In this document: positions 1 through 64,000 of the stretch, piece by piece
Numbering within the stretch: position 1 is the first letter of the stretch
Layout of the letters: every line of letters starts with the position of its first letter
Assembly (NCBI GenBank): GCA_028278505.1
Contig: JANQEG010000009.1
Location: 1 to 64,000 of the forward strand
Length of the DNA stretch: 64,000 nt
Direction: 5' to 3'
Source of the DNA: Rhodobiaceae bacterium
GTDB taxonomy: Bacteria > Pseudomonadota > Alphaproteobacteria > Rhizobiales > JAKPQE01
The notes under the pieces: model-generated
Database searches by the model: none
The model's input: only the letters and a program-made list of their open reading frames with translations
Told to the model about the DNA's origin: nothing
Translations under genes and position numbers: made by a program

Positions 1-1203
1 ACCACCGGCACCTATGCCAGCAAGAAGATGCACATGCTGCGCGTCAAATGTTCGGCGTGTCATCTGGAATGGGACAAATCGATCGCCCGCGAGGTCGTCC
101 AGAAACCGGATCTCGGCGCCCTTGCCGTCAAGGTCGGCAAGCCCAGCGTCGCCGTGTGCGGATCCTGTCATTTCGCCAGCGATGGCGGCGACGGCGTCAA
201 GCATGGCGATCTCGATTCGTCGCTCCTGAAGGCGACCAAGGACCTTGACGTCCACATGGCCAAGGACGGCCTTGGATTTTCCTGCACGACCTGCCACCAG
301 ACGGCGCGCCACCAGACCGTCGGCAGCCGCTACGATCCGGCGAGCAAGGAAACCAAAGGCGTCGATGTGGTCGGCGGCAGCCGGGCGACCTGCGCTTCCT
401 GCCACGGCCTGACCCCGCATCCCGCGACCGCCAATGTCAAATTGAACGATCACACCGACCGGATTGCCTGCCAGACCTGCCACATCCCGGCGCTGGCGCG
501 CGGCGGCGTGCCGACCATGACCTATTCGGACTGGTCGACCGCCGGACGGCTGAACGAAAAGAAGAAGGCGATCATCGAAAAGGATGCCGATGGACGGATC
601 ATCTATTCGTCACAGCGCGGCAACGCCGAATGGGCCGAGAATCTTGAACCGACCTATGTCTGGCTCAATGGCGAGATCAAATACCTGACCCTGTCGGACG
701 AGATCAACGCCGACGAAACCGTCCGTCTCAACACATTCGCCGGCAGCGCCGACGATCCGGATGCCCGCATCTGGCCGGTCAAGGTGCTGCGCGGCAAGCA
801 GCCGGTCGACACGGAGAAGTCGACGCTGGTTACGGCCCGCCTGTTCGGCAAGAAGAAGGACGCCTACTGGAAGGCCTATGACTGGGAGAAATCCATCCAT
901 GCCGGGATGGAGGCGGCCGGCCACGAGTTCAGCGGCAGTTTCGATTTTGTCGAAACCCAGATGTACATCACCGTCAACCATATGGTGGCGCCGGCCAAGG
1001 ACGCGCTGGCGTGCGACGCCTGCCACAGCCGCGACGGCCGGATGGCGGCGATCGCGGGAATTTACATGCCCGGGCGCGGTGCCGATCCGCTGGTCGACCT
1101 CATCGGCGTGGTGCTGCTGGCGGCAACGGCGGCCGGCGTGATCGGCCACGCCGCCTTACGGAAACTCCTCAAACGCAAAGCACACAGGACGCCGCAATCA
1201 TGA
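1..1203 (+). CDS. Multihaem cytochrome c, octahaem tetrathionate reductase (OTR) family, 5' end missing
   Basis: The reading frame is open at the left edge, so the N-terminus is outside the window; 400 codons are visible. Six CxxCH haem sites are seen, with the first cysteine at visible codons 17, 53, 95, 131, 157 and 338. The region between the fifth and sixth sites, and the 'NHMVAPAKDAL.CDACH' context of the last, resemble the OTR family as I remember it; two further haems upstream would make eight. A hydrophobic segment near the C-terminus followed by a basic tail (about codons 360-392) would anchor the protein with its haems in the periplasm. The stop overlaps the start of the cytochrome b gene (ATGA), so the two are translationally coupled. 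I infer a role as electron carrier between the cytochrome b and the downstream molybdoenzyme. An OTR-like reductase activity of its own is also possible. Confidence 0.8.
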   Translation, partial: TTGTYASKKMHMLRVKCSACHLEWDKSIAREVVQKPDLGALAVKVGKPSVAVCGSCHFASDGGDGVKHGDLDSSLLKATKDLDVHMAKDGLGFSCTTCHQTARHQTVGSRYDPASKETKGVDVVGGSRATCASCHGLTPHPATANVKLNDHTDRIACQTCHIPALARGGVPTMTYSDWSTAGRLNEKKKAIIEKDADGRIIYSSQRGNAEWAENLEPTYVWLNGEIKYLTLSDEINADETVRLNTFAGSADDPDARIWPVKVLRGKQPVDTEKSTLVTARLFGKKKDAYWKAYDWEKSIHAGMEAAGHEFSGSFDFVETQMYITVNHMVAPAKDALACDACHSRDGRMAAIAGIYMPGRGADPLVDLIGVVLLAATAAGVIGHAALRKLLKRKAHRTPQS

Positions 1204-1820
1204 CCGAACGCGTCTATCTCTTCACCCGTTTCGAAAGGTTCTGGCACTGGTCCCAGGCGGCGCTGATCATCTTCATGGCGACCACCGGATTCGAGATCCA
1301 CGGTTTCTATACGGTGTTCGGCTTCGAGCAGGCGCTGGGCCTGCACACCTTCGCGGCCTGGGCGCTGATCGGCCTGTGGGTGTTCGCCACGTTCTGGCAC
1401 GCCACGACCGGCGAATGGCGCCAATACATCCCGACCTTCGAGCGGATCAGCGCGATCGTGCATTACTACGCCATCGACATCTTCGGCGACGCCCCGCACC
1501 CCTACCACAAGACCCGGCTGCACAAGCACAATCCGCTGCAGCGTCTGGTCTATCTCGGCCTCTGGGTCGTCATCAATCCGGCGATCTGGATATCGGGCCT
1601 GCTCTACCTCTTCTACAACGATTGGGAAGCCTGGGGCCTGGCGCGGTTCCTCGATCTGGAAACGGTCGCGCTGGTCCATGCCTCGGCCGCCTTCCTGATC
1701 GTCATGTTCCTGATCGGACACGTTTATCTGGTCACCCTCGGTCGCACCACCTTCACCCATATCAAGGCGATGATCACCGGGTGGGACGATCTCGACACCG
1801 AAACGGAAGGAGGCAGCTAG
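1200..1820 (+). CDS. Cytochrome b561 / thiosulfate-reductase-type cytochrome b subunit
   Basis: A 206-residue membrane protein with about four hydrophobic helices and histidines suited to haem b ligation (H16 in 'FWHWSQ', H49, H67, and the 'LVHAS' and 'IGHVYL' histidines in the last helix). The pattern matches the b-type subunits of thiosulfate reductase, formate dehydrogenase-N and Ni/Fe hydrogenase, which exchange electrons with the quinone pool. The ATG at 1200 overlaps the cytochrome c stop and keeps the family N-terminus ('ERFWHW'), which supports the start. With the octahaem-type cytochrome it would form a quinol-oxidising membrane module for the molybdoenzyme. This is not the usual NrfD-type ArrC/PsrC anchor. 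The N-terminus is intact and nothing suggests degradation. Confidence 0.85.
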   Translation: MTERVYLFTRFERFWHWSQAALIIFMATTGFEIHGFYTVFGFEQALGLHTFAAWALIGLWVFATFWHATTGEWRQYIPTFERISAIVHYYAIDIFGDAPHPYHKTRLHKHNPLQRLVYLGLWVVINPAIWISGLLYLFYNDWEAWGLARFLDLETVALVHASAAFLIVMFLIGHVYLVTLGRTTFTHIKAMITGWDDLDTETEGGS

Positions 1821-1929
1821 ACGGCGCGGATCGTTCGAACTCGAGGGCGCCCGATCGATATGAATTTTGTTCTGAACCACCTAGCGCAACGCAAGGTTTC
1901 CCTTTGGAGACCGTCCAAGGAGGTGAGTC
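1821..1929 (+). promoter_or_regulatory. Intercistronic gap with strong ribosome binding site for the Mo subunit
   Basis: A 109-base gap separates the cytochrome b stop from the molybdoenzyme ATG. It ends in an AGGAGGTG Shine-Dalgarno sequence about six bases before ATG 1930, which fixes that start. The gap is longer than others in the operon and could hold a second promoter, but I see no convincing -35/-10 pair. Confidence 0.5.
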
Positions 1930-4488
1930 ATGAAGCTCAATCGTCGAGACTTTATCAGGAGTTCCGCCGTGACCGGCGGTGCCGTCGTAACCGCGGCCAT
2001 GGTTGCGGATACCCGGCCCGCGGGCGCGCAAACCGACGGGCCCGCGCCGTTGCCGGCCTCGCCCGGCCCGGGGGAATGGTTGCCGACCGTGTGTCAGGGC
2101 TGCACGTCCTGGTGCGCCGCCGAAGCCTTCGTCCAGGACGGCCGGGTCGTCAGGGTGCGCGGACACCATCTGTCCAAGAGCAGCGGCGGCTATCTGTGCC
2201 CGCGCGGCCATCTCGGCATCGCCCAGATGTATGATCCCGATCGCGTCAAGGTGCCGATGAAGCGGACCAATCCGCAAAAGGGCCGCGGCGTCGATCCGAA
2301 ATTCGTCCCGATCAGTTGGGACGAGGCGCTCGATATGATCGCCGACAAGATGATGGAACTGCGCAACAACGACGAAACCCACAAATTCATGGTGATGCGC
2401 GGCCGCTACACCTATTGCCGCGACGTCATCTATGACGCCCTGCCGAAGATCTTCGGCTCGCCCAACAACATCTCGCACAGCGCCATCTGCGCCGAGGCGG
2501 AGAAGTTCGGGTCCTATTACACCGAAGGCTACTGGGACTATCGCGACTACGATCTCGCCGCTTCGAAATACGTCATCTGCTTCGGCGCCGATCCGATCGC
2601 CTCGAACCGGCAGGTCCCGAACGCGATCCGGCAATGGGGCAAGCTGCTCGACCGGGGAACCGTTGTTGCGGTTGATCCGCGGTTGTCGGCGACCGCCTCC
2701 AAGGCGCATGAATGGATGCCGGTCAAGCCGGGCGAGGACAGCGCGCTGGCGGTGGCGCTGGCCCATGTGATCCTCACCGAAGGCCTGTGGAGCCGCGAAT
2801 TCGTCGGCGACTTCAAGGACGGCAACAACGCCTTCAAAGCCGGCGAGACCGTGGATGAGGCGGCCTTTGACGAGAAGCTGACCAATGGCGTCGTCAAATG
2901 GTGGAACATCGAACTGAAGGACCGGACGCCGGAATGGGCCGAGAAGGTCTGCCTGGTGCCGGCCGATCAGATCCGCCGCGTCGCCATCGGCTTCGCCAAG
3001 GCGGCCCCGAACGCCATGGTGTGGATGGCGCCGGGTGCGTCCATGCAGCCGCGCGGGGCCTATGGCGCCCTCGCCGCCCATGCCCTCAACGGCCTGGTCG
3101 GCGGCGCCGACAACGAAGGCGGCTCGCTGCAGAAGATGAGCGCGAAATACACGCACATCCCGCTCTACAAGGACAAGTACAAGCCCTATCTCGACGAGAT
3201 CGCCCAGAAGGGCTTAAAAAACAAAAAGATCGATCAGCGAGGAACGCTTGAATTTCCATCGCTCAACAAGAAACCGGGCGGCGGCGTCGTCACCAACCGG
3301 GCGGCGGACGGGATCCTCGACGAGAACCCGAACGAGATCAAGGTCGCCATCGGCTACTGGAACAACTTCCCGTTCTCGTGCACCGGCGCGACCCGTTGGG
3401 AAAAGGCGCTGACCAAGCTGCCGTTCTTCGCCCATATCGTCACCAACCCGTCGGAGATGAGCCAGTTTGCCGACGTCGTGCTGCCGGCATCGTTCAGCAT
3501 GTTCGAACGCTGGGGTCTGCTGCCGAGCAAGTACAACCGGCACAGCTACATCATCATGAACCAGCCGGTGGTCAAACCCTTGTGGGACACGCGCACGGAT
3601 GAGACCGAAGTCGTCTGGATGCTGGCCAAGAAGCTGAAGGAGAAGGGATTTGCCAATCTCTTCGACTATTTCCAGACCGAAATGACGGATCCGGAAACCG
3701 GCAAACCGGCCGAAAACGAAGCCGAGTTCGGCAAGATCACGGTCAAGATCATGACCGAGAAGCAGTGGAACCCGGAAAAGTACCACAGCGGCGACAAGTT
3801 CGACGGCTGGGAGGCGTTCCAGAAAGTCGGCCTGTGGCAGTCGGACCAGTATCCGTACAAGAAAAAGTGGGAGAAGGGCTTCAAGACCAAAACCAAGAAG
3901 TTCGAATTCTACAGCGAGACCTTGAAGGACGTGCTCACCAAGCACGCCGAGAAGCACGGTGTCGACATCGACAAGGTGATGGAGGTCACCCAATATGCGG
4001 GCCGCGGCGAACAGGTCTTCGTGCCGCATTGGGAGCCGGCCAAATATCACGGCGACGAGGCGGAGTATCCGTTCGTCTTCATGGACAGCCGCAGCCGGCT
4101 GAGCCGCGAGGGCCGGTCGCAGAACCTGAAGGAATTCTACGAATTCAAGAAATGCGATCCCGGCGACACCAGCCATGTCGACGTGCTCAAGATCAATCCG
4201 AAGGATGCCGCCACACTCGGGGTATCAACCGGTGACTGGGTCACGGTGACGTCGCCTGAAAAGAGCGTGAAGGTTCAGGTCAAGCTCTGGGAGGGCGTGC
4301 GCCCCGGCACGGTCAACAAGACGTTCGGCATGGGCCATTGGGCCTATGGACGGATCGCCGCCGAGGACTACGGCAAGCACGCTGCCCGCGGTTTCAACAA
4401 CAACGAATTGCTGCCGGCCGACTATGACCGGCTGAGCGGTTCGACCGCGCGCCATGCCGTGAGCCGGGTCAGGATCGAGAAGGTCTGA
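1930..4488 (+). CDS. Tat-exported molybdopterin oxidoreductase, ArrA-like (respiratory arsenate reductase family)
   Basis: 852 residues. A twin-arginine signal (RRDFIR at 5-10, hydrophobic stretch to about 33) sends the folded enzyme to the periplasm. C55, C58, C62 and C90 form the N-terminal [4Fe-4S] site. The active-site strip matches ArrA: RGRY at 157-160, then H183, S184, C187 (Mo ligand), K192 and Y204. As I remember the Shewanella ANA-3 ArrA structure, the arsenate-contacting residues are R165, Y166, H189, S190, K198 and Y210 with Mo ligand C193, so each is displaced by exactly six here. ArxA-type arsenite oxidases instead carry a GRGWG-like motif. Length (about 850) also fits ArrA and is shorter than TtrA (about 1000). 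Reduction of arsenate is therefore the best guess; other oxyanions or sulfur compounds are not excluded. A Fe-S partner and a TorD chaperone follow, as in arr operons. Confidence 0.8.
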   Translation: MKLNRRDFIRSSAVTGGAVVTAAMVADTRPAGAQTDGPAPLPASPGPGEWLPTVCQGCTSWCAAEAFVQDGRVVRVRGHHLSKSSGGYLCPRGHLGIAQMYDPDRVKVPMKRTNPQKGRGVDPKFVPISWDEALDMIADKMMELRNNDETHKFMVMRGRYTYCRDVIYDALPKIFGSPNNISHSAICAEAEKFGSYYTEGYWDYRDYDLAASKYVICFGADPIASNRQVPNAIRQWGKLLDRGTVVAVDPRLSATASKAHEWMPVKPGEDSALAVALAHVILTEGLWSREFVGDFKDGNNAFKAGETVDEAAFDEKLTNGVVKWWNIELKDRTPEWAEKVCLVPADQIRRVAIGFAKAAPNAMVWMAPGASMQPRGAYGALAAHALNGLVGGADNEGGSLQKMSAKYTHIPLYKDKYKPYLDEIAQKGLKNKKIDQRGTLEFPSLNKKPGGGVVTNRAADGILDENPNEIKVAIGYWNNFPFSCTGATRWEKALTKLPFFAHIVTNPSEMSQFADVVLPASFSMFERWGLLPSKYNRHSYIIMNQPVVKPLWDTRTDETEVVWMLAKKLKEKGFANLFDYFQTEMTDPETGKPAENEAEFGKITVKIMTEKQWNPEKYHSGDKFDGWEAFQKVGLWQSDQYPYKKKWEKGFKTKTKKFEFYSETLKDVLTKHAEKHGVDIDKVMEVTQYAGRGEQVFVPHWEPAKYHGDEAEYPFVFMDSRSRLSREGRSQNLKEFYEFKKCDPGDTSHVDVLKINPKDAATLGVSTGDWVTVTSPEKSVKVQVKLWEGVRPGTVNKTFGMGHWAYGRIAAEDYGKHAARGFNNNELLPADYDRLSGSTARHAVSRVRIEKV

Positions 4489-4518
4489 CTGCCGACCGAC
4501 CGATGAGAGGAACGAATC

Positions 4519-5295
4519 ATGTCTGTTAAATATGGAATGGTCATCGACCTGCACAATTGCGTCGGCTGTGGCAGTTGCGCATTGGCCTGCAAGGTCGAAA
4601 ACAACACCCAGGCTCGGGCCCATGGCCAGAGCTTCAACTGGGCCGACTTCACCATGGAGACCACGGGCACGTTCCCGGACGTGACCTACACGCAGATGCC
4701 GGTGCTGTGCAATCACTGCAGCGAACCGCCCTGCGTGGAGGAATGCCCGACCGAGCCGAAGTCGATGTTCACCACGCCCGAAGGCATCGTCATGTTCAAC
4801 CAGGAACGGTGCATCGGCTGCGGTGCCTGTCTGGATGCCTGCCCCTACAGCGTCAAGGAACTGGGCGAAGACAGCAATGACGGCGCCAGCTACAGCGTCA
4901 TCAGCTTCAACCCGTTCAAGAAGAAGGTGCACCCGGACTGGCTGGACACCACTGCCGCGATCCCCGGCTGCACCAGTTCCGGCGCGGAAGTCGTCGAGGC
5001 GACCGGCAACATGCCGCCGGCGACCAACAAATTCGTCTCCGGCGACGTGCCGCAGGTCCGCAATATGGGCATCATCGAGAAGTGCACGTTCTGCTACCAC
5101 AGGACGATCAATGGCGAATTGCCGGCCTGTGTCGAGGTGTGCCCGTCGGACGCCCGGATCTTCGGCGATCAAAACGATCCAAACTCGAAAATCGCCAAGA
5201 CCCTGGCCGCCCACGAGGCGACGCGGTTGCAGGAAGACGAAGGGACCGAACCCAACGTCTTCTACATCCGTAGCTACAGCGATCCGAGGATCTAG
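4519..5295 (+). CDS. Four-cluster ferredoxin-type subunit, ArrB/PsrB/DmsB-like
   Basis: 258 residues with no signal peptide, as expected for a subunit exported with its Tat partner. Four cysteine clusters are visible: C14/C17/C20/C24 at the N-terminus, a 'CNHC...C...C' group, 'CIGCGACLDAC', and a C-terminal 'CTFC...C...C' group. This is the standard 4x[4Fe-4S] wire of the PsrB/PhsB/ArrB/DmsB family. Between the second and third-to-fourth clusters there is an insertion rich in Asp, Ser and Thr (about residues 115-175). GAGAGGAA lies ahead of the ATG, 30 bases after the Mo subunit. It should carry electrons from the membrane cytochromes to the Mo subunit. Fe-S binding is near certain; assignment to ArrB specifically rests on the neighbouring gene. 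Confidence 0.85.
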   Translation: MSVKYGMVIDLHNCVGCGSCALACKVENNTQARAHGQSFNWADFTMETTGTFPDVTYTQMPVLCNHCSEPPCVEECPTEPKSMFTTPEGIVMFNQERCIGCGACLDACPYSVKELGEDSNDGASYSVISFNPFKKKVHPDWLDTTAAIPGCTSSGAEVVEATGNMPPATNKFVSGDVPQVRNMGIIEKCTFCYHRTINGELPACVEVCPSDARIFGDQNDPNSKIAKTLAAHEATRLQEDEGTEPNVFYIRSYSDPRI

Positions 5296-5316
5296 GGATC
5301 GCTTGAGCGGCAGAGC

Positions 5317-5346
5317 GGGACGGGGTCGCGCGCCCCCGTCCCTCTT
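5317..5346 (+). terminator. GC-rich intercistronic hairpin between Fe-S subunit and chaperone genes
   Basis: A perfect 9-bp stem, GGGACGGGG (5317-5325) with CCCCGTCCC (5334-5342), encloses an 8-base loop and is followed by TCTTT. The U-run is short, so it is more likely a partial terminator or mRNA-stabilising element that lowers chaperone expression relative to the structural subunits than a complete stop. Confidence 0.5.
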
Positions 5347-5359
5347 TGCGGAGGTTCTG

Positions 5360-5983
5360 ATGAACGACCTTCAGGCCGAAATGAACGCCCGTCTTCGTGC
5401 CAAGGCAGACGTCTATCGTCTGCTCAGCGCCTGCTATTACGAGCCCGAAGACGCGTTTCTCCAGGAGGATGTGTTCGGCCAGATCCAGTCGGCGCTGTCG
5501 GTGCTGTCCGGCGATCTGGCCGAAGCGGCCGCAAGCCTCGCTGCGTCCTATCGGGAGGCGGGGCAGGAGGCGCTGATGCTCGATCACACAGGGCTGTTTC
5601 TCGGGCCCTTCAACGTTCGCGCCAAGCCCTACGGTTCGGTCTATCTCGACGGCGAAAACGTGGTCATGGGCAACTCGACCATGGCGGTCCTGGCGCTCTA
5701 CCGGGACGCCGGGTTCCATGTCGACGACGCCTTTCGTGAAATGCCCGATCACGTGGCGCTGGAACTGGAGTTTCTCTACCTGCTGAACGCGCGTCTGGCC
5801 CAGGAGGAGCGAACCGATGAGCGCCAACGGCTCACCGGGCTGAAGGACACGTTCCTGCGCGTGCATCTCGGCCAGTGGATCGTGCCTTTCGCCGAGGCCG
5901 TGGAACGCGGGGCCGATACCGAATTCTATAAAGGGCTTGCGGCGCTGACGCGGCGCTTCGTCCACTGGGACTATCATGGCTAA
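5360..5983 (+). CDS. TorD/DmsD-family molybdoenzyme chaperone
   Basis: 207 residues, almost wholly helical. Family hallmarks are the 'DHTGLFLGP' segment followed by 'KPYGSVYLDG' in the middle, and 'MPDHVALELEFLYLL' in the second half (compare the conserved E-PDH-x3-E-FL of TorD proteins). Members bind the Tat signal peptide of a partner molybdoenzyme and hold it until the cofactor is inserted. The partner is presumably the Mo subunit at 1930-4488. The ATG at 5360 is preceded by GGAGG at a proper distance; a longer in-frame extension upstream lacks family similarity. ArrD and TtrD are functional equivalents in related operons. It acts in the cytoplasm. Confidence 0.85.
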   Translation: MNDLQAEMNARLRAKADVYRLLSACYYEPEDAFLQEDVFGQIQSALSVLSGDLAEAAASLAASYREAGQEALMLDHTGLFLGPFNVRAKPYGSVYLDGENVVMGNSTMAVLALYRDAGFHVDDAFREMPDHVALELEFLYLLNARLAQEERTDERQRLTGLKDTFLRVHLGQWIVPFAEAVERGADTEFYKGLAALTRRFVHWDYHG

Positions 5984-5998
5984 TACTGGTTGCCTGTC

Positions 5999-6988
5999 AT
6001 GAATTCACCGCTTGGCGGCTATGCTTTGAGGGCGGTCACGCCGGAGACTTCGATTTCCGTCGACCGGTCGCGTTGCGTGCGGCATCGGTGCACGAAAAAC
6101 GCCTGCACCGGATGCATCGAGGCCTGCCCGGCGGGCGCCGTCTCGTGGGGGGCTGGGGGGCTCCGCATCGATCCCGTCGCCTGCCGGCAGTGCCTCAATT
6201 GCCTCGCGGCCTGCCCGACCGCTGCACTTTCCTTAGCTGAACTGTCGCTGCCGCGCCTGCTCAACGATCTGGCGCGCCAGGCGCGGCCGGTGCTTGGCTG
6301 CCAATTGCGGCCGGACACCGACGCCCATGCCCGCATGCCCTGCCTCGGCCGTCTCGCCGATCCGGAGCTGATGGTGCTTTGCGTCCTGGTGTTCTCCGAC
6401 GGCCTGACCGTCAACCTCTCGGCCTGTTCGGCATGCGTCAACGCGCCCGTTCTGGCCGGTATCGAGGCGGCGCATCGGCGGCTGGACGAGCTGGTGCCGG
6501 GTCATGCCATCAGGCTGGTCCGGACCCGGGAAGAGCTCGATTTCGAACCGCCCGCCCTGTCGCGGCGCGAACTCTTTGCCCTCTTTCGCGATCGCTCCGC
6601 ACGCTCTGCCATGAGCATGGTCGCGCGCCTTCACGGCGATGCGCCGCGCCAGGCCTATGGCGACAAGCAGGTTCCCCCGGTCCGGGCGATGCTTTTGAAC
6701 GCGCTGGAGGAAACGGACCCGGCGAAACGCCAGCTCATCGCCGCCCGGTTGTTCGGCAGAATCGAATTCACCGACGATTGCGTAAGGGCCGACAGATGCA
6801 TCGGTGTCTGCCCCACCGGCGCGATCGCGCCTGCAAAGTCGGATGACGGTTCACCGTCATTCAATTCAGACTTTTGCGTGTCCTGCGGATCCTGCCAAAT
6901 GTTTTGCCGCAATGGCGGCGTTCGCCTTTCGAAAGAACAGGCGATGGACGCCGGCGGCGCCCCGTCGAGGGAACAGGCCATCTGTTGA
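5999..6988 (+). CDS. Polyferredoxin-like 4Fe-4S protein of unknown role in the Arr-like operon
   Basis: About 329 residues and soluble. N-terminal clusters: C26, C31, C36, C39, C43 and then C62, C65, C68, C72, a dicluster ferredoxin pattern. The middle (about 95-200) has a 'CLGRLADPEL' segment and further cysteines ('LSACSACVNAP') but no family I recognise. The C-terminus has another pair of ferredoxin motifs ('CVRADRCIGVCPTGAI' and 'CVSCGSCQMFC'). ATG 5999 is used here; a TTG at 5990 in the same frame is possible, and neither has a good ribosome binding site. It starts 16 bases after the chaperone gene, so it is in the operon. It has no export signal, so a cytoplasmic role in maturation or electron supply (compare NapF) is inferred, not shown. 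Confidence 0.7.
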   Translation: MNSPLGGYALRAVTPETSISVDRSRCVRHRCTKNACTGCIEACPAGAVSWGAGGLRIDPVACRQCLNCLAACPTAALSLAELSLPRLLNDLARQARPVLGCQLRPDTDAHARMPCLGRLADPELMVLCVLVFSDGLTVNLSACSACVNAPVLAGIEAAHRRLDELVPGHAIRLVRTREELDFEPPALSRRELFALFRDRSARSAMSMVARLHGDAPRQAYGDKQVPPVRAMLLNALEETDPAKRQLIAARLFGRIEFTDDCVRADRCIGVCPTGAIAPAKSDDGSPSFNSDFCVSCGSCQMFCRNGGVRLSKEQAMDAGGAPSREQAIC

Positions 6989-7094
6989 GGGTTGGTGCAA
7001 ATGCACGATTGAGTTTGTGCCCGTTTTGCCCCGGTCCGCCGCTGGTCGAAGCCGGTCGATCGCAGCGGTATCGGCACGCCGCCGCCCTTTCCGC

Positions 7095-7778
7095 CTACTC
7101 CCCCGGCCTGAACGCCTCGAAATCCAGCTCAAGCTCGTCGCCCCAGACCGCGCGAAGATAGGCGCGCCGGTCGGCACCGAGATTGTGCTCAGTGATGAGG
7201 TCGAGGTTCTTCTTGCGGAAGTCCTGGTGGTAGGTTTCGGCCCGGTAGAAGCGGCCGGCCGGCACGATCTCGACGACGATCGGCTTGTCGTAGCGGCCCG
7301 AGCGCGCCAGGTCGTCCCGGGATTGCTCCGCAAGCACCTTCTGTTCCGGCGTATGATAGAGAATCATCGGACGGTAATAGCGGCCGCGGTCGATGAACTG
7401 GCCGCCGGCATCGGTCGGGTCGATCGTCCGCCAGTAGACCTGCAAGAGCCCCTCATAGGTCATCTCGCGGGCATCATAGATGACCCGCACCACCTCGACA
7501 TGGCCGGTCTCGTCGGTGATGACCTCGTCATAGGAGGGATAGGGCTTTTCGCCGCCGGTATAGCCGTTCAGCGCCGCCTTGACGCCGGGAACCTGCTCGA
7601 AGGCGTGCTCGACGCACCAGAAGCAGCCGCCGGCAAAGGTGGCGACGGTCAGGCTTGAGCCTTCTCCGGCCTCCGCGCCGTCGATTTCGCCGAGCGATTG
7701 CGCGTTGACGCGCGGCGCAGCCGTCGCCGCAATTGCGATCAATACGACGATCGCCCACTGCTTCAGTACCTGTTTCAA
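7095..7778 (-). CDS. msrA: Peptide methionine sulfoxide reductase MsrA, with export signal
   Basis: Reduces methionine-S-sulfoxide in proteins. The catalytic motif GGCFWC is at about residues 50-55 (C52 nucleophile), followed by the MsrA core with 'GYTGG' and 'GHVEVVRVIYD'. A hydrophobic segment (about 7-21) ending in 'RVNAQS' looks like a Sec signal peptide, so this is a periplasmic form. The start is uncertain: I chose TTG 7778, which puts the signal at the N-terminus and has GAGAG upstream. A longer frame reaches 7940 but adds an arginine-rich stretch with no similarity. No msrB is adjacent. The gene converges on the Arr-like operon and diverges from glyS. Confidence 0.85.
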   Translation of the reverse strand: MKQVLKQWAIVVLIAIAATAAPRVNAQSLGEIDGAEAGEGSSLTVATFAGGCFWCVEHAFEQVPGVKAALNGYTGGEKPYPSYDEVITDETGHVEVVRVIYDAREMTYEGLLQVYWRTIDPTDAGGQFIDRGRYYRPMILYHTPEQKVLAEQSRDDLARSGRYDKPIVVEIVPAGRFYRAETYHQDFRKKNLDLITEHNLGADRRAYLRAVWGDELELDFEAFRPGE

Positions 7779-7985
7779 ATCTCTCGTCCGTGCTTTTCCG
7801 GTTTCGTATATTCGATTTCGCGAATGTTTATCCGACCAAAGCCGAGGCCGCCAGCGCACGCATTGTCGCGCCCGGGGGACATCCGGCCCGCCGTCTTCCG
7901 TCGATCCGTGCCCCAGTATGCAGCAATTCGCGGATGACAATTTGCCTGCAACCGGCTACCACGCTGTCGCGACGGAGGGGCCGGA

Positions 7986-10223
7986 ATGCCTGATCTCATC
8001 CTTGAACTGTTTTCGGAAGAAATCCCGGCGCGCATGCAGCGCCGCGCTGCCGACGATCTGAAGAAACTCGTCACCGACGGTTTGGTCGACGCCGGCCTCG
8101 CTTACGATGGCGCCCGCGCCTTTGCGACCCCGCGCCGGCTGGCGCTCGCCGTCTCCGGCCTGCCGGCGAAAAGCCCCGATATCTCCGAGGAGCGAAAAGG
8201 ACCGCGCGTCGGCGCGCCGGATAAGGCGGTCGAGGGATTCTTGCGCGCCGCCGGCCTTGCCTCGCTCGATGAGGCGACCCTCGTCAGCGACGAGAAGAAG
8301 GGCGATTATTACGTCGCCGTCACCAGAAAGCCCGGCCGCCCGGCCCCCGAAATCATCGCCGAGGCCGTCGCCGACGCGATCCGCCGGTTTCCCTGGCCGA
8401 AATCCATGCGCTGGGGCGGGAACGCTTTGCGCTGGGTGCGGCCGCTGCACGGCATTCTCTGCACCTTCGGGCCGGAGACCGAAGAACCGGAAGTGGTCGA
8501 TATCGAGGTCGAAAGCCTCAGATCGGGCAACACCACCTGGGGCCACCGCTTCCTTTCGCCCGGGGCGATCACCGTCAAGCGCTTCGACGATTATGCGGCT
8601 AAGCTTGAAAAGGCCCATGTCGTCATCGACGCCGACCGGCGCCGCGACATCATCCTCCACGACGCCAAGGACCTGGCGCTCGCGCAAGGACTCGACCTGG
8701 TCGAGGACCGGGCGCTGCTCGACGAGACCGCCGGCCTCGTCGAATGGCCGGTGGTGCTGATGGGCCGCTTCGACGAGGCCTTTCTGGAGGTGCCCGAGGA
8801 GGTCATCGTCACCTCGATCAAGACCCATCAGAAGTGCTTCGCGCTGAAGGACCCGAACACCGGCCGGCTCGCCAGCCGCTTCCTGCTCGTCTCCAATATG
8901 GTGGCAAAGGATCACGGCGCGGCGATCGTCGCCGGCAATGAGCGGGTGGTGCGGGCGCGCCTGGCGGACGCGAAATTCTTCTGGGAGACGGATTTGAAGA
9001 CGCCGCTCGATGAAGCCGGCAAAAGGCTTGACGGCGTCATCTTCCACGAAAAGCTCGGCAGCCAGGGCGAGCGCGTCGACCGGCTGGAGCGGCTCGCCGG
9101 CGAGATCGCCGGTCCTATCGGCGCCGAGCCGGCGCTGGCCCGCCGCGCCGCCCGCCTCGCCAAGGCCGACCTCGTCAGCGAGATGGTCGGCGAGTTTCCC
9201 GAACTGCAGGGCCTGATGGGCCGTTATTACGCCGCCGCGCAAGGGGAAGACGCGGCCGTCGCCGCCGCGATCGAGGACCATTATCGGCCGCAAGGGCCGT
9301 CAGACGCAGTGCCGGCGGCGCCGGTGTCAATCGCCGTTTCGCTCGCCGACAAGCTCGACATGCTGGCCGGCTTCTGGGCGATCGATGAAAAGCCGACCGG
9401 CTCCAAGGACCCCTTTGCGCTGCGCCGCGCCACAATCGGCGCCATCCGCATCGTGCTTGAAAACGAACTGCGGCTGCCGCTGCGCGCTCTTGCCCTCTTC
9501 GCGCTGCGCCAGAACCTGCTCGCCGTGCTGCGCGAAAAGGGCGAGGACGTGATCGCCCGCCTGCCGGTGCTCGACCGGGCCCGCCGCGACGGCTTCCTGC
9601 GCAACCTTTCCGAATATCTCGAGCGCGCCGAGACGGCGGTTCTCGACCAGGTCGGCGAGGCCTGGGAGATGCCGTGGGAGAGCGGGCCGCTCGACGATCT
9701 TCTCGCCTTCTTCGCCGACCGCCTCAAGGTGCAGCTGCGCGAAGAGGGCGCCCGCCACGACCTCGTCGACGCCGTCTTTGCGCTGCCGCGCCAGGACGAT
9801 CTTTTGATGATCGTCCGGCGCATCGAGGCGCTCGGCCGCTTCCTCGACACCGATGACGGTGCCAATCTGCTCGCCGGCTATCGCCGTGCCGCCAACATCC
9901 TGAAGGCGGAGGAAAAGAAGGACGGCGAGGGCGCCTTTGCCGGCGAAGTGGATCCGGGCCTTCTGGTCGAGGACGAGGAGATCGCCCTGGCCGAAGCGCT
10001 GGACGCGGCCGAAATCGATGCCGCGGCGGCGATCGGGCGCGAGGATTTTGCGGCGGCGATGGCGGCGCTGGCGCGGCTGCGCGCGCCGGTCGATGCGTTC
10101 TTCGATTCCGTTCTCGTCAATGCTGAGGCGGCTCACACACGGCTCAACCGGCTGCGGCTGCTTTCGCGCATCCGTGCGGCGACGCTGACCGTCGCCGACT
10201 TCGATCGCATCAGCGGTCCCTGA
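7986..10223 (+). CDS. glyS: Glycyl-tRNA synthetase beta subunit
   Basis: 745 residues, slightly above the usual 690-710. The N-terminus ([17 protein letters not shown]) is diagnostic of bacterial GlyS. The body includes the HD-like domain ('[29 protein letters not shown]') and the C-terminal anticodon-binding domain with '[10 protein letters not shown]'. The extra length comes from an acidic, alanine-rich insertion near residues 640-690. GGAGGGG precedes the ATG. The alpha subunit gene glyQ, normally just upstream, is not in this window, since msrA runs divergently there. The enzyme is alpha2beta2 and both subunits are needed, so glyQ must lie elsewhere. Confidence 0.95.
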
Positions 10224-10316
10224 CAGCGAAGCTGCCGCACATTTAGTCATTCGCAGGGCGATAAAACTGTCCGGCGCACTATACATCGTCCGAAATGCGG
10301 CTAATCTGCCGCGCAT

Positions 10317-10360
10317 GGGCGGCGCCTAAGGGGTATCGGCGAGCGGGCGCCGCACTTTTT
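10317..10360 (+). terminator. Rho-independent terminator after glyS
   Basis: GCGGCGCC (10319-10326) pairs with GGCGCCGC (10346-10353), with a 19-base loop, followed by ACTTTTT. It lies 27 bases before the ppdK ATG, so it could also act as an attenuator in the ppdK leader. Confidence 0.55.
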
Positions 10361-10386
10361 GTGAGGCAAGGTAGCGGGAGAGCGTT

Positions 10387-13052
<2,666 letters not shown>

Positions 13053-13056
<4 letters not shown>

Positions 13057-13991
13057 CCGGCACTCCACCTGATCTGGACGCCATCCGCAGCGGCGGCAAG
13101 CCGGCCCTGGCGCGGGCGCTGGCCGCGATCGAGACGGCGGCCGGCAGCGCCGGTCTCGCCGCCCTGCTCGATACCGCCTGGCGCGGCCCCCGCGCCCATG
13201 TGCTCGGCATCACCGGCCCGCCCGGCGTCGGCAAGTCGACGCTCGTCGACCGGTTGATCACAATTTGGCGCGAAGCCGGCGAGACCGTCGGCGTCATCGC
13301 CGTCGATCCGTCGTCGCGCAAGAGCGGCGGCGCGCTGCTCGGCGACCGGACAAGGCTGAAGACCGATCCGAACGATGACGGTATTTTCGTGCGCTCCATG
13401 GCCGCCCGCGACCGCCTCGGCGGGCTCTCCGATCACGCGATCGCGGCGACGGTGCTGATGCGGGCCGTGTTCGACCGGGTCATCGTCGAGACCGTCGGCA
13501 TCGGCCAGTCGGAGGCCGACATCGTGCTCGTCGCCGACACCGTGCTGCTCTGCCTGCAGCCGGCCTCCGGCGATTCGCTGCAATTCATGAAGGCCGGGGT
13601 GATGGAACTGCCCGACATCGTCGCCGTCACCAAGGCCGATCTCGGCGACGCCGCCGCCCGCGCCCGCGGCGACGCGGAAAGCGCGCTGGCGCTGGCCCGG
13701 CCGGCGCCCGGCAATTGGCGTGCGCCGGTGGTGCTGGTTGCCGCCGCGACCGGCGCCGGGCTCGACGACCTCCTCGGCGAAGTTGCCCGCCATCGCGACT
13801 GGTCGGACGACACCGGCGCGTTTCAGCGCCGCCGCCAGGCCCAGACCCGCGCCTGGATCGAAGAGGGCATTCGCGCCCAATTCGGCCGCCAGGGTCTTGC
13901 CGCCGTCGACATCGGCTCTGCTCTTAAGACAGAGGGCCCGTTCACGGCGGAGCGGAAACTGGTTGATCAGCTAAAGGCACGATTCCGGTAA
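13053..13991 (+). CDS. meaB: MeaB/ArgK-family G3E GTPase
   Basis: 312 residues. The Walker A motif GPPGVGKST is at 55-63, followed by 'VDPSSRKSGGALLGDR' (switch region), 'ETVGIGQSE' and the base-recognition 'TKAD', all typical of the MeaB/ArgK family. These GTPases protect and load adenosylcobalamin in methylmalonyl-CoA mutase. The start is GTG 13053, whose TGA overlap with ppdK (GTGA) indicates translational coupling. No mutase gene is nearby. The role as a mutase chaperone comes from the family, not from the context here. Confidence 0.88.
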
Positions 13992-14153
13992 CTCTTCGAA
14001 ACAGCATTGACAGCAAAGAGGACAAGGCGACGTCGCCACTTCACGCCGTGGGCGATATGGTTTCGCGCGCCGCCTGTATACTGCTGCGCGAAGACAGCGG
14101 CGACAGTCCCCTTCAGGCCGTCCGAACCCACACGACCAGTCGCTACCTTCGTT
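13992..14153. other. Gap downstream of meaB
   Basis: 162 bases between meaB and the convergent small secreted-protein gene. No convincing gene, terminator or repeat was seen. Confidence 0.4.
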
Positions 14154-14621
14154 TCAGCGCCGTCGCAGAGTCGTCGAATAGGAGTAATCGGTGGTGCCGT
14201 ATGCGTAAGAGATAGAGACGCGCATTCGCCCGTCGCTCAAGAGTACTGTGTCGACATGATAGCGCCGTCCATCGCCTGAAAGGCTGCCGGCGGATTCCCG
14301 CTTCATCACCAGAAGTACGGCACATAGCCGCGACGGATTGGTGGGGCAGCGGAGCGTAAGCTGGCCAATTATTCTGCGGAAAAACACAGCTAGTATGCCG
14401 GTTTGACCAGCACAATGGGATCTGATGTCGAGCCTTAAGATATGCGCATAGCCGCTGTCATAGGTCCAGGTGCCGGTCTCGGGTATGCTCGGGCAGTTCG
14501 CTGGAATGGGCGGCCGGTCGTCGAGGTCGGCGCCAAAAGCTTGAGGAACGCCTGTGCTGCCTGCGGTGAAGATCGCCAGACTGAAGACGAGGCCGGCGAT
14601 CACACATGAGATCGATTTCAT
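14154..14621 (-). CDS. Small secreted hypothetical protein
   Basis: 155 residues from ATG 14621, chosen because GGGAGGG sits six bases upstream and because it places a clear signal peptide at the N-terminus (MKSIS..., hydrophobic to about 'QAFGA'). The mature part has four to five cysteines ('ANCPS', 'SHCAGQ', 'LRCPTNPSRLC') and a C-terminal tyrosine/serine-rich segment ending in three arginines. I do not recognise a family. Periplasmic location with disulfides is likely. Codon use appears less biased than in the neighbours, so it may be a lineage-specific gene. Confidence 0.6.
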   Translation of the reverse strand: MKSISCVIAGLVFSLAIFTAGSTGVPQAFGADLDDRPPIPANCPSIPETGTWTYDSGYAHILRLDIRSHCAGQTGILAVFFRRIIGQLTLRCPTNPSRLCAVLLVMKRESAGSLSGDGRRYHVDTVLLSDGRMRVSISYAYGTTDYSYSTTLRRR

Positions 14622-14988
14622 TGCCTTGCCCTCCCAAAACAATCATTGGTAGCGCAGCACTGCGCCGTCAAAGTGGTATAACGTCGCAAATTCTCGTTAA
14701 TTGACAGTTCGCTCCAGATAGCGCTCCGCTCCCGGTCAGACCGCCGCGCTTTTGGTCGGCCGGAAAGTGACCCGACCTGCGCCCCAATCTCACCCACCGT
14801 GCGCCCCATCGGCCCGTTAACCGGTTTTCAAGGTTAATCCGCGACAACCATAACGTTGGGGGGCGCAAGCCGCTCGTCCGCGCCGAGCCGGGGGTTTGGC
14901 CGGTGCGGAAGTGGGGACAACTTGATCGGCACGGGATTTCGGCTGCGGGCCGCTTCGTGTCGGGTATTGCGTAGGAGTTTGCGTTCGT
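14622..14988. promoter_or_regulatory. Divergent intergenic region with inverted repeat
   Basis: 367 bases between the small secreted-protein gene and the cell-wall hydrolase. The one clear structure is a perfect inverted repeat TTAACC-N9-GGTTAA at 14817-14837, a candidate operator for the hydrolase. GTTAACC-type half sites resemble CtrA boxes but the spacing differs from TTAA-N7-TTAA. Otherwise nothing coding was seen. Confidence 0.4.
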
Positions 14989-16131
14989 ATGTCGCGCGTA
15001 CGACCGTCGCCGGTCAGGATCGTCCTCCGATCGGCCGTCGCCCCCCTTCTTTTCGGTTCCGGCTTCCTGTTTGCCGGCACCCAGCAGATCGCGTTCCAGG
15101 ACGTGGTCAGCCTGCTCGGCGTCGAGGCGGATGACGCAGAGCGCGGCAATGCCTTCCTCGCCGCGCCGGCCGGCTCGTCGACCCACATCCGGTCGCTTGA
15201 GAATGCCGCTGCCGTGCCGCAGGAAACCGGCCGAAACGCGACCGTTTCCGCCCTCCACACCGGCAGCATCGGCAAGCTCTCGGTGGTGCTGCCCGGCCGC
15301 AAGACCGCCGCACCGCCTATGGCGCCCAAGGTCAATCGCGCCGCCAAGGGCGACCTTAAAATCACCCGCGCGCTGCCGCCCTCCCGGGGATTTGCGCCGC
15401 ATTCCGCCGGTTCGGTGTTTTCCTTGAAAAGCCTGACCGAAAGGGCCGGCAGCCAGCAATTGCCGGCACTCGCCTTTGCCGGCTCGATCGCCGTCGGCGA
15501 CGACCCACTGCTCGCCGCGAGCGCCTTCGGCGCGCCCGGCGCATTCGTCTCCGCCGCGGCGCCGTCGCCGAACACGGCCGCCGATATGCGCATGGCGTTC
15601 GTGACGATCCCGAAGAGGAAGCCCAAGATCCGCTATACCGGCTATATCATGGCGCTGGCCGAAGCCGGCGTGATCCCGGAGCCGACGCCGGGCCAGAAGC
15701 AGATTTCGAGCCTGCTGGTGCCCGAGCGCGAGCGCAGATGCCTCGCCACCGGCATCTATTTCGAGGCCCGCGGCGAGCCGATCGACGGCCAGGTCGCCGT
15801 CGCCCAGGTCATCCTCAACCGCGTCCGCAACGTGCATTATCCCAACACGATCTGCGGCGTCGTCTACCAGAACCGGCATTGGCGCAACCGCTGCCAGTTC
15901 TCGTTCGCCTGCGACGGCTATCGCGACCGCATCCGCGACAAGGGCGCCTGGGAAACCGCAAAGCAGATCGCCGACGACGTGATCACCGGCGAGCAATATG
16001 TCCCGGGCGTCGGCACCGCGACCCATTATCACGCCACCTATGTGCGGCCGCGCTGGGCGCGCTTCCTTCTGAGGATGCAGAGGGTCGGCCGCCACATCTT
16101 CTATCGCGGCCGCAAGGGCGGATGGAGCTGA
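14989..16131 (+). CDS. Cell-wall hydrolase, SleB-type (Hydrolase_2) domain
   Basis: 380 residues. A membrane or signal segment lies at about 12-30 ('SAVAPLLFGSGFLFAG'), followed by a long low-complexity linker rich in Ala, Pro and Ser. The catalytic domain is at the C-terminus (about 245-375). It begins 'ERRCLATGIYFEARGE', the hallmark of the SleB/CwlJ fold with its catalytic glutamate, and continues with 'AVAQVILNRV', 'CQFSF.CDG' and 'ATHYHA.YVRPRW'. In non-sporulating Hyphomicrobiales such proteins are periplasmic peptidoglycan lytic enzymes. AGGAG precedes the ATG at a somewhat long distance. A palindrome about 150 bases upstream may control it. Confidence 0.85.
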   Translation: MSRVRPSPVRIVLRSAVAPLLFGSGFLFAGTQQIAFQDVVSLLGVEADDAERGNAFLAAPAGSSTHIRSLENAAAVPQETGRNATVSALHTGSIGKLSVVLPGRKTAAPPMAPKVNRAAKGDLKITRALPPSRGFAPHSAGSVFSLKSLTERAGSQQLPALAFAGSIAVGDDPLLAASAFGAPGAFVSAAAPSPNTAADMRMAFVTIPKRKPKIRYTGYIMALAEAGVIPEPTPGQKQISSLLVPERERRCLATGIYFEARGEPIDGQVAVAQVILNRVRNVHYPNTICGVVYQNRHWRNRCQFSFACDGYRDRIRDKGAWETAKQIADDVITGEQYVPGVGTATHYHATYVRPRWARFLLRMQRVGRHIFYRGRKGGWS

Positions 16132-16224
16132 TCTGCCAGTTTTGCCGATAATCGGGCCGCACATCGGCCGCAATCACTGATAGTCTCGGCGACGTCGAAT
16201 CCCGCCGAACGGACGTCGCCGCTG

Positions 16225-18996
16225 ATGGACGATCCTCTTCCGCTTATCATTGTCGCCGTGCTCGCGGTGCCGGTCGCCGCAATCGCGGCCTTCGTGCTGG
16301 CGCTGATGAACCGGCGGCGCCTGCAGCGCCTGGAGGACCAGCTCGCCGGGCTGGAGCGGTCTGTGGCCAAAATCAGCCTGCGCCGGGACGGCGTGTTCGG
16401 CACGCCCGGGCGCGCAGCGGCCGGACCGCAACCCTCCGCAGCCGTCGACGAAAGCCCGGAGCCGGCGACCGAACCGAAAGTCGAGGCGGGCCCGGAACCG
16501 CGCAAACCCGCCCCGCGAGCCGAACCGCCGGCGGCGCCGCAAACGCCCGCCCGCGCCGCCGCGGCGGCGGGCCCGGCAAAAGCGGGCCGCAGCTTCGAGG
16601 AAACTATTGGCACCCGCTGGACCGTCTGGGTCGGCGGCCTGGCGCTTGCGCTCGGCGGCGTCTTCCTCGTCCGTTTCGCCATCGAGCAGGGGCTGCTCGG
16701 CCCGGCGGCGCGGATCGCCCTCGGGGCTGCGTTTTCCGCCCTGCTCCTGGCGCTCGGCGAATGGACAAGGCGCAATGAGCGGCAACAGGACCTGTTCGGC
16801 TTCGACGCCGCCAACATCCCCGGCGCGCTGACCGCGGCCGGCACCGTCGCCGCCTTTGCCACCGTCTATGCCGCCCACGCGCTCTACGGCTTCATCGGGC
16901 CGGGATTTGCCTTCATTGCGCTTGGCATCGTCTCGGTCGCGACCATGGTGCTCGCTGCGCTCCACGCGCCGTGGCTGGCCGGCCTCGGCCTTGTCGGCGC
17001 CTTTGCGACACCGGCCCTCGTCTCCCGCGATGAGCCGCAGGCCGTGGCACTCTTTTCGTTTCTGATCGCCGTCAGTTTCGCCGCGCTGTGGCTGGCACGG
17101 ATACGGCATTGGCGCTGGCTGGCGATCGCCGCGATCGCCGGCGCCATCTTCTGGGGCATCCTCTATCTCGATTTCGTCGCCAGGGGCGACTATGACGCGC
17201 TCGCCTTTGCGTTCTATGTCGCCGCAGGGGCGGTCCTGACCGGTTATTTCCTCGTTCACGACGTGCACCGGGAGGAACCGGCCGACACCGATATCTGGCC
17301 CGACTGGCTCGCGCTCGCCGGGCTCACCGGCTATGCCCTGCTGTGCTTCGGCGCGCTCCAGACGGAACGCTATGGCGGCAATGCGCTGGCGCTGCTGGCG
17401 GCGTTGTCGATCGGGTATTTGGCGCTGGCCTGGCGCTATCCGGCGGTCATGCTCGGCGTCGCCATCGCCGGCGGGCTTGTCGCCATTTCCTATTTCGACT
17501 GGCCGGCCGGGTCGTTTGCGGTGCCGCCGGAAACGCTCGCGCCCGAGCTTGAAGGCGTGCCGCGCCTGCGTCATCCCGACTACACCGGCTATCTCGGCGT
17601 CGGCCTGTTCTATGGCGTGACCTTCCTTGTCGCCGGCGTCGTCGCGTCCTGGCGGGCGCTTCCAACCGGCCGGGTGATCGCGGGTCTCTGGGCGGCGCTC
17701 GGCAGCGCCGTCGCGATCGCGCTTCTGGTGATTGCCTATTACCGGGTCACCGATTTCGAACGTTCGATGCCGTTCGCCGCCGCCGCACTGATCGTCTCGA
17801 TCGCCACGGCCATGGCGTTCGAGGCGTTCGTCCGGCGCGAGCGGCGCGACGAATTCCCGGTGCCGAGCCTTGCCGGCACGGCCTACGCGGTGGCGGCGAT
17901 CGCAAGCTTCGCGCTGGCGCTAACAATTGCCCTCGAAAAGGGCTGGCTGACGATCGCGCTCGCCGCAACCGCCGCCGGCACCGCCTGGATATCTAGCGTG
18001 CGTCCGGTCGGCGCCCTGCGGCCGCTGAGCACAGCACTCCTGATCGTGGTGCTCGGGCGCATGTTCTGGGATCCGGCCATTGTCGGCGATGATCTCGGCA
18101 CCACCCCGGTGCTCAACTGGCTGCTCTACGGCTATGGCGTGCCGGTGCTGGCGGCGAGTTACGCCGCCTGGATTTTCGGCCGCGCGCGGCAGGATTTCTG
18201 GGTGCGGGCGCTGCAGACGCTGGCGATCGTGTTTGCGGCGATGCTCGCCGTCTTCGAAATCCGCCATTTCATCCATGAGGGCGACATCCTTGCCGAGACC
18301 ACGAACATTGTCGAACAGAGCCTGATGACGGTCGTCGCGCTGGCGTTCGCGATCGGCCTCGACCGTATCCACCGGCTCGGCGCAGGCCCGGTCTTCGCCA
18401 CGGCGACGCTCATTGCCGGCACTGCCGGTTTCGCCATCATCATCCTCGCCCATTTCCTCTTCTACAATCCGCTCTTCAGCGGCGAGCCGGTCGGCACCGG
18501 CATCGTCTTCAACGATCTCCTGCTCGGCTATGCGGTGCCGGCGCTGCTTGCGGCCATTCTCTATCTGGTGACGCGAACCACGCGGCCGGCCGCCTATGCC
18601 GCGACCGCCGGCGGGTTGGCGATCGCGCTCGCTTTCGCCTATCTGAGCCTGACGGTACGCCATATTTTCCAAGGCGAATACCTGGACCTTTACCGCTCAA
18701 CCGGCGACGCGGAACTCTACACCTATTCCGTGGTCTGGCTCGGTTTCGGCATCGTGCTGCTGATTGCCGGCATCTGGAGCGCCTCGCGGCCGCTGCGCCT
18801 GGCTTCCGCGATCGTCATCGTCGCGACCGTGTTCAAGGTCTTCTTCGTCGACATGGGCGGGCTGACCGGGGTCTGGCGGGCGCTCTCCTTCATCGGCCTC
18901 GGCGCAGTGCTGATCGCCATCGGCGCGCTCTATCAGCGCCTGCTCTTCCCGCGGGCGCGCGCCGGCGAGGCGGAGGGCGGGCGCCCGGCCTCATGA
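16225..18996 (+). CDS. Very large DUF2339 membrane protein
   Basis: 923 residues. One N-terminal membrane helix (about 5-25) is followed by a short charged coiled segment, then a Pro/Ala/Glu-rich linker (about 65-130). The rest is more than 20 closely spaced hydrophobic helices that fill the protein to its end. 'GTRWTVWVGGLALALGGVFLVRFAIEQGLLGP' is the signature entry into the DUF2339 domain. The function of the family is unknown. The start at ATG 16225 gives the normal N-terminal helix. It converges with nadC with only 23 bases between the two stops. Confidence 0.85.
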   Translation: MDDPLPLIIVAVLAVPVAAIAAFVLALMNRRRLQRLEDQLAGLERSVAKISLRRDGVFGTPGRAAAGPQPSAAVDESPEPATEPKVEAGPEPRKPAPRAEPPAAPQTPARAAAAAGPAKAGRSFEETIGTRWTVWVGGLALALGGVFLVRFAIEQGLLGPAARIALGAAFSALLLALGEWTRRNERQQDLFGFDAANIPGALTAAGTVAAFATVYAAHALYGFIGPGFAFIALGIVSVATMVLAALHAPWLAGLGLVGAFATPALVSRDEPQAVALFSFLIAVSFAALWLARIRHWRWLAIAAIAGAIFWGILYLDFVARGDYDALAFAFYVAAGAVLTGYFLVHDVHREEPADTDIWPDWLALAGLTGYALLCFGALQTERYGGNALALLAALSIGYLALAWRYPAVMLGVAIAGGLVAISYFDWPAGSFAVPPETLAPELEGVPRLRHPDYTGYLGVGLFYGVTFLVAGVVASWRALPTGRVIAGLWAALGSAVAIALLVIAYYRVTDFERSMPFAAAALIVSIATAMAFEAFVRRERRDEFPVPSLAGTAYAVAAIASFALALTIALEKGWLTIALAATAAGTAWISSVRPVGALRPLSTALLIVVLGRMFWDPAIVGDDLGTTPVLNWLLYGYGVPVLAASYAAWIFGRARQDFWVRALQTLAIVFAAMLAVFEIRHFIHEGDILAETTNIVEQSLMTVVALAFAIGLDRIHRLGAGPVFATATLIAGTAGFAIIILAHFLFYNPLFSGEPVGTGIVFNDLLLGYAVPALLAAILYLVTRTTRPAAYAATAGGLAIALAFAYLSLTVRHIFQGEYLDLYRSTGDAELYTYSVVWLGFGIVLLIAGIWSASRPLRLASAIVIVATVFKVFFVDMGGLTGVWRALSFIGLGAVLIAIGALYQRLLFPRARAGEAEGGRPAS

Positions 18997-19019
18997 TTTG
19001 GCAGCGACAAACCCCAAGG

Positions 19020-19874
19020 TCAGACGAAGTCGAGCCCTATGTCGAGTACCGGCGCCGAATGGGTGATGGCGCCGACCGAGATCATGTCGACGCCGGTCTC
19101 GGCGATCGCGGCGACCGTGTCGAGACTGACGCCGCCGGAGGCTTCGGTCGCCGCCCGCCCGGCGACGATCTCGACCGCCTGGCGCAGCGTCTCCGGCGCC
19201 ATGTTGTCGAGCAGCACCGCGTCCGGCCCCGCCGCAAGCGCCGCCCTGAGCTGGTCGAGCGTGTCGACCTCGACCTCGATCTTGACGAGATGACCGACGG
19301 CCGCCCGCGCCCGCCGGATCGTCTCGGCAATGTCGCCGACGGCGGCAATATGGTTGTCCTTGATCAGCACCGCATCGTCGAGGCCGAAGCGGTGATTGGT
19401 CCCGCCGCCGCAGCGCACGGCATATTTCTCAAAGGCGCGCAGCCCCGGTGTCGTCTTCCGCGTGCAGCAGATCTTTGCCTCCGTGTGGGCGACACGCGCC
19501 ACATAGGCGGCGGTTGCCGTGGCGATGCCGGAGAGGTGGCCGAGGAAGTTGAGTGCGACCCGCTCGGCGGAAAGGATCGGCCGCGCCGGGCCCTCGATCT
19601 CGGCGATCACCGATCCGGCGGTGACCGCCGTTCCGTCCGCCACACGCGCGGTGAACCGGGTGGCCGGATCGACCTGCCGGAACGCGCTTTCGCAAAAGGC
19701 AAGCCCGGCGATGGTCCCGTCGCGCCGCACGGCGATAAACGCCCGCGCCTTATCATGCGCCGGTATCGTCGCATTGCTGGTGATGTCGCCGGCGCGGCCG
19801 AGATCCTCGGCGAGCGCCGCCGCCACGGCCCGGTCGACCGCCAGCCGCGACAGGGGAGGCAGCGTCGAATTCAT
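19020..19874 (-). CDS. nadC: Nicotinate-nucleotide pyrophosphorylase (quinolinate phosphoribosyltransferase)
   Basis: 284 residues. Converts quinolinate and PRPP to nicotinate mononucleotide, the third step of de novo NAD synthesis. '[11 protein letters not shown]' near the N-terminus, '[24 protein letters not shown]' and the C-terminal '[11 protein letters not shown]...[17 protein letters not shown]' are all diagnostic. The ATG at 19874 overlaps the nadB stop (ATGA), giving tight coupling. It is the last gene of nadA-nadB-nadC. Confidence 0.97.
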
Positions 19875-21502
19875 TCCGCCGCGGCCGCTTCGCGCACCGG
19901 CCGGTCGGAAATCTCCGCGGCGAACCGCTCCGCATCGGCCAGATGCATGTAGCTGCGCCGCGCGAAATCCGCATCGGTTTCCGGGAAATCGGTGCGCCGG
20001 TGTCCGCCGCGGCTTTCGGTCCGTCGCCAAGCGGAAACCGCAATCAGCTTCGCCGTCGTCAGCATGTTGGCGAGCGCGCGATTGCGGCAGCGCGCCTCCA
20101 TCTGCGTAATCGCGCCGATCGCTTTGGCCAGGCTTTCGGCGCTGCGCTCGACGCCGACATGGGCGGTCATGATCCGCCGCAATTCGTCGACCGTCTTGCT
20201 GTCCGGCTTTTCGTCGGGAAGCGTCGTGTCCGAAGGGCCCTCGGGCCACGGGATGATCCGCGGCACCGGCAAGAGCCCGTGAATGTCGTCGGCGATGCGG
20301 CCGGCGAAGACGACCGCCTCAAGCAGTGAATTCGAGGCGAGCCGGTTGGCGCCGTGGGCGCCGGTCGAGGCGACTTCCCCGGCCGCCCAGAGCCCGTCGA
20401 GCGAGCAGCGGCCATTGGCGTCGGTGAGGATGCCGCCCATGTGGTAATGGGCCGCCGGCGCCACCGGGATCGGCTCGGTGACCGGATCGATCCCCGCCGC
20501 CATGCAATTGTCGTAGACGGTCGGAAAACGGTCGTCCATTTCCGCACCGATCGCAGAGCGGCAGTCGAGGAAGGCGCCCTTTCCGGACGATATCTGGGCG
20601 TGGACCGCGCGGGCAACGATGTCGCGGGGCGCCAGTTCCGCGTCCTCATGAATTCTGGTCATGAACCGGTCGCCATCAGCGTCGATCAGGATTGCGCCCT
20701 CGCCGCGAAGCGCCTCGGTCGCCAGCGGCGCCGGATCGATGCCGGTGTTGATCGCGGTCGGGTGAAACTGTACGAACTCGCAGTCGGCAACGATCGCGCC
20801 GGCCCGGGCGGCGATCGCCAGGCCCTCGCCGCGGGCCTCGAGCGGGTTGGTGGTGACGGCGTAGAGATGGCCGAGCCCGCCGGTCGCCATGACGACGGCG
20901 CGCGCCGGCAGCGTCACGGTGCGCCGGGCGCGGCCGCGCAGCGGCCGGGCGACGATGCCGGTGACCGCCCGCCCGTAGGTGACGAGCGCTTCGGCGGTAT
21001 AGCCTTCCAGCACCCGGATCGACGAGGTCTTGCGCACGGTTGCGATCAGCGCCGACATGATCGCCCAGCCGGCCTGGTCGCCGCTGACATGAACGATGCG
21101 CCGGGTCGAATGGGCGGCCTCGCGGCCGACCGCGAGCCGGCCCTCGAGATCGCGGTCAAAGGGGACGCCGTAGCGCAGCAGGTCCTCGATCCGCTGCGGC
21201 GCCTCGCGCGCCATCATCCGGGCGATCTTGTCCTCGACCAGCCCGGCACCCGCCGCGATGGTGTCGGCCGCATGCGCCTCCGGCGTGTCGCCCTCGGCGA
21301 CCGCGGCGGCAATCCCGCCCTGGGCCCAGGTCGACGACGCGCCCTCGCCGATCGGCGCCGCCGACAGCACGGTGACCGGCCGCGGCGCCAATTGTAGTGC
21401 ACAGAACAGCCCGGCGAGGCCGGCGCCGACGATGACGACGTCGTCGATGCCGTCGAGCGATTGCGGCGGCAGGACATGTTCTGCGCTGGCGCTTTCGGTC
21501 AT
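19871..21502 (-). CDS. nadB: L-aspartate oxidase
   Basis: 543 residues. A flavoprotein that oxidises aspartate to iminoaspartate for NadA. The FAD-binding '[14 protein letters not shown]' starts at about residue 24. '[13 protein letters not shown]', '[12 protein letters not shown]', 'EFVQFHPTA' and the C-terminal '[16 protein letters not shown]' region match NadB rather than succinate dehydrogenase. It is encoded between nadA and nadC, overlapping nadC by four bases and 43 bases downstream of nadA. Confidence 0.97.
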
Positions 21503-21545
21503 GGGCGTTGCCGTTTTTCGCGCTTGCGGGTCCGGACGGGTGCGC

Positions 21546-22619
21546 TCAGCTCTGCAGGTTGATCATCCGCTCGACCGCCCGCCGGGCCTTGGCGGCGACG
21601 GTGGGCTCCACGTCGACCTCTTCGCGCATGTATACAAGCGCATCGAGGATGTTCTGCAGCGTGATCCGCTTCATGTGCGGGCACAGATTGCACGGCCGCA
21701 CGAACTCGACCTCCGGCGTCTCGGCGGCGACGTTGTCGGCCATCGAGCACTCGGTCACGAGCACCACCTTCTCCGGCTTGTTGGTCTTGACCCAATCGAT
21801 CATGTTCGCGGTCGAGCCGGTGTAGTCGGCCTCGGCGATCACCTCCGGCGGGCATTCCGGATGAGCGATGATCCGGGTTGCCGGATCGGCCTCGCGATAG
21901 GCGCGCAGTTCGGGGCCGGTGAAGCGCTCGTGCACCTCGCAATGGCCCTTCCACGACAGCACCTCGACATCGGTCTGGGTGGCGACGTATTGGGCGAGGT
22001 ATTCGTCGGGGATCAGCAGCACCCGGTCGACGCCGAAGGATTCCACGACCTTGACCGCGTTCGAGGAGGTGCAGGTGATGTCGCATTCCGCCTTCACCGC
22101 GGCCGAGGTGTTGATGTAGGTGACGATCGGCACGCCCGGATATTTTTCGCGCAAGCCCCGCACGTCCTCCGGCGTGATCGAATCGGCGAGCGAACAGCCG
22201 GCGCGCGAATCCGGGATCAGCACGGTCTTTTCCGGATTGATGAGCTTGGCCGTCTCGGCCATGAAATGAACGCCGCACTGGACGATGACGTCGGCGTCGG
22301 TCTTCGCCGCCTCCTTGGCGAGCTGCAGCGAGTCGCCGACAATGTCGGCAACGCAATGGAAGATCTCCGGCGTCATGTAGTTGTGCGCCAGGATGACCGC
22401 GTTGCGGGTCTCCTTCAGGTCGTTGATCGCCTTGATGGTGGGCGCGAAGAACGGCCATTCGATCGATGGGACAACGTCCTTCACGCGCTCGTAAAGATGC
22501 GCCGTTTCCGCTTCGATCTCGGGCGTATAGTCGAGCGCCGTCATCTCCACCGGCTTGAATTTCGGCCGCGCCTCGGCGCGGGCGAATTCCGTCTCGACAT
22601 GCGGGGTGATCGCCGCCAT
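21546..22619 (-). CDS. nadA: Quinolinate synthase
   Basis: 357 residues. A [4Fe-4S] enzyme that condenses iminoaspartate with dihydroxyacetone phosphate to quinolinate. Cluster cysteines sit in '[10 protein letters not shown]', '[10 protein letters not shown]' and '[11 protein letters not shown]'; '[10 protein letters not shown]' and 'HPECPPEV' are also typical. ATG 22619 was chosen over an in-frame ATG at 22655 because GGAAGGA lies at the right distance before it, and because the longer form would begin inside the operator palindrome. It heads the nad operon, which points to control by NAD status at the upstream operator. Confidence 0.97.
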
Positions 22620-22637
22620 CGGTCCATCCTTCCGAAT

Positions 22638-22656
22638 TATGCTCAATTCGAGCATA
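22638..22656 (-). promoter_or_regulatory. Palindromic operator in front of nadA
   Basis: Perfect inverted repeat TATGCTC-AATTC-GAGCATA, 18 bases upstream of the nadA ATG and abutting a TATATA stretch that could be the -10. Position and symmetry fit a repressor of NAD synthesis (a NadQ-type or other regulator known to control nad genes in alphaproteobacteria). The identity of the regulator is inference. Confidence 0.6.
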
Positions 22657-22674
22657 TATAGTTCGATAAAACAA

Positions 22675-22715
22675 CCGGCAAAGGCCGGTTTGCGCCCGTC
22701 CCCGACGGGCTTTTG
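22675..22715. other. Two GC-rich hairpins between the nadA operators
   Basis: CCGGC-AAAG-GCCGG (22676-22689) is followed by GCCCGTC-CCC-GACGGGC (22694-22710) and then TTTT on the plus strand. It resembles a terminator, but no plus-strand gene ends here, so a role in the nadA leader or in limiting read-through toward nadA is possible. Confidence 0.4.
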
Positions 22716-22732
22716 CTTCAGTCGAGCATAAT
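22711..22732 (-). promoter_or_regulatory. Second, degenerate copy of the nadA operator
   Basis: Read on the minus strand it repeats the left arm TATGCTCGA seen at 22638-22656, followed by a weaker right arm (CTGAAGCA instead of ATTGAGCA). A TATTAT stretch precedes it. It lies about 75 bases upstream of the first copy. Confidence 0.4.
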
Positions 22733-22740
22733 ATGGGCGT

Positions 22741-23018
22741 TTTTATCCCCAATGTCGAGTCGGATTCTTCGTCGGTCGACATCCGATTGTCATGGGAATC
22801 ACGGGAGCGCGGCGACAATGATGCATTGCGACCCTCACTTTTCCCGCGAAAGCGCATGGCTGTCCGGCTCAGGCTCTCGCGCTCCGATTTGCAGTTCTTC
22901 TCAGCGTCATCACCGGGCTTGTCCCGGTGATCCACAGGGCCTGACCGTTTGAAAACAAAGTCAGTTCGGATTGCCGGGACAAGCCCGGCAATGACGCCGG
23001 TGATGGGGCGGCGTCTAT
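22741..23018. repeat. Intergenic region with small palindromic repeats
   Basis: No gene was seen. At about 22906-23005 two facing units occur: one with ACCGGGCTTGTCCCGGTGAT and one with TGCCGGGACAAGCCCGGCAA followed by TGACGCCGG. These palindromes resemble short dispersed repeats at 30.4, 38.3 and 43.8 kb. Confidence 0.55.
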
Positions 23019-23238
23019 CACACTACACGACACAGCAGCGTATTTCCGTCCTGCCGGGTTTGTCCGGTCTAGGCAATCTGTGATGGTTTCGATCCCTCCT
23101 CCGTCGTCATTGCCCGCTTCATGCGGGCAATCCAATGGCGGTCCGGCATTCAGAAGCGTTTGAATTCATTCACCAATGCGTTGGCAAGTCGACGGGCCAA
23201 TGGACCGCCCGGATAAACCGGGCGGTGACGAGGGAGAG
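23019..23238 (+). repeat. Dispersed repeat of about 220 bp, copy 1
   Basis: Starts at CACACTACACGACACAG and ends at GACGAGGGAGA. It matches 43957-44176 over its whole length with scattered substitutions. Shared landmarks are GCAGCGTATTTCCGTCCTGC, GATGGTTTCGATCCCTCCTC, the palindrome TTGCCCGCTTCATGCGGGCAA and GGCAAGTCGACGGGCCAA. It lies in the same orientation in both places, each time in an intergenic region. It encodes no plausible protein. Confidence 0.85.
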
Positions 23239-23270
23239 GTGTCAGACAAACCGCTCGTGCGGAGATCGGT

Positions 23271-23744
23271 TCACGGCATGACGGATTCCGAAATCGGCAG
23301 CGGCCGCTGTTCCTCGATCGCTTCCATGGCGAAATAGGAGGTGACCGAATCCAGTTCGACGCCGGCGATCAGCCGCTGGTAGACCCGGTCGTAGCTGGCC
23401 ATGTCCCGGGTGACCACCTTCAGCAGATAGTCGTAGTCGCCGCCGATCCGGAAGAAATCGATCACTTCGGGAATTAACGTCACATGACGACGGAAATCCG
23501 CCAGCCATTCGGCGGAATGGTGGCGCGTGCGCACCATGACGAAGACGACGAGGCCGAGATCGAGTTTCTCCCGGTCGAGCCGGACGGTCTCGCCGATGAT
23601 CACGCCGGCCTTCTTCAGGCTTCGCAGGCGATGCCAGCAGGCGTTCTGCGACAGGTTGACCTTGTCGGCGAGTTCGCGCTGCGACAGCGAGGCGTCGCGC
23701 TGAACGGCGCGCAGGATCGAAGCGTTGAACTGATCGATTTTCAA
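23271..23744 (-). CDS. Lrp/AsnC-family transcriptional regulator
   Basis: 157 residues. An N-terminal winged helix-turn-helix (about 5-55: 'DASLSQRELADKVNLSQNACWHRLRSLKKAGVI') is followed by a C-terminal RAM effector domain ('DFFRIGGDYDYLLKVV...YQRLIAGVELDSVTSYFAME'). Such proteins bind amino acids and act as octamers on AT-rich sites. It is divergent from the class V aminotransferase at 23876, whose promoter region holds nested palindromes, so it probably controls that gene and itself. It begins MKIDQFN; the next repeat lies downstream of its stop. Confidence 0.92.
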   Translation of the reverse strand: MKIDQFNASILRAVQRDASLSQRELADKVNLSQNACWHRLRSLKKAGVIIGETVRLDREKLDLGLVVFVMVRTRHHSAEWLADFRRHVTLIPEVIDFFRIGGDYDYLLKVVTRDMASYDRVYQRLIAGVELDSVTSYFAMEAIEEQRPLPISESVMP

Positions 23745-23784
23745 CGGCTAATCTCTATCAAATTGACATGAGAATGACGAAATA

Positions 23785-23821
23785 GCAGAATTTTTCAAAA
23801 ATTTCTCCTGGAAAAATCTGC
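23785..23821. promoter_or_regulatory. Nested palindromes between Lrp-type gene and aminotransferase gene
   Basis: The outer arms are GCAGAATTTTT (23785-23795) and AAAAATCTGC (23812-23821). Nested within lies a perfect AATTTTT-C-AAAAATT palindrome (23789-23803). The region is strikingly AT-rich for this genome and lies 55-90 bases before the aminotransferase ATG, as expected for an Lrp-type operator. Confidence 0.55.
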
Positions 23822-23875
23822 AATCATCAAAATCCGGTGCCTTTCCGGGACCGGCGTCATTCGCGGGAGGGGGAA

Positions 23876-25342
23876 ATGGATTTCGAGACCTTTCGGCAGG
23901 AACTGGCCGGCGACGATCTGATCGCGCGGCTGCGCGCCGGGCTGATCGGCGAAGGCCGGATGATCCCCGGACCCTATGGCGAAAAGCCGCTGATCTATGC
24001 CGACTACACCGCCTCCGGGCGGGCGCTGCGCCAGGTCGAGGATTTCGTCGCCACGGACGTGCTGCCCTATTACGCCAACAGCCACACCGAGGCCTCCTAT
24101 TGCGGCGCCCGGACGACGCGGCTGCGCGAGGCGGCGCGGTCGCTGATCGCCGAAGAAACCCATGCCGGCGACGACTGCACGGTCATCTTCACCGGTTCGG
24201 GCGCAACCTCCGCCGTCAATCGCCTGGTGTGGCTGAGCGGCGTTGGCCAATCGAGTGCAGCCGCATCGCGGCCCGTCGTCTTCATCGGGCCTTACGAGCA
24301 CCACTCGAACATCCTGCCCTGGCGCGAAAGCGGGGCCGAGATCGTCGAGATCGGCGAGGGGCCGGAGGGCGGCCCCGATCTTGCCGAACTCGATGCCGCG
24401 CTGGCCGCGCGCGCCGGGCGGCCGCTCCTCATTGGGTCGTTCTCGGCGGCGGCCAACGTCACCGGCATCGTCACCGACGTAAATGCCGTCACCGCGGTGC
24501 TGAAGCGCCATGGCGCGCTCGCGTTCTGGGACTATGCCGGCGGCGCGCCCTATCTGCCGATCGACATGTCTCCCGAAAACGGACCGGCGCTCGACGCCGT
24601 CTTCCTGTCACCGCACAAATTTCCCGGCGGCCCCGGCGCCTCGGGCGTTCTGATCGTCCGCAACGCGATGGTGAAAACCGGCCGCCCGACCTGGCCCGGC
24701 GGCGGCTCCGTCTCCTACGTCTCGCCCTGGGCGCACGATTATCTGCCCTCGCTCGCCGAGCGCGAGGAGGCCGGCACGCCGAATGTCGTCGGCGATATCC
24801 GCGCGGCGCTCGTCTTCATGGTCAAGGCTGCTGTCGGTGTCGAGGTGATCGCCGCCCGCGATGCCGAACTTGCCGCCCGCGCGGAGGCCGTCTGGTCGGC
24901 GAATCCCGATCTGGAACTGCTCGGCACCGATCGGCCGAACCGGCTGCCGATCTTCTCGTTCCGGGTGCGCGACGGCGCCGGCGACCATATCCACCATCAA
25001 CTGTTTACCCGGATGCTGAGCGATCTCTACGGTGTTCAGGTCCGCGGCGGCTGCGTCTGCGCCGGCCCCTACGGCCATCGCCTGCTTCACGTCGAACACG
25101 ATCAGTCCGAAGCCATTCGCGCCGAAATCCGCGCCGGCAGCGACATTCACAAACCCGGCTGGGTGCGCCTCAACCTCAACTATCTGATGACCGACGAGAC
25201 CGCCGACCGCATCATCGCCGCCGTCGACGACCTGGCCCGCGACGCCAACCGCTATGCGGGCGACTATGTCCGCGATGAGACCACCGCCCATTTCAGTCAT
25301 TTCACCGAAACGCCGCCGCAGCGCCAATACGGCATTATCTGA
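23876..25342 (+). CDS. Class V aminotransferase (PLP, cysteine desulfurase-like fold)
   Basis: 488 residues from ATG 23876, selected because GGGAGGGGG precedes it; an in-frame codon at 23837 would add 13 unlikely residues. 'ADYTASGRALRQVEDF', 'NSHTEASYCGARTTRLREAAR', 'FTGSGATSAVNRL' and the PLP lysine in 'FLSPHKFPGGPGASG' place it in the class V fold. 'VRGGCVCAGPYGH' carries two cysteines at the position where desulfurases have their catalytic Cys loop. Substrate is unknown; amino acid transamination or desulfuration are both open. The adjacent divergent Lrp-type gene suggests control by an amino acid. Confidence 0.85.
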   Translation: MDFETFRQELAGDDLIARLRAGLIGEGRMIPGPYGEKPLIYADYTASGRALRQVEDFVATDVLPYYANSHTEASYCGARTTRLREAARSLIAEETHAGDDCTVIFTGSGATSAVNRLVWLSGVGQSSAAASRPVVFIGPYEHHSNILPWRESGAEIVEIGEGPEGGPDLAELDAALAARAGRPLLIGSFSAAANVTGIVTDVNAVTAVLKRHGALAFWDYAGGAPYLPIDMSPENGPALDAVFLSPHKFPGGPGASGVLIVRNAMVKTGRPTWPGGGSVSYVSPWAHDYLPSLAEREEAGTPNVVGDIRAALVFMVKAAVGVEVIAARDAELAARAEAVWSANPDLELLGTDRPNRLPIFSFRVRDGAGDHIHHQLFTRMLSDLYGVQVRGGCVCAGPYGHRLLHVEHDQSEAIRAEIRAGSDIHKPGWVRLNLNYLMTDETADRIIAAVDDLARDANRYAGDYVRDETTAHFSHFTETPPQRQYGII

Positions 25343-25638
25343 AGCGGTCTGCATTTGTCGCGGCGCGGTTGGCAACCCGCCTCGCCGTCCCCGGACGGCT
25401 TCGACCCCTTTTCCCCGTCATTGCCGGCTTCAAGCCATTGCTGTCGGTCAACACGACGGCTGCGGTCGTATTCGACCGCGGTTTCGTTAACCTTCAATAT
25501 TTACTCTAAATATAAATGATTAACGGTTAACTAATACGCCGGTATATTCTTGCTTGAGGCGGTTTTGATCTATTAAATTTCTATTTAAATACAGGCTTAT
25601 TAGTTAATGTCCCGTTGGAATTCTACGGGTCGCGACGA
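25343..25638. promoter_or_regulatory. AT-rich promoter region of the sugar transferase gene
   Basis: About 296 bases. From about 25485 to 25612 the sequence is very AT-rich against a GC-rich background. Two near matches to the CtrA box TTAA-N7-TTAA occur: TTAA-N7-TATT at 25487-25501 and TTAA-N7-CTAA at 25520-25534, the latter overlapping a perfect TTAAC-G-GTTAA palindrome. A clear -35/-10 pair cannot be fixed. Confidence 0.4.
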
Positions 25639-27087
25639 ATGATCGACGTATCGCACCAGTCTCTCAGTTTCGGCCGGCTCCGCTCGGCCCGGGCGCCGTT
25701 CAGCAATCTGTCGTTCGGCCCGCTGGCGGTGGTCGTCGATATTGTGACGATTATCGGGCTTTCGGTGCTGTCGGGCGTGCTCTATCACCTTGCCGTCTAT
25801 GACGAATACGGAACGCTCCGCAATTATGTCGACGCCGGCGCCATCGTCGCGCTCGCGTTCGCCGCCCCCCACGTCCTCAAGAAGAAGTATGCGATCTCCG
25901 AATATGCCTCGACGAAGGGCCACGGGCGGCGGGCGTTCCTGGCCTGGAACGCCGCCTTCCTGGCGCTGTTTGCGATCGGCTTTCTGACCAAGTCGAGCGA
26001 TGTCTTTTCGCGCGGCTCGATCATCGTCTTCTACGTGCTCGGACTGGTCGGCGTGTTCGCCGCGCACCATCTCCTCGTCGGCCTCGTTGCCGTCGGCACG
26101 CGGACCGGCGTACTGGCCGCGCGGCGGATCATGCTGGTCGGCGCGGAGCCGGACCTTCGGCGTTTCGATGCCCGTTATCAGCCGTTCCGGCTCGGCCTGC
26201 AGGTCGTCGCCATGGTGATGCTGCGCAACGATCCGGCGACCGAGACCCCGGAGGATTTCGAGGCCGACGTCGAGGCCGTCGTCGAAAAGACCCGGATGTA
26301 CGAACCCGAGGACGTCTTCCTGCTGCTGCCGTGGTCCGATGCCACGGTCATCGACCGCTTCTTGCAGGCGTTTTCGACGGTGCCGGTTTCGGTGCATCTG
26401 GGGCCGGGGCCGATCTTCGAGCGCTTCGCCGATCTCCGCGTCTCCACGGTCGGCCATCTCACCAGCCTCTACATCATGCGTCCGCCGCTGAACGCGCTCG
26501 AACGCGTCGTCAAGCGGCTGTTCGACATCGCCGCCTCGGTCCTCGGACTGATCCTGATGGCGCCGCTCTTTGCCGCCGTCGCCGTGGCGATCAAGCTCGA
26601 CAGCAAGGGGCCGGTGTTTTTCGTGCAGCGCCGCCTCGGCTTCAACCGCAAGCCGTTCCGGATCGTCAAATTCCGGACCATGACGACGCTCGATGACGGC
26701 GAAACGGTGCGCCAGGTCAGCCGCGACGACGATCGGGTGACGCGGGTCGGCCGCTGGCTCAGGCGGACCAACATCGACGAACTGCCGCAATTGTTCAACG
26801 TGCTTGCCGGCCACATGTCGGTCGTCGGGCCGCGGCCGCATGCGCTCGCCCACGATCGTGCCTTCGAGGAAGTGGTCGCCCGCTATGCCCGCCGCAGCAA
26901 CGTCAAGCCGGGGATCACCGGCTGGGCCCAGGCGAACGGCTTTCGCGGCGAGACCGATACCGAAGACAAGATCCGCAGCCGCGTCGAGCACGACCTCTAC
27001 TACATCGACAACTGGTCGATCTGGTTCGACATCTTCATCATCGGCATGACGCTGACATCGCCCAGGGCGTTCTCCAACGCCTATTGA
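25639..27087 (+). CDS. Undecaprenyl-phosphate sugar phosphotransferase (exopolysaccharide initiation)
   Basis: 482 residues from ATG 25639 (TTG 25615 is an alternative, eight codons earlier). The N-terminal half has four membrane helices and a CoA-binding-like nucleotide region ('RRIMLVGAEPDLRRF'). The C-terminal bacterial sugar transferase domain begins 'VKRLFDIAASVLGLILMAPLF' and contains 'KGPVFFVQRRLGFNRKPFRIVKFRTM', 'RTNIDELPQLFNVLAGHMSVVGPRP' and 'VKPGITGWAQ'. It would transfer a hexose-1-phosphate to undecaprenyl phosphate at the inner membrane, the first step of a polysaccharide. No other polysaccharide genes flank it, so it is an isolated initiator. Its stop overlaps the convergent thioesterase gene by seven bases. 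Confidence 0.9.
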   Translation: MIDVSHQSLSFGRLRSARAPFSNLSFGPLAVVVDIVTIIGLSVLSGVLYHLAVYDEYGTLRNYVDAGAIVALAFAAPHVLKKKYAISEYASTKGHGRRAFLAWNAAFLALFAIGFLTKSSDVFSRGSIIVFYVLGLVGVFAAHHLLVGLVAVGTRTGVLAARRIMLVGAEPDLRRFDARYQPFRLGLQVVAMVMLRNDPATETPEDFEADVEAVVEKTRMYEPEDVFLLLPWSDATVIDRFLQAFSTVPVSVHLGPGPIFERFADLRVSTVGHLTSLYIMRPPLNALERVVKRLFDIAASVLGLILMAPLFAAVAVAIKLDSKGPVFFVQRRLGFNRKPFRIVKFRTMTTLDDGETVRQVSRDDDRVTRVGRWLRRTNIDELPQLFNVLAGHMSVVGPRPHALAHDRAFEEVVARYARRSNVKPGITGWAQANGFRGETDTEDKIRSRVEHDLYYIDNWSIWFDIFIIGMTLTSPRAFSNAY

Positions 27088-27947
27088 GTCCGTCCGGCGG
27101 CGACGCGGGCGTCGAGCACGTTCACGCATTCGGCATCGAGCGGCACCGCGCGGCGGGTGTCCAGGTGCATCACCAGATGCACGATGTCGGCGACCGCAAA
27201 AACCCGGTCGGTGCGGCTGTCGAACAGCGTATGGCGCAAGAGGAAGGTGGTGCGCGAATACCCGGTCACCGTGGAGACGATGTGGACCAGGTCGCCGGCG
27301 ATGGGCGGGTGGTGAAAGCTGATCTTCATCTCGACTGCAACGCGGCCGCAATGATGGGCATCGAGCCATTGTCTTGTGATGCCGGCATGGTCCCAGGCGT
27401 GGCCGGCGGAGTCGCTGAAACGGGCCACGTAATGGCGATCGAAAAGCGCGCCGGCGGCGTCGCATTCGGCCGGCAGGATCAGGCCGCGATGGGTGACGGC
27501 ACCACCATGGGCGAGCAGATGATCGGTGCCGGCGGTAACGGCGACCGGCGCGGCATCGAGGCCGCGCGGCAGCGCCGCCTCCGGCATCTCGCCGACGAAC
27601 CGGGCGTCGAGCGCGAAGCCGGGCGCCGGCGCGTAGCGGTCAATGGCGGTGGCGGCCAGTTCGCCGGTGGACCGTTCGGTCATGACGTGGACGATCGCCG
27701 CCGTATCGGCGGCGCCGATGACGGCATGGCTCGCCACGTCGATATAGTCGCCGACGACCAGCTCGCGGTGATAGCGGACGTGGCGGAGCCGGCGGATCCC
27801 GAGCGCGTCCGCCGAAATCCCGGCAGCGGCGCGGAATTGCGCCGCGGCGACGGCGAACGCACCGACATAAGCCTGGACGTTGAGGTGGTTGTTCTCGTCG
27901 CAGTCCCAGGTGTTGACGAAGCTCCTGGCGGTCTCGATTGCGGGCAT
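27081..27947 (-). CDS. Acyl-ACP/acyl-CoA thioesterase-like tandem hotdog protein
   Basis: 288 residues. Two hotdog-type halves are visible: the first with 'WDCDENNHLNVQAYVGAF' (an Asp/Asn-His motif typical of 4-hydroxybenzoyl-CoA and acyl-ACP thioesterases), the second starting near 'FDRHYVARFSDSAGHAWDHAGI' and ending in 'FLLRHTLFD..TDRVFAVADIVHLVMHLDTRRAVPL'. The ATG at 27947 touches the stop of the alpha/beta hydrolase gene (TGATG), so the two are co-translated. The pair may hydrolyse a common thioester or ester. Substrate is unknown. Confidence 0.75.
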   Translation of the reverse strand: MPAIETARSFVNTWDCDENNHLNVQAYVGAFAVAAAQFRAAAGISADALGIRRLRHVRYHRELVVGDYIDVASHAVIGAADTAAIVHVMTERSTGELAATAIDRYAPAPGFALDARFVGEMPEAALPRGLDAAPVAVTAGTDHLLAHGGAVTHRGLILPAECDAAGALFDRHYVARFSDSAGHAWDHAGITRQWLDAHHCGRVAVEMKISFHHPPIAGDLVHIVSTVTGYSRTTFLLRHTLFDSRTDRVFAVADIVHLVMHLDTRRAVPLDAECVNVLDARVAAGRTQ

Positions 27948-28921
27948 CAGTCGGCTGCTCCCTCGGCAAGATCGATCAGGAACCGGTCGACCCGGGCAAG
28001 GCTCTTTTCGGTGGCCGGGCCGTCGAAATTCTCGAACACATGGCAGCCGCCGGGGGTCACCGAAAGCTCCGCCCGGTTGCCCGCCGCCGCCCAGCGGGCG
28101 CTCATGAACAGCGTATCGTCGAGGAGCGGATCGCGGGTGCCGACCGCAAACAGCGCCGGCGGCAGGCCGGTCAAATCGGCATGGAGCGGCGAGATGTCGG
28201 GATCGCGGACCGACCCGCCGCCGGCGAGAAAGCACTCGACAAATTTGCGGATGTCTCTTGTGTTGAGGATGAGCATTTCCTCGCCCCAGTTCGCCGCGCT
28301 CGGCGTGAGGGCGAGATCGTAGCAGCCGGAGGTCAGGACGGCGCCGGCCAAGGGCGAAAGCCGGTGGCGGTCGCGCAGTCTCAAAAGCGTCACGACGCTC
28401 AGATGCGCACCGGCCGATTCGCCGCCGATCGCCATATGCGCGGTGCCGAAACGGGAAGCGCCGTTCTCGACCAGCCACAGCGCCGCGGCCTCGCAGTCGT
28501 CCGGGGCGGCGGGATAGGGGTGCTCCGGCGCCAGCCGGTAGTCGACGCCGACGACCGCATAGCCGGCGTTGTCGGCGATGCGCTGAAGCCGCGGGTCGTG
28601 TTCGTCGGCGCCGCCCAGCACCCAGCCGCCGCCATGGACATGGAAATAGACGCCGACCGGCGCATCGGGCACGAACAGACGCAGATTGAGCGGCCCGGCC
28701 GGCCCGTCGATCGCGAGCGTTTCGGCGCGCGCGCTCTGCGGCGCCAGCGGAAACGGCCCGAGCCCCTGGCGGCGGCGCTCGCGCACGAATTCCGGCGGGA
28801 ACGACCACTGGTCCGGCAGCGGTTCCATCTTTTCCAGGATTTCGGCGTTGAGCCGCCGCACATCCTCGGCGATCGCATCGTCGGTGAAATCGAACGGGTC
28901 GACGGTCAGCGGTTTCGGCAT
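27947..28921 (-). CDS. Alpha/beta hydrolase, HSL (acetyl-esterase) family
   Basis: 324 residues. 'FHVHGGGWVLGGADEHD' supplies the HGGGW oxyanion-hole motif of the hormone-sensitive lipase family. 'AIGGESAGAHL' carries the nucleophile Ser. The acid and His lie in 'GTRDPLLDD' and 'GGCHVFENF'. It has no signal peptide, so a cytoplasmic esterase is expected. It is the first gene of a pair with the thioesterase-like gene and diverges from the YjbQ gene, 106 bases away. Confidence 0.88.
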   Translation of the reverse strand: MPKPLTVDPFDFTDDAIAEDVRRLNAEILEKMEPLPDQWSFPPEFVRERRRQGLGPFPLAPQSARAETLAIDGPAGPLNLRLFVPDAPVGVYFHVHGGGWVLGGADEHDPRLQRIADNAGYAVVGVDYRLAPEHPYPAAPDDCEAAALWLVENGASRFGTAHMAIGGESAGAHLSVVTLLRLRDRHRLSPLAGAVLTSGCYDLALTPSAANWGEEMLILNTRDIRKFVECFLAGGGSVRDPDISPLHADLTGLPPALFAVGTRDPLLDDTLFMSARWAAAGNRAELSVTPGGCHVFENFDGPATEKSLARVDRFLIDLAEGAAD

Positions 28922-29027
28922 TTATCCTCGCGGGGGATTAGGCCGGAGCGGCCGGGAAACGGAATGGCCGTATCTGAACCGATTAGCCCGGGCGGGTCCA
29001 GACCGGAAGCAGGAAGGAACGACGAAA

Positions 29028-29498
29028 ATGAGTGATACGGCGCGGCGCGGAGACGAAGCGGTCGATGCCGCCCTGCGGCAAAGGCTCGGCCGGCTCGACA
29101 TTGCGACCGCCGGTGCCGGCTTCACCGATATCACCGCCGGCCTCGACCGCTGGCTCGGGGAAAACGGCGCCGGCGACGGCCTCATCACCGTCCTCATCCG
29201 CCACACATCGGCGTCGCTGACGATCCAGGAAAACGCCGACCCGGACGTGCTGCGTGACTTGGGCGATGCGCTTTCGCGGCTGGCGCCCGAGGGCGCCCGC
29301 TACCGGCACTCGCTGGAGGGCCCCGACGACATGCCGGCGCACATCAAATCGGCGCTCACCGATGCCAGCCTGTCGATCCCGGTGCGCGGCGGCCGCCTCG
29401 ATCTCGGCACCTGGCAGGGCGTCTATGTGGTCGAGCATCGCGCGCGGCCGCACCGGCGCAGCGTGTCGCTGCATTTCCTCGGCACGTTCCTGTCGTGA
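29028..29498 (+). CDS. YjbQ/UPF0047-family protein
   Basis: 156 residues. The segments 'TAGAGFTDITAGLDRWL', 'LIRHTSASLTIQENADPDVLRDL', 'DDMPAHIKSALT' and 'GTWQGVYVVEHR' are the complete UPF0047 signature (beta-sandwich with conserved His and Asp). Some members show weak thiamin phosphate synthase activity, but the true role is uncertain. AGGAAGGAA precedes the ATG at 29028; longer frames upstream lack the family start. Confidence 0.92.
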   Translation: MSDTARRGDEAVDAALRQRLGRLDIATAGAGFTDITAGLDRWLGENGAGDGLITVLIRHTSASLTIQENADPDVLRDLGDALSRLAPEGARYRHSLEGPDDMPAHIKSALTDASLSIPVRGGRLDLGTWQGVYVVEHRARPHRRSVSLHFLGTFLS

Positions 29499-29599
29499 AC
29501 TGCGGCCTCGCCCCGATCCTCACCCCCGCGGGGGAGAAGGCGCGCTTTACGATACGGCAGCGCAATGCGACGGTTAAGAAATCCTTGGCATGAGGGCGA
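29499..29599. repeat. Short gap with a palindromic repeat fragment
   Basis: About 100 bases between YjbQ and yihA. CCTCACCCCCGCGGGGGAGAAG at about 29519-29540 is a decayed form of the CCCTCACCC/GGGAGAGGG repeats seen at 44.8 and 47.1 kb. Confidence 0.4.
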
Positions 29600-30235
29600 C
29601 TAAAGCGCCTCCCCCAATCCCGCGATCACCCCCCGTAACTCCTCCATTCCCGCGCCGGTGACGCTCGAGGTGACAAGAATTTCGGGAAACGCCGCGGGGC
29701 GTTTGGCGATCGCCGCCCGCGTAGCCGCGATCACCTTTGCCAGTTCGCCCGGTTTCGGCTTGTCGGCCTTGGTCAGCACGATCTGGTAGGTGACGGCGGC
29801 CTCGTCCATCAGCGTCATCACCGCCTCGTCATTGGCCTTCACCCCGTGGCGGGCGTCGATCAGCAGGAAGACGCGGCGCAGATTGACGCGGCCGCGCAAG
29901 TAATCGCGGATGAGCCCGGTCCACGCCGCCACCGTTTTCTTGGGCGCCGCCGCATAGCCATAACCAGGCATGTCGACGAGCGTCAGGCCGGGCGGGCCGG
30001 CAAAGAAGATGAGCCCCTGCGTCCGGCCCGGCGTGTTGGAGGTGCGCGCCAGCGATTTCTGGCCGGTCAGTGCGTTGATGAGGCTCGACTTGCCGACATT
30101 GGAGCGTCCGGCAAACGCCACCTCGACCGCGTCCGACGGCGGCAAATCGGCGACCGCCCGGATTTCGAGCGCGAACGACCAGGCCTGCGCAAAGAGTTTT
30201 CGCGCGGTCTCCGTTGCGGGTGAGGTTTCGGGCAT
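29600..30235 (-). CDS. yihA: Ribosome biogenesis GTPase YihA/EngB
   Basis: 211 residues. The Walker A motif '[15 protein letters not shown]' (G1), the switch '[13 protein letters not shown]' (G2), '[10 protein letters not shown]' (G3) and 'LTKADK' (G4) identify the EngB/YsxC GTPase, which assists 50S subunit assembly. Order after yidC is that of other Hyphomicrobiales, but here 505 bases of repeat-containing DNA separate the two, where the genes are usually close. Confidence 0.96.
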
Positions 30236-30740
30236 CGTCGGCCTTCAGAAACGTCGGGACGAGGCGCCGGCCGGCGCGACCCCGGTATATCACGGTTGGC
30301 GGTCCCGTTGCGCCCGCACGCCCGCATCCCCTCCGACGCACTAAGGGATTCATACGTTTTGCCGATTTACGACGCTTATGGGCGCAAGAAGAACCTCTTG
30401 GCACCTCACCCGCGAAAGCGGGTGTCCATTGGCCGTTCCGCCACTGTTAGCGCTTGTTTTGTCAGTCGATTCTTCAATCCGCAACAGCCGAGGATAGTGC
30501 GTATCGAGGGGATAATTGGATTCCCGCTTTCGCGGGAAAGGTGGATAAAGGCAAGGCCACGCCAACTAACCATCGCATCATTTCGGCGATGTTAGAACAG
30601 GGATATTTCCTGAAATCCGAGGCGTTGAACGATCGATCGATGTCGTGGCCGTATCTGGCTAAACACGATAGCGCCTACGCGGGAATGACGACCTCATTCG
30701 CGGGAATGACGAGCGTGTCGGGACGGCTCGGACAAACCGC
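30236..30740. repeat. Repeat-laden intergenic region between yihA and yidC
   Basis: 505 bases with no plausible gene. Palindromic units are CACCCGCGAAAGCGGGTGTC (about 30408) followed by CATTGG, and GGATTCCCGCTTTCGCGGGA (about 30520) followed by AAGGTGG. A tandem pair of 'CGCGGGAATGACGA' sits at about 30677-30711. They are related to the units at 38.3 and 43.8 kb. yihA promoter elements must also lie here but are not distinct. Confidence 0.6.
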
Positions 30741-32600
30741 CTATGAGGCGCCGGCGTCCTTCTTCGAGCGCTTTTTGAACAGGCCCACCAGATTGTCCCA
30801 CAGCTCGATCTTCACCCCCTGGCGCTTCATGATCACCATCTGCTGGAGGATCGACAGGAAGTTGTTCCAGGTCCAGTAGATGACGAGGCCGGCCGGGAAC
30901 GGTGCCAGGATGAAGGTGAAGATCACCGGCATCCAGGTGAAGATCGAGGCCTGTATCGGATCGGTCGGCGTCGGGTTCAGCCGCATCTGCAGGAACATGG
31001 TCGCGCCCATGATCAGCGGCCAGATGCCGATCATCAGGAACTCGGGCGGCGTCCACGGGACCAGGCCGAACAGGTTGAAGATCGTCGTCGGATCGCGCGC
31101 GGCAAGGTCGTGCACCCAGCCGAAGAACGGCGCGTGGCGCATTTCGATGGTGACGAACAGCACCTTGTAGAGGGCGAAGAAGACCGGGATCTGCACCACG
31201 ATCGGCAGGCAGCCGGACAGCGGATTGATCTTTTCCTTCTTGTAGAGTTCCATCAGCGCCTGCTGCTGGCGCTGCTTGTCGTCCTTGAAGCGCTCCTGGA
31301 TCTCCTTCATCGCCGGCTGCACCAGCTTCATCCGGCTCATCGACACGTAGGATTTGTTGGCGAGCGGGAAGAAGACCAGCTTGACCAGCACGGTCACCGC
31401 CAGGATGGCGACGCCGAAATTGCCGAACAGGCGGAAGAACCAGTCGATGATGTAGAACAGCGGCTTGGTCATGAAATAGAACCAGCCCCAGTCGATCAGA
31501 AGATCGAAGCGTTCCAGCCCGAAGGTGTCGTTATAGCCGTCGACCGTCGCCGTTTCCTTGGCGCCGGCAAAGAGCATGCTCGAAATGGTCGCGGTTCCGC
31601 CCGCCGGCACCGTGCGGCCCTTGCCGAGAAAGTCGGACTGGTAGGTGTCGAGGCCGTTGCGCTGGCGGTAGGTGAAGCGGGCGTCAAACGCGGTATCCGC
31701 CGACGGCACCATCGTCGTCGCCCAGTATTTGTCGGTGAAGCCGAGCCAGCCCTTGCCAATGTCGCGGTGGGCGATCTCCGGGGTTTCCTGCACGTCGTCA
31801 TAGTCGATCTCGGTCAGGCCTTCTTCGCCGAGCACGCCGATCAGGCCTTCGTGCAGGATGTAGAAGCCGGTCGTCTCCGGCGTGCCGGTGCGCGAGATCA
31901 GGCCGTAGGGGTAAAGCGTCACCGCCTCGGTGCCGGTGTTCTCCACGGTCTGCTCGATCGTGAACAAATACTTGTCGTCGATCGAGATCTTGCGGCGGAA
32001 TTTGAGCCCGGCGCCATTGTCCCAGGCGAGCACCACCGGCGCCCCCGGCGTCAGCGTGTTGCCGCGCTCGACCGTCCATTCGGTGTCCGCCGCCGGCACG
32101 GCGACGGTGCGGCCCGGATCGGCGACCCAGCCGTAATCGGCGTAATAGGAGGTGGCGCTGCCGGCCGGCGACAGAAGCACGATGTTGGCGCTGTCGGGAT
32201 CGACCGTCTCGCGGTAGTTCTTCAGGCTGACATCGTCGATGCGCCCGCCCTTCAGATTGATCGACCCGGAAAGCGACGGCGTGTCGATCGTCACCCGGGC
32301 GTCGGCGGTCAGCACGGCCTCGCGCGGCGGCGCCGGCTCGACCCCCGTCGGCGCGGTCGCCGCCGGTGCCGGGCCGGTCGGCGTCGGCGCATCGGGGCTC
32401 GGCACGGCCGTGTCCCGGGTGGCCGGTGCCGTCGGCGCCTGAGCGCCGTCGGTGCCGTCCGGCTGGGCCTGCTGCTGCGCCTCGATGGCGGCGCGCTCGC
32501 GCTGCGCTTCGATCTTCGGGCCGGCGACAAAGAACTGCCAGGCGACCAGGACGATGATCGAAAGCGCGATCGCCATCAGATAGTTGCGGTTTTCGTCCAT
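30741..32600 (-). CDS. yidC: Membrane protein insertase YidC
   Basis: 619 residues. An N-terminal membrane anchor (MDENRNYLMAIALSIIVLVAWQFF) is followed by a Pro/Ala/Thr-rich linker (about 45-100), the large periplasmic beta domain of Gram-negative YidC (about 105-360), and then the conserved five-helix insertase core, with 'FGVAILAVTVLVKLVFFPLANKSY', 'MKEIQERFKDDKQ' and 'NPLSGCLPIVVQIPVFFALYKVL'. It inserts inner-membrane proteins with or without SecYEG. It lies downstream of rnpA with nine bases between, in the classic rpmH-rnpA-yidC order. Confidence 0.98.
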   Translation of the reverse strand: MDENRNYLMAIALSIIVLVAWQFFVAGPKIEAQRERAAIEAQQQAQPDGTDGAQAPTAPATRDTAVPSPDAPTPTGPAPAATAPTGVEPAPPREAVLTADARVTIDTPSLSGSINLKGGRIDDVSLKNYRETVDPDSANIVLLSPAGSATSYYADYGWVADPGRTVAVPAADTEWTVERGNTLTPGAPVVLAWDNGAGLKFRRKISIDDKYLFTIEQTVENTGTEAVTLYPYGLISRTGTPETTGFYILHEGLIGVLGEEGLTEIDYDDVQETPEIAHRDIGKGWLGFTDKYWATTMVPSADTAFDARFTYRQRNGLDTYQSDFLGKGRTVPAGGTATISSMLFAGAKETATVDGYNDTFGLERFDLLIDWGWFYFMTKPLFYIIDWFFRLFGNFGVAILAVTVLVKLVFFPLANKSYVSMSRMKLVQPAMKEIQERFKDDKQRQQQALMELYKKEKINPLSGCLPIVVQIPVFFALYKVLFVTIEMRHAPFFGWVHDLAARDPTTIFNLFGLVPWTPPEFLMIGIWPLIMGATMFLQMRLNPTPTDPIQASIFTWMPVIFTFILAPFPAGLVIYWTWNNFLSILQQMVIMKRQGVKIELWDNLVGLFKKRSKKDAGAS

Positions 32601-32609
32601 CGGCGCTGC

Positions 32610-32963
32610 TCAGGCGTTTGCGGGTTGGCGGCCGGCTCCGTGCACCCGCCGGAGGCAGGCGTCGAGATCCCGGCGGATCGTCTCGAAAGGGGCGGAAAGC
32701 GCGGCGCGGCGGCCGATCACCACATAATCGTGGCCGGTGCGCATCCTGCGGTCGGCAATTTCGGCCACCGCCGCCTTGAGCCGCCGGCGCATGCGGTTGC
32801 GCTCGACTGCGCCACCGGTGCGTTTGGTCACGGTGAAGCCGATTCGCGCCGGGCCGGTCTCATTCTCCGAGCGGCGCCGGCATTGCAGCACCAGGGTCTT
32901 GCGGGCGCAACGCTCCGCCTTAGCCGCAGCCCGGAAATCGGCGCGCTTCTTAAGACGGATCAT
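32610..32963 (-). CDS. rnpA: Ribonuclease P protein component
   Basis: 117 residues from ATG 32963 (MIRLKKRADFRAA), the start expected for the family. A longer frame upstream reads through the rpmH region and is not plausible. The RNR motif 'GGAVERNRMRRRLKAAV' binds the RNase P RNA for 5' maturation of tRNAs. Basic throughout. Sits 62 bases after rpmH. Confidence 0.95.
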   Translation of the reverse strand: MIRLKKRADFRAAAKAERCARKTLVLQCRRRSENETGPARIGFTVTKRTGGAVERNRMRRRLKAAVAEIADRRMRTGHDYVVIGRRAALSAPFETIRRDLDACLRRVHGAGRQPANA

Positions 32964-33025
32964 TGGCCCTCCGTGGCGCCGGCGAAATGCGCGGGAAAGG
33001 GTAGGGAGCCGTGCCTCGTGACCCT

Positions 33026-33160
33026 TCAGGCCGACAGCCGCTTGCGGCCGCGGGCACGGCGTGTCGCGATGATCCGGCGGCCGCCCTTGGTCGCCATCCG
33101 GGCGCGGAAACCGTGGCGCCGCTTGCGCACCAGCTTGCTCGGTTGAAAGGTCCGTTTCAT
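33026..33160 (-). CDS. rpmH: 50S ribosomal protein L34
   Basis: 44 residues, read directly from the sequence: [18 protein letters not shown]..., ending in 'RGRKRLSA'. This is a complete and typical L34. It is the first gene of rpmH-rnpA-yidC and is preceded by a good promoter at 33299-33328. Confidence 0.98.
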
Positions 33161-33482
33161 AGGTCGTCTCCGCCCGGGGCGGCTCCTTCAAGAAAATCGT
33201 CGCATTTTGCACGGATGCGGGACCCGCATCGCCCCGTCGCAGACGGCCCTGACTGCACGAACGGGAGACATCGATGCACGATGCCCAGTCGAGCCGGGCT
33301 TATACGGGACAGAGCACGGGCAAGTCAACGTAAAGCGGCGTCGCGGCAGGCAATCCGATGGCGCTCACACGGCCGTGATCGGGCGTGGCGATTTGATCAA
33401 CTCCCGGTGAAGCCGGGGATTTGTCGCATCGCGGACTGTAGAGTGCCGCCGAAACCGGCAGAACCCCAAGGCGACGGGAACG
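33161..33482. other. Divergent region between rpmH and the DUF547 gene
   Basis: 322 bases. It holds the rpmH promoter. A GGCGATTTGATCAACTCCCG stretch near 33384 contains TTGATCAA, but without the spacer of an FNR site. The promoter of the DUF547 operon is not evident. Confidence 0.4.
33299..33328 (-). promoter_or_regulatory. Sigma-70-type promoter for rpmH-rnpA-yidC
   Basis: On the minus strand TTGACT (-35) and TATAAG (-10) are separated by 18 bases, about 140 bases upstream of the rpmH ATG. It is the best consensus match noticed in the window, as expected for a ribosomal protein operon. Confidence 0.65.
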
Positions 33483-34331
33483 ATGGACACTCTCCCAGGC
33501 GATTTTCTGCGAAGCCGCCGCCATGTCGTCGGCGGATTGGCGGCCGCCCTCGTCGTCGCCGCGCTGCCGGCCGCGCCGGCCTATGCCGCCGGGCTCGCCG
33601 CAAGATTCGCCCCGGCCGGTCGTTCCACGATCGAGGTCGATCACGGTCCCTGGGCAACGCTGCTCGACCGCTATCTCGTCGCCGGCGCCGACGGCATCAA
33701 CCGGATCGCCTATCGCGCCTTCAAGGCCGGCGGTAAATCGACGCTCTCCGCCTATCTTGAGGCGCTGCAGACGGTTGATCCGCGCCGGCTCGATCGCGCC
33801 GATCAGGCGGCGTTCTGGATCAATCTCTACAATGCCGCCACGGTCGCCGTGGTGATCGATCGTTATCCGGTCGCCTCGATCCGCGACATCAATCTCGGCG
33901 GCAGCCTCATCGGCCGCGGACCCTGGCGCAAGAAGCTGGTGACGGTCGCCGGCACCGCGCTCTCCCTCGACGATATTGAGCACAGGATCCTGCGCCCCGG
34001 TCTCGGCGAGCCCCGCATCCACTACGCCGTCAATTGTGCCGCAATCTCCTGCCCCAATCTGCAGCCGCGCGCCTTCACCGGCGCCACGATCGAAAAACTC
34101 CTCGCGGCCGGCGCCCGCGCCTATGTTAATCATCGCCGCGGGCTTCGCGTCGAAGCGGGTCGTATTTACGCTTCCTCGATCTACGACTGGTATGCTGCGG
34201 ACTTCGGCGGCGTCACCGGCGTCCGCCGTCATTGGCGCCGCTACGCGGAACCCGGTCTAGCCGCGGCGGTAAAGAAGGCCGGCGGCAGCATCGAATACGG
34301 CTATGATTGGAGCCTGAACGATGCCGGTTGA
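33483..34331 (+). CDS. DUF547-domain exported protein
   Basis: 282 residues. An N-terminal 'RSRRHVVGGLAAALVVAALPAAPAYA' looks like a signal peptide with twin arginines, so export by Tat or Sec is likely. The body follows the DUF547 pattern: 'RIAYRAFKAG', 'AFWINLYNAATVAVVIDRYP', 'LGGSLIGRGPWRKKLVTVAGTALSLDDIEH' and 'HYAVNCAAISCPNL'. Its biochemical function is unknown; the conserved Cys-rich strip recalls a protease-like fold but activity is unproven. It overlaps the next gene by 11 bases, so it begins a four-gene operon of unknown role. Confidence 0.85.
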   Translation: MDTLPGDFLRSRRHVVGGLAAALVVAALPAAPAYAAGLAARFAPAGRSTIEVDHGPWATLLDRYLVAGADGINRIAYRAFKAGGKSTLSAYLEALQTVDPRRLDRADQAAFWINLYNAATVAVVIDRYPVASIRDINLGGSLIGRGPWRKKLVTVAGTALSLDDIEHRILRPGLGEPRIHYAVNCAAISCPNLQPRAFTGATIEKLLAAGARAYVNHRRGLRVEAGRIYASSIYDWYAADFGGVTGVRRHWRRYAEPGLAAAVKKAGGSIEYGYDWSLNDAG

Positions 34332-35130
34332 ACCTGAAGAGGCGGTCGTGGACGAACCAGCGATGAAGCGGTCGGGACCATCAGGCGCTGCACTCGCCCG
34401 GCGCTGGGCGCCGCTGGCGGTCATCGTCGCGGCCATGGCGTTCGCGTTTGCCATGGGCTGGCACCGCTATCTGTCGCTGTCGACGCTGATCGAGAACCGG
34501 GAAATGCTGGTCGACTTCGTCGATACTCATCTCGTCGCCGCGCTCGCCGCCTATTTCGCCATCTATGTCGTTTCCGTCGCCCTTTCGCTTCCGGGCGCCG
34601 TGTTCCTGACCATTGCCGGCGGGTTCCTGTTCGGCTGGCTGCTCGCCGGTGTCGTCACCGTGGTCGCGGCGACGATCGGCGCCACCGGCCTCTTTCTCGC
34701 CGCCCGCACCTCGATCGGCCACGGCCTTGTCGAGCGCGCCGGCCCGTGGGCGGCCAAGCTCGCCGACGGATTTCGCCGCGGCGCCTTCAACTATCTGCTG
34801 TTTCTGCGGCTGGTGCCGCTGTTTCCGTTCTGGCTGGTCAATCTCGCCCCGGCCATGTTCGGCGTCGGCCTGCCGACCTATTTCGCCGCCACCGCGCTCG
34901 GCATCCTGCCGGGCACCTTCGCCTTCTGTTTCATCGGCTCGGGCCTCGACAGCGTCATCGCCGCCCAGCGCGAGGCCAACGCCGCGTGCATGAGCGATCC
35001 CGATTGCGAGGTCTCGATCGATCCGGGGGCGCTGCTGACAACGGAAATGCTCGTCGCCTTCGTCGCGCTCGGCATCGTTGCGCTGATCCCGGTGGCGCTC
35101 AGGCATTGGCGCGGCAAGGGAGAGGGCTGA
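34321..35130 (+). CDS. VTT-domain (TVP38/TMEM64, DedA-like) membrane protein
   Basis: 269 residues. About six membrane helices. The VTT core runs from 'AALAAYFAIYVVSVALSLPGAVFLTIAGGFLFG' to 'FNYLLFLRLVPLFPFWLVNLAPAMFGV' and 'YFAATALGILPGTFAFCFIGSGLD'. The 'LRLVPLFPFWLVN' re-entrant segment carries the conserved Arg of the family, and the last helix is at about 242-262. Relatives act as lipid scramblases or flippases, or affect membrane potential. VTT genes are often next to or fused with flavin disulfide oxidoreductases, as here. Confidence 0.9.
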   Translation: MPVEPEEAVVDEPAMKRSGPSGAALARRWAPLAVIVAAMAFAFAMGWHRYLSLSTLIENREMLVDFVDTHLVAALAAYFAIYVVSVALSLPGAVFLTIAGGFLFGWLLAGVVTVVAATIGATGLFLAARTSIGHGLVERAGPWAAKLADGFRRGAFNYLLFLRLVPLFPFWLVNLAPAMFGVGLPTYFAATALGILPGTFAFCFIGSGLDSVIAAQREANAACMSDPDCEVSIDPGALLTTEMLVAFVALGIVALIPVALRHWRGKGEG

Positions 35131-35176
35131 GTGCGGTGACCGCGGCTTTTTGCGCGGCGGAGGGGAATGCGCGCCG

Positions 35177-36604
35177 ATGACTGAACTCCTCTCCCCCGAC
35201 ATCTGCGTCATCGGCGCCGGCTCGGGCGGCCTGACCACGGCGGCAGCCGCCGCCGCCTTCGGTGTGCCGGTGGTGCTGATCGAAAAGCACAAAATGGGCG
35301 GCGACTGCCTCAATTTCGGCTGCGTGCCGTCAAAGGCGCTGATCGCCGCCGCCAAGAAGGCGCATCTTATCGGCAAGGCGCCTGAATTCGGCGTCTCGGC
35401 CGGCCCGGCCGAGATCGACTATGGCCGCGTGCACGACCACATCCACGAGGTGATCGCCGCGATCGCGCCGAACGATTCGGTGGAACGGTTTACCGGTCTC
35501 GGCGTCCGCGTCATCGAGGCCGCCGGCCGCTTCGTCGCCCCGGACCGGGTGATTGCCGGCGATGTCGAGATCCGCGCGCGCCGCTTCGTCGTCGCCACCG
35601 GCTCCTCCCCTGCGGTGCCGCCGATACCGGGTCTCGACGGCGTTCCCTATCTGACCAATGAGAGCGTCTTCGACCTGACGGCGCTGCCCGATCGGCTGAT
35701 CATTGTCGGCGGCGGCCCGATCGGCATCGAACTGGCCCAGGCCTTCAACCGGCTGGGCAGCAAGGTCGTCGTGCTCGAGGCCTTGACCGCGCTCGCCAAG
35801 GACGATCCGGAGATGGCCGGCATCGTCCTCGGTGCGGTCCGCGGCGAAGGCGTCGCGCTGCGCGAGGGCGTCAAGGTCACCGCGGTGGAAAAGGTCGGCG
35901 ACGGCGTCCGCGTCACCATCGAGGGCGGCCACGGCCCCGATCAGATCGACGGCACGGCGCTGCTCGTTGCCGCCGGCCGCAAGCCCAATGTCGACGGGCT
36001 CGGGCTGGAGGCGGCCGGTATCGCCCACGACCGGCGCGGCGTGACCGTCGATCGCGGCCTGCGCACGACCAATCGGCGCGTCTATGCCATCGGCGATGTC
36101 GCCGGCGGCTTCCAGTTCACCCATGTTGCCGGCTATCACGCCGGGCTCGTCGTCCGCTCGATCCTGTTCCGGCTGCCGATCCGCGAAAACCGCGACATCA
36201 TACCGTGGGCCACCTATACCGACCCGGAACTCGCCCATGTCGGCCTGAGCGAAAGCGAGGCCCGGGCGCGCCTCGGCGACGGCGTCCGCGTGCTCACCTG
36301 GCCGTTTCACGAAAACGACCGCGCCCAGACCGAGCGCGACACACGCGGCAAGGTCAAGGTGGTGACGACGAAACGCGGGCGCATCGTCGGCGCCACCATC
36401 GTCGGTGCGGCGGCGGGCGAGATGATCAGCCTCTACGCCCTGGCGATATCGCAAAAGCTCAAGGTCTCCGCCTTTACCGGCTTCGTTGCGCCCTATCCGA
36501 CCCGGGCCGAGATCACCAAGCGGGTCGCGGTCACCTATTACACGCCGAGTTTGACGAACCCCTGGATCGCCCGCATTATTTCCCTTCTCAGGCGGTTGGG
36601 GTGA
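35177..36604 (+). CDS. FAD-dependent pyridine nucleotide-disulfide oxidoreductase
   Basis: 475 residues from ATG 35177 (GGAGGGG upstream). FAD motif 'DICVIGAGSGGL' at 8-19; redox-active disulfide C44/C49 in 'GGDCLNFGCVPSK'; NAD(P) motif 'IIVGGGPIGIELAQAF'; second FAD motif 'VYAIGDVAGG'. It resembles MerA and lipoamide dehydrogenase, but the C-terminal active-site His-Pro is replaced ('FVAPYPTRAEITKR'), there is no C-terminal vicinal Cys pair and no NmerA domain. It is therefore not a mercuric reductase in the usual sense. Electron acceptor is unknown. It follows the VTT gene by 46 bases. Confidence 0.85.
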   Translation: MTELLSPDICVIGAGSGGLTTAAAAAAFGVPVVLIEKHKMGGDCLNFGCVPSKALIAAAKKAHLIGKAPEFGVSAGPAEIDYGRVHDHIHEVIAAIAPNDSVERFTGLGVRVIEAAGRFVAPDRVIAGDVEIRARRFVVATGSSPAVPPIPGLDGVPYLTNESVFDLTALPDRLIIVGGGPIGIELAQAFNRLGSKVVVLEALTALAKDDPEMAGIVLGAVRGEGVALREGVKVTAVEKVGDGVRVTIEGGHGPDQIDGTALLVAAGRKPNVDGLGLEAAGIAHDRRGVTVDRGLRTTNRRVYAIGDVAGGFQFTHVAGYHAGLVVRSILFRLPIRENRDIIPWATYTDPELAHVGLSESEARARLGDGVRVLTWPFHENDRAQTERDTRGKVKVVTTKRGRIVGATIVGAAAGEMISLYALAISQKLKVSAFTGFVAPYPTRAEITKRVAVTYYTPSLTNPWIARIISLLRRLG

Positions 36605-36634
36605 GCCGGGCGGAAACCGCGCGGGACCTTGACA

Positions 36635-38119
36635 ATGAGCGACCAACCGAACGACCTCCCAAAAGCAGCGAAGCCCGAATCCGTCCGCCGGCCGGCGATC
36701 GGGCTTTCCGGCAAGCTGCTGCTGCTGACCGTCGTTTTCGTGATGCTGAGCGAGGTGCTGATCTACGTCCCCTCGATCGCCAATTTCCGCATGACCTGGC
36801 TGCGCGACCGGATCAAGACGGCCGAACTTGCCGCGATCGTGCTGAAATCGTCGACGGCGGACGAGATGGTCACGGAGCGGCTGCGCCGCGACATGCTGGC
36901 GACGATCGGGGCGAAGGCGGTCGTGGTGCGCGATGGCGGCATGCGCCGGCTGCTGGCCATGTCCGACATGCCGCCGCCGGTCGGTCTTCATGTCGATCTG
37001 CGCGAGAACGCGGTCTGGCGGCCGATTGCCGATGCCTTTTCGACGCTGGTCCACGGCCGCACGCGCACGATCCGGGTGATTGCCGCAACGCCGCAGAGCG
37101 GCGAGCTCATCGAACTCGTGCTCGACGAGGCGCCGCTGCGCGACGCCATGCTGCGCTATTCGGTCAACATCCTGGCGCTGTCGCTGATCATTTCGGTGAT
37201 GACCGCGACCCTCGTCTATCTCAGCCTCAACTGGCTGCTGGTGCGGCCGATGCGGCGGCTGACGACGGCCATGGACAGGTTCAGCGCGGCGCCCGAAGAC
37301 GCCGAGCATTTGATCGAGCCGAGCGGCCGCGGCGATGAGATCGGCGTCGCCGAAACCCGGCTTGCGGACATGCAGCGCCAGCTCGTCGGGATGCTCAAGC
37401 AGCAGCGCCGGCTCGCCGCGCTCGGCCTGGCGGTGTCGAAGATCAACCACGATCTGCGCAACATTCTCGCCGCCGCGCAGCTGTTCTCCGATCGCATCTC
37501 GGCGCTGCCCGATCCGACCGTGCAGCGTTTTGCGCCGAAACTGATCGCCACCCTCGACCGCGCCATCGCCTTCTGCCAGTCGACGCTGACCTATGGCAGC
37601 GTCCAGGAGGCGCCGCCGGAACGCCGGCTGATCAATCTGAACCGGCTGGTCGCCGATGTCGCCGACGTGCTCGGCCTGCGCGATCATCCCTCGATCGGTT
37701 TCGACAATCTGGTCGCCGACGACCTCGAAATCGATGCCGATCCCGATCAGCTGTTCCGGGTTCTGATCAATCTGTCGCGCAACGCCATGCAGGCGCTCGA
37801 GGGCACCGACGACCCGGCGCTGGTCAAACGGCTGACGGTGTCGGCCGAACGCACCGGAACGGTCATCGCCGTGCGCGTCGCCGACACCGGCCCCGGCGTG
37901 CCGGAAAAGGCGCGCGAGCATTTGTTCCAGGCGTTCCAGGGATCGGTCCGCCCCGGCGGCACCGGCCTCGGACTGGCGATCGCCGCCGAACTGGTCCGCG
38001 CTCATGGCGGCGCCATCCGGCTGCTCGACGGCGGCCCCGGCGCGGCCTTCGAATTCACCCTGCCCGACCGGCCCATCGATCTGGACAGCGCCCGCCGCGA
38101 TGCCAATATCGGACGGTAA
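36635..38119 (+). CDS. Membrane sensor histidine kinase
   Basis: 494 residues from ATG 36635. TM1 at about 27-46, a periplasmic sensing region of about 125 residues, and TM2 at about 174-203. Then come HAMP ('RPMRRLTTAMDRF') and the H-box 'SKINHDLRNILAA' with H272. The ATPase domain follows: N-box 'LINLSRNAMQAL', G1 'VADTGPGVPEKAREHLF' and G2 'GGTGLGLAIA'. No partner regulator is in the operon. The nearest is the LuxR-type response regulator at 39323-40036, beyond one SDR gene. It is 30 bases after the flavoprotein, so likely cotranscribed, and it may sense a redox or envelope signal linked to that operon (inference). Confidence 0.9.
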   Translation: MSDQPNDLPKAAKPESVRRPAIGLSGKLLLLTVVFVMLSEVLIYVPSIANFRMTWLRDRIKTAELAAIVLKSSTADEMVTERLRRDMLATIGAKAVVVRDGGMRRLLAMSDMPPPVGLHVDLRENAVWRPIADAFSTLVHGRTRTIRVIAATPQSGELIELVLDEAPLRDAMLRYSVNILALSLIISVMTATLVYLSLNWLLVRPMRRLTTAMDRFSAAPEDAEHLIEPSGRGDEIGVAETRLADMQRQLVGMLKQQRRLAALGLAVSKINHDLRNILAAAQLFSDRISALPDPTVQRFAPKLIATLDRAIAFCQSTLTYGSVQEAPPERRLINLNRLVADVADVLGLRDHPSIGFDNLVADDLEIDADPDQLFRVLINLSRNAMQALEGTDDPALVKRLTVSAERTGTVIAVRVADTGPGVPEKAREHLFQAFQGSVRPGGTGLGLAIAAELVRAHGGAIRLLDGGPGAAFEFTLPDRPIDLDSARRDANIGR

Positions 38120-38564
38120 GAGGGTCTTGCCCTCAAAGTGAAGCGCCTGATTGCATCTCCTGCCGTTGCCTGGCCGTCCGGCAATCCGCTTCCGGCCGAT
38201 GCCCGGCCTTGCGGCCCGCAAATTTCGCCGTCGCGACACGGCCTGCCACCGGCATACCGTGCTGAGCGGGGTAATGGGTCCCCGCTTCCGCGGGGACTGT
38301 GTGTCGTGGAACCTCAGAGATCACCAATCTCCACCTTCCCCGCGCAAGCGGGGAACCATTGGCGGAGCCGGAAGCATAAATTAATCAGAGTGTTGTCGAA
38401 GAATCACCATCGTCCATATCGTCACGGCAAACCGGACCACATGAGCCGCGCGATCCGTATCCGATGCGCGACTGCCCGGATTGCCGCGCCAATCGTGAAA
38501 CAGAATTGATTCAGACAAACCATGAAAGACTCTATATCCTAAGGCAATTGCGAAAGGCGCCGAG
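38120..38564. repeat. Intergenic region with palindromic repeats
   Basis: 445 bases, no gene seen. Two units, one at about 38254-38300 with GGGTCCCCGCTTCCGCGGGGAC and one at about 38330-38362 with CCTTCCCCGCGCAAGCGGGGAA, recur in inverted orientation at 43785-43835 and 43892-43924. The rest, from 38370 on, is unremarkable and leads to the SDR gene. Confidence 0.65.
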
Positions 38565-39308
38565 ATGACCAAGAAAAGGCCGACGATTATCCTGACCGGG
38601 GCCAGCCGCGGCATCGGCCATGCGACGGTCAAGCGGTTCTCCGGCGCCGGCTGGCGGGTGATCTCCTGCTCCCGCCACGCGTTTTCCGACAAATGCCCGT
38701 GGCCGGCCGGGCCCGAGGACCACATTCAGGTCGACCTTTCCGATCCCGACAATCTCGGCCTGGCGGTGGCGGAAATGCGCAAGCGGCTGGACGACGAGGG
38801 CGGCAGGCTGCACGCGCTCGTCAACAATGCCGGCATCAGCCCCAAGGACGACGCCGGCGACCGGCTCGATTCGATGACGACGCCGATGCACGTCTGGCGC
38901 CATGTGTTCCAGGTCAATTTCTTCGCCCCGATCATGCTGGCGCGCGGCCTGTTCAGCGAGTTGAAGGAGGCCGGCGGCTCGATCGTCAACGTCACCTCGA
39001 TCGCCGGCGGCCGCGTCCACCCCTTCGCCGGCACCGCCTACGCCACGTCGAAGGCGGCGCTGGCTTCGCTCAGCCGCGAGATGGCCGCCGATTTCGGACC
39101 GCACGGCATCCGCGTCAACGCGATTGCGCCGGGCGAGATCGACACCGCGATCCTGTCGCCGGGAACCGAAAGGCTGATCGAGGAAATCCCGCTGCGCCGG
39201 CTCGGCCGGCCCGAAGAGGTCGCCGACACGATCTTCTTCCTGTGCACGGACCAGTCGAGCTATGTCAGCGGCTCCGAGATCCACATCAATGGCGGCCAGC
39301 ACGTCTGA
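38565..39308 (+). CDS. Short-chain dehydrogenase/reductase (SDR)
   Basis: 247 residues. 'ILTGASRGIGHATV' binds NAD(P); 'VNNAGIS' and the catalytic Ser-Tyr-Lys ('VNVTSIAGGRVHPFAGTAYATSKAA') are intact; 'HGIRVNAIAPGEIDT' and the C-terminal 'YVSGSEIHINGGQHV' are classic. Substrate cannot be predicted; 3-oxoacyl-type reduction is common in this subgroup. It is monocistronic and converges with the response regulator gene, 14 bases apart. Confidence 0.92.
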   Translation: MTKKRPTIILTGASRGIGHATVKRFSGAGWRVISCSRHAFSDKCPWPAGPEDHIQVDLSDPDNLGLAVAEMRKRLDDEGGRLHALVNNAGISPKDDAGDRLDSMTTPMHVWRHVFQVNFFAPIMLARGLFSELKEAGGSIVNVTSIAGGRVHPFAGTAYATSKAALASLSREMAADFGPHGIRVNAIAPGEIDTAILSPGTERLIEEIPLRRLGRPEEVADTIFFLCTDQSSYVSGSEIHINGGQHV

Positions 39309-39322
39309 ACGGCGTCGGGAAA

Positions 39323-40036
39323 TCAGGACTCCTGCGTGATCGACTGCCACTGGCCGGCTTCGATCCGGCTGGCGGCGATCACCGCCTGGGTCCGGCTTTC
39401 GACCGAGAGCTTCTGCAGGATCGCCGAGACGTGCGCCTTGACGGTCGCCTCCGACACGCCGAGCTCATAGGCGATCTGCTTGTTGAGCAGCCCCTCGGAC
39501 AGCATCATCAGCACCCGCACCTGCTGCGGCGTCAGGGTCGCCAGCCGGCCGACCAGGGCGCTCACATCGTCGTCGCCGAGGGCGTCGAGATCGAGGTCCG
39601 GCGGCGTCCACACATCGCCGTCGAGCACCGCGGTCAGCGCCGCGCGGATCGATTCGCTGCCGAGCGATTTGGGGATGAAGCCGGCGGCGCCGAATTCGAT
39701 GCAGCGGCGCATCACCGCCGGATCATCGGCGGCCGACACGATCACCACCGGCACGCTCGGATATTGCGCGCGAAGATACATCAGCCCGGAAAAGCCGCGC
39801 GCGCCGGGCATCGTCAGGTCGAGCAGGACGAGGTCGACGTTGGAATCCTGCTCCAGCGCCGCCGCGACCTCGTCGAGCGATCCCGCCTCGCTGATGCCGA
39901 CACCGGTCCACATGCCCTCGACGGTCTGGCGCAGGGCGCCGCGAAACAGCGGATGATCGTCGACGATGACGAAACGATAGTCCTGAGGCGACCCTGTCGG
40001 CACGTGACCCCCAAATATTGGCGAAGGGCCGGTCAT
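39323..40036 (-). CDS. NarL/LuxR-family response regulator
   Basis: 237 residues from ATG 40036. The receiver domain has 'FVIVDDHPLFRGAL', phospho-acceptor D73 in 'LVLLDLTMPGARG' and the switch lysine in 'AAGFIPKSL'. The LuxR-type helix-turn-helix is at about 165-225 ('LTPQQVRVLMMLSEGLLNKQIAYELGVSEATVKAHVSAIL'). It is divergent from DUF4212-ActP. Regulators of this type (ErdR/CrbR/AgmR) control acetate and alcohol metabolism in pseudomonads and vibrios, so control of the adjacent transporter is a fair inference. A partner kinase could be the one at 36635-38119 or one outside the window. Confidence 0.9.
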   Translation of the reverse strand: MTGPSPIFGGHVPTGSPQDYRFVIVDDHPLFRGALRQTVEGMWTGVGISEAGSLDEVAAALEQDSNVDLVLLDLTMPGARGFSGLMYLRAQYPSVPVVIVSAADDPAVMRRCIEFGAAGFIPKSLGSESIRAALTAVLDGDVWTPPDLDLDALGDDDVSALVGRLATLTPQQVRVLMMLSEGLLNKQIAYELGVSEATVKAHVSAILQKLSVESRTQAVIAASRIEAGQWQSITQES

Positions 40037-40543
40037 GATGACCGGCCACCGGCGTATGTGCTTTTTCTCGATTATTGACACTGCGGCGGCATGTCGCAAG
40101 CCTTTCCATGCATTCGTCGTGTTTTCCGGTGGCGGGGCGCGCGTAAGGCGAGAGTGTTTTTCGACATCTGTTGTAAGAGAATCTGTCGGGTAATCGCGGC
40201 ACACAATTAATTCAATGAAGAAATTTCTATAAATCCGCACGAACATCCAAGCTTTTTCTGATATTTTAGTTATTCCAGAAAGATATTTATTCATATAACC
40301 AAAAATGCTGCGCTGCGTTTTCTGCGGTGCAGCAGAGAAGGTCGGGGAAATTCAACAAAAGTCTTATGGGGCGGATGCTTAAGTCGGTGTTAATGTCTGC
40401 GCTATCGTGGCCGGGGTGAGACTCCGGCCCGACCGTGGTTGCGACCGCGCTTTGCGCCGCAAGCCGGTTATCGAGTGGAGTTGATCCGCACAAGCGTGAA
40501 TCGCCTGCGGATTTAGGGCTGGTCAAATGGGAGGAGATTACTC
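40037..40543. promoter_or_regulatory. Long divergent control region of regulator and DUF4212-actP
   Basis: 507 bases. An AT-rich stretch at about 40200-40310 is followed by a hairpin with arms TGCTGC and GCAGCA (about 40306-40334). A second hairpin has GGCCGG and CCGGCC arms (about 40410-40431). The size, AT-rich core and hairpins suggest a regulated promoter with a structured leader for DUF4212-ActP. No operator half-site could be assigned with confidence. Confidence 0.45.
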
Positions 40544-40801
40544 ATGGCAGATGCCAATGAGGAAGCCTGGTGGGCCAAGACGAAAGGACTGATGTATATC
40601 TGCCTGGCGATCTGGGCGGTATTCGGATACATCATCCACCTTTTCGTGGGGCCGTTGAATAACATCGTCATTTTCGGTTTTCCGCTCGGCTTCTACATGG
40701 CCGCGCAGGGATCCCTCATCGTTTTCGTCGTGCTGATCTTCTTGTATTCGTACCGGCAGGACGCGATCGACCGCGCCCATGGTGTGGCTGAGGAAGACTG
40801 A
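40544..40801 (+). CDS. DUF4212 small membrane protein, partner of the symporter
   Basis: 85 residues with two membrane helices (about 16-35 and 48-68). The N-terminal 'WWAKTKGLMYICLAIWAVFGYIIH' and 'PLGFYMAAQGSLIVFVVLIFLY' are the DUF4212 pattern. It is found fused or adjacent to SSS-family acetate/solute symporters and is thought to be a small subunit. GGGAGGAG precedes the ATG. 14 bases separate it from the symporter gene. Confidence 0.93.
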   Translation: MADANEEAWWAKTKGLMYICLAIWAVFGYIIHLFVGPLNNIVIFGFPLGFYMAAQGSLIVFVVLIFLYSYRQDAIDRAHGVAEED

Positions 40802-40815
40802 GGGAGGCGACCGAT

Positions 40816-42663
40816 ATGGCTACGCAACAAGGCGGTGGATCCGACTTTATCAACAATCTTGGCAAGATTTACGGGCTCTACACGGGCGGCTTCGCGGCGT
40901 TCGTGATCCTGCTTGCCCTTCTCGAACAGGTCGGCGTGCCGGATCAGTATCTCGGCTTCATGTTCGTCGGCTTCACGATCGTCGTCTACGCGATGATCGG
41001 CATCCTTTCGCGCACCATGCAGGTGTCCGAATACTACGTTGCGGGACGCACGGTTCCGGCCTTCTACAACGGCATGGCAACGGCCGCCGACTGGATGTCG
41101 GGGGCGTCGTTCCTGGCCATGGCCGGCACGCTCTACCTGCTCGGCTATGACGGCCTGGCCTTCGTGCTCGGCTGGACCGGCGGTTACGTGCTCGTCGCGG
41201 TGCTGATTGCGCCCTATTTGCGCAAATTCGGCGCCTACACGGTCCCGGACTTCCTGGCCGCCCGCTTCGGCGGGAATTTGGCCCGGTTCCTCGGCATCAT
41301 CGTGCTCTTGGCGGCCTCGTTCACCTACGTGGTGGCGCAGATCCGCGGCACCGGCCTGATCGCCGAGCGCTTCCTGGGTATCCCGTACGATATCGGCGTG
41401 TTCGTCGGTATTGCCGGCATTCTGCTGTGCTCGATGCTCGGCGGCATGCGGGCCGTCACCTGGACCCAGGTCGCCCAGTACATCGTGCTGATCGTCGCCT
41501 ACCTGCTGCCGGTCGTCATCATGTCGGCCCAGCGCACCGGCGTTCCGATCCCGCAGCTGATGTATGGCGAGGCGCTGCAGGCGATCACCTCGTTGGAACA
41601 GAGTATGGTCGCCAACGGGCTCGCCGAGGCCGGCACGGTCAAGGAGCACCTGCAACCCTATCAGACCTATGATCCGGTGAACTTCTTCGCCCTGATCTTC
41701 TGTCTGATGATCGGTACGGCGTCGCTGCCGCACGTGCTGATGCGCTACTTCACGACGCCGAGCGTCCGCGAAGCGCGTAGGTCGGTCGGCTGGTCGCTGC
41801 TGTTCATCTTCATCCTCTACTTCACCGCGCCGGCCTATGCCGCGTTCGGCAAGTGGGAGGTGTATGAGAACGTCATCGGCAAGGGTCTCGCCGATCTGCC
41901 GGAATGGGTCTACATCTGGGGCTCGGCCGGCAAGGTCAAGATCTGCGGTGCGGCTGCGGCTTCGCTTGAAGCGGTGCAGCAGGCGTGCGCCGGCAAGGAG
42001 GTGGTCGGTCTGGCCGACTTCTCGATCGCCAAGGACGTCGTCGTCATGGCGACGCCGGAGATCGCCGGCCTGCCGTTCGTCATCACCGGCCTCGTCGGTG
42101 CCGGCGGTCTCGCCGCCGCGCTGTCGACCGCCGACGGCCTGCTGCTGGCCATGGCGAACGCGCTCAGCCACGACATCTACTACAAGATGCTCGACCCGAA
42201 CGCACCGACCGGCCGCCGGCTGGTCATGGCCCGCATCATCCTCTTCGGTGTGGCCATTCTCGGTGCCTTCACGGCGACGCTCGCACCGCCGGACATCCTC
42301 AAACTCGTCGCCTGGGCGTTCTCGCTGGCGGCCGCCGGCAACTTCCCGGCGCTGTGTCTGGGGATCTGGTGGAAACGGTGTACCACCCAAGGGGCGATTG
42401 CCGGCATGATCGCAGGCTTCGGCGTAACGCTGGCCTATCTGATCTACACGGCGGCGCCGCCGCTCGGCTTCGCCAACCCGCCGATCTTCGGCATCGCCAA
42501 CATCTCGGCCGGTATCTTCGGCCTGCCGGTCGGCTTCATCGTGATGATCCTGGTCAGCAAGATGACGCCGGAACCGTCTGCTGAGATGCAGAAGCTGGTC
42601 GACGACGTCCGTCGTCCGAAGGGCGAGGTCATCGCTCACGGCGGTGCGGAAGCGAAGCAGTAA
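40816..42663 (+). CDS. Sodium:solute symporter, ActP-like (acetate/monocarboxylate)
   Basis: 615 residues, about 13-14 membrane helices. 'SEYYVAGRTVPAFYNGMATAADWMSGASFL', 'YDGLAFVLGWTGGYVLVA', 'GAYTVPDFLAARFGG' and 'GGMRAVTWTQVAQYIVL' are SSS-family signatures shared with ActP. A soluble loop near 350-395 ('AGKVKICGAAAASLEAVQQACAGKEV') is larger than in E. coli ActP and is typical of the DUF4212-linked subgroup. Imports acetate or a related short acid with Na+. A rho-independent terminator follows at 42686. Confidence 0.92.
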   Translation: MATQQGGGSDFINNLGKIYGLYTGGFAAFVILLALLEQVGVPDQYLGFMFVGFTIVVYAMIGILSRTMQVSEYYVAGRTVPAFYNGMATAADWMSGASFLAMAGTLYLLGYDGLAFVLGWTGGYVLVAVLIAPYLRKFGAYTVPDFLAARFGGNLARFLGIIVLLAASFTYVVAQIRGTGLIAERFLGIPYDIGVFVGIAGILLCSMLGGMRAVTWTQVAQYIVLIVAYLLPVVIMSAQRTGVPIPQLMYGEALQAITSLEQSMVANGLAEAGTVKEHLQPYQTYDPVNFFALIFCLMIGTASLPHVLMRYFTTPSVREARRSVGWSLLFIFILYFTAPAYAAFGKWEVYENVIGKGLADLPEWVYIWGSAGKVKICGAAAASLEAVQQACAGKEVVGLADFSIAKDVVVMATPEIAGLPFVITGLVGAGGLAAALSTADGLLLAMANALSHDIYYKMLDPNAPTGRRLVMARIILFGVAILGAFTATLAPPDILKLVAWAFSLAAAGNFPALCLGIWWKRCTTQGAIAGMIAGFGVTLAYLIYTAAPPLGFANPPIFGIANISAGIFGLPVGFIVMILVSKMTPEPSAEMQKLVDDVRRPKGEVIAHGGAEAKQ

Positions 42664-42685
42664 TCCGCAACCGCATCTGAAATCC

Positions 42686-42719
42686 GGGGCGGCGGTCGAC
42701 AGGACTGCCGCCCTTTTTT
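42686..42719 (+). terminator. Rho-independent terminator after the symporter gene
   Basis: GGGCGGC pairs with GCCGCCC (42707-42713), with further pairing of GTC and GAC inside, followed directly by six Ts. It also borders the convergent small membrane-protein gene, and may serve both directions. Confidence 0.8.
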
Positions 42720-42961
42720 CAACCGCCGTTTTGGGAAATGACCAGAGAAACGATCGTGGCGAGCGAGCCGATGGCCGCCATCACGGCCGCTTTCAAGGTC
42801 TCCAGCGCGGTGCCGAGCAATCGATAGGCGTGGGCCGCTTCCTCATCCGGTTTGCTCATGGAGATCGTCTTGCGGAACATCAGCACCATGGCGACCGCGA
42901 GAACCGTGATGACGAACAGATATCCGCCAAGGACGATCACAAGTGTGGAATTGCCGATCAT
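42719..42961 (-). CDS. Small membrane protein of unknown function
   Basis: 80 residues. An N-terminal helix (about 6-28, 'LVIVLGGYLFVITVLAVAMVLMF'), a short charged cytoplasmic stretch ('RKTISMSKPDEEAAHAYRLL') and a second hydrophobic segment (about 55-75). CGGAGAAACTC lies before the ATG, so it is probably translated. Converges with the symporter gene. I do not recognise a family. Confidence 0.6.
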   Translation of the reverse strand: MIGNSTLVIVLGGYLFVITVLAVAMVLMFRKTISMSKPDEEAAHAYRLLGTALETLKAAVMAAIGSLATIVSLVISQNGG

Positions 42962-43089
42962 GAGTTTCTCCGTCTGCTGAATCCGGACGATCCGCCCGCC
43001 CCGCGGCGTTTTGCCGAAAGGAGCGGTTCCGCTTTACCGCACTACCCTCTTGACCCTATATAGAATTCACCGCGGCGGAGAGTTTCAGA

Positions 43090-43395
43090 GTGGTCGAAAA
43101 TCCGTTCATAGCCTATTGGTATTTCCACCTGCCGAACTACGCGCTGGCGATCCTGATGTATATGATGCTCGGGCGCCTGGTGCTGTCGTTCTTCTTCCGC
43201 CCGGAGTCCGAAAGCGTCATCTGGCGCGCCTTCGTGCGCATCACCGACCCGGTCGTCTGGCTGGTCCAGGCGGTCACGCCGCGGATTGCGCCGATGCCGA
43301 TCGTGCTCGTCTTTGCGACGATCTGGCTGCTGCTCGCCCGTTTCGTGTTCCTGAGCATCCTTCTCAACATGGGCGCCGCGCCCGCAGCCTCCTGA
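43090..43395 (+). CDS. YggT-family membrane protein
   Basis: 101 residues, with GTG start at 43090 (GGAGAG upstream). Two to three hydrophobic helices; the 'LGRLVLSFFFRPESESVIWRAFVRITDPVVWLVQAVTPR' segment matches YggT (helix, then the 'P.....R.....P' turn). Such proteins occur near cell-division or osmotic-stress genes, function poorly known. Followed 13 bases later by another small membrane protein gene. Confidence 0.7.
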   Translation: MVENPFIAYWYFHLPNYALAILMYMMLGRLVLSFFFRPESESVIWRAFVRITDPVVWLVQAVTPRIAPMPIVLVFATIWLLLARFVFLSILLNMGAAPAAS

Positions 43396-43408
43396 GGTCA
43401 AGGTCCCC

Positions 43409-43726
43409 GTGAGCGCACAGAGCTTCCTCATCGCCATTCTCGGTTTCGGCATCCTCAACGGCATTTTTTCGCCCTACCGGCTGATGGCGCAGTTCATCGT
43501 CATCGTGCTGGCGCCCGGCTTCTTCCTCGATTCGCCGAGCATCGTCCTGCTCCTGTCGTCGCTGCTGACGGCGACGGCGACGATCATGATTGGCGGCGTG
43601 CCGGCGGCGATCTATGAGCGCCTGCGCGGCGAGACCGAAAGCTCGGTCGGATCCTTGTGGATCTGGATTGTGGCGACCGCACTCATCAGCCTGCCGGCGG
43701 TGCAGGTGATGTTCGCCATCCACTGA
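43409..43726 (+). CDS. Small membrane protein next to YggT-like gene
   Basis: 105 residues from GTG 43409. Three hydrophobic segments, roughly 4-24, 28-55 and 80-102; 'GGVPAAIYERLRGETESS' is the polar loop. Close spacing to the YggT-like gene suggests cotranscription. Conserved-looking hypothetical, no family recognised. Confidence 0.65.
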   Translation: MSAQSFLIAILGFGILNGIFSPYRLMAQFIVIVLAPGFFLDSPSIVLLLSSLLTATATIMIGGVPAAIYERLRGETESSVGSLWIWIVATALISLPAVQVMFAIH

Positions 43727-43956
43727 TCCGGGAATGACGCCGGTGGTGGGGCGGCGTTGTTCACGAGAAACGCCCGCACCACCCACCGTCCCCGCGGAAG
43801 CGGGGACCCATTGCCCCGTTCAACACAGTATGTCGGTCGCGATTTGGGCGATGTCTCAAATTTATCAACTGGACCAGGAGCTTGTCGCCCACGCCAATGG
43901 TTCCCCGCTTGCGCGGGGAAGGTGCGGATTGGAAGGCAATTGGGCAATCCAATGGC
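43727..43956. repeat. Palindromic repeat cluster inserted in the 220-bp repeat
   Basis: Begins with ATGACGCCGGTGGTGGGGCGGCGT (about 43734), which in the 23-kb copy directly precedes the 220-bp repeat. Here about 195 bases of palindromic units intervene (GTCCCCGCGGAAGCGGGGAC at about 43789 and TTCCCCGCTTGCGCGGGGAA at about 43900). The units recur inverted at 38.3 kb. No gene. Confidence 0.7.
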
Positions 43957-44176
43957 CACACTACACGACACAGCAGCGTATTTCCGTCCTGCCGGGTTTT
44001 TCCGGTTTTGGCATTTTGGGATGGTTTCGATCCCTCCTCCGTCGTCATTGCCCGCTTCATGCGGGCAATCCAATGGCCTACCGGCGCTCAGGAGCGCTTG
44101 CGTTCTTTAACCACTGCATCGGCAAGTCGACGGGCCAACGGACCACAAGGACAAGCCGGGTGGTGACGAGGGAGAA
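43957..44176 (+). repeat. Dispersed repeat of about 220 bp, copy 2
   Basis: Matches 23019-23238 end to end in the same orientation (CACACTACACGACACAG to GACGAGGGAGA), with scattered substitutions mostly in the central AT-richer strip and near 44090-44120. Intergenic in both places. Confidence 0.85.
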
Positions 44177-44378
44177 GGCGAGGCGCTCTCAAAGAACGCG
44201 TGGCAGGACAGCAGGGGATTCCCGCCGCCATTGCCGACCACAAGCAAAAGTTAACTGAAACCGGCCGCTCATCCTGCTATTATACGAAAGTCTCGAAGAC
44301 AAAAGCGCGAGCACTTTGGGCGGGTCCGTACAGACGCGAAGTGCGCAAAGCGAGCAGCCGGGGTCAGGAAACGTCGCC
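44177..44378. other. Upstream region of the membrane-protein gene at 44379
   Basis: About 200 bases between the repeat and the next ATG. No clear promoter or gene. With 43727-44176 it makes a 652-base gene-free stretch. Confidence 0.35.
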
Positions 44379-44762
44379 ATGGAGCATTTGCGCCACGCCG
44401 CGAACATTTCGATCGGTCGCGCCTGCGGATTTTTCGGCCTCGGCATCGTCACCGTGATGATGGGGCTCAGCTTCGATCCGCTGCTGGCGACGCGGTCCGG
44501 CGCGGTGCTGGTGACCGCGCTGACCATCGTGCTGATCATTCGCGCCCGCGGCGCGCTCACCCAGGACTATCGCCGAACCGAGATGTGGCTGCTGCTCGAG
44601 GACGACCAGCGCCCGCCCGTAAACTGCGCCCAATGGGCCGCCTCCACCGTTCTGCGCGACGCCTATCTGCAGTTTGCCCAATGGGCCGCGGGGCTGTCGA
44701 TCCTGTTGTGGACGGTGGCGCTGCTGCTCGCCATTTTCGTCGGGCCCTCCGACGAGATTTGA
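44379..44762 (+). CDS. Small membrane protein of unknown function
   Basis: 127 residues from ATG 44379 (GGGTCAGGAA upstream). Two N-terminal helices (about 12-50), a polar centre with several Trp and Gln ('MWLLLEDDQRPPVNCAQWAA') and a C-terminal helix (about 98-120). Frames extending upstream to 44316 would add residues without hydrophobic or family logic. I see no known domain. Confidence 0.6.
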   Translation: MEHLRHAANISIGRACGFFGLGIVTVMMGLSFDPLLATRSGAVLVTALTIVLIIRARGALTQDYRRTEMWLLLEDDQRPPVNCAQWAASTVLRDAYLQFAQWAAGLSILLWTVALLLAIFVGPSDEI

Positions 44763-45207
44763 GCCTGCCCACACGAAGGCGATCCTGCGCGGCCTCGACC
44801 CTCTCCCTTCTAGGGAGAGGGCAACGGAGCCCCGGTGAGGCGAAGCCGAGCCGTTGGGCGAAGTCGGGTGAGGGTGATGGGTGCTTTTTCCCCCTCACCC
44901 AGCTCCGGCTAGGCAAGTCCGCTGGACTTGCAAGCCTGCGCATCCCTCTCCCCGGAGGGGAGAGGGCTTTTTTCTCAATGCCTTGCGCTTTCGTCCCCTC
45001 CCCCCTTCATGGAGGAGGGACAGGGAGGGGGGTCGGTCAATAATCAGCCCGCATCTTCTTCTCTGCCAACTGCGGCCACCGCGGGAACGGCACACCGACG
45101 CCTGCTCGTCAACCACGGTGACGACGCCGGCAACGCCATCTTGGCTTTTCGCCCGAAAAGCGCTACTCGCCTAAGCCGACCACTTCTTCCGGCAAACGGT
45201 ATTGCCC
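44763..45207. repeat. Intergenic cluster of CCCTCACCC / GGGAGAGGG palindromic repeats
   Basis: 445 bases with no gene. Hairpins include CCCTCTCCCTTCTAGGGAGA (about 44801), a GGGTGAGGG/CCCTCACCC pair (about 44867-44900), GCAAGTCCGCTGGACTTGC (about 44914) and CCCTCTCCCCGGAGGGGAGA (about 44945) followed by a T-run. The last could act as a terminator. Similar units lie at 47.05-47.17 kb and, decayed, at 29.5 kb. Confidence 0.7.
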
Positions 45208-46167
45208 ATGTCGTCTGCAAACCGCCACACGCTCTACCCGATGATTGCGCCCTATCGCAGCGGCATGCTGAAGGTCTCGGATCTGCACGAGATCTATTTC
45301 GAGGAATGCGGCAATCCGGAGGGCAAGCCGGCCCTGCTCGTCCATGGCGGGCCCGGCGGCGGCTGCAATCCGCATATGCGCCGCTATCACGATCCGGAAC
45401 GCTACCGCATCATTCTGTTCGACCAGCGCGGCTGCGGCCGCTCCACGCCCTATGCGGAGCTCGCCGAAAACACCACCTGGGATCTGGTCGCCGACATGGA
45501 AAAGCTGCGCGAGCATCTCGGGATATCGAAATGGCAACTGCTCGGCGGCTCCTGGGGCTCGACGCTGTCGCTCGCCTATGCCGAGACCCATCCCGACCGG
45601 GTCAGCGAACTCGTCCTGCGCGGGATCTTCATGCTGCGCCGGGTCGAACTGGAGTGGTTCTATCAGGAGGGGGCGAGCCGCATCTTCCCGGACGTGTTCG
45701 CCGCCTATCGGGAACTGATCCCCGAGGCCGAGCGCGACGATCTGATTGCCGCCTATCACCGGCGGCTGACCGGCGACGATAAGGCCGAGATGGTCGCCGC
45801 CGCGCGGCATTGGAGTTCCTGGGAGGGCGCGACGCTTTCGCTGCTGCCCGATCCCGCGCGCGTCGACGCCTTCGGCGAGGAGCGCTACGCGGTCGCCTTT
45901 GCACGGATCGAGAGCCATTATTTCGTCAATGGCGGGTTTTTCGAGCGCGACGACCAGTTGCTCGCCGACGCCGACCGCCTGCGCGGCATCCCCGGCGTCA
46001 TCGTGCACGGCCGCTACGACATGTGCACGCCGGTCTTCAACGCCTTCGATCTCCACGCCGCCTGGCCGGAGGCCGATCTGCGCGTCGTGGCCGATGCCGG
46101 CCACGCCATGACCGAGCCGGGGATCATCGACGAACTGATCGCCGCCACCGACCGCTTCGCGGAGTGA
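45208..46167 (+). CDS. pip: Prolyl aminopeptidase (proline iminopeptidase)
   Basis: 319 residues from ATG 45208. Alpha/beta hydrolase: oxyanion 'LLVHGGPGGG', 'LFDQRGCGRSTP', nucleophile elbow 'LLGGSWGSTLSLAYAETHP', acid in 'VHGRYDMCTP' and His in 'ADAGHAM'. These match the S33 peptidase that removes N-terminal proline from peptides in the cytoplasm. Stands alone after a repeat region. Confidence 0.95.
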   Translation: MSSANRHTLYPMIAPYRSGMLKVSDLHEIYFEECGNPEGKPALLVHGGPGGGCNPHMRRYHDPERYRIILFDQRGCGRSTPYAELAENTTWDLVADMEKLREHLGISKWQLLGGSWGSTLSLAYAETHPDRVSELVLRGIFMLRRVELEWFYQEGASRIFPDVFAAYRELIPEAERDDLIAAYHRRLTGDDKAEMVAAARHWSSWEGATLSLLPDPARVDAFGEERYAVAFARIESHYFVNGGFFERDDQLLADADRLRGIPGVIVHGRYDMCTPVFNAFDLHAAWPEADLRVVADAGHAMTEPGIIDELIAATDRFAE

Positions 46168-46269
46168 TTTGCCCTTCGCCCGACCGGGAGAATTGGAGGA
46201 CGCGTCGCTGTCGCCGCGGCTGCCGCGCGCCTTTCCGTTCCCCTTCAAGGGCCGGGAAAACACGCCCGA

Positions 46270-46698
46270 TCAGCACCGGTGGCTGTAGGTGAAGACCAGC
46301 GTGTCGGTGGTCCATTTGCCGGTCGGCGCACAGCGCTCATGCACCTCGCGGCTGCCGCTGACGGTGACCCGGAGCTGATCGGCACGCACCGGACCCTCGA
46401 CGAAATATTCGAGCGGCGAACCGGGGCAGTATTTGGAAAACACCCGCGCCGTGCCCGAATACCAGTTGCCGTCCTTGACACCGTTAAACAGCAGCGTGCC
46501 CCGCACCACGCCGGCCCGCCGCAGGACGCCGCGCGGCCGCTCAAAATAGAACCAGCGCTGATTGCCGCTCGCCTTGAGGCGCATCAGCGAGCCGTTATGG
46601 TCCCAGCAGGAATCGGCGGCGGCGGGAGCCGACATGGCCGACAATGCGCCGAGCGCGAGCAGCACCGCGCCGGCCAATGCAAAGTTTCTCAAGACCAT
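46270..46698 (-). CDS. Secreted hypothetical protein
   Basis: 142 residues. A signal peptide (hydrophobic about 6-22, cleavage near 'APAAADS') is followed by 'CWDHNGSLMRLKASGNQRWFYFERP', a central 'GTLLFNGVKDGNWYSGTARVFSKYC' and a C-terminal 'CAPTGKWTTDTLVFTYSHRC'; four cysteines could form two disulfides. A small beta-rich periplasmic protein is suggested; I know related hypotheticals in alphaproteobacteria but no function. Confidence 0.65.
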   Translation of the reverse strand: MVLRNFALAGAVLLALGALSAMSAPAAADSCWDHNGSLMRLKASGNQRWFYFERPRGVLRRAGVVRGTLLFNGVKDGNWYSGTARVFSKYCPGSPLEYFVEGPVRADQLRVTVSGSREVHERCAPTGKWTTDTLVFTYSHRC

Positions 46699-46799
46699 CT
46701 TCCCCTCCCCGCCTGTCCTGCGGGTTTCAATAGACGGACCTTACCATAAAAGGATGATGGACCGTGCCGGAAACAGGTCGGTCGATGCGGTGTGACCCG

Positions 46800-47012
46800 T
46801 CACGCCGGCGGCTCGTCCTCGCCCGGAACGTCGTCCTCTTCGACGACGGGGATCGCGTAGGCGCCCTTCAGCCAGCGGTTCAGGTCGATGTCGGCGCAGC
46901 GCCTGGAGCAGAACGGGAAAAACGCGCGCGTCGACGGCGTCGCGCAGATCGGGCACGGCCGTTTGGGGCGGAGCGGCTCGATCTTGGCGCCGGATTTCTT
47001 TTTATCTGTCAT
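46800..47012 (-). CDS. yacG: DNA gyrase inhibitor YacG (zinc-binding)
   Basis: 70 residues from ATG 47012. The Cys4 zinc site is '[29 protein letters not shown]', exactly the YacG pattern. A longer reading frame upstream runs into repeat DNA and is not real. In Hyphomicrobiales yacG usually follows maf directly; here an SDR gene and an acyl-CoA ligase gene lie between. Confidence 0.93.
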
Positions 47013-47051
47013 GCGCCCGTGCCCTTCGCTATCCGTTCGATCCCTCGCCTT

Positions 47052-47172
47052 ACCCCTCACCCAACCCTCTCCCCAGAGGGGAGAGGGCTTTTCCGCATAC
47101 GGCGGCGGCTTGCCCCCCTTAGCCCTCTCCCTTCCAGGGAGAGGGCGGCGCGAAGCGCCGGGTGAGGGTGAC
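47052..47172. repeat. Palindromic repeat between yacG and SDR genes
   Basis: CCCTCACCC (about 47053) to GGGTGAGGG (about 47160) form outer arms. Inside are CCCTCTCCCCAGAGGGGAGAGG and CCCTCTCCCTTCCAGGGAGA hairpins. The same family as at 44.8 kb. May also terminate the SDR transcript. Confidence 0.7.
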
Positions 47173-47180
47173 AACGACCG

Positions 47181-47987
47181 TCACGAATATTTCAGCGTGA
47201 TGCCGCCATCGACGACAAGTTCGATGCCGGTCACGTATTTGGCCTCGTCGCTGGCCAGATAGAGCGCGGCGTGGGCGACGTCCCAGGCATCGCCCATATG
47301 CCCCATCGGGCATTGCGCATCGCGCACCCGCCACATCTCGTCGACGTCGCCGTCGGCATATTGCTGCGCCAGGCCGACGGCCTTTTCCACCATCGGCGTC
47401 TTCATCAGCCCGGGCAGGATCGCATTCACCCGCACCTTTTGCGGCGCGTACTGGACCGCGGTCGCCCGCGTCAGATGGTTCATGGCGGCCTTCGAGGCAT
47501 AATAGGTGGCGTAGGGCACGCCGGTGTAGCGGATCGCGGCGATGGACGAGATGTTGACGATCGAGCCGCCGCGCTGGTCGACCATGATCGGGATGACGTG
47601 CTTCATGGCGAGATAGCAGCTCTTCAGATTGATCGACATCACCCGGTCCCATTCTTCCTCGGGCAGCTCGACGACGCCGCCGACCTCGGCGAGGCCGACA
47701 TTGTTGTCGAGCACGTCGATGCGGCCATAGGCGTCCATGCAGGCCGCCACCATCGCCGTGATGTCGTCATGACTGGAAACGTCGACGCGGATCGCCTCGG
47801 CGGTGCCGCCTTCTGAACGGATGATGCCGGCGGTCTCCTCGGCCGCCTCCAGATTGATGTCGGCGCAAAAGAGCTTCGCGCCCTCGCGGGCAAAGAGCAC
47901 CGAGGCGGCCTTGCCATTGCCCCAGCCGGGGCCGACCGAACCGGCGCCGACGACGAGCGCGACCTTATCCTGCAGGCGTCCGGGCAT
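47181..47987 (-). CDS. Short-chain dehydrogenase/reductase paired with acyl-CoA ligase
   Basis: 268 residues. 'ALVVGAGSVGPGWGNGKAA' is a less usual, longer Gly motif; 'VLDNNVGLAEVG' replaces the usual NNAG. The catalytic 'SIVNISSIAAIRYTGVPYATYYASKAA' is intact, and it ends 'YVTGIELVVDGGITLKYS'. It starts three bases after the acyl-CoA ligase stop, so the two form an operon, probably for a fatty, aromatic or terpenoid acid. Confidence 0.88.
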   Translation of the reverse strand: MPGRLQDKVALVVGAGSVGPGWGNGKAASVLFAREGAKLFCADINLEAAEETAGIIRSEGGTAEAIRVDVSSHDDITAMVAACMDAYGRIDVLDNNVGLAEVGGVVELPEEEWDRVMSINLKSCYLAMKHVIPIMVDQRGGSIVNISSIAAIRYTGVPYATYYASKAAMNHLTRATAVQYAPQKVRVNAILPGLMKTPMVEKAVGLAQQYADGDVDEMWRVRDAQCPMGHMGDAWDVAHAALYLASDEAKYVTGIELVVDGGITLKYS

Positions 47988-47989
47988 GG

Positions 47990-49510
47990 CTAGTCTTCCT
48001 TTCCCTCCCGCCCCCGGTCGAGGGCGCGCAGTTCCGTCTTCAGCACCTTGCCGTAATTGTTCTTCGGCAGGGCATCGAGAAAAATATAGTCCTTTGGCCG
48101 CTTGAAGCGGGCGATACGGTCGAGGCAGAGCCGGTCAAGCTCACTCTCGGGCGCATCGCCGACCACATAGGCGACGATGACCTCGCCCCACTCGGGATCG
48201 GGCCGGCCGATGACCGAAACCTCGCTGACCCGCTCGTTCATCAACAGCACCTCTTCCACTTCGCGCGGATAGATGTTGGTGCCGCCGGAAATGATGACGT
48301 CCTTGGAGCGGTCCTTCAGCGTCAGATAGCCGTCGTCGTCGAAGGCGCCGACATCGCCGGTGTGGAGCCAGCCGCCGCGCAGGGTAGCGGCGTTGGCGTC
48401 GGGCTTCTGCCAGTAGCCGGCCATGACGGTGTCGCCGCGAACGAGGATCTCGCCGGCCTCGCCGGGCGGCAGCGGCCGGTCGTCGTCGTCGGCGACGATG
48501 ACGTCGACGACGGAAAAGGCGGTGCCGGCGGAGCCCAGCCGCTCTAGGTGGCGCGGATGGCCGGTGTCGGCGATCTCGTCTTTTCTCAGCGTCGTGATCG
48601 TCATCGGGCTCTCGCCCTGGCCGTAGATCTGCGCCAGCCGCGGGCCGAAGCGGTCGAGGGTTGCGAGCGCGTCCTCCACATACATCGGGCCGCCGCCATA
48701 GACGATGGTGCGGATCAGCGCCGGATCGACATCGGCGGAACATTCCACCAGCCGCTTGACCATGGTCGGGGCGGCGAACATGGAGGTCTGCGGCCAGGCC
48801 GCGTAAAGGCGGAAGATCTCTTCAGGGTCGAAGCCCGCCGATTGCGGGATCACCTGCACGCCCATGCGGCAGATATGGGCCATGATGTACATGCCCGAGC
48901 CGTGGCTCATCGGGGCTGCATGCAGGATCGCCTCGCCGGGGCGGGTCGGATCGACTTCGGCCAGATAGGCGAGCGACATCGCCGCCAGATTCTTATGGCT
49001 GAGCATGGCGCCCTTCGGCCGGCCGGTGGTGCCGCTGGTGTAGAACAGCCAGGCGATGTCATCGGCGGCCCGGGCGACGAGCGCGCCGGGCTCGGCTGCC
49101 AGCAGCGCGCGGTAATCGGCACCGCCAATGGTGAGGATGTGCTCCAGCCCGTCCGGCCGCTCGGCGGCGATCTCATCGTCGACGCCGGCGCTGGCGAAGC
49201 AGATGCGGGCGCCGGCATTCTCGATGATCCAGGCGAGTTCGGCACCGTGCAGCTTGGCATTGGCCGGCACGGCGACAAAGCCGCCATGCCAGATGCCGTA
49301 GAGGATCTCCACATATTCGACGCAGTTCTTCGCGGTGATCGCGACCCGGTCGCCGGGGACGAGGCCGAATCGATCTTTAAGCGCCGCGGCGATCCGCGCC
49401 GCCCGCCCAGCGAGCGTGCCGTAGTCGAAGACGAGATCGGCGCCGAGCGCGATCGCCGGGCGCCCGCCATGGCTTCGGCCGGCGCGATAGAGCCATTCCG
49501 CAAGGTTCAT
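47990..49510 (-). CDS. AMP-binding acyl-CoA ligase
   Basis: 506 residues from ATG 49510 (an upstream codon at 49543 is possible). The P-loop 'WLFYTSGTTGRPKGAMLSHKNL', 'GQGESP' at the A5 position, the A7 region 'GGWLHTGDVGAFDDDGYLTLKDRSKDVIISGGTNIYPREVE' and the C-terminal lysine in 'PKNNYGKVLKTEL' define a class I adenylate-forming enzyme. Medium/long-chain or aryl acids are candidates. Operon with the SDR; both sit inside a conserved maf-yacG neighbourhood. Confidence 0.9.
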   Translation of the reverse strand: MNLAEWLYRAGRSHGGRPAIALGADLVFDYGTLAGRAARIAAALKDRFGLVPGDRVAITAKNCVEYVEILYGIWHGGFVAVPANAKLHGAELAWIIENAGARICFASAGVDDEIAAERPDGLEHILTIGGADYRALLAAEPGALVARAADDIAWLFYTSGTTGRPKGAMLSHKNLAAMSLAYLAEVDPTRPGEAILHAAPMSHGSGMYIMAHICRMGVQVIPQSAGFDPEEIFRLYAAWPQTSMFAAPTMVKRLVECSADVDPALIRTIVYGGGPMYVEDALATLDRFGPRLAQIYGQGESPMTITTLRKDEIADTGHPRHLERLGSAGTAFSVVDVIVADDDDRPLPPGEAGEILVRGDTVMAGYWQKPDANAATLRGGWLHTGDVGAFDDDGYLTLKDRSKDVIISGGTNIYPREVEEVLLMNERVSEVSVIGRPDPEWGEVIVAYVVGDAPESELDRLCLDRIARFKRPKDYIFLDALPKNNYGKVLKTELRALDRGREGKED

Positions 49511-49552
49511 CGCCGCCCCTCCTGCCCAAACGGGTGCCCGCAACGCACCCTG

Positions 49553-50188
49553 TCAGACGGCACCGCCGATCCAGTCCCGCGTCACCGGGTAGCCTTCGCC
49601 GGCCAACAGCGCCACCGTTTCATAGAGCGGCAGGCCGACCACATTGGTGTAGGACCCGACGATCTTGACGACGAAGGAACCGGCAATGCCCTGAATGGCA
49701 TAACCGCCGGCCTTTCCCCGCCATTCGCCCGAGGAAAGATAGGCATGGATTTCGGCGGCCGACAACCGTTTGAACCGCACCCGCGTCTCGACCAGCCGCA
49801 AGCGGATATGGTCGCGCGGATTGACGACGCAGACCGCGGTATAGACCCGGTGCGAGCGGCCGGACAACATCCTCAGCGCTATCCCGGCCGCCTCCTGCGT
49901 CTCCACTTTCGGCAGCACCCTGCGGCCGACGGCTACCACGGTGTCGGCGGCAATGATGTAGGCGTCGGCCTTCTCCGCGGAGCGGCGGGCGATGCGAATC
50001 GCCACCTCGGCCTTGGTGCGGGCGAGGCGCTTGGCCAGCGAGCGCGGCATCTCGAACCGCATCGGCTTTTCGTCGATCTCGCTGGGCTGCAGGAAATCCG
50101 GCGTGATCCCCGCCTGCCCGAGCAGCGCCAGGCGCCGCGGCGAACCGGAAGCAAGAACGAGTTTCGGGTGACCGGTGGTCATCGGCAT
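49553..50188 (-). CDS. maf: Maf-family nucleotide pyrophosphatase
   Basis: 211 residues from ATG 50188 (50182 and 50203 also in frame). '[19 protein letters not shown]' is the Maf N-terminal motif. '[13 protein letters not shown]', '[14 protein letters not shown]', '[21 protein letters not shown]' and '[14 protein letters not shown]' complete it. Maf proteins hydrolyse non-canonical nucleoside triphosphates and influence septation. Downstream of infA as usual. Confidence 0.94.
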
Positions 50189-50286
50189 GCGCCTCGACGG
50201 CAAAGAGGGAACAGCTTAATTCGGTCTGGAAGTCCGGGAACCGGAGCGCGGCGGCGCGGCAATCGTCAAAAGACGGCGCGGCGGCG

Positions 50287-50505
50287 CTATTTGAACCGAT
50301 AGGTGATGCGCCCCTTGGTCAGATCATACGGGGTCATTTCCACCAGCACCTTGTCGCCGGCAAGCACGCGGATGCGGTTCTTGCGCATCCGACCGGCGGT
50401 GTGGGCAATGATTTCGTGATCGTTTTCCAGCTTGACGCGGAACGTCGCGTTGGGAAGCAGTTCGACGACCGTTCCCGGGAATTCCAGTATCTCTTCCTTG
50501 GCCAT
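50287..50505 (-). CDS. infA: Translation initiation factor IF-1
   Basis: 72 residues starting [19 protein letters not shown]1-like OB fold with '[52 protein letters not shown]'. The sequence is fully typical. The ATG is at 50505; a longer upstream frame is spurious. Confidence 0.98.
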
Positions 50506-50626
50506 GCGTATCCTTGCGAGCCGCCACATCTTTGGGGGTTGCGGGAAGCTAGCGGAATTCGGCCCGCTTGTGAACCGATTCCTCCAGCACGGACGGGAGT
50601 GCGAAAATGCCGCAGGTTCTCCTGTT

Positions 50627-51055
50627 TCACGCGGCGGCGAAACGGCGCCTGATCCGGGTTGCCAGCATGTCGCGCACCGACCGGTAGGCATCGAGAATCT
50701 GGGTGCGGGAGCCGCCGGTCGCGGTGGCGTCGGGCGTCGGCCAGTATTCGACCTCGACGGCCATGGTGCGGGTCAGTTCCAGCGCCCGGTGATGCGCCTC
50801 CGGCGACAGCGTCACGACGAGGTCGAAATAGTCGTCTTCGAGATCCTCGAAGGTGTGCGGCCGGTGCACCGACATGTCGAGGCCCATCTCCTCGATCACC
50901 GCGATGGCGAAGGGATCGCGCGCGCCGCGGCGGACGCCGGCGGATTCGACATAGAGCCCACGCGGGAAGAAATGGCGGGCGAGCGTCGCCGCCATCGGTG
51001 AGCGGACGGCATTGAGGGCGCAGGAGAACAACACCGAACTCGGATGCGCGATCAT
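50627..51055 (-). CDS. Low-molecular-weight tyrosine phosphatase-like / ArsC-like protein
   Basis: 142 residues. The catalytic loop '[15 protein letters not shown]' has C12-x5-R18, the LMW-PTP/arsenate reductase signature. The general acid Asp region '[12 protein letters not shown]' replaces the more common 'DP'. It is part of a conserved Hyphomicrobiales order between UPF0262 and infA, so it is a housekeeping member and not evidence of arsenic resistance. Probably a protein tyrosine phosphatase. Confidence 0.8.
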
Positions 51056-51133
51056 TCAGCACGCATCGGCGGCCGGCTTCCGCCGCCGCATCCCGGCCCG
51101 CCCGCCGGCTCGGTGGCTACGGCGCGGCATCGC

Positions 51134-51634
51134 TCAGCCCTTCCAGTGCAGCACGCAGAGCAGGGTGAACAGCCGCCGCGCCGTATCGAAATCGATCTCG
51201 ACCTTGCCGGCGAGCCGCTCCATCAAAAGCTGGGATCCTTCATTGTGGAGGCCGCGCCGGCCCATGTCGATCGCCTCGATCTGCGACGGCGAGGCGGTCC
51301 GGATCGCTTCGTAATAGCTGTCGCAGACGAGGAAGTAGTCCTTGACGATCTTGCGGAAAGGCGTCAGCGACAGGATGTGGGTGACGACCGCCTCGCCGTC
51401 GGTGGCGGTGATCTCGAAGACGAGCTTGTTGTCGACGATAGCGAGTTTCAGGGCGTAGGGGCCGCTGTCGCGGCCGACCGGCGCGAAGCTGTTCTGCTCG
51501 ATGATATCGTAGATCGCGACCGCCCGTTCGTGCTCGATGTCGGCGCCGGCGCGGGCGATCGACGCCTCGTCGAGCACGATGTCGACCAGACGGGATTTCT
51601 GTTTTTCGGCCACCGCGGGCGCGTTCGCCAGCAT
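51134..51634 (-). CDS. UPF0262 family protein
   Basis: 166 residues. '[34 protein letters not shown]', '[49 protein letters not shown]' and the C-terminal '[13 protein letters not shown]' are the UPF0262 signature, a family confined to alphaproteobacteria and always near hisD. The function is unknown. 18 bases after hisD. Confidence 0.93.
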
Positions 51635-51652
51635 CGGCTGCCATCCTTCCTG

Positions 51653-52957
<1,305 letters not shown>

Positions 52958-52977
52958 CTTCGGCTTGGCGTCGACGA

Positions 52978-53421
52978 TCAGCCGTCGTCGGTCTGGTGTT
53001 CGGGCCGCGCGCCGGTTTCCCAAGCCGGCCCGAGATCGGCCATTTGTGCCTCCAGGCATTCTACGTCGAGGACGAGTTCGCCGCCGCCGGCGAAGATCAG
53101 CCGCACTTCGCCGGACGGCGCGTCGGTCTCGGTGAAGCGGACGGCGAGCAGTTCGACGACCGCATCCTTGGCATCCTGGCGCATGTTCTTGGCGCGCGCT
53201 GAGCGGACCTGGTCGAAATGCAGCGCGGTGCGGCGGCGCTCGAAGGTCTTGCGGCGGCCGCTGTCCGCCGCCTCCCAGACGAAACGATTGACGGCGAGCA
53301 CGAACCGGCGCTCGGTCTTCAACCAGGCCATGTCGCCGACCTTCAGCACGGCGTCCTGAAGATGGGCGGAAAGCACATCCAGGTCATCGTTGTCGAGGGC
53401 GACGAGCCGCAGCGGGTCCAT
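52978..53421 (-). CDS. DUF2948 family protein
   Basis: 147 residues. 'PLRLVALDNDDLDVLSAHLQDAVLKVGDMAWLKTERRFVLAVNRFVWE' is the family N-terminus, ending in 'EVRLIFAGGGELVLDVECLEAQMADLG'. The gene precedes hisD in most Hyphomicrobiales. Function is unknown. Here it is the first gene of the block. Confidence 0.9.
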   Translation of the reverse strand: MDPLRLVALDNDDLDVLSAHLQDAVLKVGDMAWLKTERRFVLAVNRFVWEAADSGRRKTFERRRTALHFDQVRSARAKNMRQDAKDAVVELLAVRFTETDAPSGEVRLIFAGGGELVLDVECLEAQMADLGPAWETGARPEHQTDDG

Positions 53422-53528
53422 GGGTTTCCTTGCTCTTTGCGCGTTGCTGCATCCGAATGCGAAGTGTCGACACTGTGTTAGTCGGACTCAGCCGCAATCG
53501 CAACGGCTTCGCGGCGCCGCATCGCCAG

Positions 53529-54212
53529 TCATAAGGCGATTTCGATCCCGATCAGCGCGGCGTGACCGCCGTAAAACATCCAGATCGCGAAGCCGCCGCC
53601 GAAACCGAGGCCGGCCACGAGGCCGACATCGACGGTGCGCCGGTCGATGCCGGGCGCGGCCGGGCGCCAGCCGAGAACCGGGGCGGCGGCGGCCAGCGCC
53701 CGCCACGCCTCGGCGCCGAACTGACGGCGCTTTTTCACATCGACCAGCACCATGCCGGCGAACGAGAACAGAGCGAAACCGCCGAACAGCATCGCCAGCA
53801 CGAGATCGCCCCTGGCGCCGAGATGGGCGAGCGACCACAGGCCGAAGCCCCACAGCACCGGGTGGCGGGTGACCGCGGTGATCGCGCCGAAGCGGTTTTC
53901 CGGCCCGCCCCGGTTGAGCGTCACCGACAGGGGATTGGCCGAAAAAAGCCCGATGGCGACGAGCATCAGGCCGAGCGGCGCCACAATGAGCGTGATCGTG
54001 CGGACGGCCGGCGGCACCGCCCAGACCTCGACATAGGGCGCGGCGAGGGCGGCGGCGATCAACCAGGTGATGAGCGCGAGCGAGAGGGCCGAATAGACGA
54101 CGAGATAACGGCGCTCGCCGATCGCCGACACCAGACGGCGGCGCACGGCCGGAATCGCCGGGACCATATGGGCGGTCAGAAACACCGCATATGCGATGAG
54201 GAATTGGCGCAT
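53529..54212 (-). CDS. NnrU-family membrane protein
   Basis: 227 residues from ATG 54212 (upstream codons extend to 54275). About six membrane helices. 'FLIAYAVFLTAHMVPAIPAVRRRLV' starts the protein and 'NPLSVTLNRGG', 'ITAVTRHPVLWGFGLWSLAHLGARGDL' and 'FAGMVLVDVKKRRQFGAEAW' are NnrU signatures (isoprenylcysteine methyltransferase-like fold). NnrU-type genes are linked to denitrification or carotenoid metabolism in relatives; here no such genes are adjacent. Head of the DUF2948-hisD group only by position. Confidence 0.88.
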   Translation of the reverse strand: MRQFLIAYAVFLTAHMVPAIPAVRRRLVSAIGERRYLVVYSALSLALITWLIAAALAAPYVEVWAVPPAVRTITLIVAPLGLMLVAIGLFSANPLSVTLNRGGPENRFGAITAVTRHPVLWGFGLWSLAHLGARGDLVLAMLFGGFALFSFAGMVLVDVKKRRQFGAEAWRALAAAAPVLGWRPAAPGIDRRTVDVGLVAGLGFGGGFAIWMFYGGHAALIGIEIAL

Positions 54213-54398
54213 TACGATAGTGTCGCTGCGGCAGGTCTGCTTGTCGGCCGAAACAGGATTCGTCAGGCGCCGCACAATAGGCTCAGCGCCCGGCCCCCGG
54301 CAAGCGGGTGCGTGCGTGCCGTATTGCGACCGGAATCGCTATTGAGGGATCAGCGGGCATCGTGTACTCGTGCGGCCGATCAGCAGTTGGATCGCCCG

Positions 54399-55493
54399 AT
54401 GCTCCGTTCCGTTCGACGCGCTCTCGTCACCGCCCGCCGGCGGGGCCAGCGGAAGCTGGAACGGATGCTGCCGTCGGCACCGATCGCCGAGGTGTCGGAA
54501 CTGCTCTACGAGAGCGAAAGACCGTGGGCGGATCCGGCGTTTGCCGATGAGGTGCCGGCGCCGCTCGCCGAGAACTATGCCTGCTGGCTCGACAAAACCG
54601 AACTGGCCTGTGTCCGCCGCTATCGCGGCAAGGTGACCATCGATCCGTGGACCGGGCATATCTACGTCGACGGCCGCATTGTCTGGGGCTCGACCGACTA
54701 CGATGCCGACCGGGCCCGCGAACGCTCGCCCCGTTTCCTCGGGCAGATGGCGGGCCGGCATGCGCGCCATTCCGAGGTGATCAACCTGCATAGCCGTTTC
54801 GACACCAATTATTTTCATTTCATCAACAACGTCCTGACCAAGCTGCCGCTTCTCGACCGGCTCGGACTGGCGCCCAAGGTTCCGGTCGTGGTTCCGCAGC
54901 GGGTGGCGAAGACGCCCCATTTCCAGCGGACGCTGGCGCGCGGTGCGATCAACCGGCCGGTGATCGTCCAGGGCGAGCGCGAGTTCATCACCGCCGAGAC
55001 CGTCTACACGGTCAAGCCGCACGATCCGGACCGCGAGTTGCTCGAAGATGTGTGCGACCGGCTCGGCGTCCACGCCGACCCGGCGGCCGGCGAACAGATC
55101 TTCATTTCGCGTGGACCCGGCGCGGCAAGCCAGCGCCTGTTTCGCAACCAGGCGGAGTTGGACGCGATCCTGGCGCGGTTCTCGATCCGCAAGGTCGATC
55201 CGCAGGCGCTGAGTTTCGATGAGCAGATCGGGCTTTTTTCCAGAAGCCGTCTGGTGGTCGGGCCGCACGGGGCCGGGCTGACCAATATTCTGTGGCGCCG
55301 CGAGGCGCCGATGACCCTGGTCGAACTGATCAATCCGTTGGTGGTGTCGTCGCACTATTTCATGTATGCGCGGTTCTGGGGCCACGACTACTACGGTTTC
55401 GGCGACCGTGCGCCGCGTGGCGAAGGCCGCCGCACCTCTTCGGAAGCGGATGTCGATGGGCTGAGCGCACTGCTTGAGCGAATAGCGACTTGA
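54399..55493 (+). CDS. GT61-family glycosyltransferase
   Basis: 364 residues from ATG 54399. DUF563/GT61 features: 'HSRFDTNYFHFINNVLTKLPLLDRLGLAPKVPVVVPQ', 'ISRGPGAASQRLFRNQAEL', and 'LSFDEQIGLFSRSRLVVGPHGAGLTNILWR' (the 'GPHGAGLTN' motif). No membrane helix. Likely decorates a cell-surface polysaccharide. Monocistronic; no further glycan genes around it. Confidence 0.85.
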   Translation: MLRSVRRALVTARRRGQRKLERMLPSAPIAEVSELLYESERPWADPAFADEVPAPLAENYACWLDKTELACVRRYRGKVTIDPWTGHIYVDGRIVWGSTDYDADRARERSPRFLGQMAGRHARHSEVINLHSRFDTNYFHFINNVLTKLPLLDRLGLAPKVPVVVPQRVAKTPHFQRTLARGAINRPVIVQGEREFITAETVYTVKPHDPDRELLEDVCDRLGVHADPAAGEQIFISRGPGAASQRLFRNQAELDAILARFSIRKVDPQALSFDEQIGLFSRSRLVVGPHGAGLTNILWRREAPMTLVELINPLVVSSHYFMYARFWGHDYYGFGDRAPRGEGRRTSSEADVDGLSALLERIAT

Positions 55494-55569
55494 TCACGCT
55501 CACGGCCGTGCCCCGCGCGCGGCGGCCAGGACAGCCGGCGGCCAAGCGGAACGGTGAAATCGTGCCTGT

Positions 55570-55598
55570 TTTTCCAAAAAAGAGAATGATTCTATACT
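55570..55598 (+). promoter_or_regulatory. Promoter with AGAA-N3-TTCT element before the DUF3616 gene
   Basis: TTTTCC and TATACT are 17 bases apart (55570-55598), and a GGAGGAG ribosome site follows. AGAATGATTCT (55583-55593) abuts the -10 and is the core of the Irr-box type (AGAA-N3-TTCT). That would place the secreted gene under iron/haem control (speculative). Confidence 0.4.
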
Positions 55599-55632
55599 AC
55601 ACTCGACTTCGGTCCGTTCGGAGGAGTTCGTC

Positions 55633-56679
55633 ATGCACCGTCGCAGCCCGCCATTCCGGTTTCGCCGGCCGGTTGTTCCGGTCCTGTTTGTCGTTGCGGC
55701 CTGTGTGATTGTCGGGTCGGCCGGCATGACCGGCGCCGAACCGATGACCGGAACGCCTTACACCGTCGAATCCGACTTCAAGAGCGGCAAAGCGCGGAAA
55801 AACCTGAGCGGTGCCGCCTGCGCGGGTTCTGGGCGGACTTTCGAATGGTGTCTTGCTGTCAATGACGAGAAGCGATGGGCGCAATTCTTTTCGATCGACG
55901 GCACAACGATCGTTCCGAAGAAGCAGATCTGGCTGCTGCGCGCGAAAAACGCCCGCGGCCAGGAATTCGACGAAATCGATGCCGAAGGCGTAGCCTATGA
56001 CGACGGCTATCTGTACGTCGTGAGCTCCCACGGGCTTTCGCGCAAAGGATGCAAATACCGCGAGTCGCAGAATTTCATCTTCCGTTTTCCCGTTGACGCG
56101 GAAACCGGAAAGCCGGACTTCGAATTCGAAGATGATGTCGTCGCCAGCAAGGTCGAAGTCTCGGCGCGGCTGCGCAAGCTGATCCGCAAAACCGATATCA
56201 TCTATCCGTACATGGATGCGTGCCTCAGTTCGAACGGCGCGAATTTCGAAGGGCTGGCGGTCGCCGACGATCAGATCTATCTCGGCTTTCGCGCGCCCTC
56301 ACTCGACAGCTATGCCTTTGTTTTGGAGGTTCCGGTTGACAGCGTTTTCGGCGACGCTTCCGATGATCGGGCCATTCATGCCCTGAAGCTTGGAAAAGGC
56401 GCCGGAATCCGCGATCTGGCCGCGGTTAATGGCGGGCTTCTGGTTCTATCCGGTCCGGCCTTTTCAGCCGACGTACCGCAACGGATATTCTTCTGGGATG
56501 CGGCTACCGAACAGATCCAAATGCTGGCCGAAATCACCGGATATGACGAGAAGAAGGCTGAAGCGCTGCTGGTCATCGATCCGGCTATGACGGCGGAATC
56601 GCGCACTTATTCGGTGCTCGTCTTCTATGACGGCGTCAAAAACGGGGAACCCGAGCTTTTCACCCTGACCCGAGAGTGA
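55633..56679 (+). CDS. DUF3616-containing exported protein
   Basis: 348 residues. Signal peptide (about 1-35, 'RRPVVPVLFVVAACVIVGSAGMTGAEP'). The mature protein has the beta-propeller-like DUF3616 pattern: 'LSGAACAGSGRTFEWCLAVNDE', 'DEIDAEGVAYDDGYLYVVSSHGLSRKG', 'NGANFEGLAVADDQIYLGFRAP' and 'IRDLAAVNGGLLVLSGPA'. Cys pairs suggest periplasmic folding. Function of the family is unknown. GGAGGAG precedes the ATG. It converges on ccoS, 15 bases apart. Confidence 0.85.
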   Translation: MHRRSPPFRFRRPVVPVLFVVAACVIVGSAGMTGAEPMTGTPYTVESDFKSGKARKNLSGAACAGSGRTFEWCLAVNDEKRWAQFFSIDGTTIVPKKQIWLLRAKNARGQEFDEIDAEGVAYDDGYLYVVSSHGLSRKGCKYRESQNFIFRFPVDAETGKPDFEFEDDVVASKVEVSARLRKLIRKTDIIYPYMDACLSSNGANFEGLAVADDQIYLGFRAPSLDSYAFVLEVPVDSVFGDASDDRAIHALKLGKGAGIRDLAAVNGGLLVLSGPAFSADVPQRIFFWDAATEQIQMLAEITGYDEKKAEALLVIDPAMTAESRTYSVLVFYDGVKNGEPELFTLTRE

Positions 56680-56694
56680 ATCCACGCCTCACGG

Positions 56695-56865
56695 TCAATG
56701 GCCGGCATCGTCCTGTCGGTCCTCGACATCGTCGTCGAGCAGCACCCGGTTGGCGGCGCCGTCGAGATCGTCGAACTGGCCGTTCTTCAGCGCCCAGAGG
56801 AACGCCATGAGGAAGACGAAGCCGAGCAGCAGCGCGACGGGAATGGTGAAAAGCAGAACGTCCAT
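56695..56865 (-). CDS. ccoS: cbb3 oxidase maturation protein CcoS/FixS
   Basis: 56 residues, too short for many gene finders: MDVLLFTIPVALLLGFVFLM, one helix, 'AFLWALKNGQFDDLDGAANRVLLDDD', then an acidic tail. This is the usual CcoS form ('ALKNGQFDDLDGAA.RVL.DDD'). Required for insertion of redox cofactors into CcoN. Last gene of the fixGHIS group, 62 bases after ccoI. Confidence 0.95.
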   Translation of the reverse strand: MDVLLFTIPVALLLGFVFLMAFLWALKNGQFDDLDGAANRVLLDDDVEDRQDDAGH

Positions 56866-56927
56866 TTTCCTTTGCCAGCGCGGATTTGTCGGTGTTTACC
56901 CTGATATCGTCGCGGACGCGATCCGGA

Positions 56928-59177
56928 TCAAGCCTCGCCGAGCCCGGCGCGGCCGAGGCGGGCGCGCCAGGCGTTCAGCGTAACGACGATCGAGGAGCCG
57001 GACATGGCGGCGGCCGCCACCAGCGGGGTGACGAAGCCGGCGACGGCGAGCGGCACCGCGATAAAATTGTAGACCGCGGCGATCCAGAGATTCTCCTTCA
57101 TGATCCGGTGCGCCCGCCTTGTCAGGTCGAGGGCGGTGACGACCGGCGCCAACCGATTGCCCATGAAGACGCAATCGGCGACCGCCTGGCTGACGCTGAC
57201 CGCGGTGACCGGCGACAGCGACACATCGGCGGCGGCGAGCGAGGGAGCGTCGTTGAGGCCGTCGCCGACCATCAGGACGTTGCGGCCCGCAGCGCGCAGC
57301 CTTTCGATCGCGGCGATCTTCTCGGTCGGCTTGAGGCCGCCCCGCCAGTCGTCGATGCCGAGTTCGGCGGCGATGCCGGCAACCGCCGCCGGCCGGTCGC
57401 CGGACATGATGTGGAGCGCCAGTCCGCGCCGGCGCAGCGCCTCGGCGACCGCGACCGCGTCTTCGCGCAGGGCCTGTTCAAGCGCAAAGACGACCGGCGG
57501 ATTGGCGCCGGCGCGATAGGCGATCAGCGAAGCGGTCGGATGGCGCGCCGCCACCGCCTCGGCCTCGGCCTCGGCGCCGCAGAACGCCGGCGAGCCGAGC
57601 CGTAAATCGGCGTCGCCGAAACCGGCGGCAACGCCGCTGCCGGCGATCTCCTCGGCCTTGTCGAACGGCAATTTGGCCTTGCCGGCCGCCGCCAGAATCG
57701 CGGCCAGGGGATGGCGGCTCGACAGCGCCAGCCGGGCGGCGCCGTCGAGCGCGCCGGCCGGGATCTCGTCGGCGTTGACGATCTCCGGCGCCGGCAGGGT
57801 CAACGTTCCGGTCTTGTCGAAGACGATGGTGTCGGCGACCGCAAGACGCTCGATCGCGTCGCCGGAATTGATCAGCACGCCTTCGCGGAAGAGCACGCCG
57901 CTCGCCACCACCTGGACGGCGGGGATGGCGAGCCCCAGCGCACAAGGACAGGTGATGATGAGGACCGAAATGGCGATGACGAGGGCCGGCTGCCAGCCCA
58001 CGCCGGCGAGCCACCAGCCGATGAAGGTCAATAACGCGGCCCCGTGCACCAGCGGCGCATAGAGCCCGGCAGCACGGTCGGCAAGCTGCATATAGCGCGA
58101 CTTGGCCTGCATGGCGTTGTCGAGCAGGCGGTTGACCTCCTCGATCAGCGTGCCGCTGCCGGCGGCGACGACGCGGATTTCGAGCTGGCCGGACCCGTTC
58201 AGCGTCCCGGCATAGACCTCCGCACCGGGCGCGATTTCAACCAGGCCGGTCTCGCCGGTCACCAGGCTCTGATCGATCTCGGAGGCGCCGTCGGCGACGA
58301 CACCGTCGACCGAAACCCGTTCGCCCGGCCTTACCAGCACGCGCTCACCGGCGCCGACGGCGGAAACCGGAACCTCGGCCAGCCCGCCGTCATCGCCGAT
58401 GAGAATGGCGGTCTCGGCCCTGAGCGCTGCGATGTTCTCGGCAAAGGCCCGCGTGCGGCGGCGCATATTGTGATCGAGCCAGCGGCCGATGAGCAGGAAG
58501 AACAGCAGCATCATCGCCGATTCGTAATAGACGTGGGCGGCGTGCTGGACCGTCTGCATCACCGACAAGGCCAGCGCCAGGGTGACGCCGATGGTGATCG
58601 GAACGTCCATGTTGAGGCGCCCGGCGCGGAGCGCCCGCGCCGCGCTCAGATAGAACGGCCGGCCGGCATAGGCGGCGGCCGGCAGCGCCAGCAGCGCCGA
58701 CAGCCAGTGGAACAGATCGCGCGTGGCCACGCTCATGTCGCTGGCATTGCCGGCCCAGACCGACACCGACAGCAGCATGATGTTCATCGCCGAAAAGGCG
58801 GCGACGGCCAAAGCCCGCATCAGCATCCGCGATTCGGCGAGCTCGGCCTCGCTGCGGCGGCCGGGATCGAAGGGATGGGCGCGATAGCCGAGGCGTTCCA
58901 GCGAAGCGATCAGCGTCGCGGCGCCGGTCTCGCGGGCGTTCCATTCAAGCGCGAGGCGGTGGGTGGACAGGTTGAGGCGGGCGCGGGTGACGCCGGGCAG
59001 GGTGCCGAGCCCGCGCTCGATCTCGACCATGCAGGCAGCACAGGTGATCCCCTCCACGGCAAGATCGAGGCGGGCGGTATCCTCGTCTTCTCCGGCCGTG
59101 ACGAATGCGGCCCAATCTCGAACTGGCGCGTTCAAAACCCAAGCCTCCCGCGGCGGACCAACCGGCCGATGTCGCAA
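56928..59177 (-). CDS. ccoI: Cu(I)-transporting P-type ATPase CcoI/FixI
   Basis: 749 residues. N-terminal metal-binding domain with TCAAC (C46/C49), eight membrane helices, 'TCPCALGLAIP' (transmembrane CPC), 'DKTGTLTLP' (phosphorylation Asp) and 'GDGLNDAPSLA'. Delivers copper for the CcoN active site. The start is a TTG at 59177 with AGGAG five bases upstream; no ATG occurs before the metal-binding motif, so TTG is needed. Confidence 0.95.
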   Translation of the reverse strand: MRHRPVGPPREAWVLNAPVRDWAAFVTAGEDEDTARLDLAVEGITCAACMVEIERGLGTLPGVTRARLNLSTHRLALEWNARETGAATLIASLERLGYRAHPFDPGRRSEAELAESRMLMRALAVAAFSAMNIMLLSVSVWAGNASDMSVATRDLFHWLSALLALPAAAYAGRPFYLSAARALRAGRLNMDVPITIGVTLALALSVMQTVQHAAHVYYESAMMLLFFLLIGRWLDHNMRRRTRAFAENIAALRAETAILIGDDGGLAEVPVSAVGAGERVLVRPGERVSVDGVVADGASEIDQSLVTGETGLVEIAPGAEVYAGTLNGSGQLEIRVVAAGSGTLIEEVNRLLDNAMQAKSRYMQLADRAAGLYAPLVHGAALLTFIGWWLAGVGWQPALVIAISVLIITCPCALGLAIPAVQVVASGVLFREGVLINSGDAIERLAVADTIVFDKTGTLTLPAPEIVNADEIPAGALDGAARLALSSRHPLAAILAAAGKAKLPFDKAEEIAGSGVAAGFGDADLRLGSPAFCGAEAEAEAVAARHPTASLIAYRAGANPPVVFALEQALREDAVAVAEALRRRGLALHIMSGDRPAAVAGIAAELGIDDWRGGLKPTEKIAAIERLRAAGRNVLMVGDGLNDAPSLAAADVSLSPVTAVSVSQAVADCVFMGNRLAPVVTALDLTRRAHRIMKENLWIAAVYNFIAVPLAVAGFVTPLVAAAAMSGSSIVVTLNAWRARLGRAGLGEA

Positions 59178-59266
59178 AAGCTCCTAATGGGACCGAAGAA
59201 TAGCGTCACGATCGGGTTTTTCGAACCAGGCGGACAGGATCGCCCGGACCCGCCCGTCGGCTCCGG

Positions 59267-59779
59267 CTATTTCACGGTGATGCGGTTGCGCGACCGGTAG
59301 AGCCGCGCCGTGCCGTCATCGGCCTCCAGCGTCACCGTCCACGATCCCGGTTCGATCTTCGGCGCCGTGCCGACGTAAAGGCCCGGCGAGGTCTCCGACA
59401 GCGTGACGATACCGTCCTCGGCGGTCGTCGTCGGCCGCGCGAGACGGGCGGTAAATCCGATGCCGGTCACCGGCGCGCCGGCGCCGTCGCGGGCATCGAC
59501 CCGGATGGTGACGCCGTCGCCGCTGCGCTCGACTTTCGCGGCGACCTGCCATTGCCGTTCCGACTGCTGCCGGCTCGCCTCGATCTCGCCCTGGTAGACC
59601 CGGCCGGCCTCATAGGCGCTTTTTGTCTCCAGGCCCGGCCAACTGCCGAGCGCCAGCCAGACGAGGACGAAATTGGCGGCAAAGACGATGAGGAAGAAGC
59701 CGACGAGGATGGCGAGGACGTGGCGGCCGGTGAGCCGCCCTAGTCGCTCCGTCGTTCCCGTCGTTCCCGACCTGGTCAT
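59267..59779 (-). CDS. ccoH: cbb3 oxidase maturation protein CcoH/FixH
   Basis: 170 residues. One membrane helix (about 18-45, 'GRHVLAILVGFFLIVFAANFVLVWLAL'), then a periplasmic FixH domain ('WPGLETKSAYEAGRVYQGEIEASRQQ...', 'SPGLYVGTAPKIEPGSWTVTLEADDG'). Contributes to assembly with CcoI. It starts with ATG overlapping the ccoG stop (59776-59779). Confidence 0.94.
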   Translation of the reverse strand: MTRSGTTGTTERLGRLTGRHVLAILVGFFLIVFAANFVLVWLALGSWPGLETKSAYEAGRVYQGEIEASRQQSERQWQVAAKVERSGDGVTIRVDARDGAGAPVTGIGFTARLARPTTTAEDGIVTLSETSPGLYVGTAPKIEPGSWTVTLEADDGTARLYRSRNRITVK

Positions 59780-61227
59780 GGCGCCTTGAAGAAATCCTTC
59801 ACGATCGTCATCTCGCCGATCGTCGTGTCGGTCAGGCGGAAGGTGACCGGCGTCGATCTCGGCAGCTTGGCGTCGGCCGGGGTGAACACCAGCACGCGGA
59901 ATTCGCGGGTGGTGTCGCGGTCGACGGTGAGCACCGCCCGGTCGCCGATATACTGGTCGGCGCCGACCACTTCCAGCCGGGCGCCTTCGATGCCCTCCAC
60001 GCCGAGCGTAAAGGAGCGTTCATTGGGCCGCTTGTTGAGCACGCGCACGGTGTAGCCGTTGCGCAGGCCCCCCTCGGAAAGCTGGACGAACAGGGGCTGG
60101 CGGTCGTGCAGCACGTTGAGGTCCATCATCGAGCGGTTGAGCAGCGTATAGAGCATGATGCCGCCGACCAGCGCGATCAGCACGACATAGATGACGGTGC
60201 GGACCCGGACGAATTTGTAGACCGGCGGCTTGCCCTCGAGCCGGCGCATGATGTTGATGTCGGTGTCATAGGCGATCAGGCCGGTCGGGCGGCCGATTTT
60301 CTTCATCACATTGTCGCAGGCATCGATGCACAGGCCGCACTGGATGCAGGGCAATTGGATGCCGTCGCGGATGTCGATCCCGGTCGGGCACACCGCGACG
60401 CACTGGCCGCAATCGACGCAATCGCCCGCCGGCAAGCCCTGGTCGGCGCGCTGCTTCATCTTCTTGACCGAACCGCGCGGCTCGCCGCGGTCGCGCAGAT
60501 AGGTGACGTTGAGCGCCCATTCGTCGGTCAGCGAGGCCTGGATGCGCGGCCACGGGCACATATAGGTGCACACCTGCTCGCGGCCCCAGCCGGCGAAGAT
60601 GTAGGTGGTAAAGGTCAGAATGCCGATCCAGATATAGGCGATCGACGGCGCCTGACCGGTCGCCAGACTCTTCACCAGCGTCGGCGCATCGGCGAAATAG
60701 AGCACCCAGGCGCCGCCGGTCCACCAGGCGATCATCAGCCAGATGAAGTGTTTTACGCCCTTCTCGCCGAGCTTCTGCAGCGACCAGGGCTGCTTATCCT
60801 TGATGATGCGGGCGCGCCGGTCGCCTTCGATCAGGTCTTCAACGGCGTAGAACAGGTCGGTCCAGACCGTCTGCCAGCACAGTTAGCCGCACCAGATGCG
60901 GCCGGCGACGGCGTTCATGAGAAACAGCGTCATCGCCGCGATGATCAGCAGGCCGGTGAAATAGTAGACCTCCTGCGGCCAGATCTCGATGAAGAAGAAG
61001 TAGAAGCGGCGCCCGGGCAGGTCGACCAGGACCGCCTGATCGGGGGCGAGCGGCCCCCGATCCCAGCGCACGAACGGCAGGAAATAGTAGATGCCGAGAG
61101 TGATGGCCATCAGGCTCCATTTGATATTTCGGAACCTGCCCTTGACGGCCTGGGGAAAAACCTTCTTGTGCTCGGCGTAGAGCGAGTTGGTCTCTCCCAC
61201 ACCGCCGCTCCCGGTGTCTGCGCGCAT
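59776..61227 (-). pseudogene. ccoG: cbb3 oxidase assembly protein CcoG/FixG, interrupted by an in-frame TAA
   Basis: Two pieces in the same frame together give a full-length CcoG (about 480 residues). The 5' piece (61227-60886, 114 residues) holds the N-terminus and the first membrane helices and stops after 'GRIWCG'. The codon at 60885-60883 is TAA, where CcoG has Tyr in the conserved 'CGYxCPQT' motif. The next codons give L-C-W-Q-T-V-W-T-D-L-F, so the Pro is also Trp. The 3' piece (60882-59776) is intact, with 'QVCTYMCPWPRIQ', the dicluster ferredoxin ('CVDCGQCVAVCP', 'CIQCGLCIDAC') and the C-terminal domain. CcoG handles copper reduction/relay for cbb3 assembly. Either a recent nonsense mutation or an assembly error; the absence of further decay favours one of these. 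Confidence 0.8.
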
Positions 61228-61229
61228 GC

Positions 61230-62105
61230 TTACTGACCGCCACCCAGATTGTGGACATAGACGGCAAGCGACTTGACGGTGATCGGGTCGAGGCGATCGA
61301 CCCAGGCCGGCATGACGCCGGCGCGACCATTGCTGACCGTTTCGGTCACATCCTCATGGGACGATCCGAACAGCCAGATCTGATCGGTCAGGTTCGGCGC
61401 GCCGGTCTCCGCCATGCCCTTGGCATCCTCGCCGTGGCAGGAGACGCAGTTTTCCTCGAACACCAGCTTGCCGGCGGCAAGGTCGGCGTCGCCCTCCGGC
61501 TCAAGGCCGGACAGCGAGCGGACATAGTCGACAACCTGGGCGACCTGGTCGGCTTCCAGAAGCTCGTCCCTGAGGAAGGCGGCCATGTCGCCGATGCGGC
61601 CCTCGTCATGGTCGGAACGGATGCCGTATTGCAGGGTCAGGTGGATGTCGTCGAGGGTGCCGCCCCACAGCCAGTCGTCGTCCTGCAGGTTCGGATAGCC
61701 CGGATTGCCGACGCCATTGGTGCCGTGGCAGGGGGCGCAATTGTCGCCGAAGGCCGCCTTGCCGTTGGCCTCGGCGAACGCCAGCATCGACGGATCGCCC
61801 TTGATCTCGGCGAGGCTGGCCTGTTGCAGCGGCTGGCCGGCTTCGGCCCGCATCGCCTGGCCCGCCTGGTACGCGGCAACGCCGTCGGCGCGGCTCGAAT
61901 AGCCGAGCACGCCCTTGGTGTAGGAGGTCATCGTCGGCCAGGCCGGATAGGCGATGCAATAGCCGATGCCCCAGACGATGGTGGCGTAGAACAGGTACAC
62001 CCACCATTTCGGCAGCGGCGTGTTCAGCTCCTTCAGCCCGTCCCACTCGTGACCCGTCGTCGTGGTGCCGGACAGTTCGTCAATGTCGGTCTTGTGGTCA
62101 GCCAT
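61230..62105 (-). CDS. ccoP: cbb3 oxidase dihaem cytochrome c subunit CcoP
   Basis: 291 residues. N-terminal cytoplasmic stretch, one membrane helix (about 34-54), then two cytochrome c domains: C123/C126/H127 ('CAPCHG') and C220/C223/H224 ('CVSCHG'). 'GHEWDGLKELNTPLPKWWVYLFYATIVWGIGY' is the CcoP family N-terminus. It passes electrons from the bc1 complex to CcoO/CcoN. It ends two bases before ccoG and begins four bases after ccoQ. Confidence 0.97.
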   Translation of the reverse strand: MADHKTDIDELSGTTTTGHEWDGLKELNTPLPKWWVYLFYATIVWGIGYCIAYPAWPTMTSYTKGVLGYSSRADGVAAYQAGQAMRAEAGQPLQQASLAEIKGDPSMLAFAEANGKAAFGDNCAPCHGTNGVGNPGYPNLQDDDWLWGGTLDDIHLTLQYGIRSDHDEGRIGDMAAFLRDELLEADQVAQVVDYVRSLSGLEPEGDADLAAGKLVFEENCVSCHGEDAKGMAETGAPNLTDQIWLFGSSHEDVTETVSNGRAGVMPAWVDRLDPITVKSLAVYVHNLGGGQ

Positions 62106-62109
62106 CTCT

Positions 62110-62259
62110 TCAATCCTCCCTCAGGGGGACTTGGCTGGCCCGATCGAATTTCTTCTTGTTCGACGGCCACAGCGCGTAGGCGACCGCGACCGCGAACAGA
62201 ATGATGATGTAGATCAGGCCATATTGTTGCGCGAAGCTTGCGACGGTTTCGTAAGTCAT
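62110..62259 (-). CDS. ccoQ: cbb3 oxidase small subunit CcoQ
   Basis: 49 residues. Read directly from the sequence: MTYETVASFAQQYGLIYIII begins it, one membrane helix follows, then 'ALWPSNKKKFDRASQVPLRED', the usual CcoQ form ('YALWPSNKKKFD.A'). Stabilises the complex. Four bases separate it from ccoO and ccoP on either side. Confidence 0.95.
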   Translation of the reverse strand: MTYETVASFAQQYGLIYIIILFAVAVAYALWPSNKKKFDRASQVPLRED

Positions 62260-62263
62260 CTGA

Positions 62264-62986
62264 TTACCGGAAATCCGCCTCATCCTTGTAGATCGAGAAA
62301 TCGACCATGGTTCCGAGCACCTGCAGATAGGCGATCAAGGCGTCCATCTCGGTCACCTTGTCCGGATTACCGTCGAAATCCCGCGCAACGGCCTTGGGAT
62401 AGCGCGCAACCACGTCGTCGCCATTGTCGGCGCTTGCCTGGTTGAGCAGATCCTGTTCCGCGTTCTCGATCATCTCCTCGGTGTAGGGAACGCCGAGCAT
62501 CGCGTTGGTCTTGAGGTGTTCCTTGATCAACCGCGGATCGAGTTCGGCCGTGGCCAGGAACGGATAGCCGGGCATGATCGAGGTCGGCACCACCGAACGC
62601 GGATTGATCAGGTGCTCGGCGTGCCACTCGTCCGAATACTTGCCGCCGACGCGGGCAAGGTCCGGACCTGTGCGCTTCGAACCCCATTGGAACGGATGGT
62701 CGTATTTGCTCTCCACCGCCAGCGAGTAGTGTCCGTAGCGCTCCATTTCGTCGCGGAACGGACGGATCATCTGGCTGTGGCAGGTGTAGCACCCCTCGCG
62801 AACGTAGACGTTGCGGCCGACCAGTTCGAGCGGCGAGTAGGGGCGCACCCCTTCAACGTCTTCGATCGTGCTGTCGAGGTAGTAGAGCGGGACGATCTGG
62901 ACGAGACCGCCGATCGCCACCAACACCAGGATGCCGATGAGCAGGACGATCGAGTTCTTCTCGAAGATTGCATGCATGTTTGCCAT
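62264..62986 (-). CDS. ccoO: cbb3 oxidase monohaem cytochrome c subunit CcoO
   Basis: 240 residues. A helix at about 11-35 anchors it; the haem site is C66/C69/H70 ('[25 protein letters not shown]'), with the axial Met in 'SIMPGYPFL'. '[25 protein letters not shown]' (with S in place of T here) is diagnostic of CcoO. The next gene, ccoQ, is four bases downstream. Confidence 0.97.
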
Positions 62987-62999
62987 GAGTCTGCCCCCC

Positions 63000-64000
63000 T
63001 CACTCGGCCGCAGCCGCCGCCGGACGCGCCTCGGACTCGGCGGCTTCGCCGCGAGCGATCGTCATCCAGACGTTGTAGGCCATGATCAAACCGCCGATCA
63101 CGAACAGCGCTCCACCGATCGCGCGGATCACGTAGAACGGGTGCATCGCCTCGACCGTTTCGATGAACGAGTATTCGAGGAAGCCGAGCTTGGTGTAAGC
63201 CCGCCACATCAGGCCCTGCATGATGCCGCTGACCCACATCGCCGTGATGTAGAGGACGATGCCGATGGTCGACAGCCAGAAGTGCCAGTTGACCATCTTC
63301 AGCGAGTACATCTCACGCCGGCCCCAGAGCCACGGGACCAGGCAGTAGATGGCGCCGAACGAGATGTCGCCGACCCAGCCGAGCGCGCCCGAATGCACGT
63401 GGCCGATGGTCCAGTCGGTGTAGTGCGACAGCGAGTTCACCGCCTTGATCGACATCATCGGGCCTTCGAAGGTCGACATGCCGTAGAAGGCGACCGCGAC
63501 CACCAGCATGCGCAGCACCGGGTCGGTCCTGAGCTTGTCCCAGGCGCCCGAAAGCGTCATCAGGCCGTTGATCATGCCGCCCCAGGAAGGCATCCACAGC
63601 ACCACCGAAAAGACCATGCCGAGGGTCTGCGCCCAGTCCGGCAGCGCGGTGTAGTGCAGATGGTGCGGCCCGGTCCAGATGTAGAGGAAGATCAGCGCCC
63701 AGAAGTGTATGATCGACAGCCGGTAGGAGTAGACCGGACGCCCGGCCCGCTTCGGGATGAAGTAGTACATCAGCCCGAGGAAGCCCGCCGTCAGGAAGAA
63801 GCCGACCGCGTTGTGCCCGTACCACCACTGGGTCATGGCGTCGCGAACGCCGGCCCAGGCGATGTAGGATTTGGACGAGAACAGCGTCACCGGCAGCGAC
63901 ACGTTGTTGCCCAGATGCAGCATCGCGATGGTGACGATGAAGGCCAGGTAGAACCAGTTGGCGACGTAGATGTGCGATTCCTTACGCTTCATCAGCGTGC
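63000..64000 (-). CDS. ccoN: cbb3 oxidase catalytic subunit CcoN, 5' part beyond the right edge
   Basis: The frame continues off the edge past an internal '[19 protein letters not shown]'. About 333 C-terminal residues are visible, roughly 60% of the protein. '[18 protein letters not shown]' (Cu-B His and nearby Tyr region), '[21 protein letters not shown]' (the two Cu-B histidines) and '[15 protein letters not shown]' (haem ligands) are all intact, so the binuclear centre looks functional. It reduces O2 to water and pumps protons under microaerobic conditions. First gene of ccoNOQPGHIS, 13 bases before ccoO. Its promoter, where an FNR/FixK box is expected, is outside the window. Confidence 0.96.

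Follow-up and report, generated by a model that had tools for sequence, protein, structure and literature searches.

A nine-haem OTR-type cytochrome and a cytochrome b561 as the probable quinone link of an ArrAB-type arsenate respiration operon

The window analyzed here, the first 64,000 bases of contig C83 (75,205 bp), comes from a draft genome of a Rhodobiaceae bacterium (3.35 Mb in 150 contigs, 84.9% complete). Within positions 1 to 6988, it carries six genes on the forward strand, placed as in the preliminary description of this DNA, which encode a multihaem cytochrome c of the octahaem tetrathionate reductase (OTR) type, a cytochrome b561, ArrA, ArrB, a TorD-like chaperone, and a ferredoxin. 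The first gene is cut at base 1 by the contig edge, and the window holds the C-terminal 400 amino acids of its product, including a C-terminal membrane anchor (1 to 1203). Using the full-length OTR of the relative G015, the missing N terminus was found at the end of contig C52 (21375 to 21902), whose last 99 bases are exactly identical to those at the start of the window. Joining the two contigs gives one reading frame for an intact protein of 544 amino acids. With the contig break to C52 bridged in this way, the six-gene operon is complete. The second gene (1200 to 1820) starts in an ATGA overlap with the OTR stop codon and encodes a membrane subunit of the cytochrome b561/Ni_hydr_CYTB type with 206 amino acids (PF01292, 5e-21). 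It is followed by arrA (1930 to 4488; 852 amino acids), and an alignment of the 98- to 113-bp gap before arrA showed no clear conserved regulatory element. The next gene (4519 to 5295) encodes a four-cluster Fe-S subunit of 258 amino acids, for which the closest solved chain is Shewanella ArrB (6cz7_B, 9e-57; NF041715, 236 bits). The chaperone gene (5360 to 5983; PF02613, 1.5e-31; NCBIfam TorD/DmsD) most likely starts at the ATG at 5360, giving a protein of 207 amino acids, and the last gene (5990 to 6988) encodes a four-cluster ferredoxin-type protein of 332 amino acids with matches to Fer4 families, which is found in the same place in relatives. A kinship of this ferredoxin with ArxB2 was considered and rejected, the likeness being weak and confined to motif regions.

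The molybdenum subunit is 53% identical to ArrA of Shewanella ANA-3 (6cz7). In a tree that also contained ArxA (from Cereibacter pORIO3, L115, and alphaproteobacterial loci) and PhsA-like outgroups, it fell inside the ArrA clade and apart from both of these groups, on a branch with 100/100 support that includes ArrA of Shewanella ANA-3 and of Mesobacillus selenatarsenatis; a larger quick tree agreed with this placement. The protein had been called ArrA-like from the start, and no sign of a branching outside ArrA/ArxA was seen. ArrA proteins have been distinguished by the motif (R/K)GRY and ArxA proteins by XGRGWG (PMC6549141). The window protein reads MRGRYTYC, with RGRY (residues 157 to 160; positions 2398 to 2409) in the place of the ArxA motif, which is absent. 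It also has a twin-arginine signal, a C-X2-C-X3-C-X27-C cluster motif, the Mo-ligand cysteine (2488 to 2490), and an adjacent arrB gene. Its score against NCBIfam model NF041714 was 1099.9 bits, below the cut-off of 1600, but this cut-off was also missed by ArrA of M. selenatarsenatis SF-1 (1119 bits) and by all other ArrA-clade proteins tried; because it excludes an established ArrA too, a rejection of the ArrA identity on this score was dropped. The window protein represents one of several ArrA lineages, and the residues that follow the RGRY motif differ in its clade (RGRYTYC). The nearest ArrA group consists of deltaproteobacterial metagenome-assembled genomes (MAGs) (L031 to L036) with anchorless arrAB-torD-ferredoxin operons, and several of these arrA loci adjoin ars genes. 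Arsenate reductase is the putative activity of this subunit.

Despite its truncation, the part of the OTR-type cytochrome that lies in the window scored 399.6 bits against TIGR04315 (cut-off, 375) and matched PDB entry 1sp3 with an E value of 1e-66. The joined protein has nine CXXCH motifs, the first three on C52 and six in the window, and not the eight implied when it was first described as an octahaem cytochrome. Nine motifs were counted in all seven operon-linked OTRs and eight in all 30 stand-alone relatives. The additional motif lies in an insert after the third motif (31 to 63), which contains an invariant histidine (31 to 33) and the ninth CXXCH, here CSACH (49 to 63). This insert is specific to the operon-linked copies (7/7), and in an alignment its histidine and second cysteine were found in none of 31 other OTRs. 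The ninth motif and the histidine appear to mark a genuine extra haem, for which the histidine may be the second ligand; an AlphaFold2 model of the nine-haem OTR from L026 (7 rows) had a mean pLDDT of 34, too poor to place this haem. A lysine within GGDGVKHGD (199 to 201) aligns with Lys153 of 1sp3, which we take to be the lysine that ligates the active-site haem of OTR, and is kept in all seven operon-linked copies. Such a lysine ligand was reportedly described by Mowat in 2004. Since this active-site residue is conserved, the OTR may catalyze a reaction instead of serving as a wire.

The cytochrome b561 has four invariant histidines that are shared by all OTR-linked b561 proteins compared (33/33), a pattern in keeping with a dihaem b cytochrome. 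Among 30 OTR genes drawn from across the phylum, 26 had a b561 gene next to them, and no gene for a molybdenum enzyme was seen among the examined neighbors of 20 stand-alone OTR-b561 loci. In a tree, the seven operon-linked OTRs group together as a single clade (support of 100) among the b561-linked OTRs. The preliminary description had regarded both cytochromes as unusual parts of an Arr system; together, they are a common stand-alone pair. Because such pairs are common (26/30), it appears that an arrAB operon with no anchor gene of its own took up an OTR-b561 pair that already existed.

A scan of 84,980 species genomes returned 324 ArrA relatives. The five best are 84 to 86% identical to the window protein, and each of them carries the six genes in the order seen here, as does G015 (83% identity in ArrA). 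Besides the window genome, the carriers are an Arenicellales MAG, the Ctena orbiculata symbiont, a gammaproteobacterial MAG, an alphaproteobacterial MAG, a Magnetococcales MAG, and G015. Since the order is identical in G015 and in five public genomes, the gene set is far beyond chance. Finding the same order in six further genomes, which are related only distantly, answers the call for such a search, and it also shows that the arrangement, proposed as a new wiring in an alphaproteobacterium, is shared with Gammaproteobacteria and Magnetococcales and is not peculiar to alphaproteobacteria. Samples of 385 genomes of the class and 398 of the phylum held no further carrier except for the genome already counted as L030, which indicates that the arrangement is rare. 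A further candidate, G535 (84% identity in ArrA), was left out of the count, since its contig matches that of L030 in both length and gene content.

Neither the operon nor the adjoining upstream part of C52 carries an NrfD or ArrC gene, and the arr operons of all seven genomes are without an NrfD gene, so that the absence of such an anchor, noted before from the window alone, extends across the contig break and to six relatives. Most other ArrA loci do have an NrfD gene, either before arrA or after arrB. There is likewise no NapC/CymA-type gene in the operon; a napC gene is present in a nap cluster on contig C85. The genome contains bch/crt-type genes as well, which were read, like the nap genes, from open reading frames.

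Genes for a putative sensory system lie just before the cytochrome gene on C52. They encode a periplasmic binding protein (17284 to 18276), a histidine kinase (18273 to 20027), and a single-domain receiver of 128 amino acids (20024 to 20410), followed on the opposite strand by a LuxR-type regulator (20398 to 21099). A search upstream for a regulator had been suggested, and it was rewarded with these genes. The best solved match of the periplasmic protein is ArrX (6x6b, 2.8e-60; AioX, 6.6e-42). The residues of the AioX/ArrX pocket have been described, and ArrX binds arsenate and not arsenite (PMC5908839). In the C52 protein, the Tyr, Cys, Tyr, Ser, His, and Asp residues of this pocket are kept and Ser163 is replaced by Thr. 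With this match and these residues, it is a predicted ArrX-like sensor of an arsenic oxyanion. The relative G015 has a sensor that is closer to AioX and an NtrC-type regulator. For the sister clade, PhnD-like X proteins were considered as arsenic sensors, but the pocket cysteine is missing, and arsenic sensing is therefore not claimed for this clade. Among arsenic resistance genes, a glutaredoxin-type ArsC above its cut-off is encoded on contig C22, and contig C63 has a trio of arsR-like, arsC-like, and aquaporin-like genes, the last two of which score below curated cut-offs. An ACR3 pump was not found in the 84.9% complete genome; in L028, an ACR3/SBF-family gene lies upstream of the operon. 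The preliminary description, made from the window, based the substrate on the molybdenum subunit; the ArrX-like sensor, the C63 cluster, and the C22 ArsC add arsenic-related evidence from outside the window.

Many arrAB operons are without an identified quinol partner. Described arr operons are of the arrCAB or arrAB type and are coupled by ArrC or CymA (PMC2500031, PMC8076601), the latter being unlinked in Shewanella (PMC2500031). The gene content described above suggests that the enzyme of the window operon is an ArrAB whose coupling module is new. We consider it probable, with some reservation, that this is an ArrAB-type arsenate respiration operon in which the quinone link is formed by the OTR-b561 pair instead of ArrC or an unlinked CymA. 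The dihaem cytochrome b561 would oxidize quinol and pass electrons to the nine-haem cytochrome c, a periplasmic protein with a membrane anchor, from which they would flow through the Fe-S clusters of ArrB to the molybdenum site of ArrA, where arsenate would be reduced in the periplasm. TorD and the ferredoxin would serve in maturation or accessory electron transfer, and the ArrX-like sensor, histidine kinase, and receiver would switch the operon on. As to its origin, an anchorless arrAB-torD-ferredoxin operon may have acquired a stand-alone OTR-b561 pair, after which the cytochrome would have gained its ninth haem, possibly as a docking haem for ArrB. We infer the steps from quinol to ArrB because the operon is shared and conserved, it encodes no other anchor, and the additional haem is specific to this partner; the direction of flow along this path, arsenate as the substrate, a physical complex, and the docking role of the ninth haem are likewise part of our interpretation. 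Two MenA homologues exceed their cut-off and make menaquinone a possible donor; no MenD above its cut-off and no MqnA-type enzyme was found in the genome, which renders menaquinone synthesis uncertain. This point matters in that Arr has been argued to need menaquinone, and a cell with only ubiquinone would hardly respire arsenate (PMC2500031).

The same cytochromes can be read differently. OTR-b561 pairs are common without any molybdenum enzyme and hence seem to work alone, and the active-site lysine is conserved; it is therefore conceivable, if rather unlikely, that the pair is a separate quinol-linked terminal reductase for tetrathionate, nitrite, hydroxylamine, or thioarsenate that is merely cotranscribed, with ArrAB being fed by a NapC/CymA-type protein encoded elsewhere. 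The genome does have napC, and Shewanella ArrAB works with an unlinked CymA (PMC2500031). Against this, the pair heads the arr operon in all seven genomes, which have no other anchor there, and the ninth haem site, which would be expected with a new partner, is present in the operon-linked OTRs only. A combination of the two functions, which we regard as decidedly speculative, would have the nine-haem OTR retain a catalytic haem with a Lys ligand even as it is wired to ArrAB, giving a bifunctional complex with two reduction sites on one cytochrome b and a third class of quinone coupling. Arsenate would then be reduced at molybdenum, and the OTR haem would reduce a substrate containing sulfur or nitrogen or a thioarsenate.

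The operon could also run in reverse as an arsenite oxidase, with electrons passing from ArrAB through OTR and b561 to quinone or a photosynthetic chain. In Arx systems, arsenite oxidation is linked to phototrophy or to nitrate (PMC6683785), and the bch/crt-type and nap genes leave room for light- or nitrate-linked oxidation here; an ArrA-like enzyme has been associated with an inability to respire arsenate in a cell that uses ubiquinone (PMC2500031), and the G015 sensor is closer to AioX. However, the position of the molybdenum subunit in the ArrA and not the ArxA clade, its RGRY motif, the ArrX-like neighboring sensor, and the presence of MenA all speak for reduction, and we think oxidation unlikely. 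With the wiring unchanged, the enzyme might instead reduce another oxyanion, such as nitrate, selenate, antimonate, or polysulfide. Membership in the ArrA clade does not by itself prove the substrate, the window's clade differs after the motif, and a Desulfurivibrio protein of the ArrA clade has been tied by proteomics to nitrate respiration (PMC12142623). Yet an ArrX-like sensor with an arsenic pocket adjoins the operon, ars genes lie beside several sister-clade arrA genes and an ACR3/SBF gene lies upstream in L028, and the genome has nap genes of its own, all of which makes a different oxyanion very improbable.

Arsenate respiration mobilizes arsenic in sediments and aquifers. If the proposed arrangement is correct, it would represent a third quinol coupling route for Arr, fixed in the operon and shared by Alphaproteobacteria, Gammaproteobacteria, and Magnetococcales. 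It would also supply an interpretable context for the OTR-b561 pair, which is widespread but little understood, as a wire leading to an enzyme that is known, and it would stand out as an example of a multihaem cytochrome that acquired a haem when its partner changed. In the parts of the open-access literature consulted, no description of OTR or b561 as partners of Arr was found.

Compared with known systems, the window operon is similar to Shewanella arrAB with CymA in its ArrA (53% identity), in the best match of its ArrB, in the lack of NrfD, and in the expected passage of electrons via a multihaem cytochrome c. However, CymA is an unlinked tetrahaem quinol dehydrogenase of the NapC family, whereas the window operon itself encodes a b-type cytochrome and a nine-haem OTR relative. 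ArrA, ArrB, and a TorD-like chaperone are shared with the arrCAB operons of Bacillota and others and the arrABC operons of Desulfobacterales and others, from which all seven genomes differ by the absence of an ArrC/NrfD gene. The arxXSR-arxB2ABCD locus of Cereibacter pORIO3 (L115) similarly has an ArrA relative (about 35% identity), sensor, kinase, and regulator genes, a TorD-like gene, and a ferredoxin-type accessory gene, but its enzyme has the XGRGWG motif and belongs to a separate clade, its anchor is an NrfD-type ArxC, and its ferredoxin gene lies upstream. With octahaem tetrathionate reductase (1sp3, TIGR04315), the cytochrome shares the family, eight CXXCH motifs, and the lysine ligand, and with the stand-alone pair it shares the C-terminal anchor and the b561 partner; it differs from both in the ninth CXXCH with the extra histidine and in the arr operon downstream. 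Lastly, an ArrX-like periplasmic protein beside a histidine kinase and a receiver recalls the AioXSR, ArxXSR, and ArrXSR systems, from which the C52 genes are set apart by the single-domain receiver of 128 amino acids and the LuxR-type regulator on the other strand.

In the sister arr operons L032 to L035, genes for an X protein, a kinase and a regulator are located upstream of arrA. The X proteins of these operons lack the pocket Cys of AioX and ArrX and may therefore sense a different signal. A second set of genes for an X protein, a kinase and an NtrC-type regulator is found in the genome that carries the window operon, at locus L114 (contig C14, positions 898 to 11180), beside genes for a TorD-like protein, a PhsA-like Mo subunit of 860 amino acids and a cytochrome with ten CXXCH motifs. 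The X protein of this locus shares 40% amino acid sequence identity with AioX, and the locus is possibly a further oxyanion system.

Candidate arsenic-related genes are also present away from the operon. Consecutive arsR-like, arsC-like and aquaporin-like genes on contig C63 (locus L178, positions 1144 to 2693) recall those ars operons of rhizobia that have an aquaporin in place of the arsenite pump. The low-molecular-weight phosphatase/ArsC-like protein encoded at window positions 50627 to 51055 (minus strand) scores 59 bits against thioredoxin-type ArsC, for which the cutoff is 174 bits, and is unlikely to be a genuine arsenate reductase. Contigs C64 and C85 (loci L169 and L168) carry bch/crt-type genes and a nap cluster that includes napC, each with a MenA homologue nearby. 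On this gene content, the organism appears to combine anoxygenic phototrophy with nitrate respiration.

The gap 5′ of arrA (window positions 1815 to 1935) recurs in the related loci L021 and L026 to L028, and its length is similar, 98 to 113 bp, in 7/7 operon-carrying genomes. Several of these gaps contain a small palindrome, e.g., CTCAGGATTATCCTGA, which is weak in the window. Stand-alone OTR-b561 gene pairs (L116 to L145 and L146 to L165) are common in Pseudomonadota; their cytochrome has its anchor at the C terminus, and no partner enzyme is evident for these pairs.

L087 and L091, in MAGs labeled Propionivibrio and Selenomonadales that come from related records, encode identical ArrA proteins, which suggests a binning error in one of the two MAGs. 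The NCBIfam ArrA equivalog model, NF041714, has a cutoff of 1600 bits and excludes the established ArrA of M. selenatarsenatis (1119 bits); thus, most ArrA proteins will go unrecognized by automatic annotation with this model.
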